From the NCBI RefSeq assembly GCF_000381005.1, contig NZ_KB908387.1:1-64000 (forward strand): 64,000 nt of DNA. The letters run 5' to 3'. Of the stretch, positions 1 to 64,000 are shown piece by piece. The notes below the pieces were generated by a model, which saw nothing but the letters and a program-made list of their open reading frames with translations, ran no database searches and was not told where the DNA came from. The DNA is from Selenomonas bovis DSM 23594. GTDB lineage: Bacteria; Bacillota; Negativicutes; Selenomonadales; Selenomonadaceae. The position numbers and the translations under genes were made by a program. The stretch's first letter is position 1. Every line of letters begins with the position of its first letter.

Positions 1-152
1 AATGGTTAGATGGTCAGCATTTCAGGACGCGTTCTGAGGCAAAGTCTGCAATTTTCGAGTATATCTGGATTTTCTACAATCGCCAGCGAATCCATTCGGC
101 TAATGGCTACCGTACACCAGAGGCATACTACAATGAACACCGAGTCGCCTAG
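1..152 (+). mobile_element. 3' end of an IS3-family transposase (OrfB), cut by the window edge
   Basis: The first 150 bases read as the last ~49 residues of an IS3-type DDE transposase OrfB, with a TAG stop at 150-152. The residues FEYIWIFYNRQRIHSANGYR and a following TPEAYYNE are typical of the end of the rve integrase domain. The 5' part lies outside the window, so it cannot be said whether the element is intact. The right terminal inverted repeat should fall in the ~80 bases after the stop but could not be defined without the left end. Confidence 0.85.
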
Positions 153-239
153 AACATCTTCTCAAGGAGATTAGCCGTTATCTAGTCGCTACAGTTGCAA
201 CCCATAAGGATCCGGAAAGGTATGTAAAACCAAGCAATT

Positions 240-1181
240 TTAAGATTTAAAGAGCTTCCTTTCGTTTAAAGATTCTAATCGTCGGGGGACAGGCCAGAGC
301 GCCACAGGAGCGGGCCTTTCCGCTCCCGCCTCGGGTGGTGCCTCAAAGAGGGAAAACTCCTCGACCTGCGCGTAGGGCTTGCCGAGCGGCACGGTATCCT
401 TGAGACCGTCCATCTGCCAGACGTTCCAGACGATCCGCTCGATGACGGCCGCGAGGAGCTCGATCTCCGGCGCCTGTCCCCAGCGCTCCTGATGGTAGTC
501 GCAGAACGTCAAGAGCAGATTCACACGCGCGATGAGGAGGCTGTCGCCTTGGTATTCGTAGCCGTAGCAGGCCTCATAGGCGCGGAGTGCCCATTTCGCC
601 CATTCTCCGCGATTGGCAGCGTTCTCACTGACGATGCGGAGCTTGCGGTCGAGGAGGCCGATGCGCTTTTTGAGCGGCAGGATGCGCACACCGGTCGCGC
701 TATCGTAGCGCGAGACGAGGTAGGGAGCTTCGCCGCAGGTGATCTCGAGGCGGCGCGAGTCGATATAGCGCTGCCAGAGCGGCATCTTGCGCCCCGACTG
801 CGGCGGGAAGGCAACAGGTTCCTCGCTAACGCTCCAGGTATGATCCGCGTTTCCCGTATTGAATACGCCCTCCCTGCCGAACCACTCGCGGTCGAGATGG
901 TTGTTCATCTCGTTGCAGAGCCAGGCGGGGGTGAATACCTCTGCCTTTTTCCGTGTGCGCGCAGCCTGATCCTCTTGCGTTTTCTCGATGCGCGGCCGGA
1001 TGCATCCGGCATGGCGCAGGAGGGCGGCGCTCTTCATCTCATCGGTATCGAGGAAGCCGGGGCCGCAGTCCGCATAGGTGTCAGTCGCCCAGATGATGTT
1101 CCTTTTCGTCGTCATGTCCCTGAGCAGCCGATCGAGGAAGGAACTCACAGGGGACGCCTCGATATCAATCAAATCTTCCAC
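240..1181 (-). CDS. Orphan 'restriction endonuclease subunit M'-like protein (degenerate adenine methyltransferase)
   Basis: A 313-residue protein starting at GTG. Residues ~77-87 (RTRKKAEVFTP) resemble motif X of gamma-type N6-adenine methyltransferases. Residues ~147-156 (EITCGEAPYL) sit where the AdoMet-binding DPxxGxG motif would be, but the glycine pattern is altered. No NPPY catalytic motif is visible. The protein ends with a helical region rich in Trp and Leu. I recognise the family from annotated Firmicute genomes as a stand-alone subunit M; activity is not assured. No endonuclease or specificity gene is adjacent, and the IS3 remnant lies just beyond its 3' end, so the gene may be a leftover of a larger restriction locus. 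Confidence 0.6.
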   Translation of the reverse strand: MEDLIDIEASPVSSFLDRLLRDMTTKRNIIWATDTYADCGPGFLDTDEMKSAALLRHAGCIRPRIEKTQEDQAARTRKKAEVFTPAWLCNEMNNHLDREWFGREGVFNTGNADHTWSVSEEPVAFPPQSGRKMPLWQRYIDSRRLEITCGEAPYLVSRYDSATGVRILPLKKRIGLLDRKLRIVSENAANRGEWAKWALRAYEACYGYEYQGDSLLIARVNLLLTFCDYHQERWGQAPEIELLAAVIERIVWNVWQMDGLKDTVPLGKPYAQVEEFSLFEAPPEAGAERPAPVALWPVPRRLESLNERKLFKS

Positions 1182-1331
1182 TGGTTCGCTTTCCCTTCTG
1201 TTGTTTTCTCTTTTCCATGAACTATTCTGCCATCCTTACACGGTATATATTCGTACATCTTTTTTATTTTCGACAAGACCAAACTCTCATCCTGCTTTCA
1301 AGAATGAAATTTACGCTTACACAAGCCAGCC

Positions 1332-1371
1332 AAAAATCCCCGGCAACGGAAAACGCATTTGCTGTCGGGGA
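1332..1371 (-). terminator. Rho-independent terminator after the Rpn remnant
   Basis: On the minus strand a hairpin with a TCCCCG/CGGGGA base is followed by TTTTT, about 30 bases past the stop at 1401. It would end transcripts of the Rpn-family remnant. Confidence 0.6.
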
Positions 1372-1400
1372 ATGGCATCATAGTTCACAGTTTTTTCTTT

Positions 1401-1852
1401 TCAAAGCGCCGCGAGCTTGCGGAAATGTTCTTCGGACATACCTGCTTTCTTCGCGGCTTCCTTGAGCGTAAGCACACCCTCACGGACCAACTCCGCAAGT
1501 GTGGTCCAACGACCTTCCTTACGGCCTTTTTCCATACCTTTTTCCATACCTTTTTCCATACCGCGTTCTTCGCTTCTGCGCAGTTCCATGTAGTAGGTCA
1601 TATACTCCACCTTCATTTCCTTATTTTCTTTCGCCACTTCCACGGCATCGGCAATGGTTTCCGTGAAGTTTCCTTTCGGCGCTTTCCCCTCGATATAGTC
1701 GAGAAAGGCGGCGAGGTCTCTGTCGATGCCTTCACGCCTTCCCTTGCTGTTCAGGAAGATTTTCGTCGTTTCGTCGCCCATCTCCAGCGTCGCGTCCTCC
1801 GCGCAGGTCTCGTGGAAAGTGTACTGGCTGAGATTCCTGTCGAAGGGGTCAT
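1401..1852 (-). pseudogene. 5'-truncated Rpn-family recombination-promoting nuclease/putative transposase
   Basis: The frame is open from ~1852, just after an in-frame TGA, to a stop at 1401. It reads DPFDRNLSQYTFHETC and then GDETTKIFLNSKG, the central part of the Rpn/PD-(D/E)XK nuclease family. The catalytic N-terminal half is missing and no start codon with a ribosome-binding site precedes this segment. The longest ATG-initiated part is 1401-1781 (126 residues). The C-terminal part carries the Rpn-typical charged tail with a triple tandem GMEK repeat. It is probably a decayed mobile-type gene, like its neighbours at this edge of the window. Confidence 0.7.
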
Positions 1853-2065
1853 TTCAATTATACGCTGACGAGAACATCGCTGACAAGGGATTTACAAAGG
1901 AACCACGGATGAATCTGCACGAGTGACACACGATATGCAAAATCAGATGTTTTCCCGGATTTTTCAGGGAATCGCGACCTTTCCGCCATTGCCCCCTAGT
2001 GTAGAATAATACAGGAAAGATCACTGGCTTATGTCTCATCCATTTCCCTTTTGCAAGGTATCCCC

Positions 2066-2521
2066 ATGAACTATCTTCTGACGCTCCTCGTCGCCATCGT
2101 CGGCGGCATCGTCATGTCCCTCATCCACGCGCCGCTGCCCTGGACGCTCGGGCCCATCACGGCCGTCTCTCTTTGCTCCCTGCTACTGCGGCGCCGGTTC
2201 CGCTGGCCGCTCGGCGTGCGCAATACCGCGCTCATCCTGCTCGGCTACGCGATGGGACGGCCGTTTAACGCTGAGACGGGGCACGCCATCCTCACGCAGC
2301 TCCCCATCATGCTCACGGCCGTCACCATCATGCAGACGCTGCGCATGCTCTCCGTCGTGTTCTGCATCCCGTTCCTCGCGACGCATGTGCTGCCGAGCGA
2401 GGCGGGCACGCATGGCGCGGCGGCAGCTGCCGCTGCCTCCCCGGAGACCATCCTGCTCTTCATCATGCTTGCCTTCCCCTGCATCGCGAAATGGATCGTG
2501 CGCCGCAACCGTCGCGCGTGA
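2066..2521 (+). CDS. Shortened AbrB-family membrane protein, probably an in-frame deletion derivative
   Basis: 151 residues starting at ATG 2066, chosen because AAGG lies eight bases upstream. Residues 1-80 match the first half of AbrB-type transporters (LPWTLGPITA and the region ending GYAMGRPF). The sequence then jumps to QTLRMLSVVFCIPFL, which normally belongs to the C-terminal half. Family members are usually about 350 residues with two related halves, so the middle seems to have been deleted near 2320-2335 while the frame was kept. Four or five hydrophobic segments are visible. Whether it is functional is doubtful. It is convergent with the ATP synthase operon and shares its terminator. 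Confidence 0.55.
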   Translation: MNYLLTLLVAIVGGIVMSLIHAPLPWTLGPITAVSLCSLLLRRRFRWPLGVRNTALILLGYAMGRPFNAETGHAILTQLPIMLTAVTIMQTLRMLSVVFCIPFLATHVLPSEAGTHGAAAAAAASPETILLFIMLAFPCIAKWIVRRNRRA

Positions 2522-2553
2522 AGGAAGAGTCGCTTCTATGATATCTTCCGCTG

Positions 2554-2603
2554 AAAAAGCGCTTGCCGCTGCAATGGTTCCACTGCAGCGGCAAGCGCTT
2601 TTT
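2554..2603. terminator. Bidirectional terminator between abrB-like gene and atpC
   Basis: A perfect 20-bp stem (2554-2573 with 2584-2603) and a loop that itself contains TGG/CCA. A and T runs at the two ends of the stem provide a U-tract in both directions. It lies between the convergent AbrB-like gene and the end of the ATP synthase operon. Confidence 0.9.
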
Positions 2604-2610
2604 CTTTTTA

Positions 2611-3042
2611 TCAGAGCTCAAAGTCCGTCTTTGTTGCCCGCAGGCGCGCAATGGCGCGGTGCAGGGCGAGCTCGGCACGTTTGAAGTCGATGTCGTCGGA
2701 GGCCGGCGGTCCCTGATGGAACTTCGCGATGCGCTCCTTGGCGCGGGCGTAGGCCTGCTTCGCGCGGTTGATGTCGATGTCAATCGGCTGCTCGGCGGCG
2801 CTCGCGAGGACGGTGATCTTCTCGGGCGTGACTTCCATGAAGCCGCCCGCGACGGCGATGAGCTGCTCGTCGCCGTCGCCGAGCTTCACGCGCATCGCGT
2901 GCGGCACGAGGCCGGTGACGAGCGGCGCGTGATGCGGCAGGATGCCGAGCTCGCCGCCCGTCGAGCGGACGATGAGCATCGCGATGTCCTGCGTGTAGAC
3001 CACCTTGTCGGGTGAGACAATCTCCAGCTTGATGCTTGCCAT
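2611..3042 (-). CDS. atpC: F1Fo ATP synthase subunit epsilon
   Basis: 143 residues. The N-terminal beta-sandwich (about 1-85) contains GELGILPHHAPL, the family signature, and is followed by a two-helix C-terminal domain (about 92-140) that acts as an inhibitory arm in bacterial enzymes. It forms the central stalk with gamma. It is the last gene of the operon, three bases downstream of atpD, and the strong bidirectional terminator follows immediately. Length is normal. Confidence 0.97.
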   Translation of the reverse strand: MASIKLEIVSPDKVVYTQDIAMLIVRSTGGELGILPHHAPLVTGLVPHAMRVKLGDGDEQLIAVAGGFMEVTPEKITVLASAAEQPIDIDINRAKQAYARAKERIAKFHQGPPASDDIDFKRAELALHRAIARLRATKTDFEL

Positions 3043-3045
3043 GGA

Positions 3046-5341
<2,296 letters not shown>

Positions 5342-5356
5342 AAAGAATCACCTCGC

Positions 5357-6874
5357 TCATGCCATCTTGTACGGAACGGTTTCCTTGAACTCCTTGATGG
5401 CTGCCTGGATCTCGCCCTCGAGCGCATCGTCGAGCTTTTTCTGCTCGATGATCTTCTTGCTGACCTCCGGATGCGCCGTGCGCATGAACTTGAGGAAGCT
5501 CTCCTGGAACTCGACGACCTTGTCCACGGGGATGTCCGCGAGGAAGCCGTGCACGGCCGTGTAGAGCACGAGCACCTGCTCCTCGACGAGCAGCGGGCTG
5601 TACTGCGGCTGCTTGAGCGTCTCGACGACGCGTTCGCCGCGGTCGAGCTGGGCCTTCGTCGCCTTGTCGAGGTCGGAAGCGAACTGCGAGAACGCCGCGA
5701 GCTCGCGGTACTGGGCGAGGTCGAGGCGCATCGTGCCCGCGACCTGCTTCATCGCCTTGATCTGCGCCGAGCCGCCGACACGCGAGACGGAGAGGCCGAC
5801 GTTGATGGCCGGGCGGATACCGGAGTTGAAGGCATCTGTCTCGAGCATGATCTGGCCATCGGTGATGGAGATGACGTTCGTCGGGATGTAGGCGGAGAGG
5901 TCGCCGGCCTGCGTCTCGATGATCGGCAGCGCCGTGATGGAGCCGCCGCCGAGCTCGTCGTTGAGCTTGGCCGCGCGCTCGAGCAGGCGGGAGTGCAGAT
6001 AGAAGACATCGCCCGGATACGCCTCACGTCCTGGCGGGCGGCGCAGCAGCAGCGACATCGCGCGGTAGGCGGCGGCGTGCTTCGTGAGGTCATCGTAGAC
6101 GCAGAGGCAGGCCTTGCCCTGGTACATGAAATGCTCCGCCATCGCGACGCCCGCGTACGGCGCGAGGTACTGCAGCGGCGCGCTGTCAGCAGCCGTCGCG
6201 GCGACGACGATGGTGTAGTCCATCGCGCCGTGCTCCTCGAACGTCTTGACGACGCGCGCGACCGTCGATGCCTTCTGGCCGATGGCGACGTAGACGCAGA
6301 TGCAGTTCTGCCCCTTCTGGTTGAGGATCGTGTCGACGGCGATGGCCGTCTTGCCGATGCCGCGGTCGCCGATGATGAGCTCGCGCTGGCCGCGGCCGAT
6401 CGGCACGAGCGCGTCGATGGCCTTGATGCCCGTCTGCAGCGGCTCCTTGACCGGCTTGCGGTCCGCGATGCCCGGCGCGTGGTACTCGACAGGACGCGTC
6501 TCCGTCGTCTTGATGGCACCCTTGCCGTCGATGGGACGGCCGAGCGCGTCGACGACGCGTCCGATCATGGCCTCGCCGACCGGCACCTGCATGATCTTGC
6601 CCGTGCGCTTTACCTCGTCGCCCTCTTTGATTTCCGTATCGCCGCCGAGGATAACAGCGCCGACATTGTCCTGCTCAAGGTTCAGGACCAGACCGTAAAT
6701 ATCATGACCGAAATCGAGCAGCTCGCCGCTCATGGCCTTCTCGAGGCCGTGAATATGTGCGATGCCGTCGCCGATTTCGATGACCGTTCCGACATCATCC
6801 ACATTGAGGTCCACATCGTAGTTCTTGATCTGGTCCTTGATGATGGCGGTTATTTCTTCCGGATTCATTTTCAT
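5357..6874 (-). CDS. atpA: F1Fo ATP synthase subunit alpha
   Basis: 505 residues. The N-terminal beta-barrel is followed by the nucleotide-binding domain with P-loop GDRGIGKT at 169-176 and the family signature [13 protein letters not shown] near 370. Alpha carries the non-catalytic nucleotide sites and forms the head with beta. It is 19 bases downstream of atpH. The start MKMNPEE is plausible; the second ATG two codons later would also work. Confidence 0.98.
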
Positions 6875-6893
6875 ACCTTGCAGTCACCCCTCA

Positions 6894-7436
6894 TCATTTG
6901 TATGCCATCAGCTCGTCCGCGAGCGCGGAGAGCTTGCCGGTGACGCTGCCGTCGATCCGCTTGTCGCCGATCCTGACGATGACGCCGCCGATGATTTTCG
7001 GGTCCTCGTGGAGCCTGAGCTTCACGGTCTTCCCCGTCACGGCTTCGAGCTTGTTCCCGAGCTTCTCCCGCTGTGCCTCGCTCATGCCGTGTGCTGTCGT
7101 CACATCGGCGATCACGATGCCGCGCGCCTCGTTCGAGAGCTTCTCGAAGTCCTCCACGATGGCTGGATAGAGTGCCATGCGCCGCTTGTCCGCGAGGAGC
7201 AGCAGGAAATGGTAGACGTTCACCGAAAGCTCTCCTTCAAAGAGCTGTTTCAAGAGCGCTTTCTTGTCACTGCGCTGGATCAGCGGGTTCGCGAAATAGC
7301 CCCAGATGCCAGGGACCGTCGAGAGATCATCGAGGACGCGGCGCAGCTGCTCCCCGTAGGGGACGAGCTGCTGCTCCTCCTGCGCGAGCTCGAAGATGGC
7401 ACTCGAATACTTGCGTGCAAGCTGTAGATTTAGCAT
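6894..7436 (-). CDS. atpH: F1Fo ATP synthase subunit delta
   Basis: 180 residues, OSCP/delta family. It has an N-terminal helical bundle (LARKYSSAIFELAQEE) and a C-terminal segment with IIGGVIVRIGDKRIDGSV, the conserved closing motif. It joins the peripheral stalk (b) to the top of the alpha3beta3 head. Its first codons overlap the end of atpF by seven bases, suggesting translational coupling. Confidence 0.96.
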   Translation of the reverse strand: MLNLQLARKYSSAIFELAQEEQQLVPYGEQLRRVLDDLSTVPGIWGYFANPLIQRSDKKALLKQLFEGELSVNVYHFLLLLADKRRMALYPAIVEDFEKLSNEARGIVIADVTTAHGMSEAQREKLGNKLEAVTGKTVKLRLHEDPKIIGGVIVRIGDKRIDGSVTGKLSALADELMAYK

Positions 7437-7933
7437 GACAGATCACCAATCTTGTCTTTGTCGAGCTTGTCGATGAAGTCGCCGACGAGCGCCTCGTTCT
7501 CCGAGGCCTCCATGTTCTTCTCGACGACCTTGCCGGCAGCGAGCAGTGAGAGCGCAACAATCTCCTTCTTGAGCTGGTCTGCCGCACGCTCGCGATCGCG
7601 CTGGATCTCGGCCTGAGCAGCCTTTTTCATCTGCTCGATTTCGCGCTTCGTATCCTGCAGGCTCGTCTCGCGGTTGGACGCGGCGACTTTCTCCGCCTTG
7701 TCCACGATGGCCTGCGCTTTCTCGCGCGCCTCGGCGAGCTGCGCCTGATAGTCCTTCTTGAGCGACTCGGCCTCAGCGACGTCCGAGTCCGCCTTCGCGA
7801 GGCTCTCGGCGATCTTGTCCTCGCGCGCCTTGATCATGCGCACGACCGGCTTGTAGCAGAGGGCGCGCAGGATAGCGACGAGGATCAGGAAGTTCAGAAT
7901 CTGCGCGAAAAATGTCGCGTTAAGATCGATCAA
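7430..7933 (-). CDS. atpF: F1Fo ATP synthase subunit b
   Basis: 167 residues: one N-terminal transmembrane helix (about 5-25) and a long charged, Ala-rich coiled coil that forms the peripheral stalk. It starts 33 bases after atpE and overlaps atpH at the 3' end. There is only one b gene, so a homodimeric stalk is expected. Confidence 0.95.
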   Translation of the reverse strand: MIDLNATFFAQILNFLILVAILRALCYKPVVRMIKAREDKIAESLAKADSDVAEAESLKKDYQAQLAEAREKAQAIVDKAEKVAASNRETSLQDTKREIEQMKKAAQAEIQRDRERAADQLKKEIVALSLLAAGKVVEKNMEASENEALVGDFIDKLDKDKIGDLSC

Positions 7934-7966
7934 TTCCTATGCCTCCCTTCAAAGCACCAAATGAAA

Positions 7967-8218
7967 TTATTTGATGAGCGGGTTCGCATAGAGCATGATG
8001 AACGCAACGACGATGGCGATGATAGCCATTGCCTCGATGAGGCCGACGGAAATCAGCGTGTTCGTGAAGAGCGTGCTCTTCGCCTCCGGCTGACGCGTGA
8101 TGCCCTCGATGAAACGGCTCGTGACAAGACCGTCGCCGAGACCTGCGCCGACTGCGGCAAGACCTGCCGTGATTCCTGCACCAATGAGGGCTGCGGCTAC
8201 CATAATTGCGTTTTCCAT
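7967..8218 (-). CDS. atpE: F1Fo ATP synthase subunit c (ring), with Asp29 beside the ion site
   Basis: 83 residues, two hydrophobic helices joined by the polar RQP loop at 42-44. The ion-carrying carboxylate is Glu62 in helix 2 (GLIEAMAI). Residue 63 is Ala where Na+-translocating rings have Ser or Thr, which argues for proton use. In helix 1 the sequence GAGLGDG places an aspartate (Asp29) at the position that is Gln32 in Na+-type c subunits and Asn in several bacilli, so each hairpin carries two acidic residues near the site. The gene lies between atpB and atpF with short gaps. Confidence 0.97.
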   Translation of the reverse strand: MENAIMVAAALIGAGITAGLAAVGAGLGDGLVTSRFIEGITRQPEAKSTLFTNTLISVGLIEAMAIIAIVVAFIMLYANPLIK

Positions 8219-8250
8219 GAAAAATCCTCCTTAAAAATCAATACGAAAAC

Positions 8251-8925
8251 TTATGATTCTTCTTCCTCTTTGACGGCATTGGCAAGGTATGCCATCGAGA
8301 GCATCGTAAAGATGACGGCCTGGACACCGCCGATGAAGATGCTGAAGGCCAGCCAGCAGACGGCCGGGATCGGCATCCAGATCGGCATGAGCTTCAAGAG
8401 AACGATGATCAGGATCTCACCTGCCAGGATATTGCCGAAAAGACGGCAGGAGAGCGTGATTGGTTTGGCGATCTCCTCGATGACATTGATGACCACGAAG
8501 ACCGGGGTCGGCTGGAAGAAATGCGCGACATAGTGCATTCCCTTCTTGTAGAGCCCCAGGAAGTGGACCATGACAATGACGATGAGGGCGAGCGCCAGCG
8601 TGGTGTTCAAGTCGTTCGTCGGCGAAGACAACGTGGGAATGAGTCCGAGCCAGTTCGAGACCAGCAGGAACATGAAGAGCGAGACGATGAAGGGCGCCAG
8701 GAACCTGCCGCTCTTCCCCATCATCGCGTCGATCTGCCCGTGCAGCCAGTTCACGATGAGCTCCACCACCATCTGCCATCCCGACGGCACGAGCTTCAGG
8801 CTGCGTGTCGCGAGGAAGGCGATGAGGATGACGACGGCCATCGTGAGCCAGGTCATGCAGAGGGTCTCCCAGTTGAAGGTAAAGCCGGCAAACTGCACTG
8901 TTTCGCGAACACCGATTTCATGCAT
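8251..8925 (-). CDS. atpB: F1Fo ATP synthase subunit a
   Basis: 224 residues from ATG 8925, preferred over an upstream TTG because GAGG and GGAGG lie just upstream. It is a multi-pass membrane protein with LVSNWLGLIPT and the essential arginine in the helix SCRLFGNILAGE. It forms the two ion half-channels against the c-ring. It sits between atpI and atpE. Confidence 0.96.
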   Translation of the reverse strand: MHEIGVRETVQFAGFTFNWETLCMTWLTMAVVILIAFLATRSLKLVPSGWQMVVELIVNWLHGQIDAMMGKSGRFLAPFIVSLFMFLLVSNWLGLIPTLSSPTNDLNTTLALALIVIVMVHFLGLYKKGMHYVAHFFQPTPVFVVINVIEEIAKPITLSCRLFGNILAGEILIIVLLKLMPIWMPIPAVCWLAFSIFIGGVQAVIFTMLSMAYLANAVKEEEES

Positions 8926-8958
8926 ATACCTCAACCTCCTCCCAGTGATACATCTGGG

Positions 8959-9330
8959 CTATTTCCCACCAATATTCAACACGATGAGGTGGACGAGCGC
9001 GAGTCCGTAGCAGAGCACGAAGCCAAACGCCGCCATGAGGAAGACCTCGGAGGATACCGAGGCGGCGGCGAGCAGCACGAGTGCGAGTACGGCAAGGCGC
9101 AGCGCCATGCCCCAAAGCATCTGTCTGCGGGCGGTCCCAGGCGCGGCGGCAAGATGCCAGAGGCGCCAGGCCATGTTCCAGACAAAGACCAGCGCCGCCG
9201 CGAAGCCGAGCAGGAGCGCGAACGTGAGGCCGCCCTCTCCCCTTGCCAGGAGGAGCGTCCCCACGCCGAGCGCCGCGAGCAGGAGGCTCAGGGCGAGACG
9301 CCGGAGGAATACCGATAAGAGTTCTTTCAT
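8959..9330 (-). CDS. atpI: ATP synthase subunit I (AtpI family)
   Basis: 124 residues from ATG 9330 (GGGAAG six bases upstream). Four hydrophobic helices with a short polar N-terminus match the small AtpI/UncI proteins that assist c-ring assembly or Mg2+ supply. Sequence is poorly conserved in this family, so the call rests on topology and on position directly before atpB. Confidence 0.8.
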   Translation of the reverse strand: MKELLSVFLRRLALSLLLAALGVGTLLLARGEGGLTFALLLGFAAALVFVWNMAWRLWHLAAAPGTARRQMLWGMALRLAVLALVLLAAASVSSEVFLMAAFGFVLCYGLALVHLIVLNIGGK

Positions 9331-9469
9331 GCAACTTCCCAATCTTTATGTTTCGACAAGGATAGGGAAAAAACCTTTTCGCCCTACCTTTCTTTTTCTT
9401 GATGTTTGCATAAATATAACTTATGGGCAGAGCGCGTGCCGACGGCTAGAACACACCGCCATGCAACGG

Positions 9470-9700
9470 CTAGACGAGGCCGCCGCGCTTCAGCTGCCGG
9501 TAGAGCGTGTACATCGCCCCCGGGAAGCCGACGAGAATGCCAACGAGCCGCCCCGCGTGGCCGAGGCCGAACGCTTTGTCCGCCTCGTAGCCGAGGAAGA
9601 CGCAGATGCCGACGAAGACGACGAAGTAGATACCGACGCCGCCGAGCATGGAAAAGGCTTTAAGCGCCTGCCTGAGCCCATCGTCGCGATCCTTATCCAT
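9470..9700 (-). CDS. atpZ: AtpZ/AtpI-family small membrane protein
   Basis: 76 residues from ATG 9700, chosen for GGGAGGGAG just upstream. It has two predicted transmembrane helices with a GxxxD/G-rich turn (GYEADKAFGL) and matches the AtpZ (AtpI/AtpQ-like) family that heads many atp operons and forms a Mg2+/Ca2+ transporter with AtpI in alkaliphiles. It is separated from atpI by 139 bases, longer than other gaps in this operon, and that gap contains a short AT-rich stretch but no convincing promoter. Confidence 0.8.
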   Translation of the reverse strand: MDKDRDDGLRQALKAFSMLGGVGIYFVVFVGICVFLGYEADKAFGLGHAGRLVGILVGFPGAMYTLYRQLKRGGLV

Positions 9701-9816
9701 AGCGTCTCCCTCCCTCATCTCCGCGCGTCAAGTCTCACGCGCGACTGTCACACACGATCAGCCTGCCACTGCGCGGCCGTCCCGGCGGTCAGCCGCACGC
9801 CAGCAGCGCGCGGCAG

Positions 9817-10980
9817 TCATTTTGCGACGAAGCGGTCCGGCCGCGCGTCCGCGAGCCCGTAGTGATAGAGGATCGCCTGGATGATGCGCCGCGAGGCCTC
9901 GCCGTCTCCGTACGGGTTGCAGCTCTCCGCCATGCGGCGGTACTCCGCCTCGTCTGTGAGCAGGCGGCGCGCCTCGCTGTAGACGCGCTCGCGGTCGGTG
10001 CCGATGAGCTTTACCGTGCCGGCCGCGACGGCCTCGGGGCGCTCCGTCGTATCGCGCAGCACGAGGACGGGCTTGCCGAGCGCCGGCGCCTCCTCCTGCA
10101 CGCCGCCCGAATCCGTGAGGATGAGGTAGGCGCGATGCATGAGGTTCGCGAACGGCTCGTAGTCGAGCGGCTCGATGAGATGCACCTGCGCGAGTCCGCC
10201 GAGCTCCTGCCGCACGACCTCGCGCACCTTCGGGTTCTTGTGCACGGGGAAGACGATCTCCACGTCGGGGAACTCCTCCGTGAGCTGCTTGAGCGCCTTG
10301 TAGACATGGCGCATGGGCTCGCCGAGATTCTCGCGGCGATGCGTCGTCACGAGGATCACGCGTTTCTTCGCGAAGTCGATGCGCTCGAGCAGGGCGTCCT
10401 CGAAATGGAAATCATCCTGCACCGTATGATGCAGCGCGTCGATGACCGTGTTGCCCGTGACGAAGATGGAGTCCTCCGGCACATTCTCTTCGCGCAGATT
10501 CTGCTCGGAAGTCGCCGTCGGCGCAAAATTGAGATCCGCGATGCAGCCCGTAAGCCGGCGGTTCATCTCCTCCGGGAACGGCGAGTACTTGTTGTGCGTG
10601 CGCAGCCCTGCCTCGACATGTCCGACCGTCGTCTGGTGGTAGTAGGCGGCAAGCGCGCCCGCGAACGTCGTCGTCGTATCACCGTGCACGAGGACGATGT
10701 CGGGCTGCTCCTTCGTGAGCACGCCGTCGAGCCCGTTCATGGCGCGCGTCGTGATATCGAAGAGCGTCTGCCCCTTCGCCATGAGATTGAGGTCGTAGTC
10801 CGGCGCGATATGGAAGAGGTGCAGGACCTGGTCGAGCATCTCGCGATGCTGCGCCGTGACCGCGACGACCGGCGTGATGGTATCCGGGTGTTTCTGGAGC
10901 TCGAGCACGATGGGCGCCATCTTGATGGCCTCCGGCCGCGTGCCGAAGACCGTCATCACTTTGATTTTTTTCTTTTCCAT
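9817..10980 (-). CDS. wecB: UDP-N-acetylglucosamine 2-epimerase (non-hydrolysing)
   Basis: 387 residues, GT-B fold family. The N-terminal GTRPEAIKMAPI (11-22), central HRRENLG, and the substrate-binding LTDSGGVQEEAPALGKPVL are all present. It interconverts UDP-GlcNAc and UDP-ManNAc to supply ManNAc for surface polysaccharide or teichoic-type linkage units. A clear AAGGAGA precedes the ATG. It lies after wecA, but a terminator sits directly behind wecA, so expression may depend on read-through. Confidence 0.95.
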   Translation of the reverse strand: MEKKKIKVMTVFGTRPEAIKMAPIVLELQKHPDTITPVVAVTAQHREMLDQVLHLFHIAPDYDLNLMAKGQTLFDITTRAMNGLDGVLTKEQPDIVLVHGDTTTTFAGALAAYYHQTTVGHVEAGLRTHNKYSPFPEEMNRRLTGCIADLNFAPTATSEQNLREENVPEDSIFVTGNTVIDALHHTVQDDFHFEDALLERIDFAKKRVILVTTHRRENLGEPMRHVYKALKQLTEEFPDVEIVFPVHKNPKVREVVRQELGGLAQVHLIEPLDYEPFANLMHRAYLILTDSGGVQEEAPALGKPVLVLRDTTERPEAVAAGTVKLIGTDRERVYSEARRLLTDEAEYRRMAESCNPYGDGEASRRIIQAILYHYGLADARPDRFVAK

Positions 10981-11123
10981 GGAAAATCTCCTTCTGCGGA
11001 ACTACGGGTGCCGCGCGGGGCGCGCAAACTTTCGCGCGCGGGCCGCGCCGCAGCCGCGGGAACCGCTACGCGCGGCACGGCGGCACAAGACGTGCGCAAC
11101 GCGCCGCAGCAGCGTTCCCTATG

Positions 11124-11147
11124 AAAAAGAGCAGGCGATGCCTGCTC
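11124..11147 (-). terminator. Rho-independent terminator after wecA
   Basis: GAGCAGGC pairs with GCCTGCTC (8 bp, 3-nt loop) and is followed on the minus strand by TTTTT, seven bases past the wecA stop. It probably limits transcription into wecB and atp. Confidence 0.85.
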
Positions 11148-11154
11148 AGATCAA

Positions 11155-12207
11155 TCAATGTTCATGTACGGAATCTTTCATATGGAAGATACCGATTTTT
11201 TTCGCGCCGAGGAGCACGACAGCGACCACCACGCAGACGATGAGGATGGCGAACTGTCCGCTGACCTCCGTGAGTGCGACGGCCGAGAGGCCGAGCAGCG
11301 CACTGATGACGTACATGAGGAGCACTGCCTGACGCTGCGTGAACCCGAGGTCGAGCAAGCGGTGGTGCAGATGCCCCTTGTCCGGCTTGAAAATCGGTAC
11401 GCCGCCGCGATAGCGACGCACGATGGCGAACGTCGTATCGAGGATGGGCAGGCCGAGCGCGAGGATGGGCACGATGAGCGCGATTGTCGCGGCGGACTTC
11501 ACCGCACCGATGACGCTGATGCCCGCGAGCATGTAGCCGAGGAACATGCTGCCGGAGTCGCCCATGAAGATGCGGGCGGGGTTGAAGTTGTAGTAGAGGA
11601 ACCCAAGCGCCGCGCCCGCGATGGCCGCCGTGAAGACGGCGACGAACATGATGCCCTGCTGGAGCGCGACGAGGAAGATCGTGACCGAGGCGATTGTCGC
11701 GACGCCGGCCGCGAGACCGTCGAGCCCGTCGATGAGATTCACGGTATTCGTGAGCCCGACGATCCAGAAGAGCGTCGCCGGAATCGCGAGCCACTCGAGG
11801 AACAGATAGTCGCCGAACGGATCCGTGATGAAATCGATGCGCACGTCGAAGCCGATGACGAGCACCGCCGCCGCGACGATCTGCCCGACGAGTTTGACCT
11901 TCGCGGGCAGGTTCGTGTAGTCATCGACGAGGCCGAGCGCCACGATGAGCGTGCCGCCCACCATGAGGCCCTCGAGCTCGAAGGAAACCTCCGGGTCGAT
12001 GGGCACATAGCTCAGCACCACGAGCATCGACGCGAGAAACGCGAGGTAGATGCCCAACCCGCCGATGCGCGGCACCGGCCGCTTGTGAACCTTACGTGCA
12101 TCCGGCGCGTCCATCGCGCCCGTCTTTTTCGCTAAAAAAATAACGCCTGGTGTCACGAGCAGCGCCACTCCGGCGGCTATGACAAACGCCAAAACGTAAT
12201 CCGGCAT
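11155..12207 (-). CDS. wecA: Undecaprenyl-phosphate GlcNAc-1-phosphate transferase (WecA/TagO family)
   Basis: 350 residues with about ten transmembrane helices. The family motifs are present: GLVDDYTNLP (Mg2+-binding Asp pair), NLIDGLDGLAAG, FMGDSGSMFLG and the basic loop HLHHRL. It transfers GlcNAc-1-P from UDP-GlcNAc to undecaprenyl phosphate at the inner membrane, starting O-antigen, enterobacterial-common-antigen-like or wall polymer synthesis. Its neighbour wecB makes UDP-ManNAc, so the pair probably builds a GlcNAc-ManNAc linkage on the lipid carrier. Confidence 0.94.
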   Translation of the reverse strand: MPDYVLAFVIAAGVALLVTPGVIFLAKKTGAMDAPDARKVHKRPVPRIGGLGIYLAFLASMLVVLSYVPIDPEVSFELEGLMVGGTLIVALGLVDDYTNLPAKVKLVGQIVAAAVLVIGFDVRIDFITDPFGDYLFLEWLAIPATLFWIVGLTNTVNLIDGLDGLAAGVATIASVTIFLVALQQGIMFVAVFTAAIAGAALGFLYYNFNPARIFMGDSGSMFLGYMLAGISVIGAVKSAATIALIVPILALGLPILDTTFAIVRRYRGGVPIFKPDKGHLHHRLLDLGFTQRQAVLLMYVISALLGLSAVALTEVSGQFAILIVCVVVAVVLLGAKKIGIFHMKDSVHEH

Positions 12208-12288
12208 AAATTCGTCGCACCCCTTCAGAAACCGGGACCATAGGACACGCCTTCAAACGGTGTCCCCTCAGGAATTGCCCTTTGCCCC

Positions 12289-12322
12289 CCTGCTTGCCGA
12301 CCTCTCATTGTCGGCAAGCAGG
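12289..12322. repeat. 13-bp perfect inverted repeat between dCMP deaminase and wecA genes
   Basis: CCTGCTTGCCGAC pairs with GTCGGCAAGCAGG around an 8-base loop. No T-tract follows on either strand, so it is a stable hairpin rather than a classical terminator. It lies in the 252-base gap between the two genes. Confidence 0.6.
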
Positions 12323-12459
12323 CAGGACAACACGCCGCTGCCCCCGCAGTCGGCCGCGAAAGCGCGCTGCCGCACGAAGCCGCAGCGCGCCCTGGAAACA
12401 GCGATTCCTCATTTCCCTATAAACATGCATGTTCATTTTACAACAGCCGCCAACACGTG

Positions 12460-12921
12460 TCAATCATGGATGTCCGCAGGCGCGCAAGTCACGACGCTGC
12501 CGTCCGTCTCATAGTAGACGACGCGCGCGAGCTTCGCGTTGCGCAGCATGCGGCGGCAGAGCAGGCAGGGCTTGCCGCTCGCGAGCGTGCCGTCCGCGTT
12601 GATGCCGACGATGTAGATCGTCGCGCCCTCCATCTGCGCGGGATCCGCGTTGAGCATGGCGTTCTGCTCGGCGTGCACCGCCACGCAGAGCTCGTAGTTC
12701 TGCCCCTTCGGCACATGCAGTCGCTCGCGCTCGCAGATGCCCGTGTCGATGCAGTTCGCCTCGCCGCGCGGCGCGCCGTTGTAGCCCGTGCTGACGATGA
12801 TATGATCCTTCACGATGATGGCGCCGTAGCGGCGGCGCAGACAGGTCGCCCGCCGCCCGACAGCGCGCGCGATATCCAGGAAATACGTCGTCCAGTCCGG
12901 ACGCTGCTGTCTCTCTCTCAT
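12460..12921 (-). CDS. dCMP/cytidine deaminase family protein (ComEB-like)
   Basis: 153 residues. Zinc-dependent deaminase motifs: H83-A-E85 in CVAVHAEQNAML and the cysteine pair C119/C122 in KPCLLCRRML. The extra loop (YNGAPRGEANC) is typical of dCMP deaminases, which turn dCMP into dUMP for dTTP synthesis. It overlaps the YqgF-like gene by ATGA (12918-12921), so the two are translationally coupled. Confidence 0.9.
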   Translation of the reverse strand: MRERQQRPDWTTYFLDIARAVGRRATCLRRRYGAIIVKDHIIVSTGYNGAPRGEANCIDTGICERERLHVPKGQNYELCVAVHAEQNAMLNADPAQMEGATIYIVGINADGTLASGKPCLLCRRMLRNAKLARVVYYETDGSVVTCAPADIHD

Positions 12922-13376
12922 AGCTTCGTTCCCCTCTCCTCCTGCGCTTCCCGCGCGAGGAAGCGCGTGCCGAGTATCACGGCGACAAAATCATCGACGG
13001 GCACCGGCGGCACCTGCATCGACGTCGGCAGCAGGCGGCGCAGCCCGCGCGGCGGATGCGCGCGCCAGTATTCCCAGCGCGCGAGATCCGTCGTGCGATA
13101 CTCGTCGACGACCGCGACAGGGAGCGCCGGAAAGGCGCGCGCAAGGCGCGCGCGCGCCTCCTTGCTCGTCGTGCCGTTGCCCATAACAAGCAGCGCTGGT
13201 GAAAGCGCTGTGAACGCCTCTTTGACCTCCCGCTCGAGTGCGCGCGTCTCGATGACGCGCTGCAAGAGCACGCGCGGCGCGCCGCCCGCCGCCCGCTCGA
13301 GCACGGCAAAGCCGCATTTCTCTCGTCCTGGATCGAGCGCGGCAATCCTGCGCCTATCCTTTTCTCCCTGCATCAT
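12918..13376 (-). CDS. YqgF/RuvX-like RNase H-fold protein
   Basis: 152 residues. The N-terminal IAALDPGREKCGFAVL has the first acidic residue and glycine of the RuvC/YqgF RNase H fold, and a later VVDEYRTTD plus a C-terminal VDDFVAVIL could supply the remaining acidic residues. Related proteins process pre-16S rRNA or act on Holliday junctions, but this one is divergent and longer than YqgF, so the substrate is unknown. ATGA overlaps join it to both neighbours. Confidence 0.6.
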   Translation of the reverse strand: MMQGEKDRRRIAALDPGREKCGFAVLERAAGGAPRVLLQRVIETRALEREVKEAFTALSPALLVMGNGTTSKEARARLARAFPALPVAVVDEYRTTDLARWEYWRAHPPRGLRRLLPTSMQVPPVPVDDFVAVILGTRFLAREAQEERGTKL

Positions 13377-14641
13377 GGCGTCTCTGCGTCCTCCTGGAGT
13401 TTCTCGACTTTCACGACGAGGCGCAGCGGACCGAGCGCGTCCGTCGCCTCCTTGGCGTAGGCGGAGAGCACTGCCTTGCCGCGGATCGGCAGCAGGCGGT
13501 TCACGACATCATAGAACTCATCGGCGCTGATGACGCCGACGGTCCCACGGATGGGATCCTGTAGCACGCCCTTCATCGTCGCCGCCTCATTGACCTCCTG
13601 CAGGAACGACATGAGCGTCTGCTCCGCCGCGCCCTTCTGCGAGCCGTCGAGCGTATAGGCACGCGCGATGATGAACTCCTTCGGCTGGTAGATGACGCTG
13701 TTCTTGTAGAGCTCGAGCGACGCGCGGATCTCCTCGCCGCGGATCTGGTTGCCCGAGGCGACGACGCGCACGACCATGTCCTGCTTTGCCGCCGCGATGG
13801 TCTTGACCGCGGCATCGAACTCTGGACGATAGATCCAGATGTCCTGCTCCTCCTTGTTCTCGCCGAGTCGCACCGTGACGTTGCGACTCGCGAGCTGGGC
13901 AAGCGTCGTGAGATCCGTGCGCACCTCGCTTTCGGGGCGGCTGCCGCGGATGACGCCGCTCGCGATGACCTCGCCCGCGCGGAACACGATATCGCCCTCG
14001 CGAATGGAGATGAGGCCCTTCCTGAGTGCTTCCGTCTGCGACTCAAGCGCCTTCTTCTCTCCCGTGAGCTGCGTGTTCGTCTGCGTGAGCTTGTCGTTGT
14101 CGCCGAGCAAGAGGTTGTTCCTCGCCGTGATGGCCTGGTTCTCGCCGAGCAAAGATGCGTTCGTCTGCGCGAGGTCATCGTTCCTCGCCATGAGCGCGGC
14201 CTTCGCCTGCTCAAGGAGCAGGTTGCCCTGCTGCAGGCGCGCCTGCTCCGCCTCGAGCTCCGACTGGCGCGACTCGAGCCGTTCTACTTCCTGCTGTGAG
14301 TCGACGAGCGCCGCGTCTGCGTCCGCCTTCTGCTGCTGCGCGCTCAGAAGATCGTCCTGCGTTTCGCTGAGTCTCGCGCGCGTCTCCTGCATCGTGCGGT
14401 TGAGCCTCTCCATACCGAAGAGGGCCGTGCGCACATCCTTCGAGACGGCGGCCATGACGCCGAGCGTCGTCGTCGTGATGAGGATGCCTGTGACGATCGT
14501 GACGATGATGGAGGTATGTCGGGGGCGCAATCCGAAGAGCGAGAGTTTCTTCTTGCCGACCTTCGAGCCGAGACGGTCGCCGATAAAGGCAATCGCGCCC
14601 CCCGTGATGACGAGGACGAGGATGAGCAGCACTCCGTACAT
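13373..14641 (-). CDS. DUF3084 membrane-anchored coiled-coil protein
   Basis: 422 residues from ATG 14641, chosen over an upstream start because GGAGG lies eight bases before it. Two N-terminal transmembrane helices (about 2-22 and 43-65) are followed by a long coiled coil (about 80-205, rich in Gln, Leu and Ala) and a globular C-terminal domain. This order matches DUF3084, known mainly from cyanobacteria and Negativicutes, of unknown function. Its position right behind lptG suggests a role in envelope assembly, but that is inference. Confidence 0.85.
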   Translation of the reverse strand: MYGVLLILVLVITGGAIAFIGDRLGSKVGKKKLSLFGLRPRHTSIIVTIVTGILITTTTLGVMAAVSKDVRTALFGMERLNRTMQETRARLSETQDDLLSAQQQKADADAALVDSQQEVERLESRQSELEAEQARLQQGNLLLEQAKAALMARNDDLAQTNASLLGENQAITARNNLLLGDNDKLTQTNTQLTGEKKALESQTEALRKGLISIREGDIVFRAGEVIASGVIRGSRPESEVRTDLTTLAQLASRNVTVRLGENKEEQDIWIYRPEFDAAVKTIAAAKQDMVVRVVASGNQIRGEEIRASLELYKNSVIYQPKEFIIARAYTLDGSQKGAAEQTLMSFLQEVNEAATMKGVLQDPIRGTVGVISADEFYDVVNRLLPIRGKAVLSAYAKEATDALGPLRLVVKVEKLQEDAETP

Positions 14642-14675
14642 TTCTATGCCTCCAATCAATCACAACAACAGATGG

Positions 14676-15770
14676 CTATCGCGAGGCCTTGCGGATGAGG
14701 AACAGCCCCGCGATGAGGCCGACGATATTCGGTATCCAGACCGCAAGCATCGGGGAAAGCGCGCCGCTCCTGCCGATGGCATTGGCCATCGTCATGAGGG
14801 CATAGTAGAAAAAGATGATGATGACGCTCATCGCAAAGCCCGCCGACGAGCTGTTGCGCGTCGGCTGCAGGCCGAGCGGCACGCCGATGAGCGCGAAGAT
14901 GAGGCTCGCCATCGGCACTGTGATGCGCTGGTAGAGCTCCGTCTCGAGTTTGTTCGTATCGACGTACTGCGTCTTCATGATGCGGATCTGCGCCTTGAGC
15001 TCCTTCATCGTGAGTTCTTCGGGATTCTTCTGCTCGCGCACGATCTGGCGCGGGCTCGCGCTGATTGGGAGCACCTGCGTGTTGAAACGCAGCGTATGCT
15101 CGCTCTCACCGTCGGAGATATCGTAGAGCATGCCGTTGTGCATGATCCATTCCTTCCCCTCATATTCCGCGTACTCCGCATTCTCGACGTGGCTGACCTT
15201 GCCCGCGTCGTTGAATTCCTGCAGCGTGACATTCTGCAGGCTCTGGCTGTCCGCATCGTAGCGGCGCGCGTAGAGCAGGCGTTGGATTTGGCCGTCCTTG
15301 ATGTCCTTGAGGACGATGTGGTCCTGCGACTTCGCGCCCGTATTGCCCTGGATCTCATAATAGACGACATTGCGGTAGGCGGTGTTCGCCCACGGCACGA
15401 CATGCTCATTGAAGAGGATCGCCGCGATGCTCACGAAGAAGCCGAGGATGATGGCCGGCGTCGCGATGCGGAAGAAGCCGATGCCGCACGACTTCATCGC
15501 CGTGATCTCGCTCGAGCTCGACAGGCGTCCGAACGTCAGGAGCGTCGCGAGCAGCATCGACATTGGGAACGTCCACATGATGACGTTCGGCAGGCCGAAA
15601 ATGAATACCTTGATGACGGCGCTCAGCGAGGCACCGTAGTCCGTGATGTACTTGGCGATCTTAAAGAGCGTCCCCGAGCCGATGAAGACGGCAGAAAACG
15701 CGCAGATGCCGAAGAGGAACGCCTTGCATACCTCGCGAAAAATATACTTGTCCAATATCCTTAAATGCAT
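14676..15770 (-). CDS. lptG: LPS export ABC permease LptG/LptF family
   Basis: 364 residues, YjgP/YjgQ family: six transmembrane helices (three at each end) and a large soluble jellyroll domain between them. Only one permease gene is present here, whereas proteobacteria have separate lptF and lptG; a homodimer or a second gene elsewhere is possible. It lies 14 bases downstream of lptB, its ATPase, and completes the lptC-A-B-G series that extracts LPS from the inner membrane. Confidence 0.9.
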   Translation of the reverse strand: MHLRILDKYIFREVCKAFLFGICAFSAVFIGSGTLFKIAKYITDYGASLSAVIKVFIFGLPNVIMWTFPMSMLLATLLTFGRLSSSSEITAMKSCGIGFFRIATPAIILGFFVSIAAILFNEHVVPWANTAYRNVVYYEIQGNTGAKSQDHIVLKDIKDGQIQRLLYARRYDADSQSLQNVTLQEFNDAGKVSHVENAEYAEYEGKEWIMHNGMLYDISDGESEHTLRFNTQVLPISASPRQIVREQKNPEELTMKELKAQIRIMKTQYVDTNKLETELYQRITVPMASLIFALIGVPLGLQPTRNSSSAGFAMSVIIIFFYYALMTMANAIGRSGALSPMLAVWIPNIVGLIAGLFLIRKASR

Positions 15771-15784
15771 CGTCCTGCTCCCCG

Positions 15785-16504
15785 TTACAGCGTAAAGTTA
15801 TCGCCGAGATAGAATTTCCTCGCCACCGGACTTTCCGCAATCGTCTCGCTGTCGCCCTCGAGAAGGATCTTCCCCTCGTTGAGGATGTAGGCGCGGTCGA
15901 CGATGTGCAGCGTCTCGCGCACATTGTGGTCCGTGATGAGGATGCCCATGCCGCGCTCCCTGAGATACTGCACGATCTCCTGGATGTCTGCGACGGCGAG
16001 CGGGTCGACGCCCGCGAACGGCTCGTCGAGCAGGATGAACTGCGGCTCGAGCGCGAGGCAGCGCGCGATTTCCACGCGCCGCCGCTCGCCGCCGGAGAGC
16101 TCCGTGCCCTTGCGCTCGCGCACATGCGCGATGTGGAACTCATCGAGGAGTTCCTCGTATTTGTCCTTCTGCTCCGCCTTGGAGAGGTGCGTCGTCTCGA
16201 GAATGGCCATGATGTTCTCTTCGACCGTGAGCTTGCGGAAGATGGACGCTTCCTGCGTGAGGTAGCTGATGCCGAGCGCCGCGCGCTTGTGCATCGGCAT
16301 CTGGCTGATGTTCACATCCGAGAGGTACACCTCGCCGGACGTCGGGCGCTCGAGGCCCACGATCATGTAGAACGTCGTCGTCTTGCCCGCACCGTTCGGC
16401 CCGAGCAGCCCGACGATCTCCCCCTTCTCCACGCGCAGGGAGACGCGGTTCACGACCGTGCGCTTCTTGAATGTCTTCACAAGATTTTTCGCTTCGATAT
16501 GCAA
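15785..16504 (-). CDS. lptB: LPS export ABC ATPase LptB
   Basis: 239 residues. Walker [10 protein letters not shown] at 35-43, signature [10 protein letters not shown], Walker [13 protein letters not shown] and the switch histidine in [10 protein letters not shown] identify the ATPase. It drives LPS transfer from LptFG to LptC and LptA. The length and the absence of a fused membrane domain agree with LptB rather than LivG, to which it is related. Confidence 0.94.
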
Positions 16505-16604
16505 CGCAATCCTCCATCCCGACAGGAAGCTCTCCCGCCGCCCCTAGGCGGCAGGAACGCTACCAAGACGCGCACCGCCGCCGCGCGGCGATGCCTACAT
16601 TCCG

Positions 16605-17294
16605 TTATTGTACCGTAGCCTGGCCGTCCTTGGCAAGATAAATCGTGATGCGGTTCGAGCGCATCGTGTTGTTGTCCTGCACAGCCCAGGCGTTGCCCTC
16701 CGCGACGACGCGGCCCTGGTCCTGGCCGAAATACTCCATGCGGTCACCGCCCGCCTCCATATTGCGCGCGGGACTCACGAGATGGGCGCTGCCCGTGCCG
16801 AGGTAATGATCGTCCTTCAGCCAGCCCTCCATGCGCGCTGCCGTGAATGTGCCGTCCTGGTTCGAGACGATGCCTCCCTGCTCCATGAGTACATAGTCAT
16901 TCTGCTGCGGGAAATAATCGACCTGCTCGCCCGTGAAGCTCCGGTCATTCTCCGTGCCGTGTACACCGCCGATGGCCTTCATGTGCTCAGGGCCGTCGGA
17001 GATGACCTCCTGGCAGGTCATGCGCATCGCGCCGCGCACTGCGATGACGCCGCCCGTGACCGTGCCCTGCTTCGTCTTGGCGTTGTAGACGGCCTTCTGT
17101 CCCGCGATGCGCGTGTCTCCCTGCCGCATCAGAACGTTGTCCGTTGCCTGGATCACGCCCGTCTTCATATCATACTCGACCGTATCCGCGTCGAGCTCCG
17201 TCGGCTCATTTCCCGCGCCGGCCGCGAGCGCGTGGCCCGCCAGCAGCAGCGTGCAGCCGAGGGCCGCCGCAAGGGCGATCTGCTTTTTCCTCAT
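16605..17294 (-). CDS. lptA: Periplasmic LPS-bridge protein LptA (OstA-like)
   Basis: 229 residues with a Sec signal peptide (cleavage probably after ALA near residue 24). The mature part is a repeating beta-jellyroll of the OstA/LptA type (DADTVEYDMKTGVIQATDNV). It would bridge the inner-membrane Lpt complex to LptD at the outer membrane. Its start lies one base after the lptC stop, so the two are translated together. Confidence 0.88.
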   Translation of the reverse strand: MRKKQIALAAALGCTLLLAGHALAAGAGNEPTELDADTVEYDMKTGVIQATDNVLMRQGDTRIAGQKAVYNAKTKQGTVTGGVIAVRGAMRMTCQEVISDGPEHMKAIGGVHGTENDRSFTGEQVDYFPQQNDYVLMEQGGIVSNQDGTFTAARMEGWLKDDHYLGTGSAHLVSPARNMEAGGDRMEYFGQDQGRVVAEGNAWAVQDNNTMRSNRITIYLAKDGQATVQ

Positions 17295-17295
17295 A

Positions 17296-17841
17296 TCACT
17301 TGGCTCCTTTCACGATGTGCGCCTTGCCGATGGCCTTGAAATGGCTGAACCCATTCGTGCTCTCGATGCGGTCGGCGCGCGCCTGCATGTCGTCCTGCTT
17401 GATATAGGCATCCTCTGCCGCCGTGAGCTTGCCCTCGGCCTCTGTCCAGAGGAGCTTGCCGCAGGTGAGCGCCGCGCCGTCCGTCGTCTCGATCGTGACA
17501 TCGCCGTCCACCTGGATGTCCTTCGTCTTGTTGTCATAGGTGCCGTGCGCCGCCGTGACGCTCACGACGCGGCCGTCCTCCTCGTAGAACTTGCCGGAAA
17601 GACCCGTGAGCTCGACGTTCTTCGTATCGACATCGACCGTCATCGACTCGCTTGTAAGCTCCCAGATTTTCTTGCCGTCCTTCTCTTCGCTGATGGTATT
17701 GTTGTCGTACGTCATGACCTTCGGGCCATCCTCCACCGGCGCCTTCTGCGGCGGCTGCGGCGCCGTGCGCACCGCCCAAATGACGACGCAGACGAAAAGG
17801 AGGACGCCAAGCGCCGCCCATAGTTTCCCTTTTCTGCTCAT
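17296..17841 (-). CDS. lptC: LPS export protein LptC
   Basis: 181 residues from ATG 17841, which overlaps the lpxL stop as ATGA. One N-terminal membrane anchor (about 7-25) is followed by a periplasmic beta-jellyroll with KIWELTSESMTVD and LTGLSGKFYEEDG, the usual LptC pattern. It receives LPS from the LptBFG transporter and passes it to LptA, encoded next. Confidence 0.88.
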   Translation of the reverse strand: MSRKGKLWAALGVLLFVCVVIWAVRTAPQPPQKAPVEDGPKVMTYDNNTISEEKDGKKIWELTSESMTVDVDTKNVELTGLSGKFYEEDGRVVSVTAAHGTYDNKTKDIQVDGDVTIETTDGAALTCGKLLWTEAEGKLTAAEDAYIKQDDMQARADRIESTNGFSHFKAIGKAHIVKGAK

Positions 17842-18764
17842 GGTTCCTCCTCTTTCCTGCCGTGCGCCTCGGCCGCCGTGTGGTGCTTGTTCTTCTTCGC
17901 CTGCTCCGGCGGCGTATTCCAGCGCTTCTGGAACCAGAGCCACTGCGTCGGATTCTCGCGGATGATGCGATCGACGATGCGCGTCATGCGCACGGTGAAC
18001 GCGCGCAGGTCGGCATCGGAATTGCCGGTGTCCTCATAGCGCAGCGCCTCGCCGATGACGACCTTGTGGCGGCCGTCCGGCTGGCGCAGGATGAACGCGG
18101 GCACGACAGGCGCGTGGAACTTGCGCGAGAAGACCGCGGGGCCCATCGGCGTCGAAGCCGTGCGCCCGAGGAACTCCGTGAAGCAGCCGCCCGGGCCCGC
18201 GTCCTGGTCGGCGAGAAAGCCGAGGATCTTGCCGCTCTTGAGCGCGCGCGCCGCCGCGAGCAGCTCGCTCGTGCCGCGCGAGAAGATCTCGACGTGGATC
18301 GTCGCGCGCAGATCGTCGAGCACGCGCGTGTACTGGATGTTCGGCTGCGGCTTCGCGATGGCCGTGACGGGCAGGCCGTTGAGCGTGAACGCGGCGGAGA
18401 GCCATTCCCAGGTGCCGATGTGCCCCGTGAGCACGACGACACCCCTCTTCTCCGCAAGCGCTGCCTGCATGCGCTCGAGGTGCTCGACCTCGATGTACTC
18501 GCGGAAGTTCCGTTCATTGAGATGCGGCATGTAGAGAATCTCGAGCACGTTCTTCGCGAGATTGACGAACGAGGCCCGCACGGTCCGCCGCGCCTCCGCC
18601 TCGGGCAGCTCGAGCGAACGCATCATCTGCGAGACGGCGCGCTCCCGCTCCTTCTTGACGAGCAGATAGTAAAGGTTGCCGAGCACATGCCCGATGGCCA
18701 TGAGCAGGCGATAAGGCGTATGGCAGACGAGCCAGCTCAATGCCATCAGCGAACGATAAATCAT
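17838..18764 (-). CDS. lpxL: Lipid A late acyltransferase (LpxL/HtrB family)
   Basis: 308 residues, one N-terminal membrane anchor. The catalytic HxxxxE/D motif is H115-IGTW-E120 (GHIGTWEW). It adds a secondary acyl chain to Kdo2-lipid IVA at the inner membrane. Only one such gene is present in the window, so the second acylation, if any, needs another enzyme. It overlaps lptC by ATGA and follows kdsC by 15 bases. Confidence 0.9.
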   Translation of the reverse strand: MIYRSLMALSWLVCHTPYRLLMAIGHVLGNLYYLLVKKERERAVSQMMRSLELPEAEARRTVRASFVNLAKNVLEILYMPHLNERNFREYIEVEHLERMQAALAEKRGVVVLTGHIGTWEWLSAAFTLNGLPVTAIAKPQPNIQYTRVLDDLRATIHVEIFSRGTSELLAAARALKSGKILGFLADQDAGPGGCFTEFLGRTASTPMGPAVFSRKFHAPVVPAFILRQPDGRHKVVIGEALRYEDTGNSDADLRAFTVRMTRIVDRIIRENPTQWLWFQKRWNTPPEQAKKNKHHTAAEAHGRKEEEP

Positions 18765-18779
18765 GGATGTCCCTCCTGA

Positions 18780-19367
18780 TCACTGCCCCAGGCGCGCGGT
18801 ATCCTGAGGCGATGCGATTTCATAGAATGGTGCGATGCACTCCTCCCAGCGCCCCTGCGCCTTGAGGATGAATTCGAGGATGTCGCGCACGGCACCGTGC
18901 CCGCCGGCAAAGCGCGAAACGTAGGCCGCGGCCGCGCGCACCTCGCTGACGGCATCCGCGACGGCGGCGGGGAACCCCACCTGTAGCAGCAGCGGCAGAT
19001 CGATGAGATCGTCACCGACGTAGGCGATCTCATCATCTCCGAGCGATAGCTTCTCCTTGAGCTCGCGGTACGCGACGCGCTTATCGAGCTTGCCCTGGAA
19101 CACCTCTCCGATATGGAGCTCCGCCGCGCGGCGCGTGACCTGCTCCGAGGCACGGCCCGTGATGATTGCCGTCTGGAGCCCCGCGCGGTGCGCGAGCGTG
19201 ATGCCCATGCCGTCGCGCACATGGAACGGCTTGAAGAGCTCGCCGCGCTGCCCCACATAGATGCCTCCGTCCGTAAGCACGCCATCCACATCGAAGATGA
19301 CGAGCTTCACGCGTGCGGCGCGCTCCCTAGGCGCGGGGCCGTTCGTCTGGCTCGCAAAGGAAATCAT
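18780..19367 (-). CDS. kdsC: 3-deoxy-D-manno-octulosonate 8-phosphate phosphatase
   Basis: 195 residues, HAD superfamily C0 type. The nucleophile and acid/base are D26 and D28 in IFDVDGVLTDGG; the motif III region YVGDDLIDLP binds Mg2+. It hydrolyses Kdo-8-P to Kdo. The first 19 residues (rich in Pro, Arg and Ala) precede the fold and may be a non-conserved extension, although GGGGGAG upstream supports the annotated ATG. kdsD, normally beside it, is absent. Confidence 0.93.
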   Translation of the reverse strand: MISFASQTNGPAPRERAARVKLVIFDVDGVLTDGGIYVGQRGELFKPFHVRDGMGITLAHRAGLQTAIITGRASEQVTRRAAELHIGEVFQGKLDKRVAYRELKEKLSLGDDEIAYVGDDLIDLPLLLQVGFPAAVADAVSEVRAAAAYVSRFAGGHGAVRDILEFILKAQGRWEECIAPFYEIASPQDTARLGQ

Positions 19368-19409
19368 CTTGCTCCCCCTCCTCCGGGCTGTTGTTCACAA
19401 AATTTTCTC

Positions 19410-19440
19410 AAAGAATCGCTGATAAAATGAAGTGCTCCGG
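19410..19440 (+). repeat. Dispersed palindromic repeat, copy A
   Basis: GAATCGCTGATAAAATGAAG and following GTGCTCCGG match copy E at 47593-47619 (read on the minus strand) at most positions. It lies ~40 bases upstream of the kdsC start. Confidence 0.65.
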
Positions 19441-19560
19441 ATTTACGTGGATGCGCTGCACTCTTCGGAGACAAACCGCAGGCGTAGCGGCAGAACGCTC
19501 CATCGCGTTTTGCGCTGAGGATTGTCGAGAGCGAGAGAACCGTGCCGACGCGCGAAGACA

Positions 19561-19586
19561 GAGTGCTGAATCATCAGTGATATTCC
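19561..19586 (-). repeat. Dispersed palindromic repeat, copy B
   Basis: On the minus strand it reads GGAATATCACTGATGATTCA then GCACTC, close to copies D and G. It is inverted relative to copy A. Confidence 0.6.
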
Positions 19587-19646
19587 TGAAAACGGCTCGT
19601 GCACCGTCTCGCAAGCTCGCGAACAGACACACTGCACAGCGGTTCC

Positions 19647-20477
19647 TCAGACCGGATGATGCTGCTGCACGATCTCGTGGATGGCCAGCGCTTCCTTGAG
19701 CAGATCCTCGAGCTTGTCGAGATAGACCATGTTCGCGCCGTCTGAGAGCGCCTCCTCCGGGTTGTCGTGCACCTCGAGGAAGAGCGCGTCGATGCCGACG
19801 CCGACAGCTGCGCGCACGAGATACTCCACATACTCGCGGTTGCCCGAGGACGACGTGCCATTGCCGCCTGGCAGCTGCACGCTGTGCGTGCCATCGAAGA
19901 CGACCGGATAGCCGAAACTGCGCATGATGGGCAGGCTCCGCATGTCGACGACGAGGTTGTGGTAGCCGAACGAGGCGCCGCGTTCCGTCAGCATGAGCTG
20001 GTCGCAGCCGCTCTCGTGCAGCTTGTCGACGACGTTGCGCATATCATCCGGCGCGAGGAACTGGCCTTTCTTCACGTTGACGACGCGCCCCGTCTGCGCC
20101 GCCGCGTGCAGGAGGTCCGTCTGGCGGCAGAGGAACGCCGGAATCTGCAGGATATCCGCGACCTCCGCAGCCGGCGCCGCCTGGTAGCTCTCGTGGATGT
20201 CTGTCACGATGGGCACGCCAAGCTCCTCCTTGATGGTCTTGAGCCAGGCGATGCCCTTCGTAAGTCCTGGGCCGCGGAAGCTGTGGAACGAGGAGCGGTT
20301 CGCCTTGTCAAAGGACGCCTTGAATACATAGTTGATGCCAAGGCGGCCGCAGATCTCCTTGACGGTGCGGCCGATGAGCAGCGAGCGCTCCAGGCTCTCG
20401 AGCACGCACGGCCCGGCGAGCAGAGCGAGCGGCGCCGCGCCGCCGATAGTGAAATTCCCAACCTTTACCTGATTCAT
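19647..20477 (-). CDS. kdsA: 3-deoxy-8-phosphooctulonate synthase
   Basis: 276 residues. Condenses arabinose-5-phosphate with phosphoenolpyruvate to Kdo-8-P. The family motifs [22 protein letters not shown] and [13 protein letters not shown] are present, and the length is typical. The downstream gap before kdsC holds repeats instead of the isomerase kdsD that makes its substrate. Confidence 0.96.
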
Positions 20478-20500
20478 GTCAGATGCTCCCTTCTTTCTGT

Positions 20501-21253
20501 TCAGACGTTCTCCTGCGCGCGACGATAGATTTCATTCACGCGCGCGAGATCCTCCTCCGTATCGACGCCGACGAACGTGCGGTCCGTCTCGATGACCTTG
20601 ATGCGGTAGCCGTTCTCGAGCGCGCGCAGCTGCTCGAGGCTCTCCGCGCGCTCGAGCGGCGTCGGCGCGAGCTTGGCGAACTTCAGCAGGAAGTCGCGCC
20701 GGTAAGCGTAGATGCCGATGTGCTTGTAAACGGGAATGCCGAGATGATGGCGCGGATACGGCAGCAGCGAGCGCGAGAAATAGAGCGCGTAGCCATCCTG
20801 ATCCGTGACGACCTTGACGTTGTTCGGATTTTGCTGCTCCGCCTCGTCGTCGATGCGCGTCTTCACCGTCGCCATCGCGAGCGTCTCATCGCCGTCGAAC
20901 GCGGCGACGAGCGCGTCAATGAGCGCGGGGTCGATGAGCGGCTCATCGCCCTGCACGTTGACGATGATGCCGTAGTCCGGCATGGCCGCCGCAACCTCGG
21001 CGAGGCGGTCCGTCCCCGTCGGATGGTCGCGGCGCGTCATGATGGCCTGGCCGCCGTGCGCGAGGACGACGGTCTCGATGCGCTTATCGTCCGTCGCGAC
21101 GATCGTCGCCGCCGTGCGCTGGGCTTTTTTCGCGCGGTCGTAGACGCGGCAGATCATCGGCTGCCCGGCGATGTCCTTGAGCGGCTTGCCGGGCAGGCGC
21201 GTCGAGGCGTAGCGCGCCGGTATGACACAAAGGGCTTTCTCTTCCATGTTCAT
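20501..21253 (-). CDS. kdsB: CMP-Kdo synthetase (3-deoxy-manno-octulosonate cytidylyltransferase)
   Basis: 250 residues. The nucleotidyltransferase signature [16 protein letters not shown] begins at residue 9, followed by [13 protein letters not shown] and [10 protein letters not shown]. It activates Kdo with CTP for transfer by WaaA. It overlaps the waaA-lpxK fusion gene by four bases (ATGA), so synthesis of donor and transferase is coupled. Confidence 0.96.
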
Positions 21254-23769
21254 CCTTCTTTCTCAGCGCGCGCCGTGGAGAGCTTCCCCCCGCGGGCCGC
21301 TGCCAGCTTCTTTTCGAGCAGCGCGTGGAACGCCGCGTGACCAGACTGGAACGTGACCTCCACGCAGATGACGTAGACGGGAATCGGCCATTTCGCCCGC
21401 ACGACGGCAGGCGGGATCTTCACGGCGTCCTTCTCGGTGATGACGATGGCCTCCGCTCCCTTTGCCTCCGCCTGCTCGAGCACATCGCTCATCTCGCGCT
21501 CCGCGTAGTCGTGATGGTCCGGGTAACGCAGGCTCTCGATGATGACGGCCCCGAGATCGGAGAGCGTCTGCTCGAAGGATGCGGGATTGCCGATGGCCGA
21601 GACGGCGACGACGCGCTTGCCCCCCATCTCGCGGACATCGATGCCCTCGCTGCCGATATTCTCATACCACTCGTCGAGCGGGATGAAGCAGCGCGGCTGG
21701 TGGATGCTCTCGATGATGAGCGCATGGTCGTTGTACTTCCGCACGGTCTCGCGGATATAGTCACGAGAGCCGGCCGCCGCCTGGTCGACCTTCGTGAGCA
21801 GACAGACATCGGCGCGCCTCACGTGCGAGATGGGCTCGCGCAGCGTGCCGCGCGGCAGGATATAGCCGTTGCCGAACACGTTGACCGCGTCGACGAGCAG
21901 GATATCCATATCGCGCGCGAGCTGCCAGTGCTGGTAGCCGTCATCGAGGATGGCTACCTCCGCACCGAAATGGTCGATAGCATACTGCCCCGTGATCGCG
22001 CGCTCCGCACCGATGAGCACAGGCACGTTCGGCAGATGCTTCGCAAGCATGTATGCCTCGTCGCCGGCCTCCGCGGCGTCCATGTGGAGGCGCTTGCCGT
22101 CTGAGACGACACCGACGTCGCCATGCCATTTCGCGCGGTAGCCGCGGTTGAGGATCACGACGCGGTAGCCCATATCGCGGATGTCGCGGGCAAGGCGCTG
22201 CGCCGTCGGCGTCTTGCCCGTGCCGCCGACCGTCACGTTGCCGAGGCTGATGACGAAGCAGTCGAGCTTCTTGCGCCGGAAAATCCCCAGCTCATAGCCC
22301 GCGAGCTTGCAGTTGACGAGCTGGCGATAGATGAGGGAAAAGACGTAGAGCACCGCGAGCAGCAGGTGCAGGAATACACCGTGCACCTCTTTGCTGTGCA
22401 CGAGGTCGATGAAGTACGTCTGGAGATTCGCGATTTTCTGCGTCGAGCGCACGTGCGGCAGATTCTCTGCCGCGCTCTCGTACTTGTCGAGCATCTCGTG
22501 CAGCAGCACGGCCGACTTGCGCGAGGCCCCCTTGTTCTCCTGCACGATGGCGAGCGTCTCCTGCTCCATGCGGCGGCGGTGCGCGGGATCGTCAAAGAGG
22601 CGCACAACGGCCTCCGCGAGCTCTTTGCCGCTTTTCACCGTGATGCAGGCGTCCCGGTTCTTGAAAAGAGCGTAAGTGTCCTTGAAATTGAACATGTGGT
22701 GGCCGACGATGATGGCCTTGCCATGCGCCGCTGGTTCGAGGATGTTGTGCCCGCCGTGCGGCACGAGACTGCCGCCCACATAGACGACATCGCCGATGCT
22801 GTACACACGGCCGAGCTCGCCGATCGTATCGAGGATGACGATGTCGACATCTTGCTGCGGCGTCTTCTGCAGCCCCGTGCGCGTCGCGACCGTAAATCCC
22901 GCCTTCCTGCAGATGTGCGTGACCTCCATCGTGCGCAGCAGTTCGCGCGGCGCGATGACGAGCTTCGCGTCCGGATGGCGCTCGCGTACGGCGGCGAACG
23001 CCCGTAGTACGGGCTCCTCCTCGCCGCGATGTGTCGAGCCCGCGAGGAAGATGCCCTCATTCTTTGTCAGGCACATCTCACGCAGGATCTGCTGTTTCTC
23101 CTCCGCGCTCACGTCCGTATACGTCTGGTCGAACTTCGTGTTGCCCGTCACGGTCACGAGCTCCGGCGGCGCGCCGAGACGCTTGATATAGTCCGCATCG
23201 ATGGGCGACTGCATCGCGAATTTCTTCACCGTACCGATCATGTCGCGCAGGATGCTGTGCAGATGCTTGTAGCGCTTGACACTCTTGTCGCTGATACGTC
23301 CGTTGACCATCATGACCGGCACATGCAGCTCCCGCGCCGTCTTGAGGAAGTTCGGCCAGAGCTCCGTCTCGACGGGCAGGTAGACACGCGGCCGGATACG
23401 GCGCAGCACATGACCCGCGAGCCAAGGCAGGTCGAGCGGGAAATAAATGATGGCATCGGCGTCCTTGATGATGCGGTTCGCCATCTCATAGCCGCTCGTC
23501 GTCACGACGGAGACGAGGATAGGGCTTTTCGGGAATTCCTTGCGGAACTCCTTGATGAGCGGGCTCGTCGCGACGATCTCGCCGACGGATGCCGCGTGCA
23601 CCCAAATGCAGTCCTTCTTTTCCACCTTGTCGAGCGCATGCTTCGGGAAAAAGCCGAGACTCTGCCGGATGCGTTCCACAAATCCCTTTTCCCGCACCGC
23701 GCGCACCATGAACACCGGGATGATGAGTACACCGATGAGGATGGCCGCGATATTGTAGAGTAATTGCAT
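21250..23769 (-). CDS. waaA: Bifunctional Kdo transferase / lipid A 4'-kinase (WaaA-LpxK fusion)
   Basis: 839 residues in one open frame. Residues 1 to about 430 are WaaA: an N-terminal membrane anchor, the catalytic glutamate E64 in SVGEI and the donor-site region SLVPHGGHNILEP near 335-346. Residues about 450-839 are LpxK: a hydrophobic segment near 466-481, Walker A GNVTVGGTGKTP at 510-521, and DDGYQHWQLARD. LpxK phosphorylates the lipid A disaccharide at 4' and WaaA then adds Kdo, so the fusion joins consecutive steps at the inner membrane, although the domain order is the reverse of reaction order. No internal stop or start with a ribosome site was seen. Confidence 0.93.
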   Translation of the reverse strand: MQLLYNIAAILIGVLIIPVFMVRAVREKGFVERIRQSLGFFPKHALDKVEKKDCIWVHAASVGEIVATSPLIKEFRKEFPKSPILVSVVTTSGYEMANRIIKDADAIIYFPLDLPWLAGHVLRRIRPRVYLPVETELWPNFLKTARELHVPVMMVNGRISDKSVKRYKHLHSILRDMIGTVKKFAMQSPIDADYIKRLGAPPELVTVTGNTKFDQTYTDVSAEEKQQILREMCLTKNEGIFLAGSTHRGEEEPVLRAFAAVRERHPDAKLVIAPRELLRTMEVTHICRKAGFTVATRTGLQKTPQQDVDIVILDTIGELGRVYSIGDVVYVGGSLVPHGGHNILEPAAHGKAIIVGHHMFNFKDTYALFKNRDACITVKSGKELAEAVVRLFDDPAHRRRMEQETLAIVQENKGASRKSAVLLHEMLDKYESAAENLPHVRSTQKIANLQTYFIDLVHSKEVHGVFLHLLLAVLYVFSLIYRQLVNCKLAGYELGIFRRKKLDCFVISLGNVTVGGTGKTPTAQRLARDIRDMGYRVVILNRGYRAKWHGDVGVVSDGKRLHMDAAEAGDEAYMLAKHLPNVPVLIGAERAITGQYAIDHFGAEVAILDDGYQHWQLARDMDILLVDAVNVFGNGYILPRGTLREPISHVRRADVCLLTKVDQAAAGSRDYIRETVRKYNDHALIIESIHQPRCFIPLDEWYENIGSEGIDVREMGGKRVVAVSAIGNPASFEQTLSDLGAVIIESLRYPDHHDYAEREMSDVLEQAEAKGAEAIVITEKDAVKIPPAVVRAKWPIPVYVICVEVTFQSGHAAFHALLEKKLAAARGGKLSTARAEKEG

Positions 23770-23786
23770 TTCCTTTCCCCTTCCGC

Positions 23787-25517
23787 CTACGCCTGCGCGT
23801 TCTTGAACTGGATACTGTAGAGATAGCTGTATAGCCCGCCCTTTTTGAGGAGCTCCTCATGCGTGCCGCGTTCCTTCACCTGGCCGCCGTCGATGACGAA
23901 GATCTGATCGGCGTCGAAGATTGTCGAGAGGCGGTGCGCGATGACGAACGAGGTGCGCCCCTCCATGAGCTTGTCGAGCGCCGCCTGGACGATTTTCTCA
24001 CTCTCCGTATCGAGGGCGCTCGTCGCCTCGTCGAGGATGAGGATACGCGGATTTTTGAGGATGGCACGTGCGATGGAAATGCGCTGGCGCTGTCCGCCGG
24101 AGAGGTTGAGTCCGCGCTCGCCGACTGCTGTCTCATACCCCTGCGGCAGCGCGCGGATGAAAGCATCCGCGTTCGCGGCGCGCGCTGCGGCCTCGACCTC
24201 TTCGTCCGTCGCGTCAAGCCTGCCATAGCGGATATTCTCGCGCACCGTCGCGGAAAAGAGCATCGTCTCCTGCGGCACGATGCCGATCTGGCCGCGCAGG
24301 GAGGCGATGGTCACATCGCGGATGTCGTGCCCGTCGATGAGGATCGCGCCTTCCGTCACGTCGTAGAAGCGCGGGATGAGGTTCGCAATCGTCGACTTGC
24401 CAGCGCCGGACGGACCGACGAACGCGACCATCTGTCCGGGCTTCGCCTCGAGCGACACATCGACGAGTGCCGGCACGCCCTTCTTGTACTCGAACGAGAC
24501 ATGGCGCAGCTCCACATGGCCGTCTGTTGCGGGGAGTGCCGCAGCCTCTGGTCTGTCCTTGATGGTCTCCGGCAGGTCGAGCACATGGAACACGCGGTCG
24601 ACCGCGGCCATCGCGCGCTGCAGGCTGCCGTAGACACGAGAGAGGCGCTTCACGGGGTTCGCGAGATTCACGGCGTAGGTGAGGAACGCCACGAGCGAGC
24701 CAGCCGTGAGCACGCCGTTGACGACCTCGTAACCGCCGAACCAGACGATGAACGTCACGGAGAGCGCCGCGAGGAACTCGACCGTCGGCGTCAGGAGGCT
24801 CGTGAGGCGCACATTCTGCATCGCCGCCTGGAAGTTCAGCTCGTTCTGGCGGCAGAAGCGATCGATCTCATAATCCTCGCGCACGAAGGACTTTACGACG
24901 CGGATGGAGGAGACGCTCTCCTGCAGCAGCGAGGTGATATCCGCCATGCGCTCCTGGATGAGCGTGCCATTGCGCTTGAGCTTGCGTCCAAAGATCTTCA
25001 TCGCCTGCCCGACGAGCGGAATGACGACGAGTGTGAGCAGCGTGAGCTTCCAGTCGAGCATGAGCATCATGACGATGGAACCGATGAGGATGGAGCCCTC
25101 CGTGACCATCTCGATGAGGTTATCCACGAGCGCGGCCTGGATGGCCGCCACATCGTTCGTGATATAGCTCATTGTCTCGCCTGTCTGGTGCTTGTCGAAA
25201 TACGCCATCGGCATGCGCTGGAACTTGCGGAACATGACCTCGCGCACATCGATGATGACCTTCTGCCCGATATAGGAGACGAGATAGCTCTGCCCATAGT
25301 AGAAGATGCCGCGCACGAGGAAGACCACGACGATGCCGATGGAGATGAGGTTGAGCATCATCATGTCCTTGTCGGTGAGCACCTTGTCGATCATATCCTT
25401 GATAATCCAGGGCAGATAGAGATTCGCAGCCGCCGCCATGATGATGCAGATGACGGCCAGCCCGAGCCTCTTGAGATACGGCCGGATATAGGCAAGCAGC
25501 CGTTTGTAATTCTTCAT
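23787..25517 (-). CDS. msbA: Lipid A / LPS flippase ABC transporter MsbA
   Basis: 576 residues: six transmembrane helices (about 15-300) then an ATPase domain with Walker A GPSGAGKST, signature LSGGQRQRIS, Walker B ILILDEATSALD and switch His in AHRLST. It flips lipid A-core across the inner membrane. Its position between lpxB and waaA-lpxK supports MsbA over a general multidrug exporter. The stop is four bases inside the lpxB 3' end region, giving an ATGA-type overlap. Confidence 0.92.
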   Translation of the reverse strand: MKNYKRLLAYIRPYLKRLGLAVICIIMAAAANLYLPWIIKDMIDKVLTDKDMMMLNLISIGIVVVFLVRGIFYYGQSYLVSYIGQKVIIDVREVMFRKFQRMPMAYFDKHQTGETMSYITNDVAAIQAALVDNLIEMVTEGSILIGSIVMMLMLDWKLTLLTLVVIPLVGQAMKIFGRKLKRNGTLIQERMADITSLLQESVSSIRVVKSFVREDYEIDRFCRQNELNFQAAMQNVRLTSLLTPTVEFLAALSVTFIVWFGGYEVVNGVLTAGSLVAFLTYAVNLANPVKRLSRVYGSLQRAMAAVDRVFHVLDLPETIKDRPEAAALPATDGHVELRHVSFEYKKGVPALVDVSLEAKPGQMVAFVGPSGAGKSTIANLIPRFYDVTEGAILIDGHDIRDVTIASLRGQIGIVPQETMLFSATVRENIRYGRLDATDEEVEAAARAANADAFIRALPQGYETAVGERGLNLSGGQRQRISIARAILKNPRILILDEATSALDTESEKIVQAALDKLMEGRTSFVIAHRLSTIFDADQIFVIDGGQVKERGTHEELLKKGGLYSYLYSIQFKNAQA

Positions 25518-26674
25518 TTCGTTCCCCCGTGATCCGCGTGGCGGCGCGCCGCCGCGAGTATTTTCTCTGCAACACGTCCTGCTGCGCCCGGCGGTCCCAG
25601 ACGACGGCAGGCCTCAGCGAGTCGTGCACAGGTCACCTGCCTGCGCGGCTCGCCGCGATAGAGCGAGAGCGCCTCCTGCGCGATGCGCTCCGGCGTCACC
25701 TCGTCCTGTAAGAGCTCCGTCTCAGCGCTCTCGCCAAGCAGGATGTTCGGCAGGCTGAAATGCTTGACATGCACGAGCAGCCGACCGATGAAATAGGAAA
25801 GCGGCGACAGGCGATAGAGCACGACGGCCGGCAGTCCCATGAGCGCGGCCTCCATGACGACCGTCCCCGATGTCGCGATTGCGACATCCATGAGCCCCAT
25901 GAGCGCGTAGCGCGCTTCATGCGTGAGCATCACGGGGACGCCCGCGGCATCCACGGCCGTGCGCAGGGCGTGCTCGTCCACGCCGTCCGCCACAGGCAGG
26001 TAGAATCGCGTGCCCGGGCGCTCCCTCAGCAATCGCTTCGCCGCGCCGAGCATATCGGGGAGCAGGAGCTCGATCTCCTGGCGGCGGCTGCCCGGCAGGA
26101 GCAGCACGCCATGCGCGTCCTCCGGCAGGGCGAAATGCTGCCGCGCCTCCTGCTCGGGAATCTCCGCGCGCACCGTATCGACGAGCGGATTGCCGACAAA
26201 GGAAATCTTTGCTCCCGCCGCTTCGTAGACGGGCAGCTCATGCGGAAAGATGGCCACGAACTCCTCCGCAAGCTTCGCACATGCTTTCGCGCGCCCCTTG
26301 CGCCAAGCCCAGGCAGAGGGCGGGATATATGAGAAGACAGGGATGCCGAGCTTCTTCGCACGCGCCGCGAGCCGCCAGTTGAAATCCGGGTAATCGATGA
26401 GGACGAGCAGATCCGGACGCTCCTTGCGCATGAAGTCCGTCAGCCTCTCTAGGAGACGGCGGATGCGCCCGAGGTTCTTCAAGACCTCCCAGACCCCCAT
26501 GACGTTATAGCTCGCGAAGTCCGCCGTGAGCGTCACGCCTGCCTGCGCCATCTTCCGACCGCCGAACCCCACGAGCTCCGTCTCCGGCGCCTGCGCGAGA
26601 ATGGCCTGCGCCAGCCGGGCACCGTGGAGGTCGCCAGAGACCTCTCCTGCGGAAAGCATGATTTTCACGCGCAT
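25514..26674 (-). CDS. lpxB: Lipid-A-disaccharide synthase
   Basis: 386 residues from ATG 26674, selected because similarity begins at MRVKIMLSAGEVSGDLHGA, a purine-rich GGGGGAG is just upstream, and the strong promoter would start transcripts near 26696, inside any longer frame. GT-B glycosyltransferase; VLIDYPDFNWRLA and YIPPSAWAWRKGRAK are family signatures. It joins UDP-diacylglucosamine and lipid X. Confidence 0.95.
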   Translation of the reverse strand: MRVKIMLSAGEVSGDLHGARLAQAILAQAPETELVGFGGRKMAQAGVTLTADFASYNVMGVWEVLKNLGRIRRLLERLTDFMRKERPDLLVLIDYPDFNWRLAARAKKLGIPVFSYIPPSAWAWRKGRAKACAKLAEEFVAIFPHELPVYEAAGAKISFVGNPLVDTVRAEIPEQEARQHFALPEDAHGVLLLPGSRRQEIELLLPDMLGAAKRLLRERPGTRFYLPVADGVDEHALRTAVDAAGVPVMLTHEARYALMGLMDVAIATSGTVVMEAALMGLPAVVLYRLSPLSYFIGRLLVHVKHFSLPNILLGESAETELLQDEVTPERIAQEALSLYRGEPRRQVTCARLAEACRRLGPPGAAGRVAEKILAAARRHADHGGTK

Positions 26675-26702
26675 TCTCCCCCTCGTCATGTCAGTACTTC
26701 TT

Positions 26703-26730
26703 ATTATACTATATTGCGCGGCTGATTCAA
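26703..26730 (-). promoter_or_regulatory. Promoter for lpxB and the long downstream operon
   Basis: On the minus strand: -35 TTGAAT (26730-26725), 16-base spacer, -10 TATAAT (26708-26703). The lpxB ATG follows about 29 bases later. It probably drives lpxB through the lpt genes. Confidence 0.85.
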
Positions 26731-26833
26731 ATGGAAAATGCAGCCGTGCAGGCGTCTGTGCCAAGGGCATCATGTCGTCAACCCCGCGTCCGGAGGTTCC
26801 TGACGGCAGCGCTGTACGCCGCGCTTCCATACA

Positions 26834-26868
26834 CAAAAAAACTGCTGCACTCCGTACGGCGTGCAGCA
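26834..26868 (-). terminator. Rho-independent terminator after lpxI
   Basis: TGCTGCAC pairs with GTGCAGCA and is followed by GTTTTTTT on the minus strand, 25 bases past the lpxI stop. It separates lpxC-fabZ-lpxA-lpxI from the lpxB transcript. Confidence 0.9.
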
Positions 26869-26892
26869 ATCCCTGTCTCTATCTCTTGTCAC

Positions 26893-27699
26893 TCAGCCCA
26901 TCGAAACGATGGTGATGCCGTTCGCATCCGCGAGCGCTGCAACGTGCTCCCGGTCCACGACGAGCGTCCTGTCTGCCTCGATGGCGAGTGCCTTCGCCCC
27001 GACCGCAATCATGCCGCGCAGCGTATCCTCGCCGACCGTCGGCACATCAAAGCGGCTGTCCTGCTGTGGTTTTGCGACCTTGACGACGACCGCCCCGCCG
27101 CGCGCGAGCTTGCCGCCGCGCGCGATGCACGCGTCCGTGCCCTCGATGGCCTCGAGCGCCATGACGGCGAGATCTTTGACGACGACCGTCTGCCCGATGT
27201 CGAGGCGCCCGAGCTCCTTAGCGACGCGGAACCCGTACTCCATATCGCGCCGCTGCGCCTCGGTCGGTTCAAGCTTCGTAAGCGTGCCATGGTGCGGCAT
27301 GAGTGTATGGAGGAGTGCCGTCTGGTCAAAGACCTCCATGCCTTCCTTCCGAAGCTCGCGCACAAACGCGAGCATGATCGTATCATCCTTGCGGTCCGGC
27401 AGGGACATGAGAACCTTCATCATGCGGAAGTCCGGCAGAACCTTTTTCGCGAACAGCAGTTCCTTCGTGACCTTGCCGATCATCGTGACATTCTTGACCT
27501 CATGCTTCTTGAGGAACTTGAAAATCTTGTCGAGCTTCGCGATGCTGATGGCCTCGCACACCGCCGTGCAGCTGTCGAGCTCCTCATCGCACTGCGGCAA
27601 GAGCTTCACGCAGCAGACCTCATAGCCCTTGGCGCGCGCTGCCTTCGCAACCTCGACCGGCAGCCTGCCGACACCCGCGAGCAGTCCGACTTTCTCCAT
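26893..27699 (-). CDS. lpxI: UDP-2,3-diacylglucosamine pyrophosphatase LpxI
   Basis: 268 residues, the LpxI (formerly DUF1009) family. The N-terminal GLLAGVGRLPVEVAKAARAK and the C-terminal DVPTVGEDTLRGM...A are characteristic. It hydrolyses UDP-diacylglucosamine to lipid X and is the non-LpxH form of this step, also found in alphaproteobacteria. It lies 19 bases downstream of lpxA and ends its transcript at a clear terminator. Confidence 0.93.
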   Translation of the reverse strand: MEKVGLLAGVGRLPVEVAKAARAKGYEVCCVKLLPQCDEELDSCTAVCEAISIAKLDKIFKFLKKHEVKNVTMIGKVTKELLFAKKVLPDFRMMKVLMSLPDRKDDTIMLAFVRELRKEGMEVFDQTALLHTLMPHHGTLTKLEPTEAQRRDMEYGFRVAKELGRLDIGQTVVVKDLAVMALEAIEGTDACIARGGKLARGGAVVVKVAKPQQDSRFDVPTVGEDTLRGMIAVGAKALAIEADRTLVVDREHVAALADANGITIVSMG

Positions 27700-27718
27700 C
27701 TATTTCCCTCCGCTCATC

Positions 27719-28528
27719 TCAGTCGTTGTGACGTTCTCTGCAGATACCGCGTTCTGCATCGCGCAGGAACCGCAGGAAATGCTCGATCTCGTCGCACGAG
27801 TCGACCTCCTGCTCGATGACGGCGATTGCCTGCGCAAGCGAGAGACCCGAACGGTAGAGAATCTTATATGCCTGCTTGATGCGTCGGCGCGATTCGAGCG
27901 GGATGCCGGCGCGCGAGATGCCGACGCTGTTGAGGCCGACTGCCTTCGCGGGGTGTCCATCGACGATCGTATACGGCACGACATCCTGCGTGAGCTTGCT
28001 CATGCCGCCTACCATCGCGTTGCGGCCGATCTTGACGAACTGATGCACGCCCGCCATGCCGCCGATGACCGCGCGATCCTCGACGATGGCGTGTCCGGCG
28101 AGGCTCGCGAGGTTCGACATGATGACGTTGTTGCCGACGACGCAGTTATGCGCGACATGCGTGAGCGCCATGAGCAGGCAATCATTGCCGATGCGCGTCT
28201 CCTCGCCCTCGCCCGTCGCGCGGTGCACCGTCGCGCCCTCGCGGATCGTCGTGCGGTCGCCGATGAAGACGTAGCTCTTCTCACCCTTGAACTTAAGGTC
28301 CTGAGGTTCCTCGCCGATCGAGGCTCCCTGGAAGATCTTGCAATCTTTGCCGATCTGCGTCCAGCCCGTGATGACGACATGCGGGCCGATCTTCGTTCCC
28401 TCGCCGATCTCTACATTCTCGCCGATCACCGAGTACGGACCGATTTCCACATTCTTTGCAATGCGCGCACCCGGAGCAATGACCGCTGTATCATGTATGA
28501 ACGCCAGTACTTTATTCTCTGTACCCAT
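27719..28528 (-). CDS. lpxA: UDP-N-acetylglucosamine acyltransferase
   Basis: 269 residues from ATG 28528, preferred to an upstream TTG because AGGAG and GGAG fall at usable distance. Left-handed beta-helix of hexapeptide repeats (residues ~8-190) and a helical C-terminus. The catalytic His is in ALTHVAHNCVVG. It starts lipid A synthesis by 3-O-acylating UDP-GlcNAc. Confidence 0.96.
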   Translation of the reverse strand: MGTENKVLAFIHDTAVIAPGARIAKNVEIGPYSVIGENVEIGEGTKIGPHVVITGWTQIGKDCKIFQGASIGEEPQDLKFKGEKSYVFIGDRTTIREGATVHRATGEGEETRIGNDCLLMALTHVAHNCVVGNNVIMSNLASLAGHAIVEDRAVIGGMAGVHQFVKIGRNAMVGGMSKLTQDVVPYTIVDGHPAKAVGLNSVGISRAGIPLESRRRIKQAYKILYRSGLSLAQAIAVIEQEVDSCDEIEHFLRFLRDAERGICRERHND

Positions 28529-28701
28529 CTGCTCCAACTCCTAACTATCCTCATCCCGGCCGGGCCGGGGCTCTTTGCTCTGTCTTTTCAATATACTCCC
28601 AAATATACTTTCCATAATGGTACACGATATGACAGCAAATCCAGGCGTTTTTCGAGTTGAACAAAGATTATGATCGATTTCTAGCTTTTCACAAGCTATT
28701 T

Positions 28702-29142
28702 TCAGAGATTATCTCCCTTTCTCAATGCGAATTTGAAATCCGCTGAGGCGACGAGCTTGTCACCCACGTAGCCATCCGCATGCAGCAGGCCGAAATCGCC
28801 GCGCACACGCACGATATGCGCCTTCGTCACGAGCGTATCGCCAGGAATCACGGGATGCTTGAACTTCACGTTCTCCATGCCGCCGAAAAGCGCGATCTTG
28901 CCGCGGTGCTCCTCAGGGTAGAGCATGGCGACGCCGCCTACCTGTGCCATCGCCTCGAGGATCAGCACGCCCGGCATGATGGGATGGCCCGGAAAATGGC
29001 CGCGGAACTGCGGCTCGTTCATCGTGATGTTCTTGATGCCCGTTGCCGATTTGAACGGCTCGATCTCTATAATGCGGTCTACCAGCAGCATCGGCGGACG
29101 ATGCGGCAGGATCTTCATGATTTCGTTGATGTCAAGTTCCAT
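28702..29142 (-). CDS. fabZ: 3-hydroxyacyl-ACP dehydratase FabZ
   Basis: 146 residues, hot-dog fold. HRPPMLLVDRI and GHFPGHPIMPGVLILEAMAQ carry the catalytic His and Glu. It competes with LpxA/LpxC flux for hydroxyacyl-ACP and is commonly clustered with lpx genes. A 173-base gap separates it from lpxA; this gap contains a short CCGGCC-type palindrome and an AT-rich -10-like TATATT upstream of lpxA. Confidence 0.96.
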   Translation of the reverse strand: MELDINEIMKILPHRPPMLLVDRIIEIEPFKSATGIKNITMNEPQFRGHFPGHPIMPGVLILEAMAQVGGVAMLYPEEHRGKIALFGGMENVKFKHPVIPGDTLVTKAHIVRVRGDFGLLHADGYVGDKLVASADFKFALRKGDNL

Positions 29143-29185
29143 TTGATTTCCCTCTTCTCGCTTTCAGCAATGAGATATCCATACA

Positions 29186-30016
29186 TCAATGGCGCGCGGC
29201 TAAAATGCGCTTCGCGAGCGCCGTGTTGAGCGCGTGCCCGGAGGCCGCCGCAATGATGTGGCCGCGAATTATCCCCGCGAGGCGCAGATCGCCGATGACG
29301 TCAAGGATCTTATGGCGCACGAGCTCATCCGCGTAGTGCAGCGGGTTGAGCCAGCGCTCGTCGTTGTAGACGATGACCGTCTCGAGCGTGCCGCCGAGTC
29401 CGAGTCCCATCGCGCGGAGCTTCTTGATCTCCTCCTCATAGGCGATGGTGCGGGCGGGCGCGATCTCCTTCTCATACGTCTCTGGCGTGATCTCGAAATT
29501 CTCGTACTGGATGCCGATGAGCTTATGCGGATTCACCGAGGTGAAACTCACGCGAAACCCATCGTAGGGCACGGCCATGACAAAGCGCTGCCTCTCGTCG
29601 TCGTCTATACGGTAAACTTTGTCGATGACGACCTCCTCGCGCGGTGTCCCCTGGGCCTCGACGCCTGCCTCGCCGATGAGGCGGAAAAAAGCCAGAGAAG
29701 CGCCGTCCGCGACCGGCGGCTCCTCTGAGTCGAGCTCTACATAGCAGTTGTCAATGCGCCGCGCGTGCAGCGCGCTCATGAGGTGCTCGACGGTAAAGAC
29801 GCGCACGCCGTGCTCCTCGAGCGTCGTCGCGCGCAGCGTCGATGTGACATGATCCGCCGTCGCGCGGATCGTCGGCCGTCCCGCGACATCCGTGCGGACG
29901 AAGACGATGCCCGTCCCCACAGGCGCGGGCGCAAGACGCATGTGCACATCGCGCCCCGAATGCAGGCCGATCCCCGTGTAGCTCACGGCAGCTGCCAAAG
30001 TTGTCTGCTCCTGCAA
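29186..30016 (-). CDS. lpxC: UDP-3-O-acyl-N-acetylglucosamine deacetylase
   Basis: 276 residues starting at TTG 30016, supported by GAGGAGG seven bases upstream. Zinc ligands and catalytic residues are seen in TVEHLMSALHA, ELVRHKILDVIGDL and AAASGHALN. It is the committed step of lipid A synthesis and the first gene of this transcript. lpxD, often upstream in Negativicutes, is not in this position. Confidence 0.96.
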   Translation of the reverse strand: MQEQTTLAAAVSYTGIGLHSGRDVHMRLAPAPVGTGIVFVRTDVAGRPTIRATADHVTSTLRATTLEEHGVRVFTVEHLMSALHARRIDNCYVELDSEEPPVADGASLAFFRLIGEAGVEAQGTPREEVVIDKVYRIDDDERQRFVMAVPYDGFRVSFTSVNPHKLIGIQYENFEITPETYEKEIAPARTIAYEEEIKKLRAMGLGLGGTLETVIVYNDERWLNPLHYADELVRHKILDVIGDLRLAGIIRGHIIAAASGHALNTALAKRILAARH

Positions 30017-30079
30017 ATGAATACCTCCTCACGGGGTCTCCCGCCCCGCAGAAATTTCCGCTCATTGATAGCTCTTTTT

Positions 30080-30109
30080 ATCATACTACGAAAAGCGGCG
30101 CGTGGTCAA
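30080..30109 (-). promoter_or_regulatory. Promoter for lpxC
   Basis: Minus strand: -35 TTGACC (30109-30104), 18-base spacer, -10 TATGAT (30085-30080), about 64 bases upstream of the lpxC start. Confidence 0.75.
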
Positions 30110-30178
30110 CCAAGCGGCAAATGATTTTGTGTCTGCGCGGCGCTGCGGACGCAAAGCGCAGGGTGCGCCATCCACAAG

Positions 30179-30213
30179 AAAAAGCTTTGCACAGCGTTAC
30201 GCAGCGCAAAGCT
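30179..30213 (-). terminator. Terminator-like hairpin between repeat copy 1 and the lpxC promoter
   Basis: AGCTTTGC pairs with GCAAAGCT, with GCG/CGC inside, followed by TTTTTC on the minus strand. Together with the terminator at 30261-30297 it brackets the structured repeat, so that repeat could be a small separate transcript, although no promoter for it was seen. Confidence 0.65.
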
Positions 30214-30264
30214 GCATGTACAAACGTCCACTTCGTGGACATGGTGCATCCCCTTACAGTAAAA
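30213..30264. repeat. Structured intergenic repeat, copy 1 (truncated)
   Basis: Shares the first hairpin GTCCACTTCGTGGAC and the following CCTTACAGTAAA with copies 2 and 3, but lacks their second half. It lies between two terminator-like hairpins in the 303-base gap between the CBS-ACT gene and lpxC. Confidence 0.8.
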
Positions 30265-30297
30265 AACGGGCCAGTTCCCGCGCAGGGAACCGGCCCG
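30261..30297 (-). terminator. Rho-independent terminator after the CBS-ACT gene
   Basis: CGGGCC-GTTCCC pairs with GGGAAC-GGCCCG around a short loop and is followed by TTTTTT on the minus strand. Confidence 0.9.
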
Positions 30298-30319
30298 CAA
30301 GTCTGTGAGCGATGTCATC

Positions 30320-30973
30320 TCAGCCGATCTTCGCCGTATGGATGACCTTGTAACCCTTGTCCTCGATGGCCTTCGTGAGCGCCGCGATCTTTGCGTCGTC
30401 CGTGACGGAGGTGCGCACGACGATCTCGTAGCGGCCCGTCGGCTGGCGGCAGGTCACGAGGCTGTCGATGGAGTAGCCGCTGTCCGCGAATACGCCCGCG
30501 ATGACAGCGACGACGCCGACCTTGTCCTCCGTGTCGATCGTGAAGCGCGTGCGGCCCTCCTCGAGCGCCATAACATCGACGAATGTCTTGAAGATATCCG
30601 TCTCTGTGATGATGCCGACGACGGCGCCGACGCTCGAGACGACGGGCAGACCGCCGACCTTCTCCTTGTACATGAGGAGCGCCGCCTCCTCGATCGTCGC
30701 GTCCTCGCCGACGCTGATGACGTTCACCTGCATGATGTCGCTCACCTTGAGCTTCGAGAGCAGCGTCGTCACCTCGTAGCGCGAGAGCGTCGTCGCCGGC
30801 GACGGCGAGACGCGCATGATGTCCTTGTCGTTGAGGAAGCCGACGAGCTTGCCGTCCTCGACGACGGGCAGGCGGCGGAAATGACCTTTCTTCATGAGGC
30901 GTGCCGCCGTATCGATGCCGGTATCCGGCGTGACGACGGTCGGATTCTTCGTCATGCGGTTTGCTACGAACAT
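30320..30973 (-). CDS. CBS-CBS-ACT domain protein (AcuB-like)
   Basis: 217 residues. Two CBS domains (about 1-60 and 75-135) start with MFVANRMTKNPTVVTPDTGI and VSDIMQVNVISVGEDATIEE; an ACT-like domain follows (about 140-215). CBS pairs bind adenine nucleotides and ACT domains bind amino acids. It is the last gene of the liv transport operon, so it may sense branched-chain amino acids or energy state; the ligand is unknown. A 9-bp hairpin without a T-tract (31040-31060) lies between it and livF. Confidence 0.85.
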   Translation of the reverse strand: MFVANRMTKNPTVVTPDTGIDTAARLMKKGHFRRLPVVEDGKLVGFLNDKDIMRVSPSPATTLSRYEVTTLLSKLKVSDIMQVNVISVGEDATIEEAALLMYKEKVGGLPVVSSVGAVVGIITETDIFKTFVDVMALEEGRTRFTIDTEDKVGVVAVIAGVFADSGYSIDSLVTCRQPTGRYEIVVRTSVTDDAKIAALTKAIEDKGYKVIHTAKIG

Positions 30974-31039
30974 AGTATCCCAACCTTTCCCTGCGGAGCC
31001 GCGCCCCCATCAGACGGCGACGGGCTCCGGTCTTTTGAA

Positions 31040-31060
31040 GCGCGGGAGCGCCTCCCGCGC
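31040..31060. repeat. 9-bp hairpin between livF and the CBS-ACT gene
   Basis: GCGCGGGAG pairs with CTCCCGCGC around CGC. No T-tract follows, so it may stabilise or stagger the transcript rather than end it. Confidence 0.5.
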
Positions 31061-31084
31061 GGAGCGAATGTGCCAAAGGGCGGC

Positions 31085-31801
31085 TCAGCCGCCGAGATAA
31101 GCCTTCTTGACCTCCTCGCTCGCGGCGAGCTCCGCCGCGGGGCCGGAGAGCGTGATACGCCCTGTCTCGAGCACGTAGGCGCGGCTCGCGATCGAGAGCG
31201 CCATGTTCGCGTTCTGCTCGACGAGCAGGACCGTCGTGCCGCTCTTGTTGATGTTCACGATGATGTTGAAAATCTCGCGGATGAGCAGCGGCGCGAGCCC
31301 CATCGACGGCTCATCGAGCAGGAGGAGCTTCGGCCGGCTCATGAGCGCGCGCCCCATCGCGAGCATCTGCTGCTCGCCGCCTGAGAGCGTGCCCGCGACC
31401 TGGTCGCGCCGCTCCTCGAGACGCGGGAAGAGCTCGAACACATGCCTTAGATCCGCCGCGATGCCGTCCTTGTCCTTGCGCGTGAACGCGCCGAGGTCGA
31501 GGTTCTCCATGACGGTCATCTCCGCGAAGATGCGCCGTCCCTCCGGTACCTGGGAGATGCCGCGCTTCACGATCTCGTGCGCCGGCACGCCCGCGATATT
31601 CTGTCCCTGGAACTCGATGGCGCCCGTCTTCGGCTTCAGGAGGCCGGAAATCGTGCGCAACGTCGTCGACTTGCCCGCGCCGTTCGCGCCGATGAGCGTG
31701 ACGATCTCGCCCTCGTCCACCTCGAGAGAGATGCCCTTGAGCGCGTGGATCGCGCCGTAATATACATTGATATCATCTATTTTCAGCATTGGCTTTGCCA
31801 T
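31085..31801 (-). CDS. livF: Branched-chain amino acid ABC transporter ATPase LivF
   Basis: 238 residues from ATG 31801, chosen because GGGGAAGG lies nine bases upstream; the ATG at 31810 would abut it. Walker A GANGAGKST, signature LSGGEQQML, Walker B LLLLDEPSMGLAP. It powers import together with LivG. The livG stop lies inside its leader. Confidence 0.95.
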   Translation of the reverse strand: MAKPMLKIDDINVYYGAIHALKGISLEVDEGEIVTLIGANGAGKSTTLRTISGLLKPKTGAIEFQGQNIAGVPAHEIVKRGISQVPEGRRIFAEMTVMENLDLGAFTRKDKDGIAADLRHVFELFPRLEERRDQVAGTLSGGEQQMLAMGRALMSRPKLLLLDEPSMGLAPLLIREIFNIIVNINKSGTTVLLVEQNANMALSIASRAYVLETGRITLSGPAAELAASEEVKKAYLGG

Positions 31802-31806
31802 ATCGT

Positions 31807-32577
31807 TCATCCTTCCCCGCCGAGATACGCGCGGATGACCTCCGGGTTCTTCTTGATTTCCTCCGGCGTGCCCTCCGCGATGGTGCTGCCGTACTCGAGC
31901 ACATAGATGCGCTCGCAGATGCCCATGACGAGGCTCATGTCGTGCTCGATGAGCAGGATGGTCAGGCCGAACTCCTTGCGGATCCAGCGGATCATGTCCA
32001 TGAGCTCCTTCGTCTCCTGCGGGTTCATGCCCGCCGCAGGCTCGTCGAGCAGCAGGAGCTTCGGCTTCGTCGCGAGCGCGCGCGCGATCTCGAGGCGGCG
32101 CTGCGCGCCGTACGGGAGGTTCTTCGCCTTCTCATTCTCCTGCCCGTCGAGATGGAAGATCCGGAGCAGCCGGCGGCTCTCCTCCTCCACGCGCTCCTCC
32201 TCGCTGAAATAGCGGCCCATGCGCAGCACGGCCTCGAGCATGCCGTACTTCACATGACTGTGGAACGCGATCTTCACGTTGTCGAGCACGGAGAGCTCGG
32301 AGAAGAGGCGGATGTTCTGGAACGTGCGCGCGATGCCGCGCTGCGTGATCTGGTACGGCTTGAGCCCGACGATGGAATCGCCAGCGAACGTGATCTGCCC
32401 CGTCGTCGGCTGATAGACGCCCGTGAAGAGGTTGAACGCCGTCGTCTTGCCCGCACCATTCGGCCCGATGAGGCCGACGAGCTCGCCGGGATTGATATAG
32501 AAATTGAAATCCGAGACAGCCTTGAGGCCGCCGAAGACCTCAGACACATTCTCCGCCTTGAGCAGTGCATCACTCAT
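31807..32577 (-). CDS. livG: Branched-chain amino acid ABC transporter ATPase LivG
   Basis: 256 residues. Walker [10 protein letters not shown], Walker B LLLLDEPAAGMNPQE (the proline-asparagine extension is typical of LivG), switch His in LIEHDMSLVM. It overlaps livM by eight bases. Confidence 0.95.
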   Translation of the reverse strand: MSDALLKAENVSEVFGGLKAVSDFNFYINPGELVGLIGPNGAGKTTAFNLFTGVYQPTTGQITFAGDSIVGLKPYQITQRGIARTFQNIRLFSELSVLDNVKIAFHSHVKYGMLEAVLRMGRYFSEEERVEEESRRLLRIFHLDGQENEKAKNLPYGAQRRLEIARALATKPKLLLLDEPAAGMNPQETKELMDMIRWIRKEFGLTILLIEHDMSLVMGICERIYVLEYGSTIAEGTPEEIKKNPEVIRAYLGGEG

Positions 32578-33526
32578 GCTTGCGGCCCCCTTTCTTCAGC
32601 AGCTTGCGGAACGGCCCGTAGTCCGTGATCTCCATGTAGCCAAAGAGTCCCTGCGGACGGTAGAACATCAGGAGGATCAGCGCGAGCGCGTAGATGATCA
32701 TGCGGAACTCCGGCCACGACGCGAGCGCCGCCGAGATGAACGTCACGACGAACGCACCTGCGATGGAGCCCGTAATCGAGCCGAGGCCGCCGAGCACGAC
32801 CATGATGAGGTAGTTGAACGACTGCATGAACGTGAAGGAGTTCGGGCTGATGAGGTAGAAGCTGTGCGCGAACAGGCCGCCCGCGACGCCCGCGAACGCC
32901 GCGCCGATGGTGAACGCCATGACCTTGTACTTCGTCGTATTGACGCCCATCGACTCCGCCGCGACCTCGTTCTCGCGGATCGCGAGGCAGGCGCGCCCGT
33001 CCGTCGAGTTGACGAAATTCTTGATGAAAAAGAGCGAAAACAGCATGATGAAGAACACCCAGGCGAACGTCGTGTGGTGCGGGATGCCCTTGAAGCCAGC
33101 CGCGCCGCCGACGTAGTCGATGTTCATGATAGAGATGCGGATGATCTCCGACATGCCGAGCGTCGCGATTGCGAGGTAGTCGCCGCGCAGGCGCAGCGTC
33201 GGGATGCCGACGAGGAAGCCGAGGAAGCCCGCGGCCGCGCCGCCTGCGAGCAGCGCGACGGCGAACGGCAGGTGGAAGAACGTCGTGAGCACGACGCCGA
33301 CATACGCGCCGACCGCCATGAAGCCCGCATGGCCGAGGGAGAACTGCCCCGTGTAGCCGTTGATGAGGTTGAGGCTCACCGCCATGATGACGTTGATGCC
33401 GATGATGATGGAATTGAGCTGCCAGAACGAGCTCATGATGCGCTCCGTGATGAGCGTCTGAAGGACCGCAAAGATGACCAGGCCCAGGCCCAGCATGATG
33501 AGGTCATTCTTTCTCAGGTATTTCAT
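32570..33526 (-). CDS. livM: Branched-chain amino acid ABC transporter permease LivM
   Basis: 318 residues with about eight to ten transmembrane helices and the LivM motif NLINGYTGQFSLGHAGFMAVG; the conserved coupling region contains AIRENEVAAESMG. It forms the membrane channel with LivH, encoded 12 bases upstream. Confidence 0.95.
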   Translation of the reverse strand: MKYLRKNDLIMLGLGLVIFAVLQTLITERIMSSFWQLNSIIIGINVIMAVSLNLINGYTGQFSLGHAGFMAVGAYVGVVLTTFFHLPFAVALLAGGAAAGFLGFLVGIPTLRLRGDYLAIATLGMSEIIRISIMNIDYVGGAAGFKGIPHHTTFAWVFFIMLFSLFFIKNFVNSTDGRACLAIRENEVAAESMGVNTTKYKVMAFTIGAAFAGVAGGLFAHSFYLISPNSFTFMQSFNYLIMVVLGGLGSITGSIAGAFVVTFISAALASWPEFRMIIYALALILLMFYRPQGLFGYMEITDYGPFRKLLKKGGRKHE

Positions 33527-33538
33527 ACGATGACCTCC

Positions 33539-34426
33539 TTAGACCTTTTCCTTCGTATCCTTGCCGAAGATGCCCGCCGGCCGCACGAGCAGCACGAGGA
33601 TGAGGATGGCGAATGCGGCCGCGTCGCGGAATGTCGATGAGATGAACCCCGAGACGAGCGCCTCGACGATGCCGAGGATGAGCCCGCCGACGACAGCGCC
33701 CGGCAGGATGCCGATGCCGCCGAGTACAGCCGCGACAAACGCCTTCATGCCCGGCATGATGCCCATGAGCGGGTCGATGGAGTTATAGTAGACGCCGACG
33801 AGCACACCCGCGACCGCCGCGAGCGCCGAGCCGATACCGAACGTGAGCGAGATGATGCGGTCGGAGTCGATGCCCATGAGCTGCGCCGTCTCCGTATCGA
33901 ACGACGCCGCGCGCATCGCCTTGCCCGTCTTCGTCTTCTGCACGATGTAGGTGAGCACGACCATGAGGACCGCCGTGATGCCGAGGATCAGCATCTGCTG
34001 GCCGTTGATGACGATGCCCGCGATGTTCACCGCGACATCGCCGAACATCGCCGGGAACGTGCGCGGCGTCGGCGAGACGAAATACATCGTCGTGTACTCG
34101 AGGAAGAACGACACGCCGATGGCCGTGATGAGCACCGAGATGCGCGGCGCATGACGCAGAGGCTTATAGGCGAGCCGCTCGACGACCATGCCGAGGAAGC
34201 CCGTCACGACGAGCGAGATGAGCAACGACGGCACGATGGAGAGATGCGCCTGCGTGATGGCGAAGAAGCCGATGTAGGCGCCCACCATATAGATATCGCC
34301 GTGGGCGAAGTTGATGAGCTTGATGATGCCGTAGATCATCGTATAGCCCAGCGCAATCAATGCATAGATGCTCCCCAGCGAGATGCCGTTGACAAGCTGC
34401 TGCATGACCTGCTGCAATAGTTCCAT
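33539..34426 (-). CDS. livH: Branched-chain amino acid ABC transporter permease LivH
   Basis: 295 residues from ATG 34426 (GGGAGG seven bases upstream; the longer frame is not conserved). The LivH signature GSIYALIALGYTMIYGIIKL is near the N-terminus; about eight transmembrane helices. It starts the livHMGF part of the operon after the terminator behind livJ. Confidence 0.95.
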   Translation of the reverse strand: MELLQQVMQQLVNGISLGSIYALIALGYTMIYGIIKLINFAHGDIYMVGAYIGFFAITQAHLSIVPSLLISLVVTGFLGMVVERLAYKPLRHAPRISVLITAIGVSFFLEYTTMYFVSPTPRTFPAMFGDVAVNIAGIVINGQQMLILGITAVLMVVLTYIVQKTKTGKAMRAASFDTETAQLMGIDSDRIISLTFGIGSALAAVAGVLVGVYYNSIDPLMGIMPGMKAFVAAVLGGIGILPGAVVGGLILGIVEALVSGFISSTFRDAAAFAILILVLLVRPAGIFGKDTKEKV

Positions 34427-34583
34427 AAAGATACCTCCCGTAGAGGCGCCCAGGCGGTGCGCCTGGATTGCCTCGCCGCGGGATGGAGACACTCCGTCCC
34501 GCGTTCCTGGAAATCGAGCCTGCAAAACCATTGGCCGCAACCGCAGGCTCCTGCGGAATCACGGCTGCGGCGCAGTTCCTTAC

Positions 34584-34610
34584 GGAAGTGCTGTTTCATT
34601 CAGCGCTTCC
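34584..34610. repeat. Dispersed palindromic repeat, copy C
   Basis: The best-formed copy: GGAAGTGCTG pairs with CAGCGCTTCC (one G-T) around TTTCATT. It lies right after the livJ terminator, in the leader region of livH. Confidence 0.8.
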
Positions 34611-34615
34611 TTACA

Positions 34616-34640
34616 TAAAGAAAGGGGGCCAAAGCCCCCT
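34616..34640 (-). terminator. Terminator between livJ and livH
   Basis: AGGGGGC pairs with GCCCCCT (loop of four) and is followed by TTTCTTT on the minus strand, 19 bases past the livJ stop. It can explain higher expression of the binding protein than of the membrane subunits. Confidence 0.8.
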
Positions 34641-34658
34641 CGGAAGTGATTTTCCTAC

Positions 34659-35831
34659 TCAGTCAGCGTCCGGCATGATCTTAGCAACCATGACGCGGTC
34701 GCCGCCCTTGTTCTCCAGGATGACCGCCTGCTTGATCGGGTTGTGGTTCTTGTCCATCGTGATGGTACCCGTACCGACCTTCAGGTCCTTCGTCTCCTCG
34801 AGCGCCTTGCGGATGGCCTCAGGATCATCGCTGCCAGCGCGCTTGATCGCGTCGACGAGCATCTTGCCCGCATCGTAGCCGAGGGCCGCGAAGACGTTCG
34901 GCGCATGGCCGTATTCCTTCGTGAACGCATCGACGAAGCCCTTCACGGACTCATCTTTGTCAGAGTAATGCGTGCTGAAATACGTGTTGTTCAGCGCATC
35001 CGCACCGGCGATGTCCGCGACCTTTGGATCATCCCAGCCGTCCGTGCCGAGGATCGGGCAGGTGATGCCGAGCTCGCGCGCCTGCTTCACGATCTTGCCG
35101 ACCTCCTCATAGTAGGCCGGAACGAAGATGACATCCGCGTTCGCCGCCTTGAGCGTCGTCAGCGTCGCCTTGAAATCCGTATCCTTCGCGACGAAGGCCT
35201 GCTGGTCGAGCACCTTGCCGCCCGCGGCCTCGAACTTCTCCTTGAACACCTTGCCGAGGCTCTTGGAGTAATCCGTGCTGTTATCTACATAAATAACTGC
35301 CGTCTTGGCCTTGAGGTTCTCTGCGGCGAACTTCGCCATGACGGAGCCCTGCTGCGGATCTATGAAGCAGCTGCGGAAGATGTACGGCTTCACCTGGCCG
35401 CTCTCCACCGTGACGTCCGGACTCGTCGCATCCGGCGCGATGACCGGCACCTTGTTGTCCGTCGCTACCTGCGACTCAGCGATGACATTCGCCGTGACCG
35501 CCGGGCCGACGATGACCTTGACCTTGTCGTCCGAGATGAGCTTCGTCGCCGCGTTGACGGCCTCCGACGCCTCCGACTTGTTGTCGGCATCGACGATCGT
35601 GATCTTCTTGCCATTGACGCCGCCCGCGTCATTGACTTCCTTGATCGCGAGCTTCAGACCGTCGAGCGTCGCCGCGCCGTAGTTCGCGACATTGCCCGTC
35701 ATCTCGAAGTTCGCGCCAATCTTGATCTCGTCGCTCTTCGCCTCATTACCGCAGCCCGCGAGTACGCCGCCCACGAACAGCGCGCCGAGCAGGCCGGCTG
35801 CCAGTCTCAGATGCTTCCTGCTGAAATTCAT
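34659..35831 (-). CDS. livJ: Branched-chain amino acid ABC transporter substrate-binding lipoprotein
   Basis: 390 residues. A lipoprotein signal peptide ends in VGGVLAGCGN (Cys26), then a type I periplasmic binding fold (Leu/Ile/Val-binding family; IKIGANFEMTGNVANYGAAT). It captures the amino acid and delivers it to LivHM. As a lipoprotein in a diderm it is probably anchored to the inner membrane. Confidence 0.95.
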   Translation of the reverse strand: MNFSRKHLRLAAGLLGALFVGGVLAGCGNEAKSDEIKIGANFEMTGNVANYGAATLDGLKLAIKEVNDAGGVNGKKITIVDADNKSEASEAVNAATKLISDDKVKVIVGPAVTANVIAESQVATDNKVPVIAPDATSPDVTVESGQVKPYIFRSCFIDPQQGSVMAKFAAENLKAKTAVIYVDNSTDYSKSLGKVFKEKFEAAGGKVLDQQAFVAKDTDFKATLTTLKAANADVIFVPAYYEEVGKIVKQARELGITCPILGTDGWDDPKVADIAGADALNNTYFSTHYSDKDESVKGFVDAFTKEYGHAPNVFAALGYDAGKMLVDAIKRAGSDDPEAIRKALEETKDLKVGTGTITMDKNHNPIKQAVILENKGGDRVMVAKIMPDAD

Positions 35832-35911
35832 AAGAACCCTTCCTTTCCTCTCTGACGAGAGTCCCCGGCAGCTCTTTCCGTTTCCCAGCCGCCGATGAAC
35901 TTGATGAACCC

Positions 35912-35940
35912 ATTATAAGTTACGCATTTACATGCGTCAA
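35912..35940 (-). promoter_or_regulatory. Promoter for livJ
   Basis: Minus strand: -35 TTGACG (35940-35935), 17-base spacer, -10 TATAAT (35917-35912). The ~75-base leader contains CTCTC/GAGAG, a small hairpin just before the ribosome-binding site AAAGGAAGG. Confidence 0.9.
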
Positions 35941-36294
35941 GAGAAAAACTGTAGGAATACACGAATATACGATATATTTGTCCAGTAAAAAAGGACATCG
36001 CCACATCCGCCAACGCCGAAAGATAGCAGATGCCGCTTTTTCCGCGCCCATGCGCCGTTCCCCAAAAGCTCCGCCATACACACCTGTTCTGCACAGGCGC
36101 CCTCCACCGCCGTCTCCTCGCCGCCGCTGCCACCAACATGAACGAGATTTCCTCATAAAAAACATCCCCCCAGGAAGGAAAATCCTCTTCGGCGTCGAAA
36201 ATTAGAAAGTAGCGTATCGAGCCGCGCAGCGTCGAGCATCACCTGCGCAAGGGAAGCGGCTTCCGCCGTCATCATATCGGAAAGGAGCGATCGC
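35941..36294. other. Divergent intergenic region between livJ and the Pro/Ala-repeat gene
   Basis: Apart from an AT-rich stretch at 35941-36000 next to the livJ promoter, nothing convincing was found. The last bases hold AAAGGAG, the ribosome-binding site of the gene at 36295. No consensus plus-strand promoter was recognised. Confidence 0.5.
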
Positions 36295-37833
36295 ATGGCG
36301 TATCTTCTCATGACAGCTGGCATCATGGCGCTCGGGCTCTTTCTCGCCAGTCGGCTCGCGAACGCCTGCGGCTTCCTCGTCAAGGGCAGGGCGCTCGCCC
36401 TCGCGGGGCTCCTCGCCTGCGGCATCGCTGTGGTGCTCCCCATCCTCGCGCCCTTTCTCACGCGCGACTACTATTGGAAGCTCGGCGGCCTCGTCCTCAT
36501 CGCTGCGCTGCTCGTGACGGCGTACAACGCGCGCCTCGTGAAAAAGGATCTGGCAGCGGCCGAGCAGGCCGCTGCGGAAACACCTGCCTCCACAACGCCG
36601 CCGGAGCAGACGCCGGAACAGATGCCAGAGGCCGCGCGGCAGGCAGAAGAACAGGCAGGCGAAGCGCGGCCGGACATACCGACGCCTCCCGCACGGCCAG
36701 CGGCTGCCGCAAACAAGGAAAGCGACAACGCAGCGCCTGCACTGGACGCACCGGCACCGCCGCAGGCTGCGCCCCCCGTGGCGGCTACGGCACCGCCAGC
36801 ACCCGCTCCGGGCCCCGCCCCAGCGGACGCACGCGCAGACACTACCGCAGCGCAAACGCCACAGGAAGAGGCACTGCCCGCGACAGACGCCGCAGCGCAG
36901 CCACCACAGGAAAAGGCACTGCCCGCGACAGACGCCGCAGCGCAGCCGCCACAGGAAACGGCACTGCCCACGACAGACGCCGCAGCGCAGCCGCCACAGG
37001 AAACGGCACTGCCCACGACAGACGCCGCAGCGCAGCCGCCACAGGAAACGGCACTGCCCGCGACAGACGCCGCAGCGCAGCCGCCGCAGGAAACGGCACT
37101 GTCCGCGGCAGAGCCACCACAGGAAGAGGCTGCGTCCACGGCAGACACGGCACGTCAGGCACCACAGGCGGAGGCTCCGCCTGTCCCCATCGCGCCTGCA
37201 ACCTTCATCAAGGAGGACAGCCGTCCTCCGCAGGATGCGGCACCGCCGCCACCCCCCGGGACAGAGGAACACGCTTCCGCGCGCCATGCGCCAGCGGCAC
37301 AGATGCCGGAAGGACACACGCCAGAGAAGCGGCCGCCAGAGACAGCGGCACAGGCATCGGAAAAACACGCGCCGGAGAAACGTCTGACAGAGGACCAGGC
37401 GCCGGAGGCGCCCTGGGCCAAAGACATCGTCGCGCTCACAACGCTTGACGCCTTCCTCGACTACGCCTACGCCGCGCAGCAGCGCGGCGACATCCCGCGC
37501 GCGCTCGCCGCGTACCGCGAGGCGCTCAAGAGATACTCCGGCGATCCCTATGTTCCCTATCTCTTCATCGACCTCGGCAACCTTTGCAAGCAGCAGGCGC
37601 GCTACGCCGACTGCATCGAGGTCTACCGACGGGGCCTCCGGCTCCCCATCATCGCAGAGAACGAAGCCATGGCAGAGGAATTCCGCAAGAACATCCGCTA
37701 CCTGCGCATCGTTTATCATATTTTAGAAAAGCATCAAGCGCTCACGACGCCTTTCGGCAGCATCCCGCAGACCTACCGTGCGGAAATCGAGACTGCCTAC
37801 CAGGCAGCGCAGGCGCAGCATCACGGCAGCTGA
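36295..37833 (+). CDS. Three-TM protein with Pro/Ala tandem repeats and TPR-like C-terminus
   Basis: 512 residues; family not recognised. Residues ~1-25, 34-55 and 62-84 are three transmembrane segments. Residues ~90-370 are a low-complexity region rich in Pro, Ala, Gln and Glu, including five 15-residue repeats (PPQETALPTTDAAAQ type). Residues ~380-475 are helical and TPR-like (FLDYAYAAQQRGDIPRALAA, then YVPYLFIDLGNLCKQQ). The topology suggests a membrane-anchored protein that carries its TPR domain on a long flexible tether. A PRC-barrel gene follows 42 bases later, with a similar Pro/Ala linker, so they probably form an operon. The antisense frame across it is a by-product of composition. 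Confidence 0.8.
   Translation: MAYLLMTAGIMALGLFLASRLANACGFLVKGRALALAGLLACGIAVVLPILAPFLTRDYYWKLGGLVLIAALLVTAYNARLVKKDLAAAEQAAAETPASTTPPEQTPEQMPEAARQAEEQAGEARPDIPTPPARPAAAANKESDNAAPALDAPAPPQAAPPVAATAPPAPAPGPAPADARADTTAAQTPQEEALPATDAAAQPPQEKALPATDAAAQPPQETALPTTDAAAQPPQETALPTTDAAAQPPQETALPATDAAAQPPQETALSAAEPPQEEAASTADTARQAPQAEAPPVPIAPATFIKEDSRPPQDAAPPPPPGTEEHASARHAPAAQMPEGHTPEKRPPETAAQASEKHAPEKRLTEDQAPEAPWAKDIVALTTLDAFLDYAYAAQQRGDIPRALAAYREALKRYSGDPYVPYLFIDLGNLCKQQARYADCIEVYRRGLRLPIIAENEAMAEEFRKNIRYLRIVYHILEKHQALTTPFGSIPQTYRAEIETAYQAAQAQHHGS
36856..37110 (+). repeat. 45-bp in-frame tandem repeat (five full units and a partial one)
   Basis: Units at 36856-36900, 36901-36945, 36946-36990, 36991-37035 and 37036-37080 are nearly identical; the sixth breaks off. 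The unit encodes 15 residues, so copy changes keep the frame. Confidence 0.95.
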
Positions 37834-37875
37834 CGGCCCCGTGCCCCTGCCAGAACCACCATTGGAGGAATACGA

Positions 37876-38769
37876 ATGAAGAAAAGTGTAGAAATCCTCG
37901 GCCTTCCCATCATCAGCATCACCGAGGGCCGCGAACTCGGCATGAGCAAGACGCTCCTCATCGACGCGAAGAACGGCACCGTGGCAGCCATCACCATCGA
38001 GGATGAAGACTGGTACCGCGGCGTCAAGCTCATCCCCTACGAATCCGTCATCGCTATCGGCGACGACGCCGTGACCGTCACGAACAGCGAGAATATCCTC
38101 ACACTCGACGATGCCGGCGACTACGAACAGCTGCTCGACGACAACATCCGCATCATCGGCACGAAGGCCATCACGAAATCCGGCTCCATCCAGGGCAAGA
38201 TCTCTGAGCTCTACATCGGCGACGACGGCAAGATCGAGAAATGCGAGATCACGGCCCCCGACGGCACGACGAGCGATGTGACTGCAGACCAGATTTCCAT
38301 CTTCGGCAAGCAGGTCACCGTCATCGACCCGAGCAGCGAAAAAAAAAATGAGCCGGTAGCCGCACCTGCTCCTGCGGCAGCGGCACCAGCCAAAGAGGCA
38401 CCTGCACCGGAAGCTCCCGCCAAAGAACCCGCAGCCCCCAAGGCAGAGGTGAAACCTGATCTGCCAAAGGCCGCAGCGGAAAAACCGGCAGCCAAACCCG
38501 CACCGGCTCCCGCAGCCCCCAAGACTCCGGAAAAGCCCGCCGCGCCCGCACCGAAACCAGCACCGAAAGCTGACCCGAAACAGGCGGCCGCCGACAAGGC
38601 CACCGAGGAGCGCCATCGCCGCTTCCTGCTTGGCAAGAAAGCGACGCGCACCATCAAGATGGACAACGGCATCGTCATTGTCGAGGAAGGCCAGGACATC
38701 ACGGAGGAAGTTCTGCAGAAGGCCAAGCTCGCGAACAAGTTCATCGAGCTTTCCATGAACGTCCAGTAA
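37876..38769 (+). CDS. PRC-barrel domain protein with Pro/Ala/Lys linker
   Basis: 297 residues, no signal peptide. Two PRC-barrel-like units (about 1-75 and 85-152): VEILGLPIISITEGRELGMS, then RIIGTKAITKSGSIQGKISE. A Pro/Ala/Lys linker (about 155-240) leads to a conserved-looking C-terminal domain (about 245-297; GIVIVEEGQDITEEVLQKAK). PRC-barrels bind partners or RNA in ribosome maturation and cell division proteins; the role here is unknown. It follows the three-TM repeat protein and ends at a strong terminator. Confidence 0.8.
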   Translation: MKKSVEILGLPIISITEGRELGMSKTLLIDAKNGTVAAITIEDEDWYRGVKLIPYESVIAIGDDAVTVTNSENILTLDDAGDYEQLLDDNIRIIGTKAITKSGSIQGKISELYIGDDGKIEKCEITAPDGTTSDVTADQISIFGKQVTVIDPSSEKKNEPVAAPAPAAAAPAKEAPAPEAPAKEPAAPKAEVKPDLPKAAAEKPAAKPAPAPAAPKTPEKPAAPAPKPAPKADPKQAAADKATEERHRRFLLGKKATRTIKMDNGIVIVEEGQDITEEVLQKAKLANKFIELSMNVQ

Positions 38770-38786
38770 ATCGCAACAATAAAGAC

Positions 38787-38830
38787 AAAAAGAAGGCAGT
38801 CATCGAAACGGATTTCGATGACTGCCTTCT
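38787..38830. terminator. Bidirectional terminator between the PRC-barrel gene and the 134-residue gene
   Basis: A perfect 18-bp stem (38791-38808 with 38813-38830) with a four-base loop. On the minus strand it is followed by TTTTTGTCTTT. Confidence 0.9.
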
Positions 38831-38845
38831 CGTATTCTCTATCTT

Positions 38846-39250
38846 TCAGGGCCGCAGGTTCAGTGACCGCATCGCCTGCGTGCGCACGCGCTCGACGAAG
38901 TTCCGAGGGCGCAGAATCGCGTGGATGGAGCGGTAGAGGCGCGCGTACTCGTTGAGCGCGTCGTTGACGCGATACATGCGGAAGAAGGCGCCGAGGCCGA
39001 TGTGGTGGAGCGTCTTGTCGAGGTCGCCTTTCCTCTGCCAGGCGCTCTCATTCTTCGCCTGGTCGTCCGCGTCCTCGCTCGCGGGAAACGCCTCCCGCGC
39101 CTCCCGCACCGTGAGCTCCTCGAGCGTCTTGCTCGTGCGCTCCATCAGGAGGATGTACGGCGCGAGATTGTGGCGCCAGTTCGTCGGCTGACGGCGGAGC
39201 GCTTTCTCCACGCCCTGCACCGCCTGCCGCTGCAGTTCTTTCCGATCCAT
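38846..39250 (-). CDS. Hypothetical helical protein
   Basis: 134 residues, not recognised. It is largely helical, basic and rich in Arg, Leu and Ala, with no signal peptide or transmembrane segment. A conserved-looking stretch is ILLMERTSKTLEELTVREAR. Codon use is like the neighbours, and it has its own 3' terminator, which support a real gene. It stands alone between a convergent PRC-barrel gene and nirJ2. Confidence 0.65.
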   Translation of the reverse strand: MDRKELQRQAVQGVEKALRRQPTNWRHNLAPYILLMERTSKTLEELTVREAREAFPASEDADDQAKNESAWQRKGDLDKTLHHIGLGAFFRMYRVNDALNEYARLYRSIHAILRPRNFVERVRTQAMRSLNLRP

Positions 39251-39356
39251 AGATGGCCCCCCTCATCACTTCACTTTCCTTTTATTTTATGCCAAAACAG
39301 GCAGAGGAGCAAGGCTCACCCGCTCCTCTGCCTGTTACTTTCTTGCTATCGCCGCG

Positions 39357-40355
39357 TCACTCGCCGCGTCGGCCGTGGTAGAGGCACCAGGGCTCCTCCG
39401 CCATGTAGTCGCCGCCGTGGTAGCACGCGGCGCGCGCGCGGCAGCCGCCACAGACGCCCTTGTAGCCGCAGCTGCCGCAGCCGCCGCTGTAATCGAGCGT
39501 GCGCAGGCGCTCGAGGACGGGGCTTTTCGCCCAGATCTCATCGAACGGCGTCTCTCGCACGTCGCCGAGCTCCATCTTGAGGTAGGCGCAGGGCTGCACC
39601 TTGCCGCGCGGGCTGATGATGCAGTAGCTGAGGCCCGCGAGACAGCCGCGGTGGAAGCGCGACTTCAGCCCGAGCTGATCGGCGATGCGCAGGAACTGCG
39701 GCGCACAGGTCGGCTTGAGCTCGATGGGGACCTCCTGCTGCTTCTTCATGATGCGCGTCAGGACGTCCTCGTACTGCTCGGCGCGCAGGCTCTCCTCCTC
39801 GATGGTCGCAGCGCGCCCCGTCGGCACGAGGAAGAAAAAATGATGCGCCTTCGCGCCGATCTCCACGGCGAAGTCCGTCATTGCCTCGAGCTCGCCCTCG
39901 TTCCAGTCCATGACCGTCGTGTGGATCTGGAACGGCAGGCCGACCGCCGCGCAGTTCTTCATGCCATCGACCGCGCCCTGCCAGCCGCCCGGGAAGCTGC
40001 GGAACTTGTCGTGCTTCGCCGCGTCGAGCGAGTCGAGCGAGATGCCCATCGCGCGCGCGCCCGCGGCCTTGAGCTTTTCCGCCATCTCGCGCGTGATGAG
40101 CGTGCCGTTCGTGCCGAACACGGGGAAAAGGCCGAGCGACGAGGCATACGACACCAGCTCCAGGATGTCCGGCCGCATGAGCGGCTCACCGCCTGAGAAA
40201 ATCATGATCTTGAAGCCAGCGCGCGCGATCTCCGTCAGGAGCTTCTTCGCCTCCGCCGTCGAGAGCTCTTCCTCCGCCTTGCAGCCCGCGTCGCGGTAGC
40301 AGTGCGCGCAGTACATGTTGCAGGCGTTCGTCACATTCCACGATATGATGTTCAT
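39357..40355 (-). CDS. Radical SAM/SPASM protein, NirJ2-like (AhbD type)
   Basis: 332 residues. The radical SAM cluster is C12-xxx-C16-xx-C19 (ACNMYCAHCY), followed by MIFSGGEPLMRPD. A C-terminal SPASM-type Cys-rich region (GGCGSCGYKGVCGGCRAR) can bind further Fe-S clusters. It resembles NirJ2/AhbD, which in the siroheme-dependent route decarboxylates Fe-coproporphyrin side chains to form heme. It overlaps nirJ1 by ATGA. The other Ahb genes are not in the window, so the pathway is inferred. Confidence 0.8.
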   Translation of the reverse strand: MNIISWNVTNACNMYCAHCYRDAGCKAEEELSTAEAKKLLTEIARAGFKIMIFSGGEPLMRPDILELVSYASSLGLFPVFGTNGTLITREMAEKLKAAGARAMGISLDSLDAAKHDKFRSFPGGWQGAVDGMKNCAAVGLPFQIHTTVMDWNEGELEAMTDFAVEIGAKAHHFFFLVPTGRAATIEEESLRAEQYEDVLTRIMKKQQEVPIELKPTCAPQFLRIADQLGLKSRFHRGCLAGLSYCIISPRGKVQPCAYLKMELGDVRETPFDEIWAKSPVLERLRTLDYSGGCGSCGYKGVCGGCRARAACYHGGDYMAEEPWCLYHGRRGE

Positions 40356-41527
40356 AAGCCGATCTCCTCATCTGTCAGATAGCAGGCCGGATCCGAAGCC
40401 CAGAAGTCTCCCGTGACGGCCTCCGCCCGCGTGCGGAAATTGCCGTTGCAGGCCGAGAGCCATTTGCATTTCGCGCAGCGTCCCGTAAGCAGCGGCTTCC
40501 GGTCCTTGAGTCCCGCCATGATGGGGTTCGTCGTATCCTGCCAGATATCGCCGAACGCGCGCTCGCGCACGTTACCGAACGTGTGGTGCTGCGTGAACTG
40601 GTCGGGATGCACATAGCCCTGCGGATCCACCTCGCCGAACGCGATGCCCGAGCGGTTGCCGCCGTTCATCGCGAGGTATTTCTTAATCTGCGCCGCCGTC
40701 TCCGTCTCGCCGTCCGCGAGCGCCTTGAGGTACATGTAAATGCCGTCGCAGTGGTTGTCCACCGTGAGGATCTCCTTCTCGAGACCGCGCGCCTCGAAGT
40801 CCTTCGTGCGGCGGATGATCGTGTCCATCGCGCGACGCGAGTCCTCGGGGCTCACATCCTGGTCGACCATCGCCTCGCCGCGGCCGCTGTAAACGAGATG
40901 GTAGAAGCAGACGCGATTGATCTGCTCCGCCTCGATGAAATCGAAGATGCGGTCGAGCTCCTGGATGTTGTGGTGGTTGATGGTGAAGCGCAGGCCGACG
41001 CGCTGGCCGACCGCCACGCAGTTCTCGATGCCCTGCATCGCCTTTTCATACGCGCCCGCGACGCCGCGAAACGTATCGTTCACATCGCGCAGGCCGTCGA
41101 GCGAGATGCCGACATAGCCGACGCCGATCTCCTTGATGCGCCGCGCGACCTCGCGCGTGATGAGCGTCCCGTTCGTCGAAAGCGTCGGCCGCACGCCCGC
41201 CGCCGCCGCATACGCCGCAAGCTCGAAGAAATCGGGCCGGATGAGCGGCTCGCCGCCGGAAAAGAGCAGCACGGGCACATGGAACGCCGCGAGATCGTCG
41301 ATGAACTTCTTCGCCTCCGCCGTCGAAAGCTCGTCCTGATACTTCCGCGCGTCGGACTTCATATAGCAATGCATGCACTTGAGGTTGCACGTCTTCGTCG
41401 AATTCCAGACGACGACCGGGCCGACGCCCTCCGCGGCGCCGCTCTTCATGCTGTGCGCGCTCTTCGTATAGCGCAGACTGTCGCCGAAATACTCCCGCGC
41501 GAACAGCAACTTCGTCACACTGATCAT
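40352..41527 (-). CDS. Radical SAM/SPASM protein, NirJ1-like (AhbC type)
   Basis: 391 residues. N-terminal extension with ISVTKLLFAREYFGDSLRYT, cluster C47-xxx-C51-xx-C54 (TCNLKCMHCY), LLFSGGEPLIRPD, and a C-terminal Cys pattern CAKCKWLSACNGN. This fits the NirJ1 group that accompanies NirJ2 in Firmicutes and Deltaproteobacteria with alternative heme synthesis (12,18-didecarboxysiroheme to Fe-coproporphyrin). A TetR gene lies 23 bases upstream in the same operon. Confidence 0.82.
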   Translation of the reverse strand: MISVTKLLFAREYFGDSLRYTKSAHSMKSGAAEGVGPVVVWNSTKTCNLKCMHCYMKSDARKYQDELSTAEAKKFIDDLAAFHVPVLLFSGGEPLIRPDFFELAAYAAAAGVRPTLSTNGTLITREVARRIKEIGVGYVGISLDGLRDVNDTFRGVAGAYEKAMQGIENCVAVGQRVGLRFTINHHNIQELDRIFDFIEAEQINRVCFYHLVYSGRGEAMVDQDVSPEDSRRAMDTIIRRTKDFEARGLEKEILTVDNHCDGIYMYLKALADGETETAAQIKKYLAMNGGNRSGIAFGEVDPQGYVHPDQFTQHHTFGNVRERAFGDIWQDTTNPIMAGLKDRKPLLTGRCAKCKWLSACNGNFRTRAEAVTGDFWASDPACYLTDEEIGL

Positions 41528-41550
41528 AAGCTCTACCTACTCCCTTTCCA

Positions 41551-42180
41551 TCACGCGCGGATGCCGCCCAAAAGCAGCTGCAGCTTCCCCTCGAAATTCT
41601 CGCGGAACGAGAGCCCGAGATGGCTGAACGCCGCCGACTGGAACGCCGCGTGCAGCATCTCCGCGATGAGCGGTGCCGGCACATCGGCGCGCAGCTCTCC
41701 CGATGCCTGCCCCTCCTCGATGATGGCGAGGAAGAGCTCTCGGAACCCCGGCCCATGGCTGTACGGCAAGCAGCTCTCCTGCCCGTGCTTCCCGCTGCCT
41801 TGGGCCTTGCCGTGCACGAGGGCCGCATGACTGCCCGCGAAGAAGAGCGCGAGCACGAACCTGTTCTCATCGAGGAGACGCGCCGTCTCCTGGCAGCCCT
41901 CCGTGAGGCGCACGAGCGCCGGCTTGCCCGCTGCCTTCATCTCATCGAGGAACGACGTCACCTCGCCCATGAGGCCGACAAGCAGGCTCATGAGGATCTC
42001 CTCCTTCGAGGAAAAATAATTGTAGAACGTGCCGACGCCGAGATCCGCGCGCTCCATGATATCGGCAATCGACGCGTCCTTGTAGCCCTGCCGCACGAAC
42101 TCCTGCTTGGCCGCCGTGAGGATTGCCTGCCTCGAGGCAATCTTCTTGCGCTCCCGGCGTCCGAGTTTCTTCTCTTCCAT
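41551..42180 (-). CDS. TetR-family transcriptional regulator
   Basis: 209 residues from ATG 42180, chosen because GAGGAA lies six bases upstream; an ATG nine codons earlier abuts its own AGGA. The helix-turn-helix is in residues ~15-60 (RQAILTAAKQEFVRQGYKDA, then GVGTFYNYFSSKEEI). It heads the nirJ1-nirJ2 operon and probably controls it. An AT-rich 15-base inverted repeat at 42262-42276 is a candidate operator. Confidence 0.9.
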   Translation of the reverse strand: MEEKKLGRRERKKIASRQAILTAAKQEFVRQGYKDASIADIMERADLGVGTFYNYFSSKEEILMSLLVGLMGEVTSFLDEMKAAGKPALVRLTEGCQETARLLDENRFVLALFFAGSHAALVHGKAQGSGKHGQESCLPYSHGPGFRELFLAIIEEGQASGELRADVPAPLIAEMLHAAFQSAAFSHLGLSFRENFEGKLQLLLGGIRA

Positions 42181-42261
42181 CGTAAATTCCTCTTTCTCGT
42201 TTTTCATTCCTGAACCATGTTCATTATTTTACCCCCTTCCGCCGGCTTTTTCTAGTCTTGA

Positions 42262-42276
42262 CAAAAAATTTTATTG
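42262..42276. promoter_or_regulatory. Candidate TetR operator
   Basis: CAAAAAATTTTATTG is an almost perfect dyad (one mismatched pair), ~82 bases upstream of the tetR start, between tetR and the tRNA-Arg promoter. Confidence 0.35.
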
Positions 42277-42293
42277 AAAACACAAAATCACCA

Positions 42294-42322
42294 TTGACAA
42301 AAGGCGTACACGGCATTATACT
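42294..42322 (+). promoter_or_regulatory. Promoter for tRNA-Arg
   Basis: -35 TTGACA (42294-42299), 17-base spacer, -10 TATACT (42317-42322), 27 bases before the tRNA. Confidence 0.9.
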
Positions 42323-42349
42323 ATTTTATGTTGATTGCGAAAGCATCAC

Positions 42350-42427
42350 GGCCCAGTAGCTCAGCTGGATTAGAGTATTTGACTACGAATCAAAGGGTCG
42401 GGGGTTCGAATCCCTCCTGGGTCACCA
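42350..42427 (+). tRNA. tRNA-Arg(ACG)
   Basis: Full cloverleaf: acceptor GGCCCAG with CTGGGTC (one G-T), D-arm GCTCAGCTGGATTAGAGT, anticodon stem TTTGA/TCAAA with loop CTACGAA, T-arm GGGGGTTCGAATCCCTC, and an encoded CCA. The anticodon ACG is at 42385-42387; A34 is normally edited to inosine. Confidence 0.97.
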
Positions 42428-42438
42428 TTTGCAACTAG

Positions 42439-42463
42439 CGCCTGCCTCGGCAGGCGTTTTTTT
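42439..42463 (+). terminator. Terminator after tRNA-Arg
   Basis: CGCCTGCC pairs with GGCAGGCG and is followed by TTTTTTT. Confidence 0.95.
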
Positions 42464-42554
42464 GTTTGCCTGTATCGCCACGTTCTGCTTTGTACAAGGA
42501 CGCCGTCCGCTTTGCTGCTTGCATTCCCCGCGCAAATGCCAGTGCCGCGAAGCA

Positions 42555-42598
42555 CGCGAAAAGGGGAGCCATCCACACCGATGGCTCCCCTTTTCGCG
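42555..42598. terminator. 19-bp perfect hairpin between tRNA-Arg and the chemotaxis receptor
   Basis: 42555-42573 pairs with 42580-42598 around CACACC. A4/T4 inside the stem (GCGAAAAGGGG) is the only tract, so it is a terminator-like barrier of either direction rather than a typical one. The gap 42464-42737 holds nothing else except repeat copy D. Confidence 0.65.
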
Positions 42599-42710
42599 CT
42601 TTGCTCATACGATTCCCAGACCGCACATCCGCATCGCGAGAAATGCGACAGACAAAGCAGCGCACGTCATCCTTGTCACGGACACCGTGCGCCGTCTCCG
42701 AGGTCGTTAA

Positions 42711-42736
42711 GAATCACTGATTCATTCGGCGCTTCC
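42711..42736. repeat. Dispersed palindromic repeat, copy D
   Basis: GAATCACTGATTCATTCGGC then GCTTCC. It abuts the stop codon of the chemotaxis receptor gene. Confidence 0.75.
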
Positions 42737-42737
42737 T

Positions 42738-44678
42738 TTATTTCACGGCTGCCGCCTTGCGAACGACATCGTAGGCCGCATCTTTCGTCTCCACGAAGCC
42801 ATTGATCTTCGCCTCGCGCATGGCACCTGCGCAGGCCGCATCCGTGTCCTTCGTGCGCTCGAACTCCTCGCGCAGGCGGCGGACCAATGCGGGGTCCACC
42901 CCCGGCGCCGCCGCGATGACATCCGTCGGGATCGGCGGCGTGCGGAAGATGATGTCGAGCTGCGCGTCCGCGTGCGCCGCGGCGAACGCCGTCGAGTAGG
43001 TTGCGCCGCCGTCGACAGCACCCTCCTCAACGGCCTTGATGACATTGTTGTGACTGCCGAGAAAGACCGTCGAACCGAAGAAATGCGCCGGATCCTTGCC
43101 CGCCTCGACGAGCGCGGCCTTCGGGTAGACGTAGCCGGACGCGGACTTCTCGTCGACAAAGCCGAACTTCTTGCCCGCGAGATCGTCGAGCGCGGCGAGG
43201 CCGCTGCCCTTTTTCGTGACGATGTAGCCTGTGTAGCTCGTCTGATGGTTGACCTCCGGCGTCACGAGCGGCTGGAGCTTCGCCTTCTCCGCCGCAGAAA
43301 CATAGGCGAACGGCGAGAACCAGCCGACATCCGCGAGGCCATTTTTAAGCGCCTCGCCGAGCGCCTCGTAGTCCGCGACGATGATCGTGCGCGCCTTCTT
43401 CCCCGCGCGCGCGGCGACGTCCTTGAGGATGGGGACGTAAGTTTTCTTGATGGTCTCCGGCGCCGTGAACGGATTGACCGCGAAGACGATCTCATCCGGC
43501 TGTTTGAACTTCATAGCCGCGCGCTGCACCTCGTCCGCCACATGCAGCAGAGACTTCGCATAGCCGTGGATTTCCTCGAGGTTCCGGCGCTGCCCCTGGA
43601 TGCTCGACGTCGCCTCCTGCGTATTGCCCGCGATGGAAACGGTCGCCTGACCGACATGTTCGACGACGCGCGCCATCTGATCTGTCGTCTCGCGCTGGCT
43701 GTCCGACATCTGCGTGAGCTCATCCACGATCTGCTCAAGATGGCTGACGTTACGCGAGAGCCCCTGCATCGCGGCGGCGGAATCGTGCGCCTGCCCCTCG
43801 ACAGCGCCGAGCTGCTCGCTGCCTGCACGCATCCTCTCCGTGACGGCCGCCGTCTTCGCCGTGATCTCCTGGACGATCTCCTCGATCTCCTGCGTCGTCT
43901 CGTCACTCTCGCTTGCGAGCTTGCCGACCTCACCCGCGACGACGGCGAAGCCGCGCCCGTGCTCGCCAGCACGCGCCGCTTCGATGGAGGCGTTGAGTGC
44001 AAGCAGATTCGTCTGCGCGGCGATACCGCGGATCTTGCCGACGAACGCCTTGATTTTCTCCGAGGCCGCGTTGAGTTCGTCAATCTCCTCGACGCCCTGC
44101 TGCACGGAGGACGCGACCGTCTGGATGTCCTGGCTGACCTGCGCGATGACCTGCTGGCAGCGGCCCGCGATCTCCGTCGAGCTCTTGCATTCCGCGAGGC
44201 TCGAGGTCGCAACGTCGGAGACTTTGCTCGCCGAGGCCGCGATCTCCTCCACACCGGCGGATGCTTCCTCGAGATTGCTTGCGTTCGTCTCGCTCTCCTC
44301 GCTGATGCCGGCCGCGAGCTTCTCGACCTGCGCGATGACCGCGCGATACTGGTCGATGCCCCAGATGAGCTGCTGGGAAGCAAATGCCATTTCCTCCGCG
44401 ATGCTGAGGAAATCGACGTCCGATGGCTGCGTGCGCGCTGCGGGCAGCACTTTTTGCGCTTCCGCCCTCACCGGCGCCTCGGCCACGGATGACGCCGCAG
44501 GCAGCGTCTCCTCGCGGCGTCCCAGGCATGCGGTAGCGGCGGCCGCCGCGAGCACTCCCGCGAGCACAGCGGCACTGACGGCGCTCCCTGGCACACCGAT
44601 GCTGCCAGACAGCGCGGCGCCGACCCCCGCGCCAATGGCAGCGCCTGCCGTGGAACATCCGATAATCTTCTCTTTCAT
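42738..44678 (-). CDS. Methyl-accepting chemotaxis protein with C-terminal PhnD-like binding domain
   Basis: 646 residues from ATG 44678 (GAGGTGG six bases upstream). A Gly/Ala-rich hydrophobic segment at ~12-52 could form one membrane span or a hairpin. There is no periplasmic sensor domain. Residues ~90-390 are a receptor signalling coiled coil with the hairpin tip (about 215-248, [20 protein letters not shown]). Residues ~396-646 are a phosphate/phosphonate-type substrate-binding domain (PhnD-like: [20 protein letters not shown], then [14 protein letters not shown]). The binding domain therefore follows the signalling tip's return helix and should be on the same, cytoplasmic side. Ligand unknown. 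Flagellar genes at 56761-61566 show that chemotaxis is relevant. Confidence 0.85.
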
Positions 44679-44860
44679 TTCATCCACCTCACAAGAAATC
44701 CCTCTCCCACTTTTCGCTCTCCCGCTCCTTTTGTGATCTGCCGATGCACTCAGCACCCCTTATCTTCTTCCTTTATTCGCGGTAAAACGGCAGATTCCTG
44801 CTTTTCCTCTGCGAATTGCTGTGATGTTATGGCTTATAGGAACCACTGCGGCGCGCAAAG

Positions 44861-44887
44861 AAAAACGCGACGCCCTCAGGCACCGCG
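44861..44887 (-). terminator. Terminator after the SEC-C gene
   Basis: Nine-bp stem (two G-T pairs) at 44866-44887, loop TGAG, followed by TTTTT on the minus strand, seven bases past the stop. Confidence 0.8.
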
Positions 44888-44894
44888 TGCTGCT

Positions 44895-46121
44895 TCAGTC
44901 TTCGTCCTTGCGCAGGCAGCAGTTCTTGTATTTCTTGCCGCTGCCGCAGGGGCACGGATCGTTGCGTCCGACCTTCGCCTTGTGCGCCTGCGCCTCCGCG
45001 AAGGAAACGAGCTTGCCCTGACCGGCCGGCTGTGGCCGCACGAGGCTGTCCGGCGTATGCCCCTTGAGCGCCCAGAGCCGCGTCGCGTTGTTGTAAGCAC
45101 CCACGAGCAGCAGCGCGTCTTTGAGCGCAGCCCCTTCGAGGTAGCCAAGCTCGGTGAGGAATTCGCGCACCATGTCGATCCGCTCGCCGTTCTGCAACAT
45201 GATGTAGATCTCGCCGACGACGTCCGCCGCTTTCAGCACATCGAGGCCGCCCTTCTGCATCATGTACTGCGCGAGCGCCTTATATTCAGGCGTCGCCTCG
45301 ATGTAGTCCGGCGCGCCCGCGTCATAGACCTGGCTGTAGCTGAGCTTGGCATAGTCGATGCTGCTGCGCTTCATCTGCTCATCGATCAGATGTTCTTCAT
45401 CGAGCAACGTGTAGTATTTCATGCCGTGCGGCAGCGCAATGAGCGTATCCTGCCAGCACGAGGCGTTGAGCATCACGCCGACGAAATCGAGGAAGGGCAG
45501 CTCCTCCCGCTGCGCGGGCTCGAGATAGGCGAGCGTCATCGTGTGCAGCTGGTCGTAGTTCAGGTAACCATAGTAGAAGAGCAGGCCAGACGCCAGGCGC
45601 GCCGTCTCTGTGTTGAGCTCCGCCATGCTGCGGTAAGTGCCAGCGTCCATGGCGCGCAGCTTCTGCTCGATCTCCTCGGGCAGGAACCAGGCGAGCTTGC
45701 CGTCCTCTCCCACGCCGCAGGAAATCATCCCGATGCCGCGCAGATAGTCGAGCCGCAGATCGTCATCGCGCAGCTCCGCCGAGCAGCCGCCTCTCTCCAG
45801 CAGATGCTGGAAGAGACCGTACTCCTCGTCGAGCACGGTCGTCAGCCAGCGCTCGGCAAAGCGAGGGACCTCCTCTGCCAGGCTCTCGACGAGCGCCGCC
45901 TTCTTGAGCGAGCTCGCGCCCTTGAGGCCGAGGTTATAGCGGACGTCGTCGAGCTCCGCCTTCGTCATCTCCGCAAGCGTCTCTTTGAGCGTGCGCTGCT
46001 TCGGCAACTTCCTGCGGTAAAGGCGCTTGTGCCGTTCCTCCATATTCGCTTGCGCCATCTGCTCCAGGTCGCCGTCAACCAGGCTCTCCTGCTTTTCCTT
46101 TGCCATATCTGCTGCATACAT
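44895..46121 (-). CDS. SEC-C motif protein
   Basis: 408 residues from ATG 46121 (AGGA eight bases upstream; a GTG seven codons earlier is less likely). The last ~20 residues, RNDPCPCGSGKKYKNCC, form the SEC-C zinc motif also found at the end of SecA. The rest is an all-alpha region with no transmembrane segment. Function unknown; such proteins often bind ribosomes or SecB-type partners, which is inference. It lies 50 bases behind the amidase gene and probably shares its transcript. Confidence 0.85.
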   Translation of the reverse strand: MYAADMAKEKQESLVDGDLEQMAQANMEERHKRLYRRKLPKQRTLKETLAEMTKAELDDVRYNLGLKGASSLKKAALVESLAEEVPRFAERWLTTVLDEEYGLFQHLLERGGCSAELRDDDLRLDYLRGIGMISCGVGEDGKLAWFLPEEIEQKLRAMDAGTYRSMAELNTETARLASGLLFYYGYLNYDQLHTMTLAYLEPAQREELPFLDFVGVMLNASCWQDTLIALPHGMKYYTLLDEEHLIDEQMKRSSIDYAKLSYSQVYDAGAPDYIEATPEYKALAQYMMQKGGLDVLKAADVVGEIYIMLQNGERIDMVREFLTELGYLEGAALKDALLLVGAYNNATRLWALKGHTPDSLVRPQPAGQGKLVSFAEAQAHKAKVGRNDPCPCGSGKKYKNCCLRKDED

Positions 46122-46171
46122 CCTTTCTTTCCTAGTGGTCACGCCCGCACACAGCGGGCGACTCGTGCCTC

Positions 46172-47518
46172 TCAGCCGAAGAAATCCGCGATGCCGTCCG
46201 CGATGCCCTGTGCCGCCTTCTGCACGCCATCCTCGCTGTTCATGAGCTTCTCCTCCGTCGGATTGGAGATGAACGCCACCTCGACGAGCGTCGCCGGCAT
46301 ATCCGTATGCTTCACGACATAGAAATTACAGCTCTGCGTACCGCGGCTCGGCGTGCCGATCTGATCGATGACACCCGCGCGCACCTTGTCAGCGAGGTCT
46401 CGCGACTTCTTCGAGCCGAGGGCATAGTAATAGCCCGTCGTCCCCTTGGCCGCGCCATTCGTAAAGGAATCCATGTGAATGGAAATGAAGATATCGGAAT
46501 TGTGCCGGTTCGCCACGTCACAGCGCGCCTGCAATTCCTCGATATCCGAGGCGGCTGCGCCTTTGGGAGAGACCTCCGTATCCGTCGTGCGCGTCATGTA
46601 GACGGTCGCACCCTCCGACGTGAGGAGCTTCTGCAATGCGAGCGCCACGCGCAGCGTCACGCTCTTCTCCGTCACACCCGTCGGACCGATGGCGCCGGAG
46701 TCGTTGCCGCCGTGTCCCGCGTCGATCGTGATAGAATGTCCGGCAAGTCCCGTGATGGCGGCAATGCCGGCATCCGTGCTGCTTTCCGTCGCTGGCTGCT
46801 CGCCCGGCGTATCGGCAGCCGTTTCCTGCGCCGCCTGCTCTGCGTCCTGCGGCGTCTGCGGCTCCTCCGGTTTCGTCTCGACCGGCTTCGTCTCGGCGGG
46901 CTTTGTCTCGACAGGCTTCGTCTCGGCGGGCTTTGTCTCGACAGGCTTCGTCTGCGGCGTCTGCGGCTTCGTCTGCGGCGTCTGCGGCTTCGTCTGCGGC
47001 GTCTGCGGCTTCGTCGGTTTCGTCTGCGGCGCGACAGGCTTCGTCGTCTTGACATCCGGCAGCGCGATCGTCGCGCCTGAACTGTCCGGCCCCACGCGGC
47101 CGAAATCGAGCACCACGCGCCCAGGAACCGGGCCGCCCGTGAGCGGGAATATCTTGTAATTGTCCTTGCCGACCGTCGTCTCCACGACCACGCGCACCGT
47201 CCTCGGATCAAACTGCGCCACGCGCGCCCGCGACACGAACGAGCTGCTCACGGAAAGCTCCCGCTTCACCTGCGGGGAGAGCCAGGCGCCCTTGATATCG
47301 ACAACGACGCGGCCCGGATCCTTGAGTACCATCGTCCGGTACGTGACAGGCGCCTTGGCATCGACGACGATGCGCGTCTTGTCCTGCGAGTTGCTCACGC
47401 GCACGCCCGTGATCTCAGTCAGCCCCTCCACGCGCTCGCCGAACGGCGACGCCTCCGCCGAAAAGGGCAGCCCGAGCAGTACGAGCAACGCCAAGAGCAA
47501 CAGGCACACCTTTCTCAT
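46172..47518 (-). CDS. N-acetylmuramoyl-L-alanine amidase with AMIN domain
   Basis: 448 residues from ATG 47518 (GGGAGG eight bases upstream). Signal peptide (about 1-24), AMIN domain (about 25-130, peptidoglycan/envelope targeting), a Lys/Pro/Thr/Gln linker (about 140-245) made of short repeats (KPQTPQT, then VETKPAETKP), and an Amidase_3 domain (about 262-445) with zinc ligands in TIDAGHGGNDSGAIG and SIHMDS and the glutamate in TLVEVAFISN. It cleaves the peptide from MurNAc in the periplasm, as in cell separation (AmiC-like). Confidence 0.95.
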   Translation of the reverse strand: MRKVCLLLLALLVLLGLPFSAEASPFGERVEGLTEITGVRVSNSQDKTRIVVDAKAPVTYRTMVLKDPGRVVVDIKGAWLSPQVKRELSVSSSFVSRARVAQFDPRTVRVVVETTVGKDNYKIFPLTGGPVPGRVVLDFGRVGPDSSGATIALPDVKTTKPVAPQTKPTKPQTPQTKPQTPQTKPQTPQTKPVETKPAETKPVETKPAETKPVETKPEEPQTPQDAEQAAQETAADTPGEQPATESSTDAGIAAITGLAGHSITIDAGHGGNDSGAIGPTGVTEKSVTLRVALALQKLLTSEGATVYMTRTTDTEVSPKGAAASDIEELQARCDVANRHNSDIFISIHMDSFTNGAAKGTTGYYYALGSKKSRDLADKVRAGVIDQIGTPSRGTQSCNFYVVKHTDMPATLVEVAFISNPTEEKLMNSEDGVQKAAQGIADGIADFFG

Positions 47519-47592
47519 CCGAAAACCTCCCCATAGAGTAGAAAGCATACCGCCGCAAGCTGCCACGCATGGCAGGCTGCGAACCATAATCC

Positions 47593-47619
47593 GGAGCACC
47601 TCATTTAATCAGCGCTTCC
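47593..47619 (-). repeat. Dispersed palindromic repeat, copy E
   Basis: On the minus strand GGAAGCGCTGATTAAATGAG then GTGCTCC. It begins a few bases downstream of the amidase promoter, so it would be the 5' end of that mRNA. Confidence 0.75.
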
Positions 47620-47624
47620 TTGAT

Positions 47625-47653
47625 ATTATCGCCGTTTCAAGCAGAAAAATCAA
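47625..47653 (-). promoter_or_regulatory. Promoter for the amidase gene
   Basis: Minus strand: -35 TTGATT (47653-47648), 17-base spacer, -10 GATAAT (47630-47625). Confidence 0.7.
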
Positions 47654-47710
47654 GTGGCGTGGCGTGCAGACCACCGCCGCAGTCCGCATGCCCAGGGACA
47701 GGTAATGACA

Positions 47711-47742
47711 TAAAAAATCCCCCGCAGCTACCTGCAGGGGAT
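47711..47742 (-). terminator. Terminator after tRNA-Ser
   Basis: A ten-pair hairpin with one mismatch (ATCCCC/GGGGAT outside, GCAG/CTGC inside), followed by TTTTT on the minus strand. Confidence 0.85.
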
Positions 47743-47751
47743 CGATTTCCA

Positions 47752-47840
47752 TGGCAGAGAGGGTGGGATTCGAACCCACGGTGGCTATTCACCACACTTG
47801 ATTTCGAGTCAAGCACCTTCGACCACTCGGACACCTCTCC
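47752..47840 (-). tRNA. tRNA-Ser(CGA)
   Basis: Class II cloverleaf with a long variable arm: acceptor GGAGAGG with CCTCTCT, anticodon stem CTTGA/TCAAG with loop CTCGAAA, variable arm GTGGTGAATAGCCAC, T-arm GTGGGTTCGAATCCCAC, discriminator G and encoded CCA. The anticodon CGA is at 47806-47804. Confidence 0.97.
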
Positions 47841-47865
47841 GTGTTCTCGTACCAGAACGAGTTAT

Positions 47866-47894
47866 ATTATAACACGGCGAGACATACATGTAAA
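47866..47894 (-). promoter_or_regulatory. Promoter for tRNA-Ser
   Basis: Minus strand: -35 TTTACA (47894-47889), 17-base spacer, -10 TATAAT (47871-47866). Confidence 0.9.
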
Positions 47895-47927
47895 GTTTTT
47901 TCTATATGGCCACAAAGGCGGTATATC

Positions 47928-49613
47928 TCACTCTTCTGTCGCAGGGACACCCTCGGCCTTGCCGGTCACGAGCTCCCTGCCGCAGTGCTTGACGACGAGG
48001 ACAGCGAGCGTCATGAGCGCGAGCGCGAGGACGAGCTGGAGACCGTCGACGCCGATGACGAAGTTGCCGGCCATGAGCTTCGCGACAATGCCATAGACGC
48101 TCATGACGAGCGCCGTCATCGTGACGCAGAACATGAAGACCATCGGCACGTAGAGCATCCAGCCCTTACGCCCCGTGACTTTGAGGAACACGGCAAGCGC
48201 GATGAGCACGAGCGCGGAGAGCAGCTGGTTCGCCGCGCCGAAGAGCGGCCAGATGTTCATATAGCCAGCGAGGCAGAGCCCGTAGGCGAGTACGAGCGTG
48301 AGGATGGTCGAGACGTATTTGTCCATGAGGAAGCGCGTCGCGGCGCTCGTCTGCTCCCCTGCCGAGGGCTTGAGCATTTCCTGCAGGGACATGCGGCCGA
48401 TGCGCGCGACGGAGTCGATCGTCGTCATGCCGAGCGCCGAGACGCACATCGTGATGAAGCAGGCGGAGAAGCCCGCCGGAAAACCGAAGATCTGCGTGAA
48501 AAAGGTGCTGATGCCGCCCGCGAAGATCTGGAACGGCGTACCCTTCGCCATGACGCCGTTCTGCGCAGCCGCGCAGGCGATGACGAGCGCGACGACGCCG
48601 AGCAGGCACTCGCAGAGCATCGCGCCGTAGCCGACGGGCAGCATGTCGCGCTCGTTCGCGATGGCCTTGGAGGACGTGCCGGACGAGACGAGGCTGTGGA
48701 AGCCGGAGACCGCGCCGCAGGCAATCGTGATGAAGAGGATCGGGAAGAGCGGCTTGCCGTTCACCTCGAAGCCGACGAACGCCGGCATGTTGACGGACGG
48801 ATTCGCCGCGAGCACGCCGATGACGCCGCCGGCCACCATGCCGAGGAGCAGGAACGAGCTGAGGTAGTCGCGCGGCTCCATGAGCAGCCACATCGGCAGG
48901 ACCGCCGCGATGAAGCAATAGCCGAAGACGATGTAGCGCCACGTCGTCACATCGAAGTAGAGCGGGAACTGCATGCCGACGGCGAACATGCCTGCGACAA
49001 GCACAACCGCCACGAGGAACTTCAGTGCGCCGGAGGGCTTCACCTTGCTGATGAAGACGCCGAACGCCATCGCAACGACGATGTAGAGCATCGAGATCGT
49101 CGCGGCCTGCGCGCCCGGCGTGTTGAGCGTGCCGCCCGCGGCGAAGCCGTTGAACGTCTTGGCGATGATGTCGGCGAACGCTGCGATGACGAGCAGCGTA
49201 AAGAGCCAGCAGAAAAGCAGGAACAGGCGGCGGCCCGTCTCACCGACGTACTGCTCGATGAGCATGCCCATCGACTTGCCCTCGCTCTTGACCGAGGCGT
49301 AGAGCGCCGTGAAATCCTGTACGCAGCCGAAGAACGCGCCGCCGATGAGGATCCAGAGCAGCGCCGGCGCCCAGCCAAACATCGCCGCGATAATCGGGCC
49401 CGTCACAGGACCCGCGCCCGTAATGGACGAGAACTGGTGCGCGAACACCGTGAACCGCGACGCGGGCGCGTAGTCCTCGCCGTCATTCTTGCGGACCGCC
49501 GGCGTCTTCGCGTGCGGATCAATCCCCCAGGTCCGCGCGAGCCAGCGCCCGTAAAGCAGGTATGCCCCCGCGAACCACACGAGCGCGATACCGATCAGCA
49601 TCAAGCCTGACAT
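47928..49613 (-). CDS. cstA: CstA-family pyruvate/peptide transporter (carbon starvation protein A)
   Basis: 561 residues with about 14-16 transmembrane helices. Signatures: FAHQFSSITGAGPVTGPIIA near 58-77 and SGFHSLVSSGTSSKAIANE in the middle. CstA proteins import pyruvate (and peptides in some hosts) during starvation. A ribosome site GGAAGGA precedes the ATG, and a near-consensus promoter lies ~87 bases upstream. It is monocistronic, with tRNA-Ser starting just beyond it. Confidence 0.93.
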   Translation of the reverse strand: MSGLMLIGIALVWFAGAYLLYGRWLARTWGIDPHAKTPAVRKNDGEDYAPASRFTVFAHQFSSITGAGPVTGPIIAAMFGWAPALLWILIGGAFFGCVQDFTALYASVKSEGKSMGMLIEQYVGETGRRLFLLFCWLFTLLVIAAFADIIAKTFNGFAAGGTLNTPGAQAATISMLYIVVAMAFGVFISKVKPSGALKFLVAVVLVAGMFAVGMQFPLYFDVTTWRYIVFGYCFIAAVLPMWLLMEPRDYLSSFLLLGMVAGGVIGVLAANPSVNMPAFVGFEVNGKPLFPILFITIACGAVSGFHSLVSSGTSSKAIANERDMLPVGYGAMLCECLLGVVALVIACAAAQNGVMAKGTPFQIFAGGISTFFTQIFGFPAGFSACFITMCVSALGMTTIDSVARIGRMSLQEMLKPSAGEQTSAATRFLMDKYVSTILTLVLAYGLCLAGYMNIWPLFGAANQLLSALVLIALAVFLKVTGRKGWMLYVPMVFMFCVTMTALVMSVYGIVAKLMAGNFVIGVDGLQLVLALALMTLAVLVVKHCGRELVTGKAEGVPATEE

Positions 49614-49699
49614 GATATATCCTTCCTTCCATATCTATGAGTGCAATCACACGCAATCTCCAGGAGGTGTTCCTACTCCGTGGATATTGTGTACCTGAT

Positions 49700-49728
49700 A
49701 TTATATCCCTGCCCTATATATGTGTCAA
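49700..49728 (-). promoter_or_regulatory. Promoter for cstA
   Basis: Minus strand: consensus -35 TTGACA (49728-49723), 17-base spacer, -10 TATAAT (49705-49700). The leader of ~80 bases holds GGAG/CTCC, a weak hairpin. The gap 49614-49938 holds only this promoter and the terminator at 49848-49892. Confidence 0.95.
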
Positions 49729-49847
49729 CATGTAAATCATATTTTTTCGCTGATTTCAATCCGCGCCGCTTCTGTAAAGGAAATCCCCCCCCTAAACGCG
49801 CTATGAACGCGTCAAAATGCGACATACTATCTGTATTTTTACATAAT

Positions 49848-49892
49848 ATAAAAATCCCCTGATGACGTACACTCTGGTGCAGCATCAGGGGA
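49848..49892 (-). terminator. Terminator after the old-yellow-enzyme gene
   Basis: TCCCCTGATG pairs with CATCAGGGGA (49855-49864, 49883-49892), followed by TTTTTATA on the minus strand. Confidence 0.9.
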
Positions 49893-49938
49893 ATGATCTT
49901 TGTCAATGCGGTATGCCGTGCGGGAAACATCCGCACCT

Positions 49939-51042
49939 TTACGCGTCTTGCGCCGCCGCTTTCTGCGCGCGCGCCTTTGCACGCGCCTCTTTCCACTGCC
50001 AGACGCAGCGGTAGCCAGGATGCATCTCCGGCAGCACGAAGCAGCGGCAGCAGGAAACACAGATCGAGGGCGCGCCGCCAGCGAGCTCTTTGCGGAGGAA
50101 ATCCGGCTCGGCGATGAGCGCGCGGCCGAGCGAGACGAGCTCAAAGCCCGCGGCGAGCACGCGCTCCATGTCCGCAAGCGAGCGCACGCCGCCGACGAGG
50201 CTCATCGCCTGCCCCGGCACCGCTGCCTTGAGCCGCGCGCCCTCCTCGAGATAGTAGAGCGTCGCGTCCCGCGGCTGGTTGATGAAATCGACGCCCGAGA
50301 GCTCAACGAGCTCGACGCCGAGGCGCTGGAACTCCCGCAGCATGTAGAGCATCGCCGCGTGGTAGCCTGTGTGATCCTCGTGCTTCGTATCGAGGTTGAT
50401 CTTGACGAGGATGGGGAACGCGGCGCCGCAGGCCGCCTGGATGCCCTCGATGATCTCGCGCACGATGCGGAAGCGGTTCTCCTGGCTGCCGCCGTAGTCA
50501 TCCGTGCGCTGGTTGAACGTCGGATCGAGGAAGCGAGAGAGCAGGTAGGAGTGCGCGGCATGGAGCTGGACGCCGTCGCAGCCAGCAGTCTTGAGCCGCA
50601 CAGCGGCCGCGATGAAGCTATGCTCTATCTCCTTGATCTCCTCATGCGTGAGCGCGCGGGCCTCGCGCCCTTTCTTGAGCGGACGCGCGACGACATCCGC
50701 AAGGTCATCATAGCCGATGGCGCGCGGCCCCGCGTGGGAAATCTGCGGAATGAGCACGGCGCCCGCTGCATGGGCGATTTTCGCTGCGCGCCGGAACTGC
50801 GCCGCATAAGAATCGTCATAAATATTCACCTGCGTGGCATTCGCGCGCCCGCGCGGATCGACGCAGCAGTGCCCCGTGATGATGGTGCCGATACCCCCCT
50901 GTGCAAGCTCGGCGTACATCGCGTACTCCGCCTCTGTCATCCTGCCATCCTCATCCGCGAGGAAGCTGTGGACGGCCGAGCGGACGACGCGGTTTTTCAG
51001 CGTCAGGTGCTTCAGCTGTACTGGGGTTTCAATGATGCTCAT
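49939..51042 (-). CDS. NADH:flavin oxidoreductase, old-yellow-enzyme type with four-Cys Fe-S motif
   Basis: 367 residues from ATG 51042 (GAGGAGAG eight bases upstream). FMN TIM barrel of the OYE family with QISHAGPRA, GVQLHAAHSYLLSRFLDP and NQRTDDYGGSQENR. The C-terminus has C328-xx-C331-xx-C334-x11-C346, spaced like the [4Fe-4S] ligands of trimethylamine dehydrogenase and 2,4-dienoyl-CoA reductase, but the second flavin/NAD domains of those enzymes are absent, so the electron donor must be another protein. It probably reduces an activated C=C bond; substrate unknown. Confidence 0.88.
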   Translation of the reverse strand: MSIIETPVQLKHLTLKNRVVRSAVHSFLADEDGRMTEAEYAMYAELAQGGIGTIITGHCCVDPRGRANATQVNIYDDSYAAQFRRAAKIAHAAGAVLIPQISHAGPRAIGYDDLADVVARPLKKGREARALTHEEIKEIEHSFIAAAVRLKTAGCDGVQLHAAHSYLLSRFLDPTFNQRTDDYGGSQENRFRIVREIIEGIQAACGAAFPILVKINLDTKHEDHTGYHAAMLYMLREFQRLGVELVELSGVDFINQPRDATLYYLEEGARLKAAVPGQAMSLVGGVRSLADMERVLAAGFELVSLGRALIAEPDFLRKELAGGAPSICVSCCRCFVLPEMHPGYRCVWQWKEARAKARAQKAAAQDA

Positions 51043-51109
51043 AGACTTTCTCTCCTCTTTGACCCGCTGCGCAGGCATGCGCGCCCGCCTTGCAATCGGA
51101 TGCTACACA

Positions 51110-51219
51110 AAGCTACATGCACAAACCTCCACTTCGTGGACATTGTGCATCGCCCTTACAGTAAATCCAACCAATCGCGCTGCGCCTGCGGCTTGCGTTC
51201 CTGGGGATTTACATAGGAA
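51110..51219. repeat. Structured intergenic repeat, copy 2 (full length)
   Basis: Two nested structures: TGCACAA...TTGTGCA with TCCACTTCGTGGA inside, then GTAAATCC (51161-51168) pairing with GGATTTAC (51205-51212). Nearly the same sequence occurs at 62972-63084. It lies between the murA terminator and the old-yellow-enzyme start. Confidence 0.9.
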
Positions 51220-51255
51220 AAGCCTTCCCCGCGCAATGCGGGCAAGGCTTTTCCT
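51215..51255 (-). terminator. Terminator after murA
   Basis: A long hairpin: AGGAAAAGCCTT with AAGGCTTTTCCT outside and CCCGC with GCGGG inside. It starts within the murA stop codon. Confidence 0.85.
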
Positions 51256-52520
51256 CAGCGGTCCACACGCTCGATGGCAGCGCCGAGACCGACGAGTTTG
51301 CCGACGAGGTTGTCGTAGCCGCGGTCGATATGGTGGATATAGCCGACCTGTGTCTCGCCCTCCGCGACGAGCCCCGCGAGCACCATGGCCGCGCCCGCGC
51401 GCAGGTCGGTCGCCTTGACCTGGCAACCCGTGAGCTTCTCGACGCCCTCGACGACAGAGGTGCGCCCGTCGATACGGATGTTCGCACCCATGCGCTTGAG
51501 TTCATCGACGTGCATGAAGCGGTTTTCAAAGACCGTCTCCGTCACGAAGCCCGTTCCCTCAGAGACGGCGAGCATCGCCATGAACTGTGCCTGCATGTCC
51601 GTCGGGAAACCCGGGTACGGCATCGTCTTGATGTCGACAGCCTTCGTCTTCTGCGTGCAGCGCACACGGATACCGCTCACATCTTCCTCGATCTCAACGC
51701 CCGCTTCCTTGAGCTTGGCGATGACTGGCTTGAGATGCTCGCTGATGGCGTTCTCGACGTAGATATCCCCCCGCGTCATCGCCGCCGCGACCATGTACGT
51801 CCCCGCCTCGATGCGGTCGGGAATGATAGTGTAGTCGCGGCCGACAAGTTTCTTCGCACCGTCGATCTTGATGACGTTCGTGCCCGCGCCGCGGATCTTC
51901 GCGCCCATGACGTTGAGGTAGTTCGCGAGATCGACGATTTCCGGTTCCTGCGCCGGATTCTCGAGGATGGTCTGTCCCTCGGCCATCGAGGCGGCCATGA
52001 TGATGTTCTCCGTCGCACCAACGCTCGGGAAATCGAGATAAATCTTCGTCCCCTTGAGCCCCTCCGGCGCCGTCGCCTCGATGAAGCCGTGGCCGATTTC
52101 GATGTGCGCGCCGAGCATCTCGAAGCCCTTGAGATGCAGGTCGATGGGACGCGTGCCGATGGCGCAGCCGCCCGGCAGCGAAATCTTTGCCTTGCCGCAG
52201 CGAGCAAGCAGCGGCCCCATGATGAGGAACGATGCGCGCATCTTCCGCACGAGGTCATACGGTGCCTCGCAACTGCCGATGGTTGAGGCATCGACATGGA
52301 GCTGATGGCGCTCGGCGTCGAACTCCGCCTGAACGCCGAGCTTCCTGAGTACCTCCGTGATCGTCGTCACGTCCTCGAGCGCCGGCACCTCATCGAGCAG
52401 GCTCGGCGTATCCTGGCCGAGCAAGGTCGCCGCGATGATGGGCAGGACGGCGTTCTTCGCGCCGCTGATCTTGACGTGTCCCTCGAGCCGCCGTCCGCCG
52501 TGTATAATCAACTTTTCCAT
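51255..52520 (-). CDS. murA: UDP-N-acetylglucosamine 1-carboxyvinyltransferase
   Basis: 421 residues, EPSP-synthase-like fold. The fosfomycin-target cysteine is in [15 protein letters not shown]; the start [20 protein letters not shown] with KNA is typical. First committed step of peptidoglycan synthesis (enolpyruvyl transfer to UDP-GlcNAc). Firmicutes often have two murA genes; only one lies here. A -10-like TAATAT with -35 TTGCCA lies ~45 bases upstream. Confidence 0.97.
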
Positions 52521-52563
52521 TTAAGCAGTCGTTCCCCCTAGAAAATCGAAGCAATCTTTCCTT

Positions 52564-52592
52564 ATATTATCATCAACCCCTCCGTATGGCAA
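52564..52592 (-). promoter_or_regulatory. Probable promoter for murA
   Basis: Minus strand: -35 TTGCCA (52592-52587), 17-base spacer, -10 TAATAT (52569-52564). Upstream of it (52593-52745) nothing else was recognised. Confidence 0.5.
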
Positions 52593-52745
52593 GAGGGCAC
52601 GCGTCAGAAGCGCTGCGGATTTCCCGCACAGCGACGGTTGCGGCCCGTCTCCTGGCAGCGGCTGCCATTATACGCAGTCATCAGCAGGGTCGGCACGCTC
52701 GAAATGAGCGATTGCAGGCACAGGAGGACGCGTCGCCGCCAATGG

Positions 52746-54803
52746 TCAGGCCTTTGCCGTATGGTCGACCTTGAGTGTCACGTGGGCGACGTTGTCGATG
52801 ATATAGTTTGTCTCGAACTTCGTCTGGCCTTCTGCCTTCGCCGCCTTGTGGAGGAAATCCACCTTGCGCGGTGCCGACTTCGCGGCTGCAGCAGCACGCT
52901 TTGCTGCTGCAGCTGCCTCGCGCAGAACCTTTTTCTGCTCCTTTTCCGTGAGCGGCTGCGCAGCTGCACCAGGTGCGATGATAATCTCGTTGTTCCTGCC
53001 AGTCTCCGCGAGCGCCTTGAGCTTGTCTGCTGTCGTTTGCGCCTTGTCCGCCTCGGACTGGACGGCGACTCCCGTCGTCTGCTGGAGCAGCATGAGCGGC
53101 GTCACGGGGACCATGCCGCCGCCGCGCACATCGAGGTTCAACGTGCCATCCGGCTGGTTTTCCGGCACCGTATAGGGGATGAGCAGCGTCTCCTTGTCCT
53201 TGCGGTACGGCTTGATCGTCGTCTTGATCTGGACGGTCTCGCCTGGCCGCGCCGTCGTCTTATCAGGGATGGCCGAGACGATGGTCGCCGTCTTGCGGCC
53301 CGCCTCGACATCGACATCGACCTGCACATCGACGATGTCCGCCTCCTTGTCCGCATCCGCGCAGATGATGCCCATGGCCTGCAAGAGCTCGCCCACAGCG
53401 ACCTGGCCGACATCCGTCGTATTGTAGAACATGTTCTTGCGCACGAGCTTCCCGTCCGCTGCCGCGTTCGTCCGCACCGTGAACGAGAGCTGCGCCGTGC
53501 TCTCGCCGAGCGAGTCGCTCGTCTTGCTCATCGCCGCGTAGGCAAGCCCCGCGGAAAGCTGCGCGAGGTAGTCCTCATCGTAGGCGATGCGCGCGCCGTA
53601 AGTATCCTCACGCCCGAGCGAGGCATCCTTGACATGGATCTTCACAGGAACGACGGACGGGAACTCGCCGAGGCGTCCGGCTACCCCCGTCTCGCGATCT
53701 TGGTTGATACGGCCGATGATATTGCCGACATTGGCGATCTTCATGCCATTGCTCTGCCCCGCGATCGTGCCGACGACCGTCGCATCCGTCATGAAATAGT
53801 TCACGTTCCCCTTGTGCAGGAACGGATGGCCGAACGCGAGGACCTTGTTGCCATCCACGGCTGTCACCGTGCCCGTCGCGCCGACCGTGAAATCACCGCA
53901 GACGACGGCGACGCCGACCGCGCTCCCGGGCGCGAGGCTCGCGTCATAGTCCGTGCCGGCATTCGAGGCACCGCCGACCGCCGTGAGCTGCGTTGCACCG
54001 AGCCCGAGGCTCTTGCTGAGGAACTTCATACCCGCGGCATCGAACCCCGCCGCGAAGATCTGCCCTTTCGGCACGCGTGCCGGCTGCGTGGCCCTGCCCT
54101 TTAGCTGCGCGGCATTCTGCGCGACGGCGTCGGCAGCAATCGCGGTATGCGATGCCGGCAACGACGCGAGCGCCGCTGCGATGACATCCTCGAATGCCTC
54201 CTCGTTATGCACGCGCTCCGACTCCGCCGTCTCCTCAGCAGCCTCCTCGCGCTCATCCTGCGCGTCTTCCTTCTCCGCGGCCGCCTTGCCCTGTTTCTCC
54301 TTCTGCTTCTTCTCTTCCTCAGCCTGTCGCTTCGCCTTGTCCGCTGCGTATTTCTTGAGGTCGAAGGTATGCAGGCGCGTCTTGTTCTTCACATCCGGCA
54401 TCGACCAGAGCGGCAGCATCTCCTCGATGGGCGTGATGAAAAACGTGTAGGGCGTCATTTCCTTGAGTCCTGCCGCCACAGCGCCGACGAGCTTGCCATC
54501 CACATAGACGGGACTGCCGCTCATGCCCTGCAGGATGCCGCCCGCCTGCTCTGCGACAGGCCCCGACGCCTTCGCCATGATCATCGGCGTCGATCCCTTG
54601 CCGTTATCCAGCGTGCCGATGATGTCCACGTGGAAATCGCGAATCTCCCGCGTGGCGTCGACGACCGTATACGCCGTCCCCGACATGCCAGGCGTGATCT
54701 CCGCCGTCCGCCACGTCGCAGGCATCGCGAGCGCCGTAATCTCCAGGCTTCCGCAGAGGAGCGCGGCCACCGCGGCCGCCGCCTTCTTCATATACTTATG
54801 CAA
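52746..54803 (-). CDS. SpoIVB-like S55 peptidase family protein
   Basis: About 685 residues. TTG 54803 has GGGGTGA seven bases upstream; ATG 54791 (MKKAAAAV) is an alternative without a ribosome site. Numbering from that ATG: signal peptide ~1-22, S55 signature GGILQGMSGSPVYVDGKLVG at 84-103 (serine S91), a charged coiled coil ~145-200, then FGHPFLHKGNVNYFM at 320-334 (H322) and a C-terminal beta-rich part with a Lys/Ala tail. In SpoIVB the His precedes the Ser; here the order is Ser then His. The organism is unlikely to sporulate, so a role in envelope proteolysis is inferred. Confidence 0.8.
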   Translation of the reverse strand: MHKYMKKAAAAVAALLCGSLEITALAMPATWRTAEITPGMSGTAYTVVDATREIRDFHVDIIGTLDNGKGSTPMIMAKASGPVAEQAGGILQGMSGSPVYVDGKLVGAVAAGLKEMTPYTFFITPIEEMLPLWSMPDVKNKTRLHTFDLKKYAADKAKRQAEEEKKQKEKQGKAAAEKEDAQDEREEAAEETAESERVHNEEAFEDVIAAALASLPASHTAIAADAVAQNAAQLKGRATQPARVPKGQIFAAGFDAAGMKFLSKSLGLGATQLTAVGGASNAGTDYDASLAPGSAVGVAVVCGDFTVGATGTVTAVDGNKVLAFGHPFLHKGNVNYFMTDATVVGTIAGQSNGMKIANVGNIIGRINQDRETGVAGRLGEFPSVVPVKIHVKDASLGREDTYGARIAYDEDYLAQLSAGLAYAAMSKTSDSLGESTAQLSFTVRTNAAADGKLVRKNMFYNTTDVGQVAVGELLQAMGIICADADKEADIVDVQVDVDVEAGRKTATIVSAIPDKTTARPGETVQIKTTIKPYRKDKETLLIPYTVPENQPDGTLNLDVRGGGMVPVTPLMLLQQTTGVAVQSEADKAQTTADKLKALAETGRNNEIIIAPGAAAQPLTEKEQKKVLREAAAAAKRAAAAAKSAPRKVDFLHKAAKAEGQTKFETNYIIDNVAHVTLKVDHTAKA

Positions 54804-54856
54804 AAAATTCACCCCATCCGATTGCGGGCACTTCTCGTACGCGAGATGCCCTTCAT

Positions 54857-54885
54857 GAAAACCGGATGCGGCGAACCGCATCCGG
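54857..54885 (-). terminator. Possible leader terminator (attenuator) before the S55 peptidase gene
   Basis: CCGGATGCGG pairs with CCGCATCCGG (10 bp, 4-base loop) and is followed by TTTTC on the minus strand. It lies downstream of the promoter at 54938 and 54 bases before the start codon. Confidence 0.6.
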
Positions 54886-54899
54886 CCTATCCCATCGCC

Positions 54900-54926
54900 G
54901 AGGACAGCCGAGATGCAACCGTCCTC
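54900..54926. repeat. Upstream stem in the S55 leader
   Basis: GAGGAC (54900-54905) pairs with GTCCTC (54921-54926) around 15 bases. It precedes the terminator-like hairpin in the same leader. Confidence 0.5.
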
Positions 54927-54937
54927 AAGTCTTGTTC

Positions 54938-54946
54938 ATTATAGCA
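54938..54946 (-). promoter_or_regulatory. Extended -10 promoter for the S55 peptidase gene
   Basis: Minus strand TGCTATAAT: an extended -10 with TATAAT at 54943-54938. No good -35 was found, which is common for extended -10 promoters. Confidence 0.6.
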
Positions 54947-55023
54947 TACTCCGCCGCCTGCGGCAGATTTATTTTTCCGTCAGCAGCCCCGCCACAGATG
55001 GCAGCAGGCACCGCCCGCAAAGC

Positions 55024-56565
55024 TCACTTGTGAAGCACGACGATGGCTGAGCCGACACCGCGCTCACGCCCATCGGAGGGGGAGTTCAGTACCCGGCCGC
55101 CAGCGACGAGTTCCGACGAACCGCCACCGTCAAGGTTGAGCGCATCCTTCGCTCCGAATGCCTTCAGTAGCTGCGCCCACTCCGTGAGTGTGCAGCCATG
55201 AGAGGACTGCTGCCTGCCATCCACGACGGCGAGCAGATACGTGCCGCGCGTCGTCGTCGCAATCGCGCTACGCGGCTCGCGATGGCGGTCGATCTCCCCG
55301 AGCTGCTCCGCCGCCGTCGTCACATGGATGACGCCGTCCTTCAAGAGGCACGGCCCTACGCTCACGACCTCTGTCGCCCTGTCCCAAGGCGCGCCGAGCG
55401 TCTCATCGATTGTGACGGCATCCCCCACCTGCACCTGGGAATAAATATCCGCCGCCGCGCCGTGCAACGAGATAACGCAGCCATCTGCGGGAATGGCGGA
55501 GTTCCCTGCAGCGATGGCGGTCACGCGGCCATTCACCACTGTGAGTTCCCGTCCGTATTCGTTCGTCCGCGTACGCGGCCCGTAGTAGCGGTTGTAGATG
55601 ACGAGGCTGTCCGTGCCGCGCTCCACGTCGACGCCGCCCACATACTGCGTGACGCCGCCGATCGTCACGGAGCCGTTGTACGTCACCGTGCCGAAATACG
55701 CTTGGCCATTCGGCAGGATGCCCATCGCGCTGCGCGGAATATACGTCGTCCCGACCACCTCGCCGTTCGTCTTCGTCACGCCGATGAGGTCGCCGTTCCA
55801 GTTGAAAAAGGAGGCGTTGATGGCCGCGACGGCATTCACACTGTCAGAGATAGCGCTCGTTGTCGCAAGCCCCGGAATCTTGCCGCCCCCCAGCGCGACC
55901 TTGAGACGGTAGACCGCGGGATCGACATCGAGGAAATACGCCGTGACCCAGCCATCGTCCTGCCAGACATGATAGTCAAAGCGCATGAGACCAGCCGCGA
56001 GCTGGACGGCCTCCGTTCCCTCGGGGAGACCGAGTGCCGCGGCGGCAGCCTTGGCAGCCGCGGCAGCTTTCGTCGCAGCCGCAGCTTTCGCCGCAGCCGC
56101 CGTCTTCTCCGCCGCAGCAGCCTCACCGGCCGCCTTGCCCGCCGCCGGCTTCCGTGCGGTACCTGCTGCGACGGGATCCGTGAGGTCGAGGAAGAGACGC
56201 GGCGGATTCTTGAGCTGGCCTATGCTTGCCTTGCAAGCAGTTGCCAACGATACTACGACGCGCACCTCGCTGTCCGAGGCCGACCAGCGCACACCTTTCA
56301 CGCGCTTGCCCGTGACCATCGGCTGCTTGAGGCTGCGGCCCGCCCGGACGCCCTTGAGCACGACGGTCACGCGCTTGCCGTCCGCTGCTTTATCGAGCTC
56401 ATAGTCGGACGCCTCCGAGAGGTCCAGCACCACGCGGTCGCGCGCCGCCTCCGAATGGAAACGCACGCCGCTGAGCTGCGGCGCCGCGAGCGCCGCCCCT
56501 TGCAAGGCTGCGAGCAGCACAAGCGTCAAAATGAAATACCGCAATCGTCTCCAGAAAAAAACCAT
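55024..56565 (-). CDS. AMIN domain + phosphodiester glycosidase (NAGPA family) secreted protein
   Basis: 513 residues from ATG 56565 (GGGAGG ten bases upstream). Signal peptide (about 1-27), an AMIN-like beta domain (about 28-115; RFHSEAARDRVVLDLSEA), an Ala/Lys linker, then a phosphodiester glycosidase domain (about 160-513) with AAINASFFNWNGDLIG, DGRQQSSHGCTLTEWAQLL and the conserved NLDGGGSSELVAGGRV. NAGPA enzymes release phosphodiester-linked GlcNAc; the bacterial substrate may be a wall or capsule polymer. AMIN suggests peptidoglycan targeting. Confidence 0.88.
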   Translation of the reverse strand: MVFFWRRLRYFILTLVLLAALQGAALAAPQLSGVRFHSEAARDRVVLDLSEASDYELDKAADGKRVTVVLKGVRAGRSLKQPMVTGKRVKGVRWSASDSEVRVVVSLATACKASIGQLKNPPRLFLDLTDPVAAGTARKPAAGKAAGEAAAAEKTAAAAKAAAATKAAAAAKAAAAALGLPEGTEAVQLAAGLMRFDYHVWQDDGWVTAYFLDVDPAVYRLKVALGGGKIPGLATTSAISDSVNAVAAINASFFNWNGDLIGVTKTNGEVVGTTYIPRSAMGILPNGQAYFGTVTYNGSVTIGGVTQYVGGVDVERGTDSLVIYNRYYGPRTRTNEYGRELTVVNGRVTAIAAGNSAIPADGCVISLHGAAADIYSQVQVGDAVTIDETLGAPWDRATEVVSVGPCLLKDGVIHVTTAAEQLGEIDRHREPRSAIATTTRGTYLLAVVDGRQQSSHGCTLTEWAQLLKAFGAKDALNLDGGGSSELVAGGRVLNSPSDGRERGVGSAIVVLHK

Positions 56566-56609
56566 CAATACGTCTGCCTCCCAAAGCAAACCAGAATGCT
56601 CTCTACCAA

Positions 56610-56635
56610 GGAAGCGCTGGATGATCCCATGCTCC
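56610..56635 (+). repeat. Dispersed palindromic repeat, copy F (divergent)
   Basis: GGAAGCGCTGGATGATCCCA then TGCTCC. It lies in the 195-base gap between flgJ and the glycosidase start. Confidence 0.5.
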
Positions 56636-56760
56636 CGAAAAATCAGTTCCATCCCCGGCCTCGCAAGCAGCGGGCATGCGGCACGCACCCCTGCCAAGAA
56701 GAGACGGCGCGCGAGACTCCGAGGGCTATCTGCGCGCCGTTCACTGCTGCTCCTTGCGCC

Positions 56761-57204
56761 TCATTTCCGTGCAGGCACGGCAAGCGCCGCCTGCGCTTCG
56801 GCCTTCGCCTCGACCTGCGGCCGGAGCTGCTTGTAGAGCAGATCGCCGAGCCCGATGCCGCCGGCCTCCGCCATCTGCTTCGTCATCTCGCTGTCGCGCA
56901 TATCCTCGAAAATCTTCGTCGCGTTGTCCTCGCCGAAGAGACCGCCCTCGTGCACCGTCGAGCGCATCTGACGGTACATCATGTTGAGGAACATCGCCTC
57001 GAAGCCCTCACAGGCCTTCTTGAGCGCCTTGTCCTCTGCGCGAGCGGCCTGCGTGCCGTCGCCGGACGCCGCCGCGTTTCGCGCGTCCTGCGCGCTGCGC
57101 TTCGCCTCCTCGAGCATGCGGTCGAACGAGGCGGACGACGCCTGCGCCTGGGCCGATGCCGCGGATGTATTATGCTGCAGCATCGCTATTGGCTGAATCT
57201 GCAT
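56761..57204 (-). CDS. flgJ: Flagellar rod-binding protein FlgJ, rod-cap domain only
   Basis: 147 residues from ATG 57204. It has the FlgJ N-terminal signature KKACEGFEAMFLNMMYRQMR and GGLFGEDNATKIFEDM. The muramidase domain of proteobacterial FlgJ is absent, so peptidoglycan must be opened by another enzyme. It lies 32 bases behind flgI and ends the flagellar run. Confidence 0.9.
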   Translation of the reverse strand: MQIQPIAMLQHNTSAASAQAQASSASFDRMLEEAKRSAQDARNAAASGDGTQAARAEDKALKKACEGFEAMFLNMMYRQMRSTVHEGGLFGEDNATKIFEDMRDSEMTKQMAEAGGIGLGDLLYKQLRPQVEAKAEAQAALAVPARK

Positions 57205-57236
57205 GAACTCACTTCCCTGTCTTTTAGAAATTCCTA

Positions 57237-58358
57237 TCAAATGAGCTCGAGCTCCGCGTGGAGCGCGCCGCTCGCCTTCATCGCCTGCAGGATGGAAATC
57301 GTGTCGCGCGGCGTCGCGCCGACGGCATTGAGCGCACCGACGATATCGCTGACGTTCGCCGTCGCCGGCAGGACGATCGTGCTGCCAGAGCTGTCCTTGA
57401 CCTTGACATCCGTATTGTTCGCAACGATCGTGCTGCCGTAGGAGAGCGGATCCGGCTGGCTCACATCCGCGCGCTTCTGCACGCGGATGGAGAGGCCGCC
57501 CTGCGTGATGGCACACTCATCCACGGATACGTTGCCGCCCATGACGATGGTGCCCGTGCGCTCGTTCATCACGACTTTCGCGACCGTATCCGGCACGACG
57601 GGCAGCTCCTCGAGGCTCGCTACAAAGCCGACGACGTTGCCGCGGTAGTAGGCCGGGATCGAGATATCAATGCGCCCCGGATTCGTCGCGCGCGCGATGC
57701 CGCCGAACTGCGCGTTGATGCTTGAAACCATGCGCGCGGCCGTCGTGAAATCCGGCTGCGAAAGCGAGAGCGAGATCGTGCCGTCCTGCCCGATCTCATC
57801 CTCCACGCTGCGCTCGACGATCGCGCCGTTCGGCATGAGGCCCGTCGTGGGGAAGTTCTTCTGCGCCTTGTTGCCACCGCGGCCCACGACGAATCCGCCC
57901 GTCGAAACGGCCCCCTGCGCGACCGCGTAGACCTCGCCGTTGCCCGCGCGCAGCGGCGTCTGAACGAGCGTGCCGCCCTGGATGCTGTCCGCATCACCGA
58001 GGGAGGAGACCGTCACGTCGATGGTGTCACCCTCGCGCACGAAGGGCGGCAGCGTCGCCGTCACCATGACAGCCGCTACATTATCTGGCTTGAGCGAACT
58101 CGTATCGATGGCGACGCCGAAGCTCTTGAGCATGTTGCCGATACTCTGCACCGTCTCCTTTGCCTTGTTCGAGTCGCCCGTGCCCGCGAGACCGACGACG
58201 AGGCCGTAGCCGACGAGCTGATTGCTGCGCACCCCCTGCACTTTCGCGATGTCCTTGATGCGCGTCACCGAGGCATCGGCCGAAGCCGAAAGAGGCGTGA
58301 GCGACGCCGCGCACACCGCGACAAGCGCCGCCGCACAGAACTTTTTCCATGAAACCAT
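57237..58358 (-). CDS. flgI: Flagellar P-ring protein FlgI
   Basis: 373 residues, signal peptide (about 1-27), then RIKDIAKVQGVRSNQLVGYG and VGLAGTGDSNKA. It forms the peptidoglycan-level ring around the rod, which is only needed in diderms. The C-terminal LGGVGATPRD-type region (ALNAVGATPRDTISILQAMK) is conserved. Confidence 0.97.
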   Translation of the reverse strand: MVSWKKFCAAALVAVCAASLTPLSASADASVTRIKDIAKVQGVRSNQLVGYGLVVGLAGTGDSNKAKETVQSIGNMLKSFGVAIDTSSLKPDNVAAVMVTATLPPFVREGDTIDVTVSSLGDADSIQGGTLVQTPLRAGNGEVYAVAQGAVSTGGFVVGRGGNKAQKNFPTTGLMPNGAIVERSVEDEIGQDGTISLSLSQPDFTTAARMVSSINAQFGGIARATNPGRIDISIPAYYRGNVVGFVASLEELPVVPDTVAKVVMNERTGTIVMGGNVSVDECAITQGGLSIRVQKRADVSQPDPLSYGSTIVANNTDVKVKDSSGSTIVLPATANVSDIVGALNAVGATPRDTISILQAMKASGALHAELELI

Positions 58359-58398
58359 CTGAAGAGACCTCCCTGCTCCCCACGGGGAGCCAACTGCA

Positions 58399-58983
58399 TC
58401 AGAAAAGGATATTGAATATCTGCGTGAGGATGCCCTGCCGCTGCTTGGCGTTCAGGGGGCCTTTACCGTCAAAGCGCACCGTCGCGTCCGCGATCTTCGT
58501 CGAGGGAATCGTATTGTTCGCTGTCACGTCATCCTGGCGGCAGACGCCGCGGAACGTGATTTTGTGCTCGTCGCGGTTCTGCCAGATAGACTGCGTACCC
58601 TCGACGACCATGTTGCCGTTCGGCATGACCTGCGTGACCGTCACCGTGACATTGCCCGCGACTTTATTCGTATCGGATTTTGAGCCCTGTGCTGAGAACG
58701 AGTCCGAGCCGTTCGCGCTCGCGGCCTTGAGGAAATCAAAGATGCCCACGCCCGCCGAGAGCGAGGTTTTCCCGCTCTTCTTGTTGGAACTGCTCTTTGA
58801 TGTCGTCGTCGTCGTCGTCTCGCTGATGACGATGGTCAGGATATCGCCGACGTTGCGCGCCTTGCGGTCCGCAAAGATATTGTAGGATGTCCCATCGTCA
58901 CTCCAGAGCGAGCGCGCCTCCACGGGCTGCAGCGCAAGCGCTACGCAGACAGCCAAAAGGCCCGCCGCCATCCATTTCTTCAT
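58399..58983 (-). CDS. flgH: Flagellar L-ring protein FlgH without a lipobox
   Basis: 195 residues from ATG 58983 (GAGGG six bases upstream). LWSDDGTSYNIFADRKARNV and VGDILTIVISETTTTTTSKS are L-ring signatures. The N-terminus has a signal peptide with a single Cys13 preceded by LLAV, which is not a proper lipobox; proteobacterial FlgH is a lipoprotein. The protein therefore probably uses signal peptidase I. Confidence 0.92.
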   Translation of the reverse strand: MKKWMAAGLLAVCVALALQPVEARSLWSDDGTSYNIFADRKARNVGDILTIVISETTTTTTSKSSSNKKSGKTSLSAGVGIFDFLKAASANGSDSFSAQGSKSDTNKVAGNVTVTVTQVMPNGNMVVEGTQSIWQNRDEHKITFRGVCRQDDVTANNTIPSTKIADATVRFDGKGPLNAKQRQGILTQIFNILF

Positions 58984-59065
58984 TGCCATCCCTCTTTTCT
59001 CCCATCTTGCCGCTATCCGGCTTTCCTTCTGCGGCTGAGCGCAAGCTCCGCCGCGCGCCCATCGC

Positions 59066-59839
59066 TCAGCCATCGCCGCCAAGCTGCACCGTATGTGCGT
59101 CCACGACCGTCCCGAGCAATACCTTCGCCGAGCGCGCGTTGCGCACGCGGATGTGCTCGCCGATGCGGCCGCGCTGCAGCGCGACGCCCTCAGCCTTCAC
59201 CTCGATGCCGTGATAGCGCGTCACGAGCGTCACGGGATCGCCCGCCTCGAGCACGCGCGCCGCCTGCAGCACAGTCGCGACGAGGGGCTTTCCCGACGAG
59301 AGGAACCGCGTGGGCACGCGGCCGCTCACCTCAGCAACCTCTTTCAGGTAGACGGTGTCCGCGTCCTCGACCGTGACTTCCGCGAGGCGCACATCCTCCG
59401 CACCGATTGTCTGCTCGGGACGCAGGTCATGCACGGCCACGAGCACCGTATCATAGACCTGCACGCGGAAATAGAGTACGGCACGGCGATAGAACTTCCC
59501 ATCTACATAGACGAGCACATGCACCGGCGTCAGACCGCCGTAGCGTATCGCGCCCGGTACCTTGACCTCGCAGATGAGCGCGCCCGCGGGCGCATGCATT
59601 GCCGCTGCGGCGCGCGTGAGTGTCAGCGTATGGCGGCGCGTCTCGCCGCGCGCCGCGAGCTCCTGCTCGAGCTTCTCCTGCGCATACGCGGCGAACTGCG
59701 CCGCCGTCACCGTCTGCGGGAACCGTTCCGCCTGCGTGCCGCCGCCATAGGCAGACGCAGCCGCGGGAAACATACAGAAGAAGCCACCCCATACAGAAAG
59801 AAGTATGCAGATGGCCAGGGCTCCCCTGTTCAATTTCAT
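59066..59839 (-). CDS. flgA: Flagellar P-ring assembly chaperone FlgA
   Basis: 257 residues: signal peptide (about 1-30), an N-terminal domain and a C-terminal SAF domain with DLRPEQTIGAEDVRLAEV and the closing RVRNARSAKVLLGTVVD. It acts in the periplasm to assemble FlgI. It sits three bases after flgG and is followed by flgH. Confidence 0.93.
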   Translation of the reverse strand: MKLNRGALAICILLSVWGGFFCMFPAAASAYGGGTQAERFPQTVTAAQFAAYAQEKLEQELAARGETRRHTLTLTRAAAAMHAPAGALICEVKVPGAIRYGGLTPVHVLVYVDGKFYRRAVLYFRVQVYDTVLVAVHDLRPEQTIGAEDVRLAEVTVEDADTVYLKEVAEVSGRVPTRFLSSGKPLVATVLQAARVLEAGDPVTLVTRYHGIEVKAEGVALQRGRIGEHIRVRNARSAKVLLGTVVDAHTVQLGGDG

Positions 59840-59842
59840 GGC

Positions 59843-60634
59843 TCAGCGCTTGAGGCCGTTCGCAATCTCGAGCATCGAGTCCGACGTCGTGACCGCCTTG
59901 GAATTCGACTCGTAGGCGCGCTGCGAAACAATCATGTTGACCATTTCCTCGACAATCTGCACGCTGCTCATCTCGAGCGTGCCCTGCGTGAGCGTTCCCG
60001 CGCCGTCAACGCCCGGCTCGCTTTCGATGGCTTCGCCTGACGCCTCGGAAACCACGAAGAGGTTCTTGCCGATGGCCGTAAGGCCCGACGGATTCACGAA
60101 GCGCGCGAGCTGGATCTGCCCGACCTCCTGCTGCGTGCCGCCTGCCGGCGTATCAGAGACGCGGCCGTCGCCCGAAATCGTGATCGAGTCGCTCGGCGCG
60201 TTATCATCGATCGTGATATTATCCGCGAGCGGATAGCCATCCGTCGTAACGAGACGACGTTGAGAATCAAGCTTGAACGAGCCGTCGCGCGTATACGCCG
60301 TCGTGCCGTCCGGCATCGTGATACGGAAAAACCCCTCGCCCTGGATGCCGACATCCGTCGGATTATCTGTCGTCTGCAGCGCGCCCTGCGTGAAGATGCG
60401 GTTCGTCGCCGCCACGCGCGTGCCGAGACCGACCTGGAGGCCCGTCGGGTACTGGCTGTCCGCGCCGGACGCCGCGCCCGCGTCGCGGATGTTCTGGTAG
60501 ATGAGGTCCTGGAACTCCGCGCGAACCTTCTTACCGCCATACGTATTGACATTCGCGATGTTGTGCGCGATGACATCCATATTCGTCTGCTGCCCCTTCA
60601 TGCCAGAGGCCGCTGACCAAAGTGCTCGCATCAT
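59843..60634 (-). CDS. flgG: Flagellar distal rod protein FlgG
   Basis: 263 residues from ATG 60634 (GGGAGG upstream). MRALWSAASGMKGQQTNMDV with IAHNIANVNTYG at the N-terminus, and VSQRAYESNSKAVTTSDSML with NGL at the C-terminus. It builds the distal rod passing through the P and L rings. FlgF is encoded just upstream. Confidence 0.96.
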   Translation of the reverse strand: MMRALWSAASGMKGQQTNMDVIAHNIANVNTYGGKKVRAEFQDLIYQNIRDAGAASGADSQYPTGLQVGLGTRVAATNRIFTQGALQTTDNPTDVGIQGEGFFRITMPDGTTAYTRDGSFKLDSQRRLVTTDGYPLADNITIDDNAPSDSITISGDGRVSDTPAGGTQQEVGQIQLARFVNPSGLTAIGKNLFVVSEASGEAIESEPGVDGAGTLTQGTLEMSSVQIVEEMVNMIVSQRAYESNSKAVTTSDSMLEIANGLKR

Positions 60635-60727
60635 ATCTCCGATTCCTCCCAAATCATTACAGGCGGCAGCGCCGCCACCATACGCATTCTCTTCTTATAC
60701 TATCGGAAAAAAGGCTGTGGAACTTAA

Positions 60728-60753
60728 GGAACCACTGATTCATTCAGCACTCC
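60728..60753. repeat. Dispersed palindromic repeat, copy G
   Basis: GGAACCACTGATTCATTCAG then CACTCC, four bases from the flgF stop, in the flgF-flgG gap. Confidence 0.7.
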
Positions 60754-60756
60754 GTC

Positions 60757-61566
60757 TCAGAGCTTGCCGACCTCGTTGACCGACTTGTCGAGCATCGCGT
60801 CCTGCGTCGTGACGGACTTCGATCCCGCCTCGTAGATGCGGTAGTTGTTGATGAGCTCCACCATCTCCGAGACGACGTTCGCGTTCGAGCGCTCGAGCAT
60901 GCCCTGCTCGATGGTTCCCGCCGCTGGCTGCGGCTGCGCGCCTGCCTGCGGATAGTAGAGGTTATCTCCCTGCTTGAGCACCGCGCGGCGGTCGTTGAAC
61001 TGCACGAACGCGAGCTGGCCGAGCTGCTGCACCGCACCCTGCACGCGCGCCGTGATCTCTCCCTTGGCGCCGATGCTCACGCTCTCCGCATCCGCGGGAA
61101 TCACGATGGGCTGTCCATTCGTGCCGAGCACCGCCTGACCGCGCACGTTCTCGAGCACGCCCGTCTGCGAGCGGAAAAAGGCCCCGTCGCGCGTATAGCG
61201 CACGCCCTGCGGCGTCTGTATCTCGAAATAGCCCTCGCCTGAAATCGCCACATCGTAGGGATTGCCCGTCGACTCGAAAATTCCCTGGCCGTGATCCGTC
61301 GCGATCTCCGCAATCTCCGAACCGAGGCCGAGCGTGCCGACGACCGGCGGATTGCCGCCGAGCGAGAAGCCCTTGAAGCTCGTCACATCGCTCCGCATAT
61401 CCTTGTCGTTGATGCGGCGGATGAGCATCGGCTCGAACTCACTGCTCACCGCGACGTCGCGCTTGTAGCCCGTCGTATTCACATTCGCGAGATTGTTCGC
61501 GATCGTATCCGTCCGCTGCGTCTCCTGAATCATGCCGGCTCCCGCCGTATAAAGACCACGCCACAT
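60757..61566 (-). CDS. flgF: Flagellar proximal rod protein FlgF
   Basis: 269 residues. MWRGLYTAGAGMIQETQRTD with IANNLANVNTTGYKRD at the N-terminus and a C-terminal NYRIYEAGSKSVTTQDAMLD motif. It is close to FlgG but is first of the pair and lacks FlgG-specific length, so FlgF is preferred. A -10-like TATAAT lies ~65 bases upstream without a clear -35. Confidence 0.88.
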   Translation of the reverse strand: MWRGLYTAGAGMIQETQRTDTIANNLANVNTTGYKRDVAVSSEFEPMLIRRINDKDMRSDVTSFKGFSLGGNPPVVGTLGLGSEIAEIATDHGQGIFESTGNPYDVAISGEGYFEIQTPQGVRYTRDGAFFRSQTGVLENVRGQAVLGTNGQPIVIPADAESVSIGAKGEITARVQGAVQQLGQLAFVQFNDRRAVLKQGDNLYYPQAGAQPQPAAGTIEQGMLERSNANVVSEMVELINNYRIYEAGSKSVTTQDAMLDKSVNEVGKL

Positions 61567-61674
61567 GTGCTATCCCTCCCAAGTCACCTTGCCAGCGCTG
61601 CTGCAAGCCACATCCCATAGACTCGCCGCATATTATATTATTCGCCGTCGCCCCCGCGGATTCCTTATCCGCGA

Positions 61675-61697
61675 GAAAACCAGCGCAGTTCCTGCGC
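61675..61697 (-). terminator. Weak terminator after mreB
   Basis: GCGCAG pairs with CTGCGC (loop TTC at 61689-61691), followed three bases later by TTTT on the minus strand. A second 7-bp hairpin without a T-tract lies at 61655-61673. Confidence 0.5.
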
Positions 61698-61710
61698 CCT
61701 GTCGCCGGTC

Positions 61711-62733
61711 TCAGTGGCGCATCTTGAGATTCGTCGCCTTGCCGTCGAACTTCGCGAACGTATCGAGCGCCTTGCCGCAGCCGAGCGCCACGCAGGAGAG
61801 CGGATCGTCTGCGAGCGCCGTCGGGATCTCCGTCTCGCGGCGGATGAGCTCATCGAGCCCATAGAGCATCGCGCCGCCGCCCGTGAGGATGATGCCGCGG
61901 TCCATGATATCCGCCGAGAGCTCCGGCGGCGTCTCCTCAAGTACCTTCTTCACCTGCTCGACAATGCGCGTCACCGACTGGTTCATCGCCTCCGCTGCCT
62001 GCGCCGTCGTGATTGTGAGATTCTTCGGCAAGCCCGTGAGCATATCGCGCCCGCGGATATCCATCTCCTCCTTGCGCGCTTCCGCGAAAGCCGCGCCAAT
62101 GTTCATCTTGATATCCTCCGCCGTGCGCTCGCCAATCATCATGTTGAACTCACGCTTCACATAGGCGATGATGTCCGCATCGAACTTATCACCGGCGATG
62201 CGCAGGCTCGCGCTCGTCACGATGCCGCCGAGCGAGATCACGGCGATATCCGTCGTACCGCCGCCGATATCAACGACCATCGAGCCGCACGGCTCCACGA
62301 TGTCGAGCCCCGCGCCGAGCGCAGCCGCGAGCGGTTCCTCGATGAGCTGCGTATGGCGTGCGCCCGCCTGCTCGGCAGCTTCCTGCACCGCGCGCTGCTC
62401 CACCATCGTGCAGCCGGACGGGATGCAGATCATGATGCGCGGCCGGAACACGAAGCTATGGCCGACCACCTTCTCGATAAAATGGCGCAGCATGCTCTCC
62501 GTGATATCGTAGTCAGCAATCACGCCCTCCTTGAGCGGACGGATCGCGACGATATTGCCCGGCGTACGGCCGATCATGCGGCGCGCCTCCTCGCCGATCG
62601 CGAGCACCTGATTCGTATCCTTGTCGACCGCGACCACGGACGGCTCTCGCAGCACGATGCCTTTATTCTTCACATAAATCAGCACATTCGCCGTGCCGAG
62701 ATCGATTCCGATATCCATAGACATGCCAAACAT
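61711..62733 (-). CDS. mreB: Rod shape-determining protein MreB/Mbl
   Basis: 340 residues, actin fold: IGIDLGTANVLIYVKNKGIV with phosphate 1 loop, VDIGGGTTDIAVISLGGIVT and the C-terminal ILTGGGAMLYGLD. It organises lateral wall synthesis. The mreB/mbl-flgF-flgG order is common in Firmicutes and usually marks Mbl. No mreC is adjacent. Confidence 0.95.
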   Translation of the reverse strand: MFGMSMDIGIDLGTANVLIYVKNKGIVLREPSVVAVDKDTNQVLAIGEEARRMIGRTPGNIVAIRPLKEGVIADYDITESMLRHFIEKVVGHSFVFRPRIMICIPSGCTMVEQRAVQEAAEQAGARHTQLIEEPLAAALGAGLDIVEPCGSMVVDIGGGTTDIAVISLGGIVTSASLRIAGDKFDADIIAYVKREFNMMIGERTAEDIKMNIGAAFAEARKEEMDIRGRDMLTGLPKNLTITTAQAAEAMNQSVTRIVEQVKKVLEETPPELSADIMDRGIILTGGGAMLYGLDELIRRETEIPTALADDPLSCVALGCGKALDTFAKFDGKATNLKMRH

Positions 62734-62857
62734 CTTCGAGATTCCCCTTTTTCTATCTTGGCTTCCTGGGGGACCGCTGCATATGCCAACGTTTCCTCAC
62801 AGGGAGCATCACCCTTCTTGAACAGCGACATGTACGACTAAACACATCGTATTTACT

Positions 62858-62886
62858 AATATAATATAAAATTCCCGCGAATACAA
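62858..62886 (-). promoter_or_regulatory. Promoter for mreB
   Basis: Minus strand: -35 TTGTAT (62886-62881), 17-base spacer, -10 TATATT (62863-62858), ~125 bases before mreB. The gap 62734-63149 also holds repeat copy 3 and a terminator. Confidence 0.7.
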
Positions 62887-62971
62887 TAGGTCTCCACGTG
62901 AATATCCGCGCTGCGCGCATCACCCCGCAGCAAGCGCAAGGCATTCCTCGCCTCGCGGACGCCCGCGCAAC

Positions 62972-63084
62972 AAACTACATGCACAAACGTCCACTTCGTG
63001 GACATTGTGCGCCCGCCCTTGCAGTAAATCCAGCCAATCGAGCTGCGCCTGCGGCTTGCGCTCTTGGGGATTTACACAGTAAAA
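62972..63084. repeat. Structured intergenic repeat, copy 3 (full length)
   Basis: It has the same order as copy 2: the TCCACTTCGTGGA hairpin, CCCTTGCAGTAAATCCA, GCTGCGCCTGCGGCTTGCG and GGGGATTTACA. It lies between the ldh terminator and the mreB promoter. Confidence 0.9.
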
Positions 63085-63121
63085 GCTGCCAGGCGGTTAC
63101 GCCTTCGCCTGGCAGCTTTTC
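63082..63121 (-). terminator. Terminator after the D-lactate dehydrogenase-like gene
   Basis: AAAAGCTGCCAGGCG pairs perfectly with CGCCTGGCAGCTTTT (15 bp, 10-base loop). The A/T ends of the stem serve as the U-tract. Confidence 0.85.
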
Positions 63122-63149
63122 CATAGGGACGATACCTATGAACCTATCC

Positions 63150-64000
63150 TTATTTCACCTCAGCGGCGCCGAGCGGGCAGCCCTCGTTGAAATTGCGGGC
63201 GTTCTCCATCGTCACCGCCGCGATGGCCTGCAGCGCCTCGCGCGTGAAGAATGCCTGATGGCTCGTGAGGATGACCTGCGGGAACATGAGCAGGCGGCCC
63301 GTGATGTCCTCCGTCGGGACGTCGAAGCTGTGGTCCGTGTAGACGTTCGCATCCTCGCCCTCGTAGACGTCGAGCGCGACCGCGTGGAACTTGCCCTTCT
63401 TGAGCGCAGCGATGAGCGCCTCCGTATCGATGAGGCCGCCGCGCGCGGCATTCGTGAGCATGACGTCGTCCTTCATGAGGGAGATGGCCTTCTCGTCGAT
63501 GAGATGGTACGTGCCGCCCTCGCCCATGATGAGCGGCGCGTGGATGGAGATGAGGTCGGAGCGGCTCAGAACCTCCTCTTTCGAAGCGTAGGTGAGCAGG
63601 CCCTCCTCCTCGAGCTTCTTGTTCGGATACGCGTCCCAGCCGATGACCGTCATGCCGTAGCCCTTGCAGATGCGCGCCATGCACTGGCCGATGCGCCCCG
63701 TGCCGAGGATGCCGGCGACCTTGTTGTGGAGATCGACGCCGAGCAGGCCCGTGAGATCGAAGTTGTTGTCGCGCACCTTGTTGTACGCCTTGTGCAGGCG
63801 GCGGTTCGCGGCCTGGAGCGTCGCCATTGCATGCTCCGCCACCGCGTACGGGGAGTAGGCCGGCACGCGCAGCACCGTGATGCCGTATTCGGCCGCTGCC
63901 TTCTTGTCGACGTTGTTGAAGCCGGCGCAGCGCAGGAGGATCAGGCGGACGCCGCCGTCGTGCAGCTGCTCGATGACCTCGCGCGGCGCCTCATCATTGA
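63150..64000 (-). CDS. D-lactate dehydrogenase-like 2-hydroxyacid dehydrogenase (5' part outside window)
   Basis: The C-terminal ~283 residues; the frame runs to the window end and continues beyond it (readable as EYGITVLRVPAYSPYAVAEH). NAD-binding motif GILGTGRIGQCMARI and catalytic residues in ARGGLIDTEAL, LDVYEGED and the histidine in TSHQAFFT. This is the fermentative D-lactate dehydrogenase branch, pyruvate to D-lactate. No neighbours upstream are visible. Confidence 0.92.
   Translation of the reverse strand, partial: NDEAPREVIEQLHDGGVRLILLRCAGFNNVDKKAAAEYGITVLRVPAYSPYAVAEHAMATLQAANRRLHKAYNKVRDNNFDLTGLLGVDLHNKVAGILGTGRIGQCMARICKGYGMTVIGWDAYPNKKLEEEGLLTYASKEEVLSRSDLISIHAPLIMGEGGTYHLIDEKAISLMKDDVMLTNAARGGLIDTEALIAALKKGKFHAVALDVYEGEDANVYTDHSFDVPTEDITGRLLMFPQVILTSHQAFFTREALQAIAAVTMENARNFNEGCPLGAAEVK

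Follow-up and report, generated by a model that had tools for sequence, protein, structure and literature searches.

We analysed a 64,000-nucleotide stretch of the Selenomonas bovis DSM 23594 genome (hereafter the window), in which one reverse-strand gene encodes a fusion of an MCP signalling module to a PhnD-type solute-binding domain (Table 1). The start codon is preceded by GAGGTGG, and its position is backed by relatives. Pfam placed MCPsignal (PF00015) at residues 186-344 (E 2.4e-35; 122.4 bits against a gathering threshold of 34.6), which makes the protein a member of the MCP family, and Phosphonate-bd (PF12974) at residues 399-636, covering positions 1-242 of the 242 in the profile (E 3.2e-59). 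The receptor also passed the NCBIfam model TIGR01098 for phosphate/phosphite/phosphonate substrate-binding proteins (160.6; cut-off 112.05), and it fell short of the PhnD equivalog TIGR03431 (145.9 vs 261.1). Pfam gave no Cache match in the receptor, so the periplasmic sCache domain of sCache_PC3 receptors is absent.

The neighbouring genes in the window (radical SAM, TetR, SEC-C, amidase and CstA) give no functional clue, and ABC permease or ATPase genes are not adjacent. A tRNA-Arg gene (ACG; 42350-42427, forward strand) converges on the receptor gene, with an inverted repeat between the two. A TetR-type regulator precedes a pair of neighbouring radical SAM proteins, of which one has a SPASM domain (39357-42207, reverse strand), and the set likely forms a small peptide-modification or cofactor operon. 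Further along, a TPR protein (36295-37833, forward strand) carries a long proline/alanine-rich repeat region with units like PPQETALPTTDAAAQ. The host genome encodes both CheA (two copies) and CheW, together with 15 further MCPs. It also has a PEP mutase above cut-off (contig C5, 4689-5537) and lacks C-P lyase; phosphonate biosynthesis is possible in this rumen Selenomonas.

Table 1. Features of the receptor gene and its downstream flank, in window coordinates
Feature	Position	Strand	Basis or conservation
MCP-PhnD fusion receptor gene, 646 aa	42738..44678	-	Begins with ATG at 44678; coordinates include the stop
Two-helix membrane hairpin, residues 2-53	44520..44675	-	AlphaFold2, hydropathy, positive-inside charges; predicted N-in/C-in
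Disordered linker, residues 54-86	44421..44519	-	pLDDT <50
N-terminal arm of signalling coiled coil, residues 90-236	43971..44411	-	AlphaFold2
Two adjacent methylation-consensus sites, residues 133-149	44232..44282	-	Pattern match
Signalling tip, residues about 216-255	43914..44033	-	Invariant columns in 21 relatives; MCPsignal match
C-terminal coiled-coil arm, residues 238-389	43512..43967	-	AlphaFold2; continues straight into sensor
PhnD/PtxB-type solute-binding domain, residues 396-643	42750..43493	-	Pfam, AlphaFold2, Foldseek
Phosph(on)ate-binding S512-A513-S514 (PtxB S130-T131-S132)	43137..43145	-	S512 and S514 72/72; A513 69/72
H543 (PtxB H160, EcPhnD H157)	43050..43052	-	72/72
T563, cap partner (EcPhnD E177)	42990..42992	-	E in 61/72 relatives; T in the window's genus
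D586, cap residue (EcPhnD D205; PtxB Y208)	42921..42923	-	D in 71/72
Perfect 15-bp inverted repeat between A and T runs, putative bidirectional terminator	42559..42594	.	Read from sequence; downstream of receptor gene

A full-length AlphaFold2 model built on a 72-sequence alignment (mean pLDDT 84) begins with helices 2-27 and 29-53, followed by the disordered linker, two antiparallel helices (90-236 and 238-389) that form the long hairpin expected of an MCP, and the binding domain, an alpha/beta fold. Modelled alone, this last domain reaches a mean pLDDT of 92.6. Foldseek returned ArrX, HtxB, PtxB and GpxB, then MCP cytoplasmic domains, the highest TM-scores being those to the open form of PtxB; the GpxB structure 9lf9 also matches the receptor family in sequence (E 1e-15). 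A preliminary description of this DNA had proposed a complete PhnD-like domain C-terminal to the signalling hairpin and no periplasmic domain, and both points are borne out by the full-length Pfam match and the model. Its short membrane segment does exist, as a two-helix hairpin rather than a single segment. Its placement of the sensor after the signalling tip holds for the order of the sequence but not in space: the hairpin doubles back on itself, so the sensor is predicted at its base close to the membrane, at the far end from the tip, where it should adjoin a conserved segment (Q102/Q103/W106) at the start of the N-terminal arm. The methylation sites in Table 1, and a third, looser match, were found by pattern using the generally known consensus.

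On which side of the membrane does the binding domain lie? Hydropathy peaks at residues 5 and 34, and after residue 53 no 19-residue window scores above 0.97; with nothing hydrophobic beyond this point, the C-terminal domain cannot be carried across the membrane. Among the 54 relatives with a membrane hairpin, lysine and arginine average 2.1 in the N-terminal segment, 0.3 in the loop and 2.3 after TM2, a charge pattern that reads as both ends inside. The TM segment is missing altogether from 14 closed-frame relatives that have the sensor domain, and from one more locus (L019). Together these lines of evidence strongly argue that the binding domain is cytoplasmic, in agreement with the preliminary description, and the receptor resembles known cytoplasmic chemoreceptors in having no extracytoplasmic sensor and in carrying its sensor on the CheA side. 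An extracytoplasmic domain that senses an outside ligand would suit the normal location of the solute-binding fold and the lipoprotein-like signals with which standalone relatives of the same class start, but the receptor shows neither the export signal nor the extracytoplasmic location expected of a PhnD-type solute-binding protein. The MCP hairpin, moreover, must be cytoplasmic since it has to reach CheA and CheW, with no hydrophobic stretch following it. We therefore rejected the extracytoplasmic arrangement on hydropathy, charge and the TM-less members, and give it practically no chance of being correct.

The fused domain was found in 21 of 100 related genomes, each time in one open frame of about 600-690 residues. 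A set of 80 loci from named genomes spans Bacillota, Synergistota and Spirochaetota (Selenomonadaceae, Sporomusaceae, Clostridium, Lachnospiraceae, Thermotaleaceae, Acetomicrobium and Spirochaetaceae), and every locus not interrupted by a contig end is a fusion, including one (L067) without the tip. Since domain order and frame are kept in dozens of independent contigs, the fusion is neither chance nor an assembly artefact, and the architecture is confirmed as real. The distance from tip to sensor is 166 residues in 66 of the 67 sequences with a findable tip motif, a near-fixed spacing that would be expected if coiled-coil register matters for signalling. A quick tree groups the fused binding domains in a single clade that excludes the standalone proteins, with the caveat that just 12 of the latter were included and that the outgroup branches are long. 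Elsewhere in the window genome PF12974 gave only three marginal matches (27-33 bits), two of which look from their starts like lipoprotein solute-binding proteins of other kinds. A remnant of a phosphonate transporter was rejected as an explanation for the domain, given the separate clade and the lack of any other full-strength PF12974 match in the genome. Both halves of the protein are known families and their combination is visible in routine annotation; the open-access library searched yielded no characterised receptor of MCP-PhnD architecture, an absence that is itself weak evidence. We take the receptor to be a cytoplasmic-sensing chemoreceptor, anchored in the membrane, with a captured solute-binding protein as its sensor.

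Several members of the family depart from this layout. L067, from a Sporomusaceae MAG, encodes 534 residues with membrane hairpin and sensor, the end of the signalling hairpin having been lost roughly symmetrically; the same MAG has an intact copy (L059), and L067 may represent a decoy, a decaying gene copy or an error of assembly. Six Lachnospiraceae/Eubacterium loci (L106, L108-L111 and L113) are without a recognised membrane hairpin. Four of these (L106, L108, L111 and L113) carry an altered tip, ITAAHAGEAG, which may weaken or alter CheA coupling.

Pocket residues were read from an alignment with E. coli PhnD and PtxB, in which the numbering matches the published residues exactly (PMC5700983), and their conservation was counted over 72 sequences. 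The oxygen-coordinating set of PhnD-type proteins (Y437, Y482, S512, S514 and H543) is intact, with Y482 in 72/72 sequences and Y437 in 71/72. The preliminary description had named loss of these residues in an alignment as a result that would count against it, and no such loss is seen: they are kept at 71-72 of 72. Preservation of the oxyanion pocket makes it likely that the ligand is internal and contains phosphorus, as had been suggested. The same residues supply the phosphate-head contacts of GpxB (Tyr, Ser-x-Ser and His, here Y482, S512-A-S514 and H543), a protein that binds glycerol-1- and glycerol-3-phosphate at about 1-2 uM (PMC12718374). The cap is different. The Tyr208/Asp22 pair that caps phosphite in PtxB is Asp586/Phe404 in the receptor, F404 standing at the position of PtxB Asp22 and PhnD Thr14, and the phosphite put forward earlier as a ligand was accordingly rejected. 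GpxB holds the glycerol tail with Arg223 and Thr247, which are equated with PhnD E177 and D205 (PMC12718374), and here too the receptor differs, having T563 and D586. With its cap altered in this way, the domain is expected to take a ligand that has a phosphate or phosphonate head and a tail larger than that of phosphite.

Unplanned clustering of neighbouring genes, with identities assigned by profile searches, brought out a link to glycerol metabolism. Genes for glpK/A/B/C/F/P or dhaK surround 19 of the 80 loci, with glpK within about 6 kb at 15; the remaining 61 have no glp neighbour. The linked loci belong to Sporomusaceae, Clostridiaceae, Natronincolaceae, Lachnospiraceae, Tepidanaerobacteraceae and Thermotaleaceae, and explaining the linkage label takes 7 changes on the tree; the association thus turns up repeatedly, in distinct lineages whose gene orders differ. 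Pelosinus neighbours include GlpK, GlpA, GlpB and GlpC, and in Pelosinus and Sporomusa the receptor gene has glpKABC on one side and, on the other, apparent pyruvate kinase, gap and pgk genes. Clostridium neighbours comprise a MIP channel and a glycerol-3-phosphate responsive antiterminator (PF04309), a further neighbour is a glycerol-3-phosphate-oxidase-like enzyme with DUF1667, and a Tepidanaerobacter relative (L101) has DhaK, DhaL (Dak1/Dak2) and an EIIA-man (DhaM-like) protein. This context points to glycerol-3-phosphate or dihydroxyacetone phosphate; the thiamin-type compounds proposed in the preliminary description found no support. As a control, we found no non-fusion MCP within 6 kb of glpK and one at 7.6 kb among about 150 of 194 MCP matches listed in four complete genomes, which gives a background rate only, as these genomes were chosen for their glp-linked fusions.

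We then compared gene content across the 100 related genomes. GlpK scored above cut-off in all 21 fusion genomes and in 46 of the 79 others (p 1e-4), and GlpC in 20/21 and 31/79, respectively (p 3e-6), these species-level values being inflated because related genomes are not independent; at genus level the association gave p 0.010 for GlpK among CheA-positive genera and p 0.003 for GlpC. GlpC also lies at most 3.4 kb from the fusion in 8 of the 21 genomes. The window receptor gene itself is not near glp genes, as it lies on contig C9 and the two glpK genes and glpC are clustered on contig C15; most Selenomonadaceae copies of the fusion are likewise unlinked to glp.

From glp linkage, co-occurrence and the GpxB precedent we infer that the receptor is probably a cytosolic sensor of glycerol-3-phosphate (or dihydroxyacetone phosphate) that serves glycerol taxis. 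For the broader proposition, that a widespread and unrecognised class of chemoreceptors reads cytosolic glycerol-3-phosphate (or dihydroxyacetone phosphate) through a captured PhnD-type domain, we put the chances at about even. Glycerol would enter the cell and be converted by GlpK to sn-glycerol-3-phosphate, and the cytosolic Venus-flytrap domain would close on a small phosphate ester, most likely this one. Closure would move the base of the hairpin, and the movement would presumably pass along the fixed-length coiled coil to the tip and alter CheA activity, with the methylation sites permitting adaptation. Swimming would thereby be biased by the rate of glycerol uptake and phosphorylation, and the use of glycerol as a growth substrate suggests attraction as the sign of the response. 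Dihydroxyacetone phosphate is the closest alternative ligand, as GlpABC and DhaKLM both yield it. Conservation of the pocket suggests that the window protein shares its ligand with the glp-linked relatives, an argument weakened by Thr563.

The same cytoplasmic receptor might respond instead to 3-phosphoglycerate, glyceraldehyde-3-phosphate or phosphoenolpyruvate and so report general glycolytic flux. The glycolytic genes adjoining the Pelosinus and Sporomusa copies would fit this reading, as would DhaKLM in Tepidanaerobacter, which favours dihydroxyacetone phosphate over glycerol-3-phosphate, and the binding of several three-carbon phosphates by sCache_PC3 receptors (PMC12395807). We nevertheless consider it unlikely, for it is glpK, glpC and the glycerol-3-phosphate responsive antiterminator, not glycolysis genes, that recur as partners from lineage to lineage. 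The glp association would be left unexplained if the domain sensed cytoplasmic inorganic phosphate, phosphite or another small oxyanion. Every oxygen-coordinating residue of PtxB is kept, with Ala replacing Thr131, and the best structural matches include the oxyanion binders ArrX, PtxB and HtxB, but the phosphite-specific tyrosine cap is replaced, and cytosolic phosphate, normally millimolar and tightly held, is a poor cue; we regard an oxyanion as very unlikely.

The ligand of the cytoplasmic receptor might also be an intermediate of phosphonate metabolism or an aminophosphonate, 2-aminoethylphosphonate for example. In EcPhnD, D205 and E177 hold the amine of 2-aminoethylphosphonate (PMC5700983), and the family has this very Glu/Asp pair (D586, with E563 in 61/72 relatives) where GpxB grips its glycerol tail, which speaks against glycerol-3-phosphate; in the window protein the pair is Thr/Asp. 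The PEP mutase of the window genome also means that it may make phosphonates. However, Thr replaces Glu in the window's genus and Phe occupies the position of EcPhnD T14, no phosphonate genes were recognised among the family neighbours examined, the C-P lyase gene product PhnJ occurs in 0/21 fusion genomes, and PEP mutase is without association (3/21 fusion genomes vs 15/79 others). The phosphonate suggested in the preliminary description is weakened by these counts, and we hold this ligand class to be decidedly unlikely.

If correct, this proposal would give metabolism-dependent glycerol taxis of anaerobes a molecular footing and provide a case of a solute-binding-protein fold that senses a metabolite inside the cell. 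The metabolism-based taxis known so far usually follows redox or energy state by indirect means; with a receptor for one named intracellular metabolite, a single purified domain would suffice to put metabolism-dependent chemotaxis to the test.

The receptor shares its whole sensor fold and the phosph(on)ate-coordinating residues with PhnD, PtxB, HtxB and GpxB (TC 3.A.1.9, PF12974). Unlike these proteins, its domain is cytoplasmic, fused to an MCP and without signal peptide or adjacent ABC transporter, and the cap is Asp/Phe/(Glu or Thr) in the receptor family, Tyr/Asp in PtxB, Asp/Thr/Glu in PhnD and Arg/Thr in GpxB. PacP of Pectobacterium (sCache_PC3) has the ligand class proposed here, phosphorylated C3 compounds with glycerol-3-phosphate preferred, but senses it outside through a periplasmic sCache domain, an unrelated fold on the opposite side of the membrane (PMC12395807); the cytosolic receptor would count as a separate invention. 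Helicobacter pylori TlpD likewise has no periplasmic domain and carries its sensor after the signalling hairpin, although that sensor is a CZB domain rather than a solute-binding-protein fold, and most members of the present family have a short membrane hairpin. As in E. coli MBP-Tar and similar pairs, a binding-protein fold feeds an MCP; in those pairs a separate periplasmic protein docks onto the receptor, whereas here the fold is covalently attached, lies in the cytoplasm and occupies the other end of the chain.
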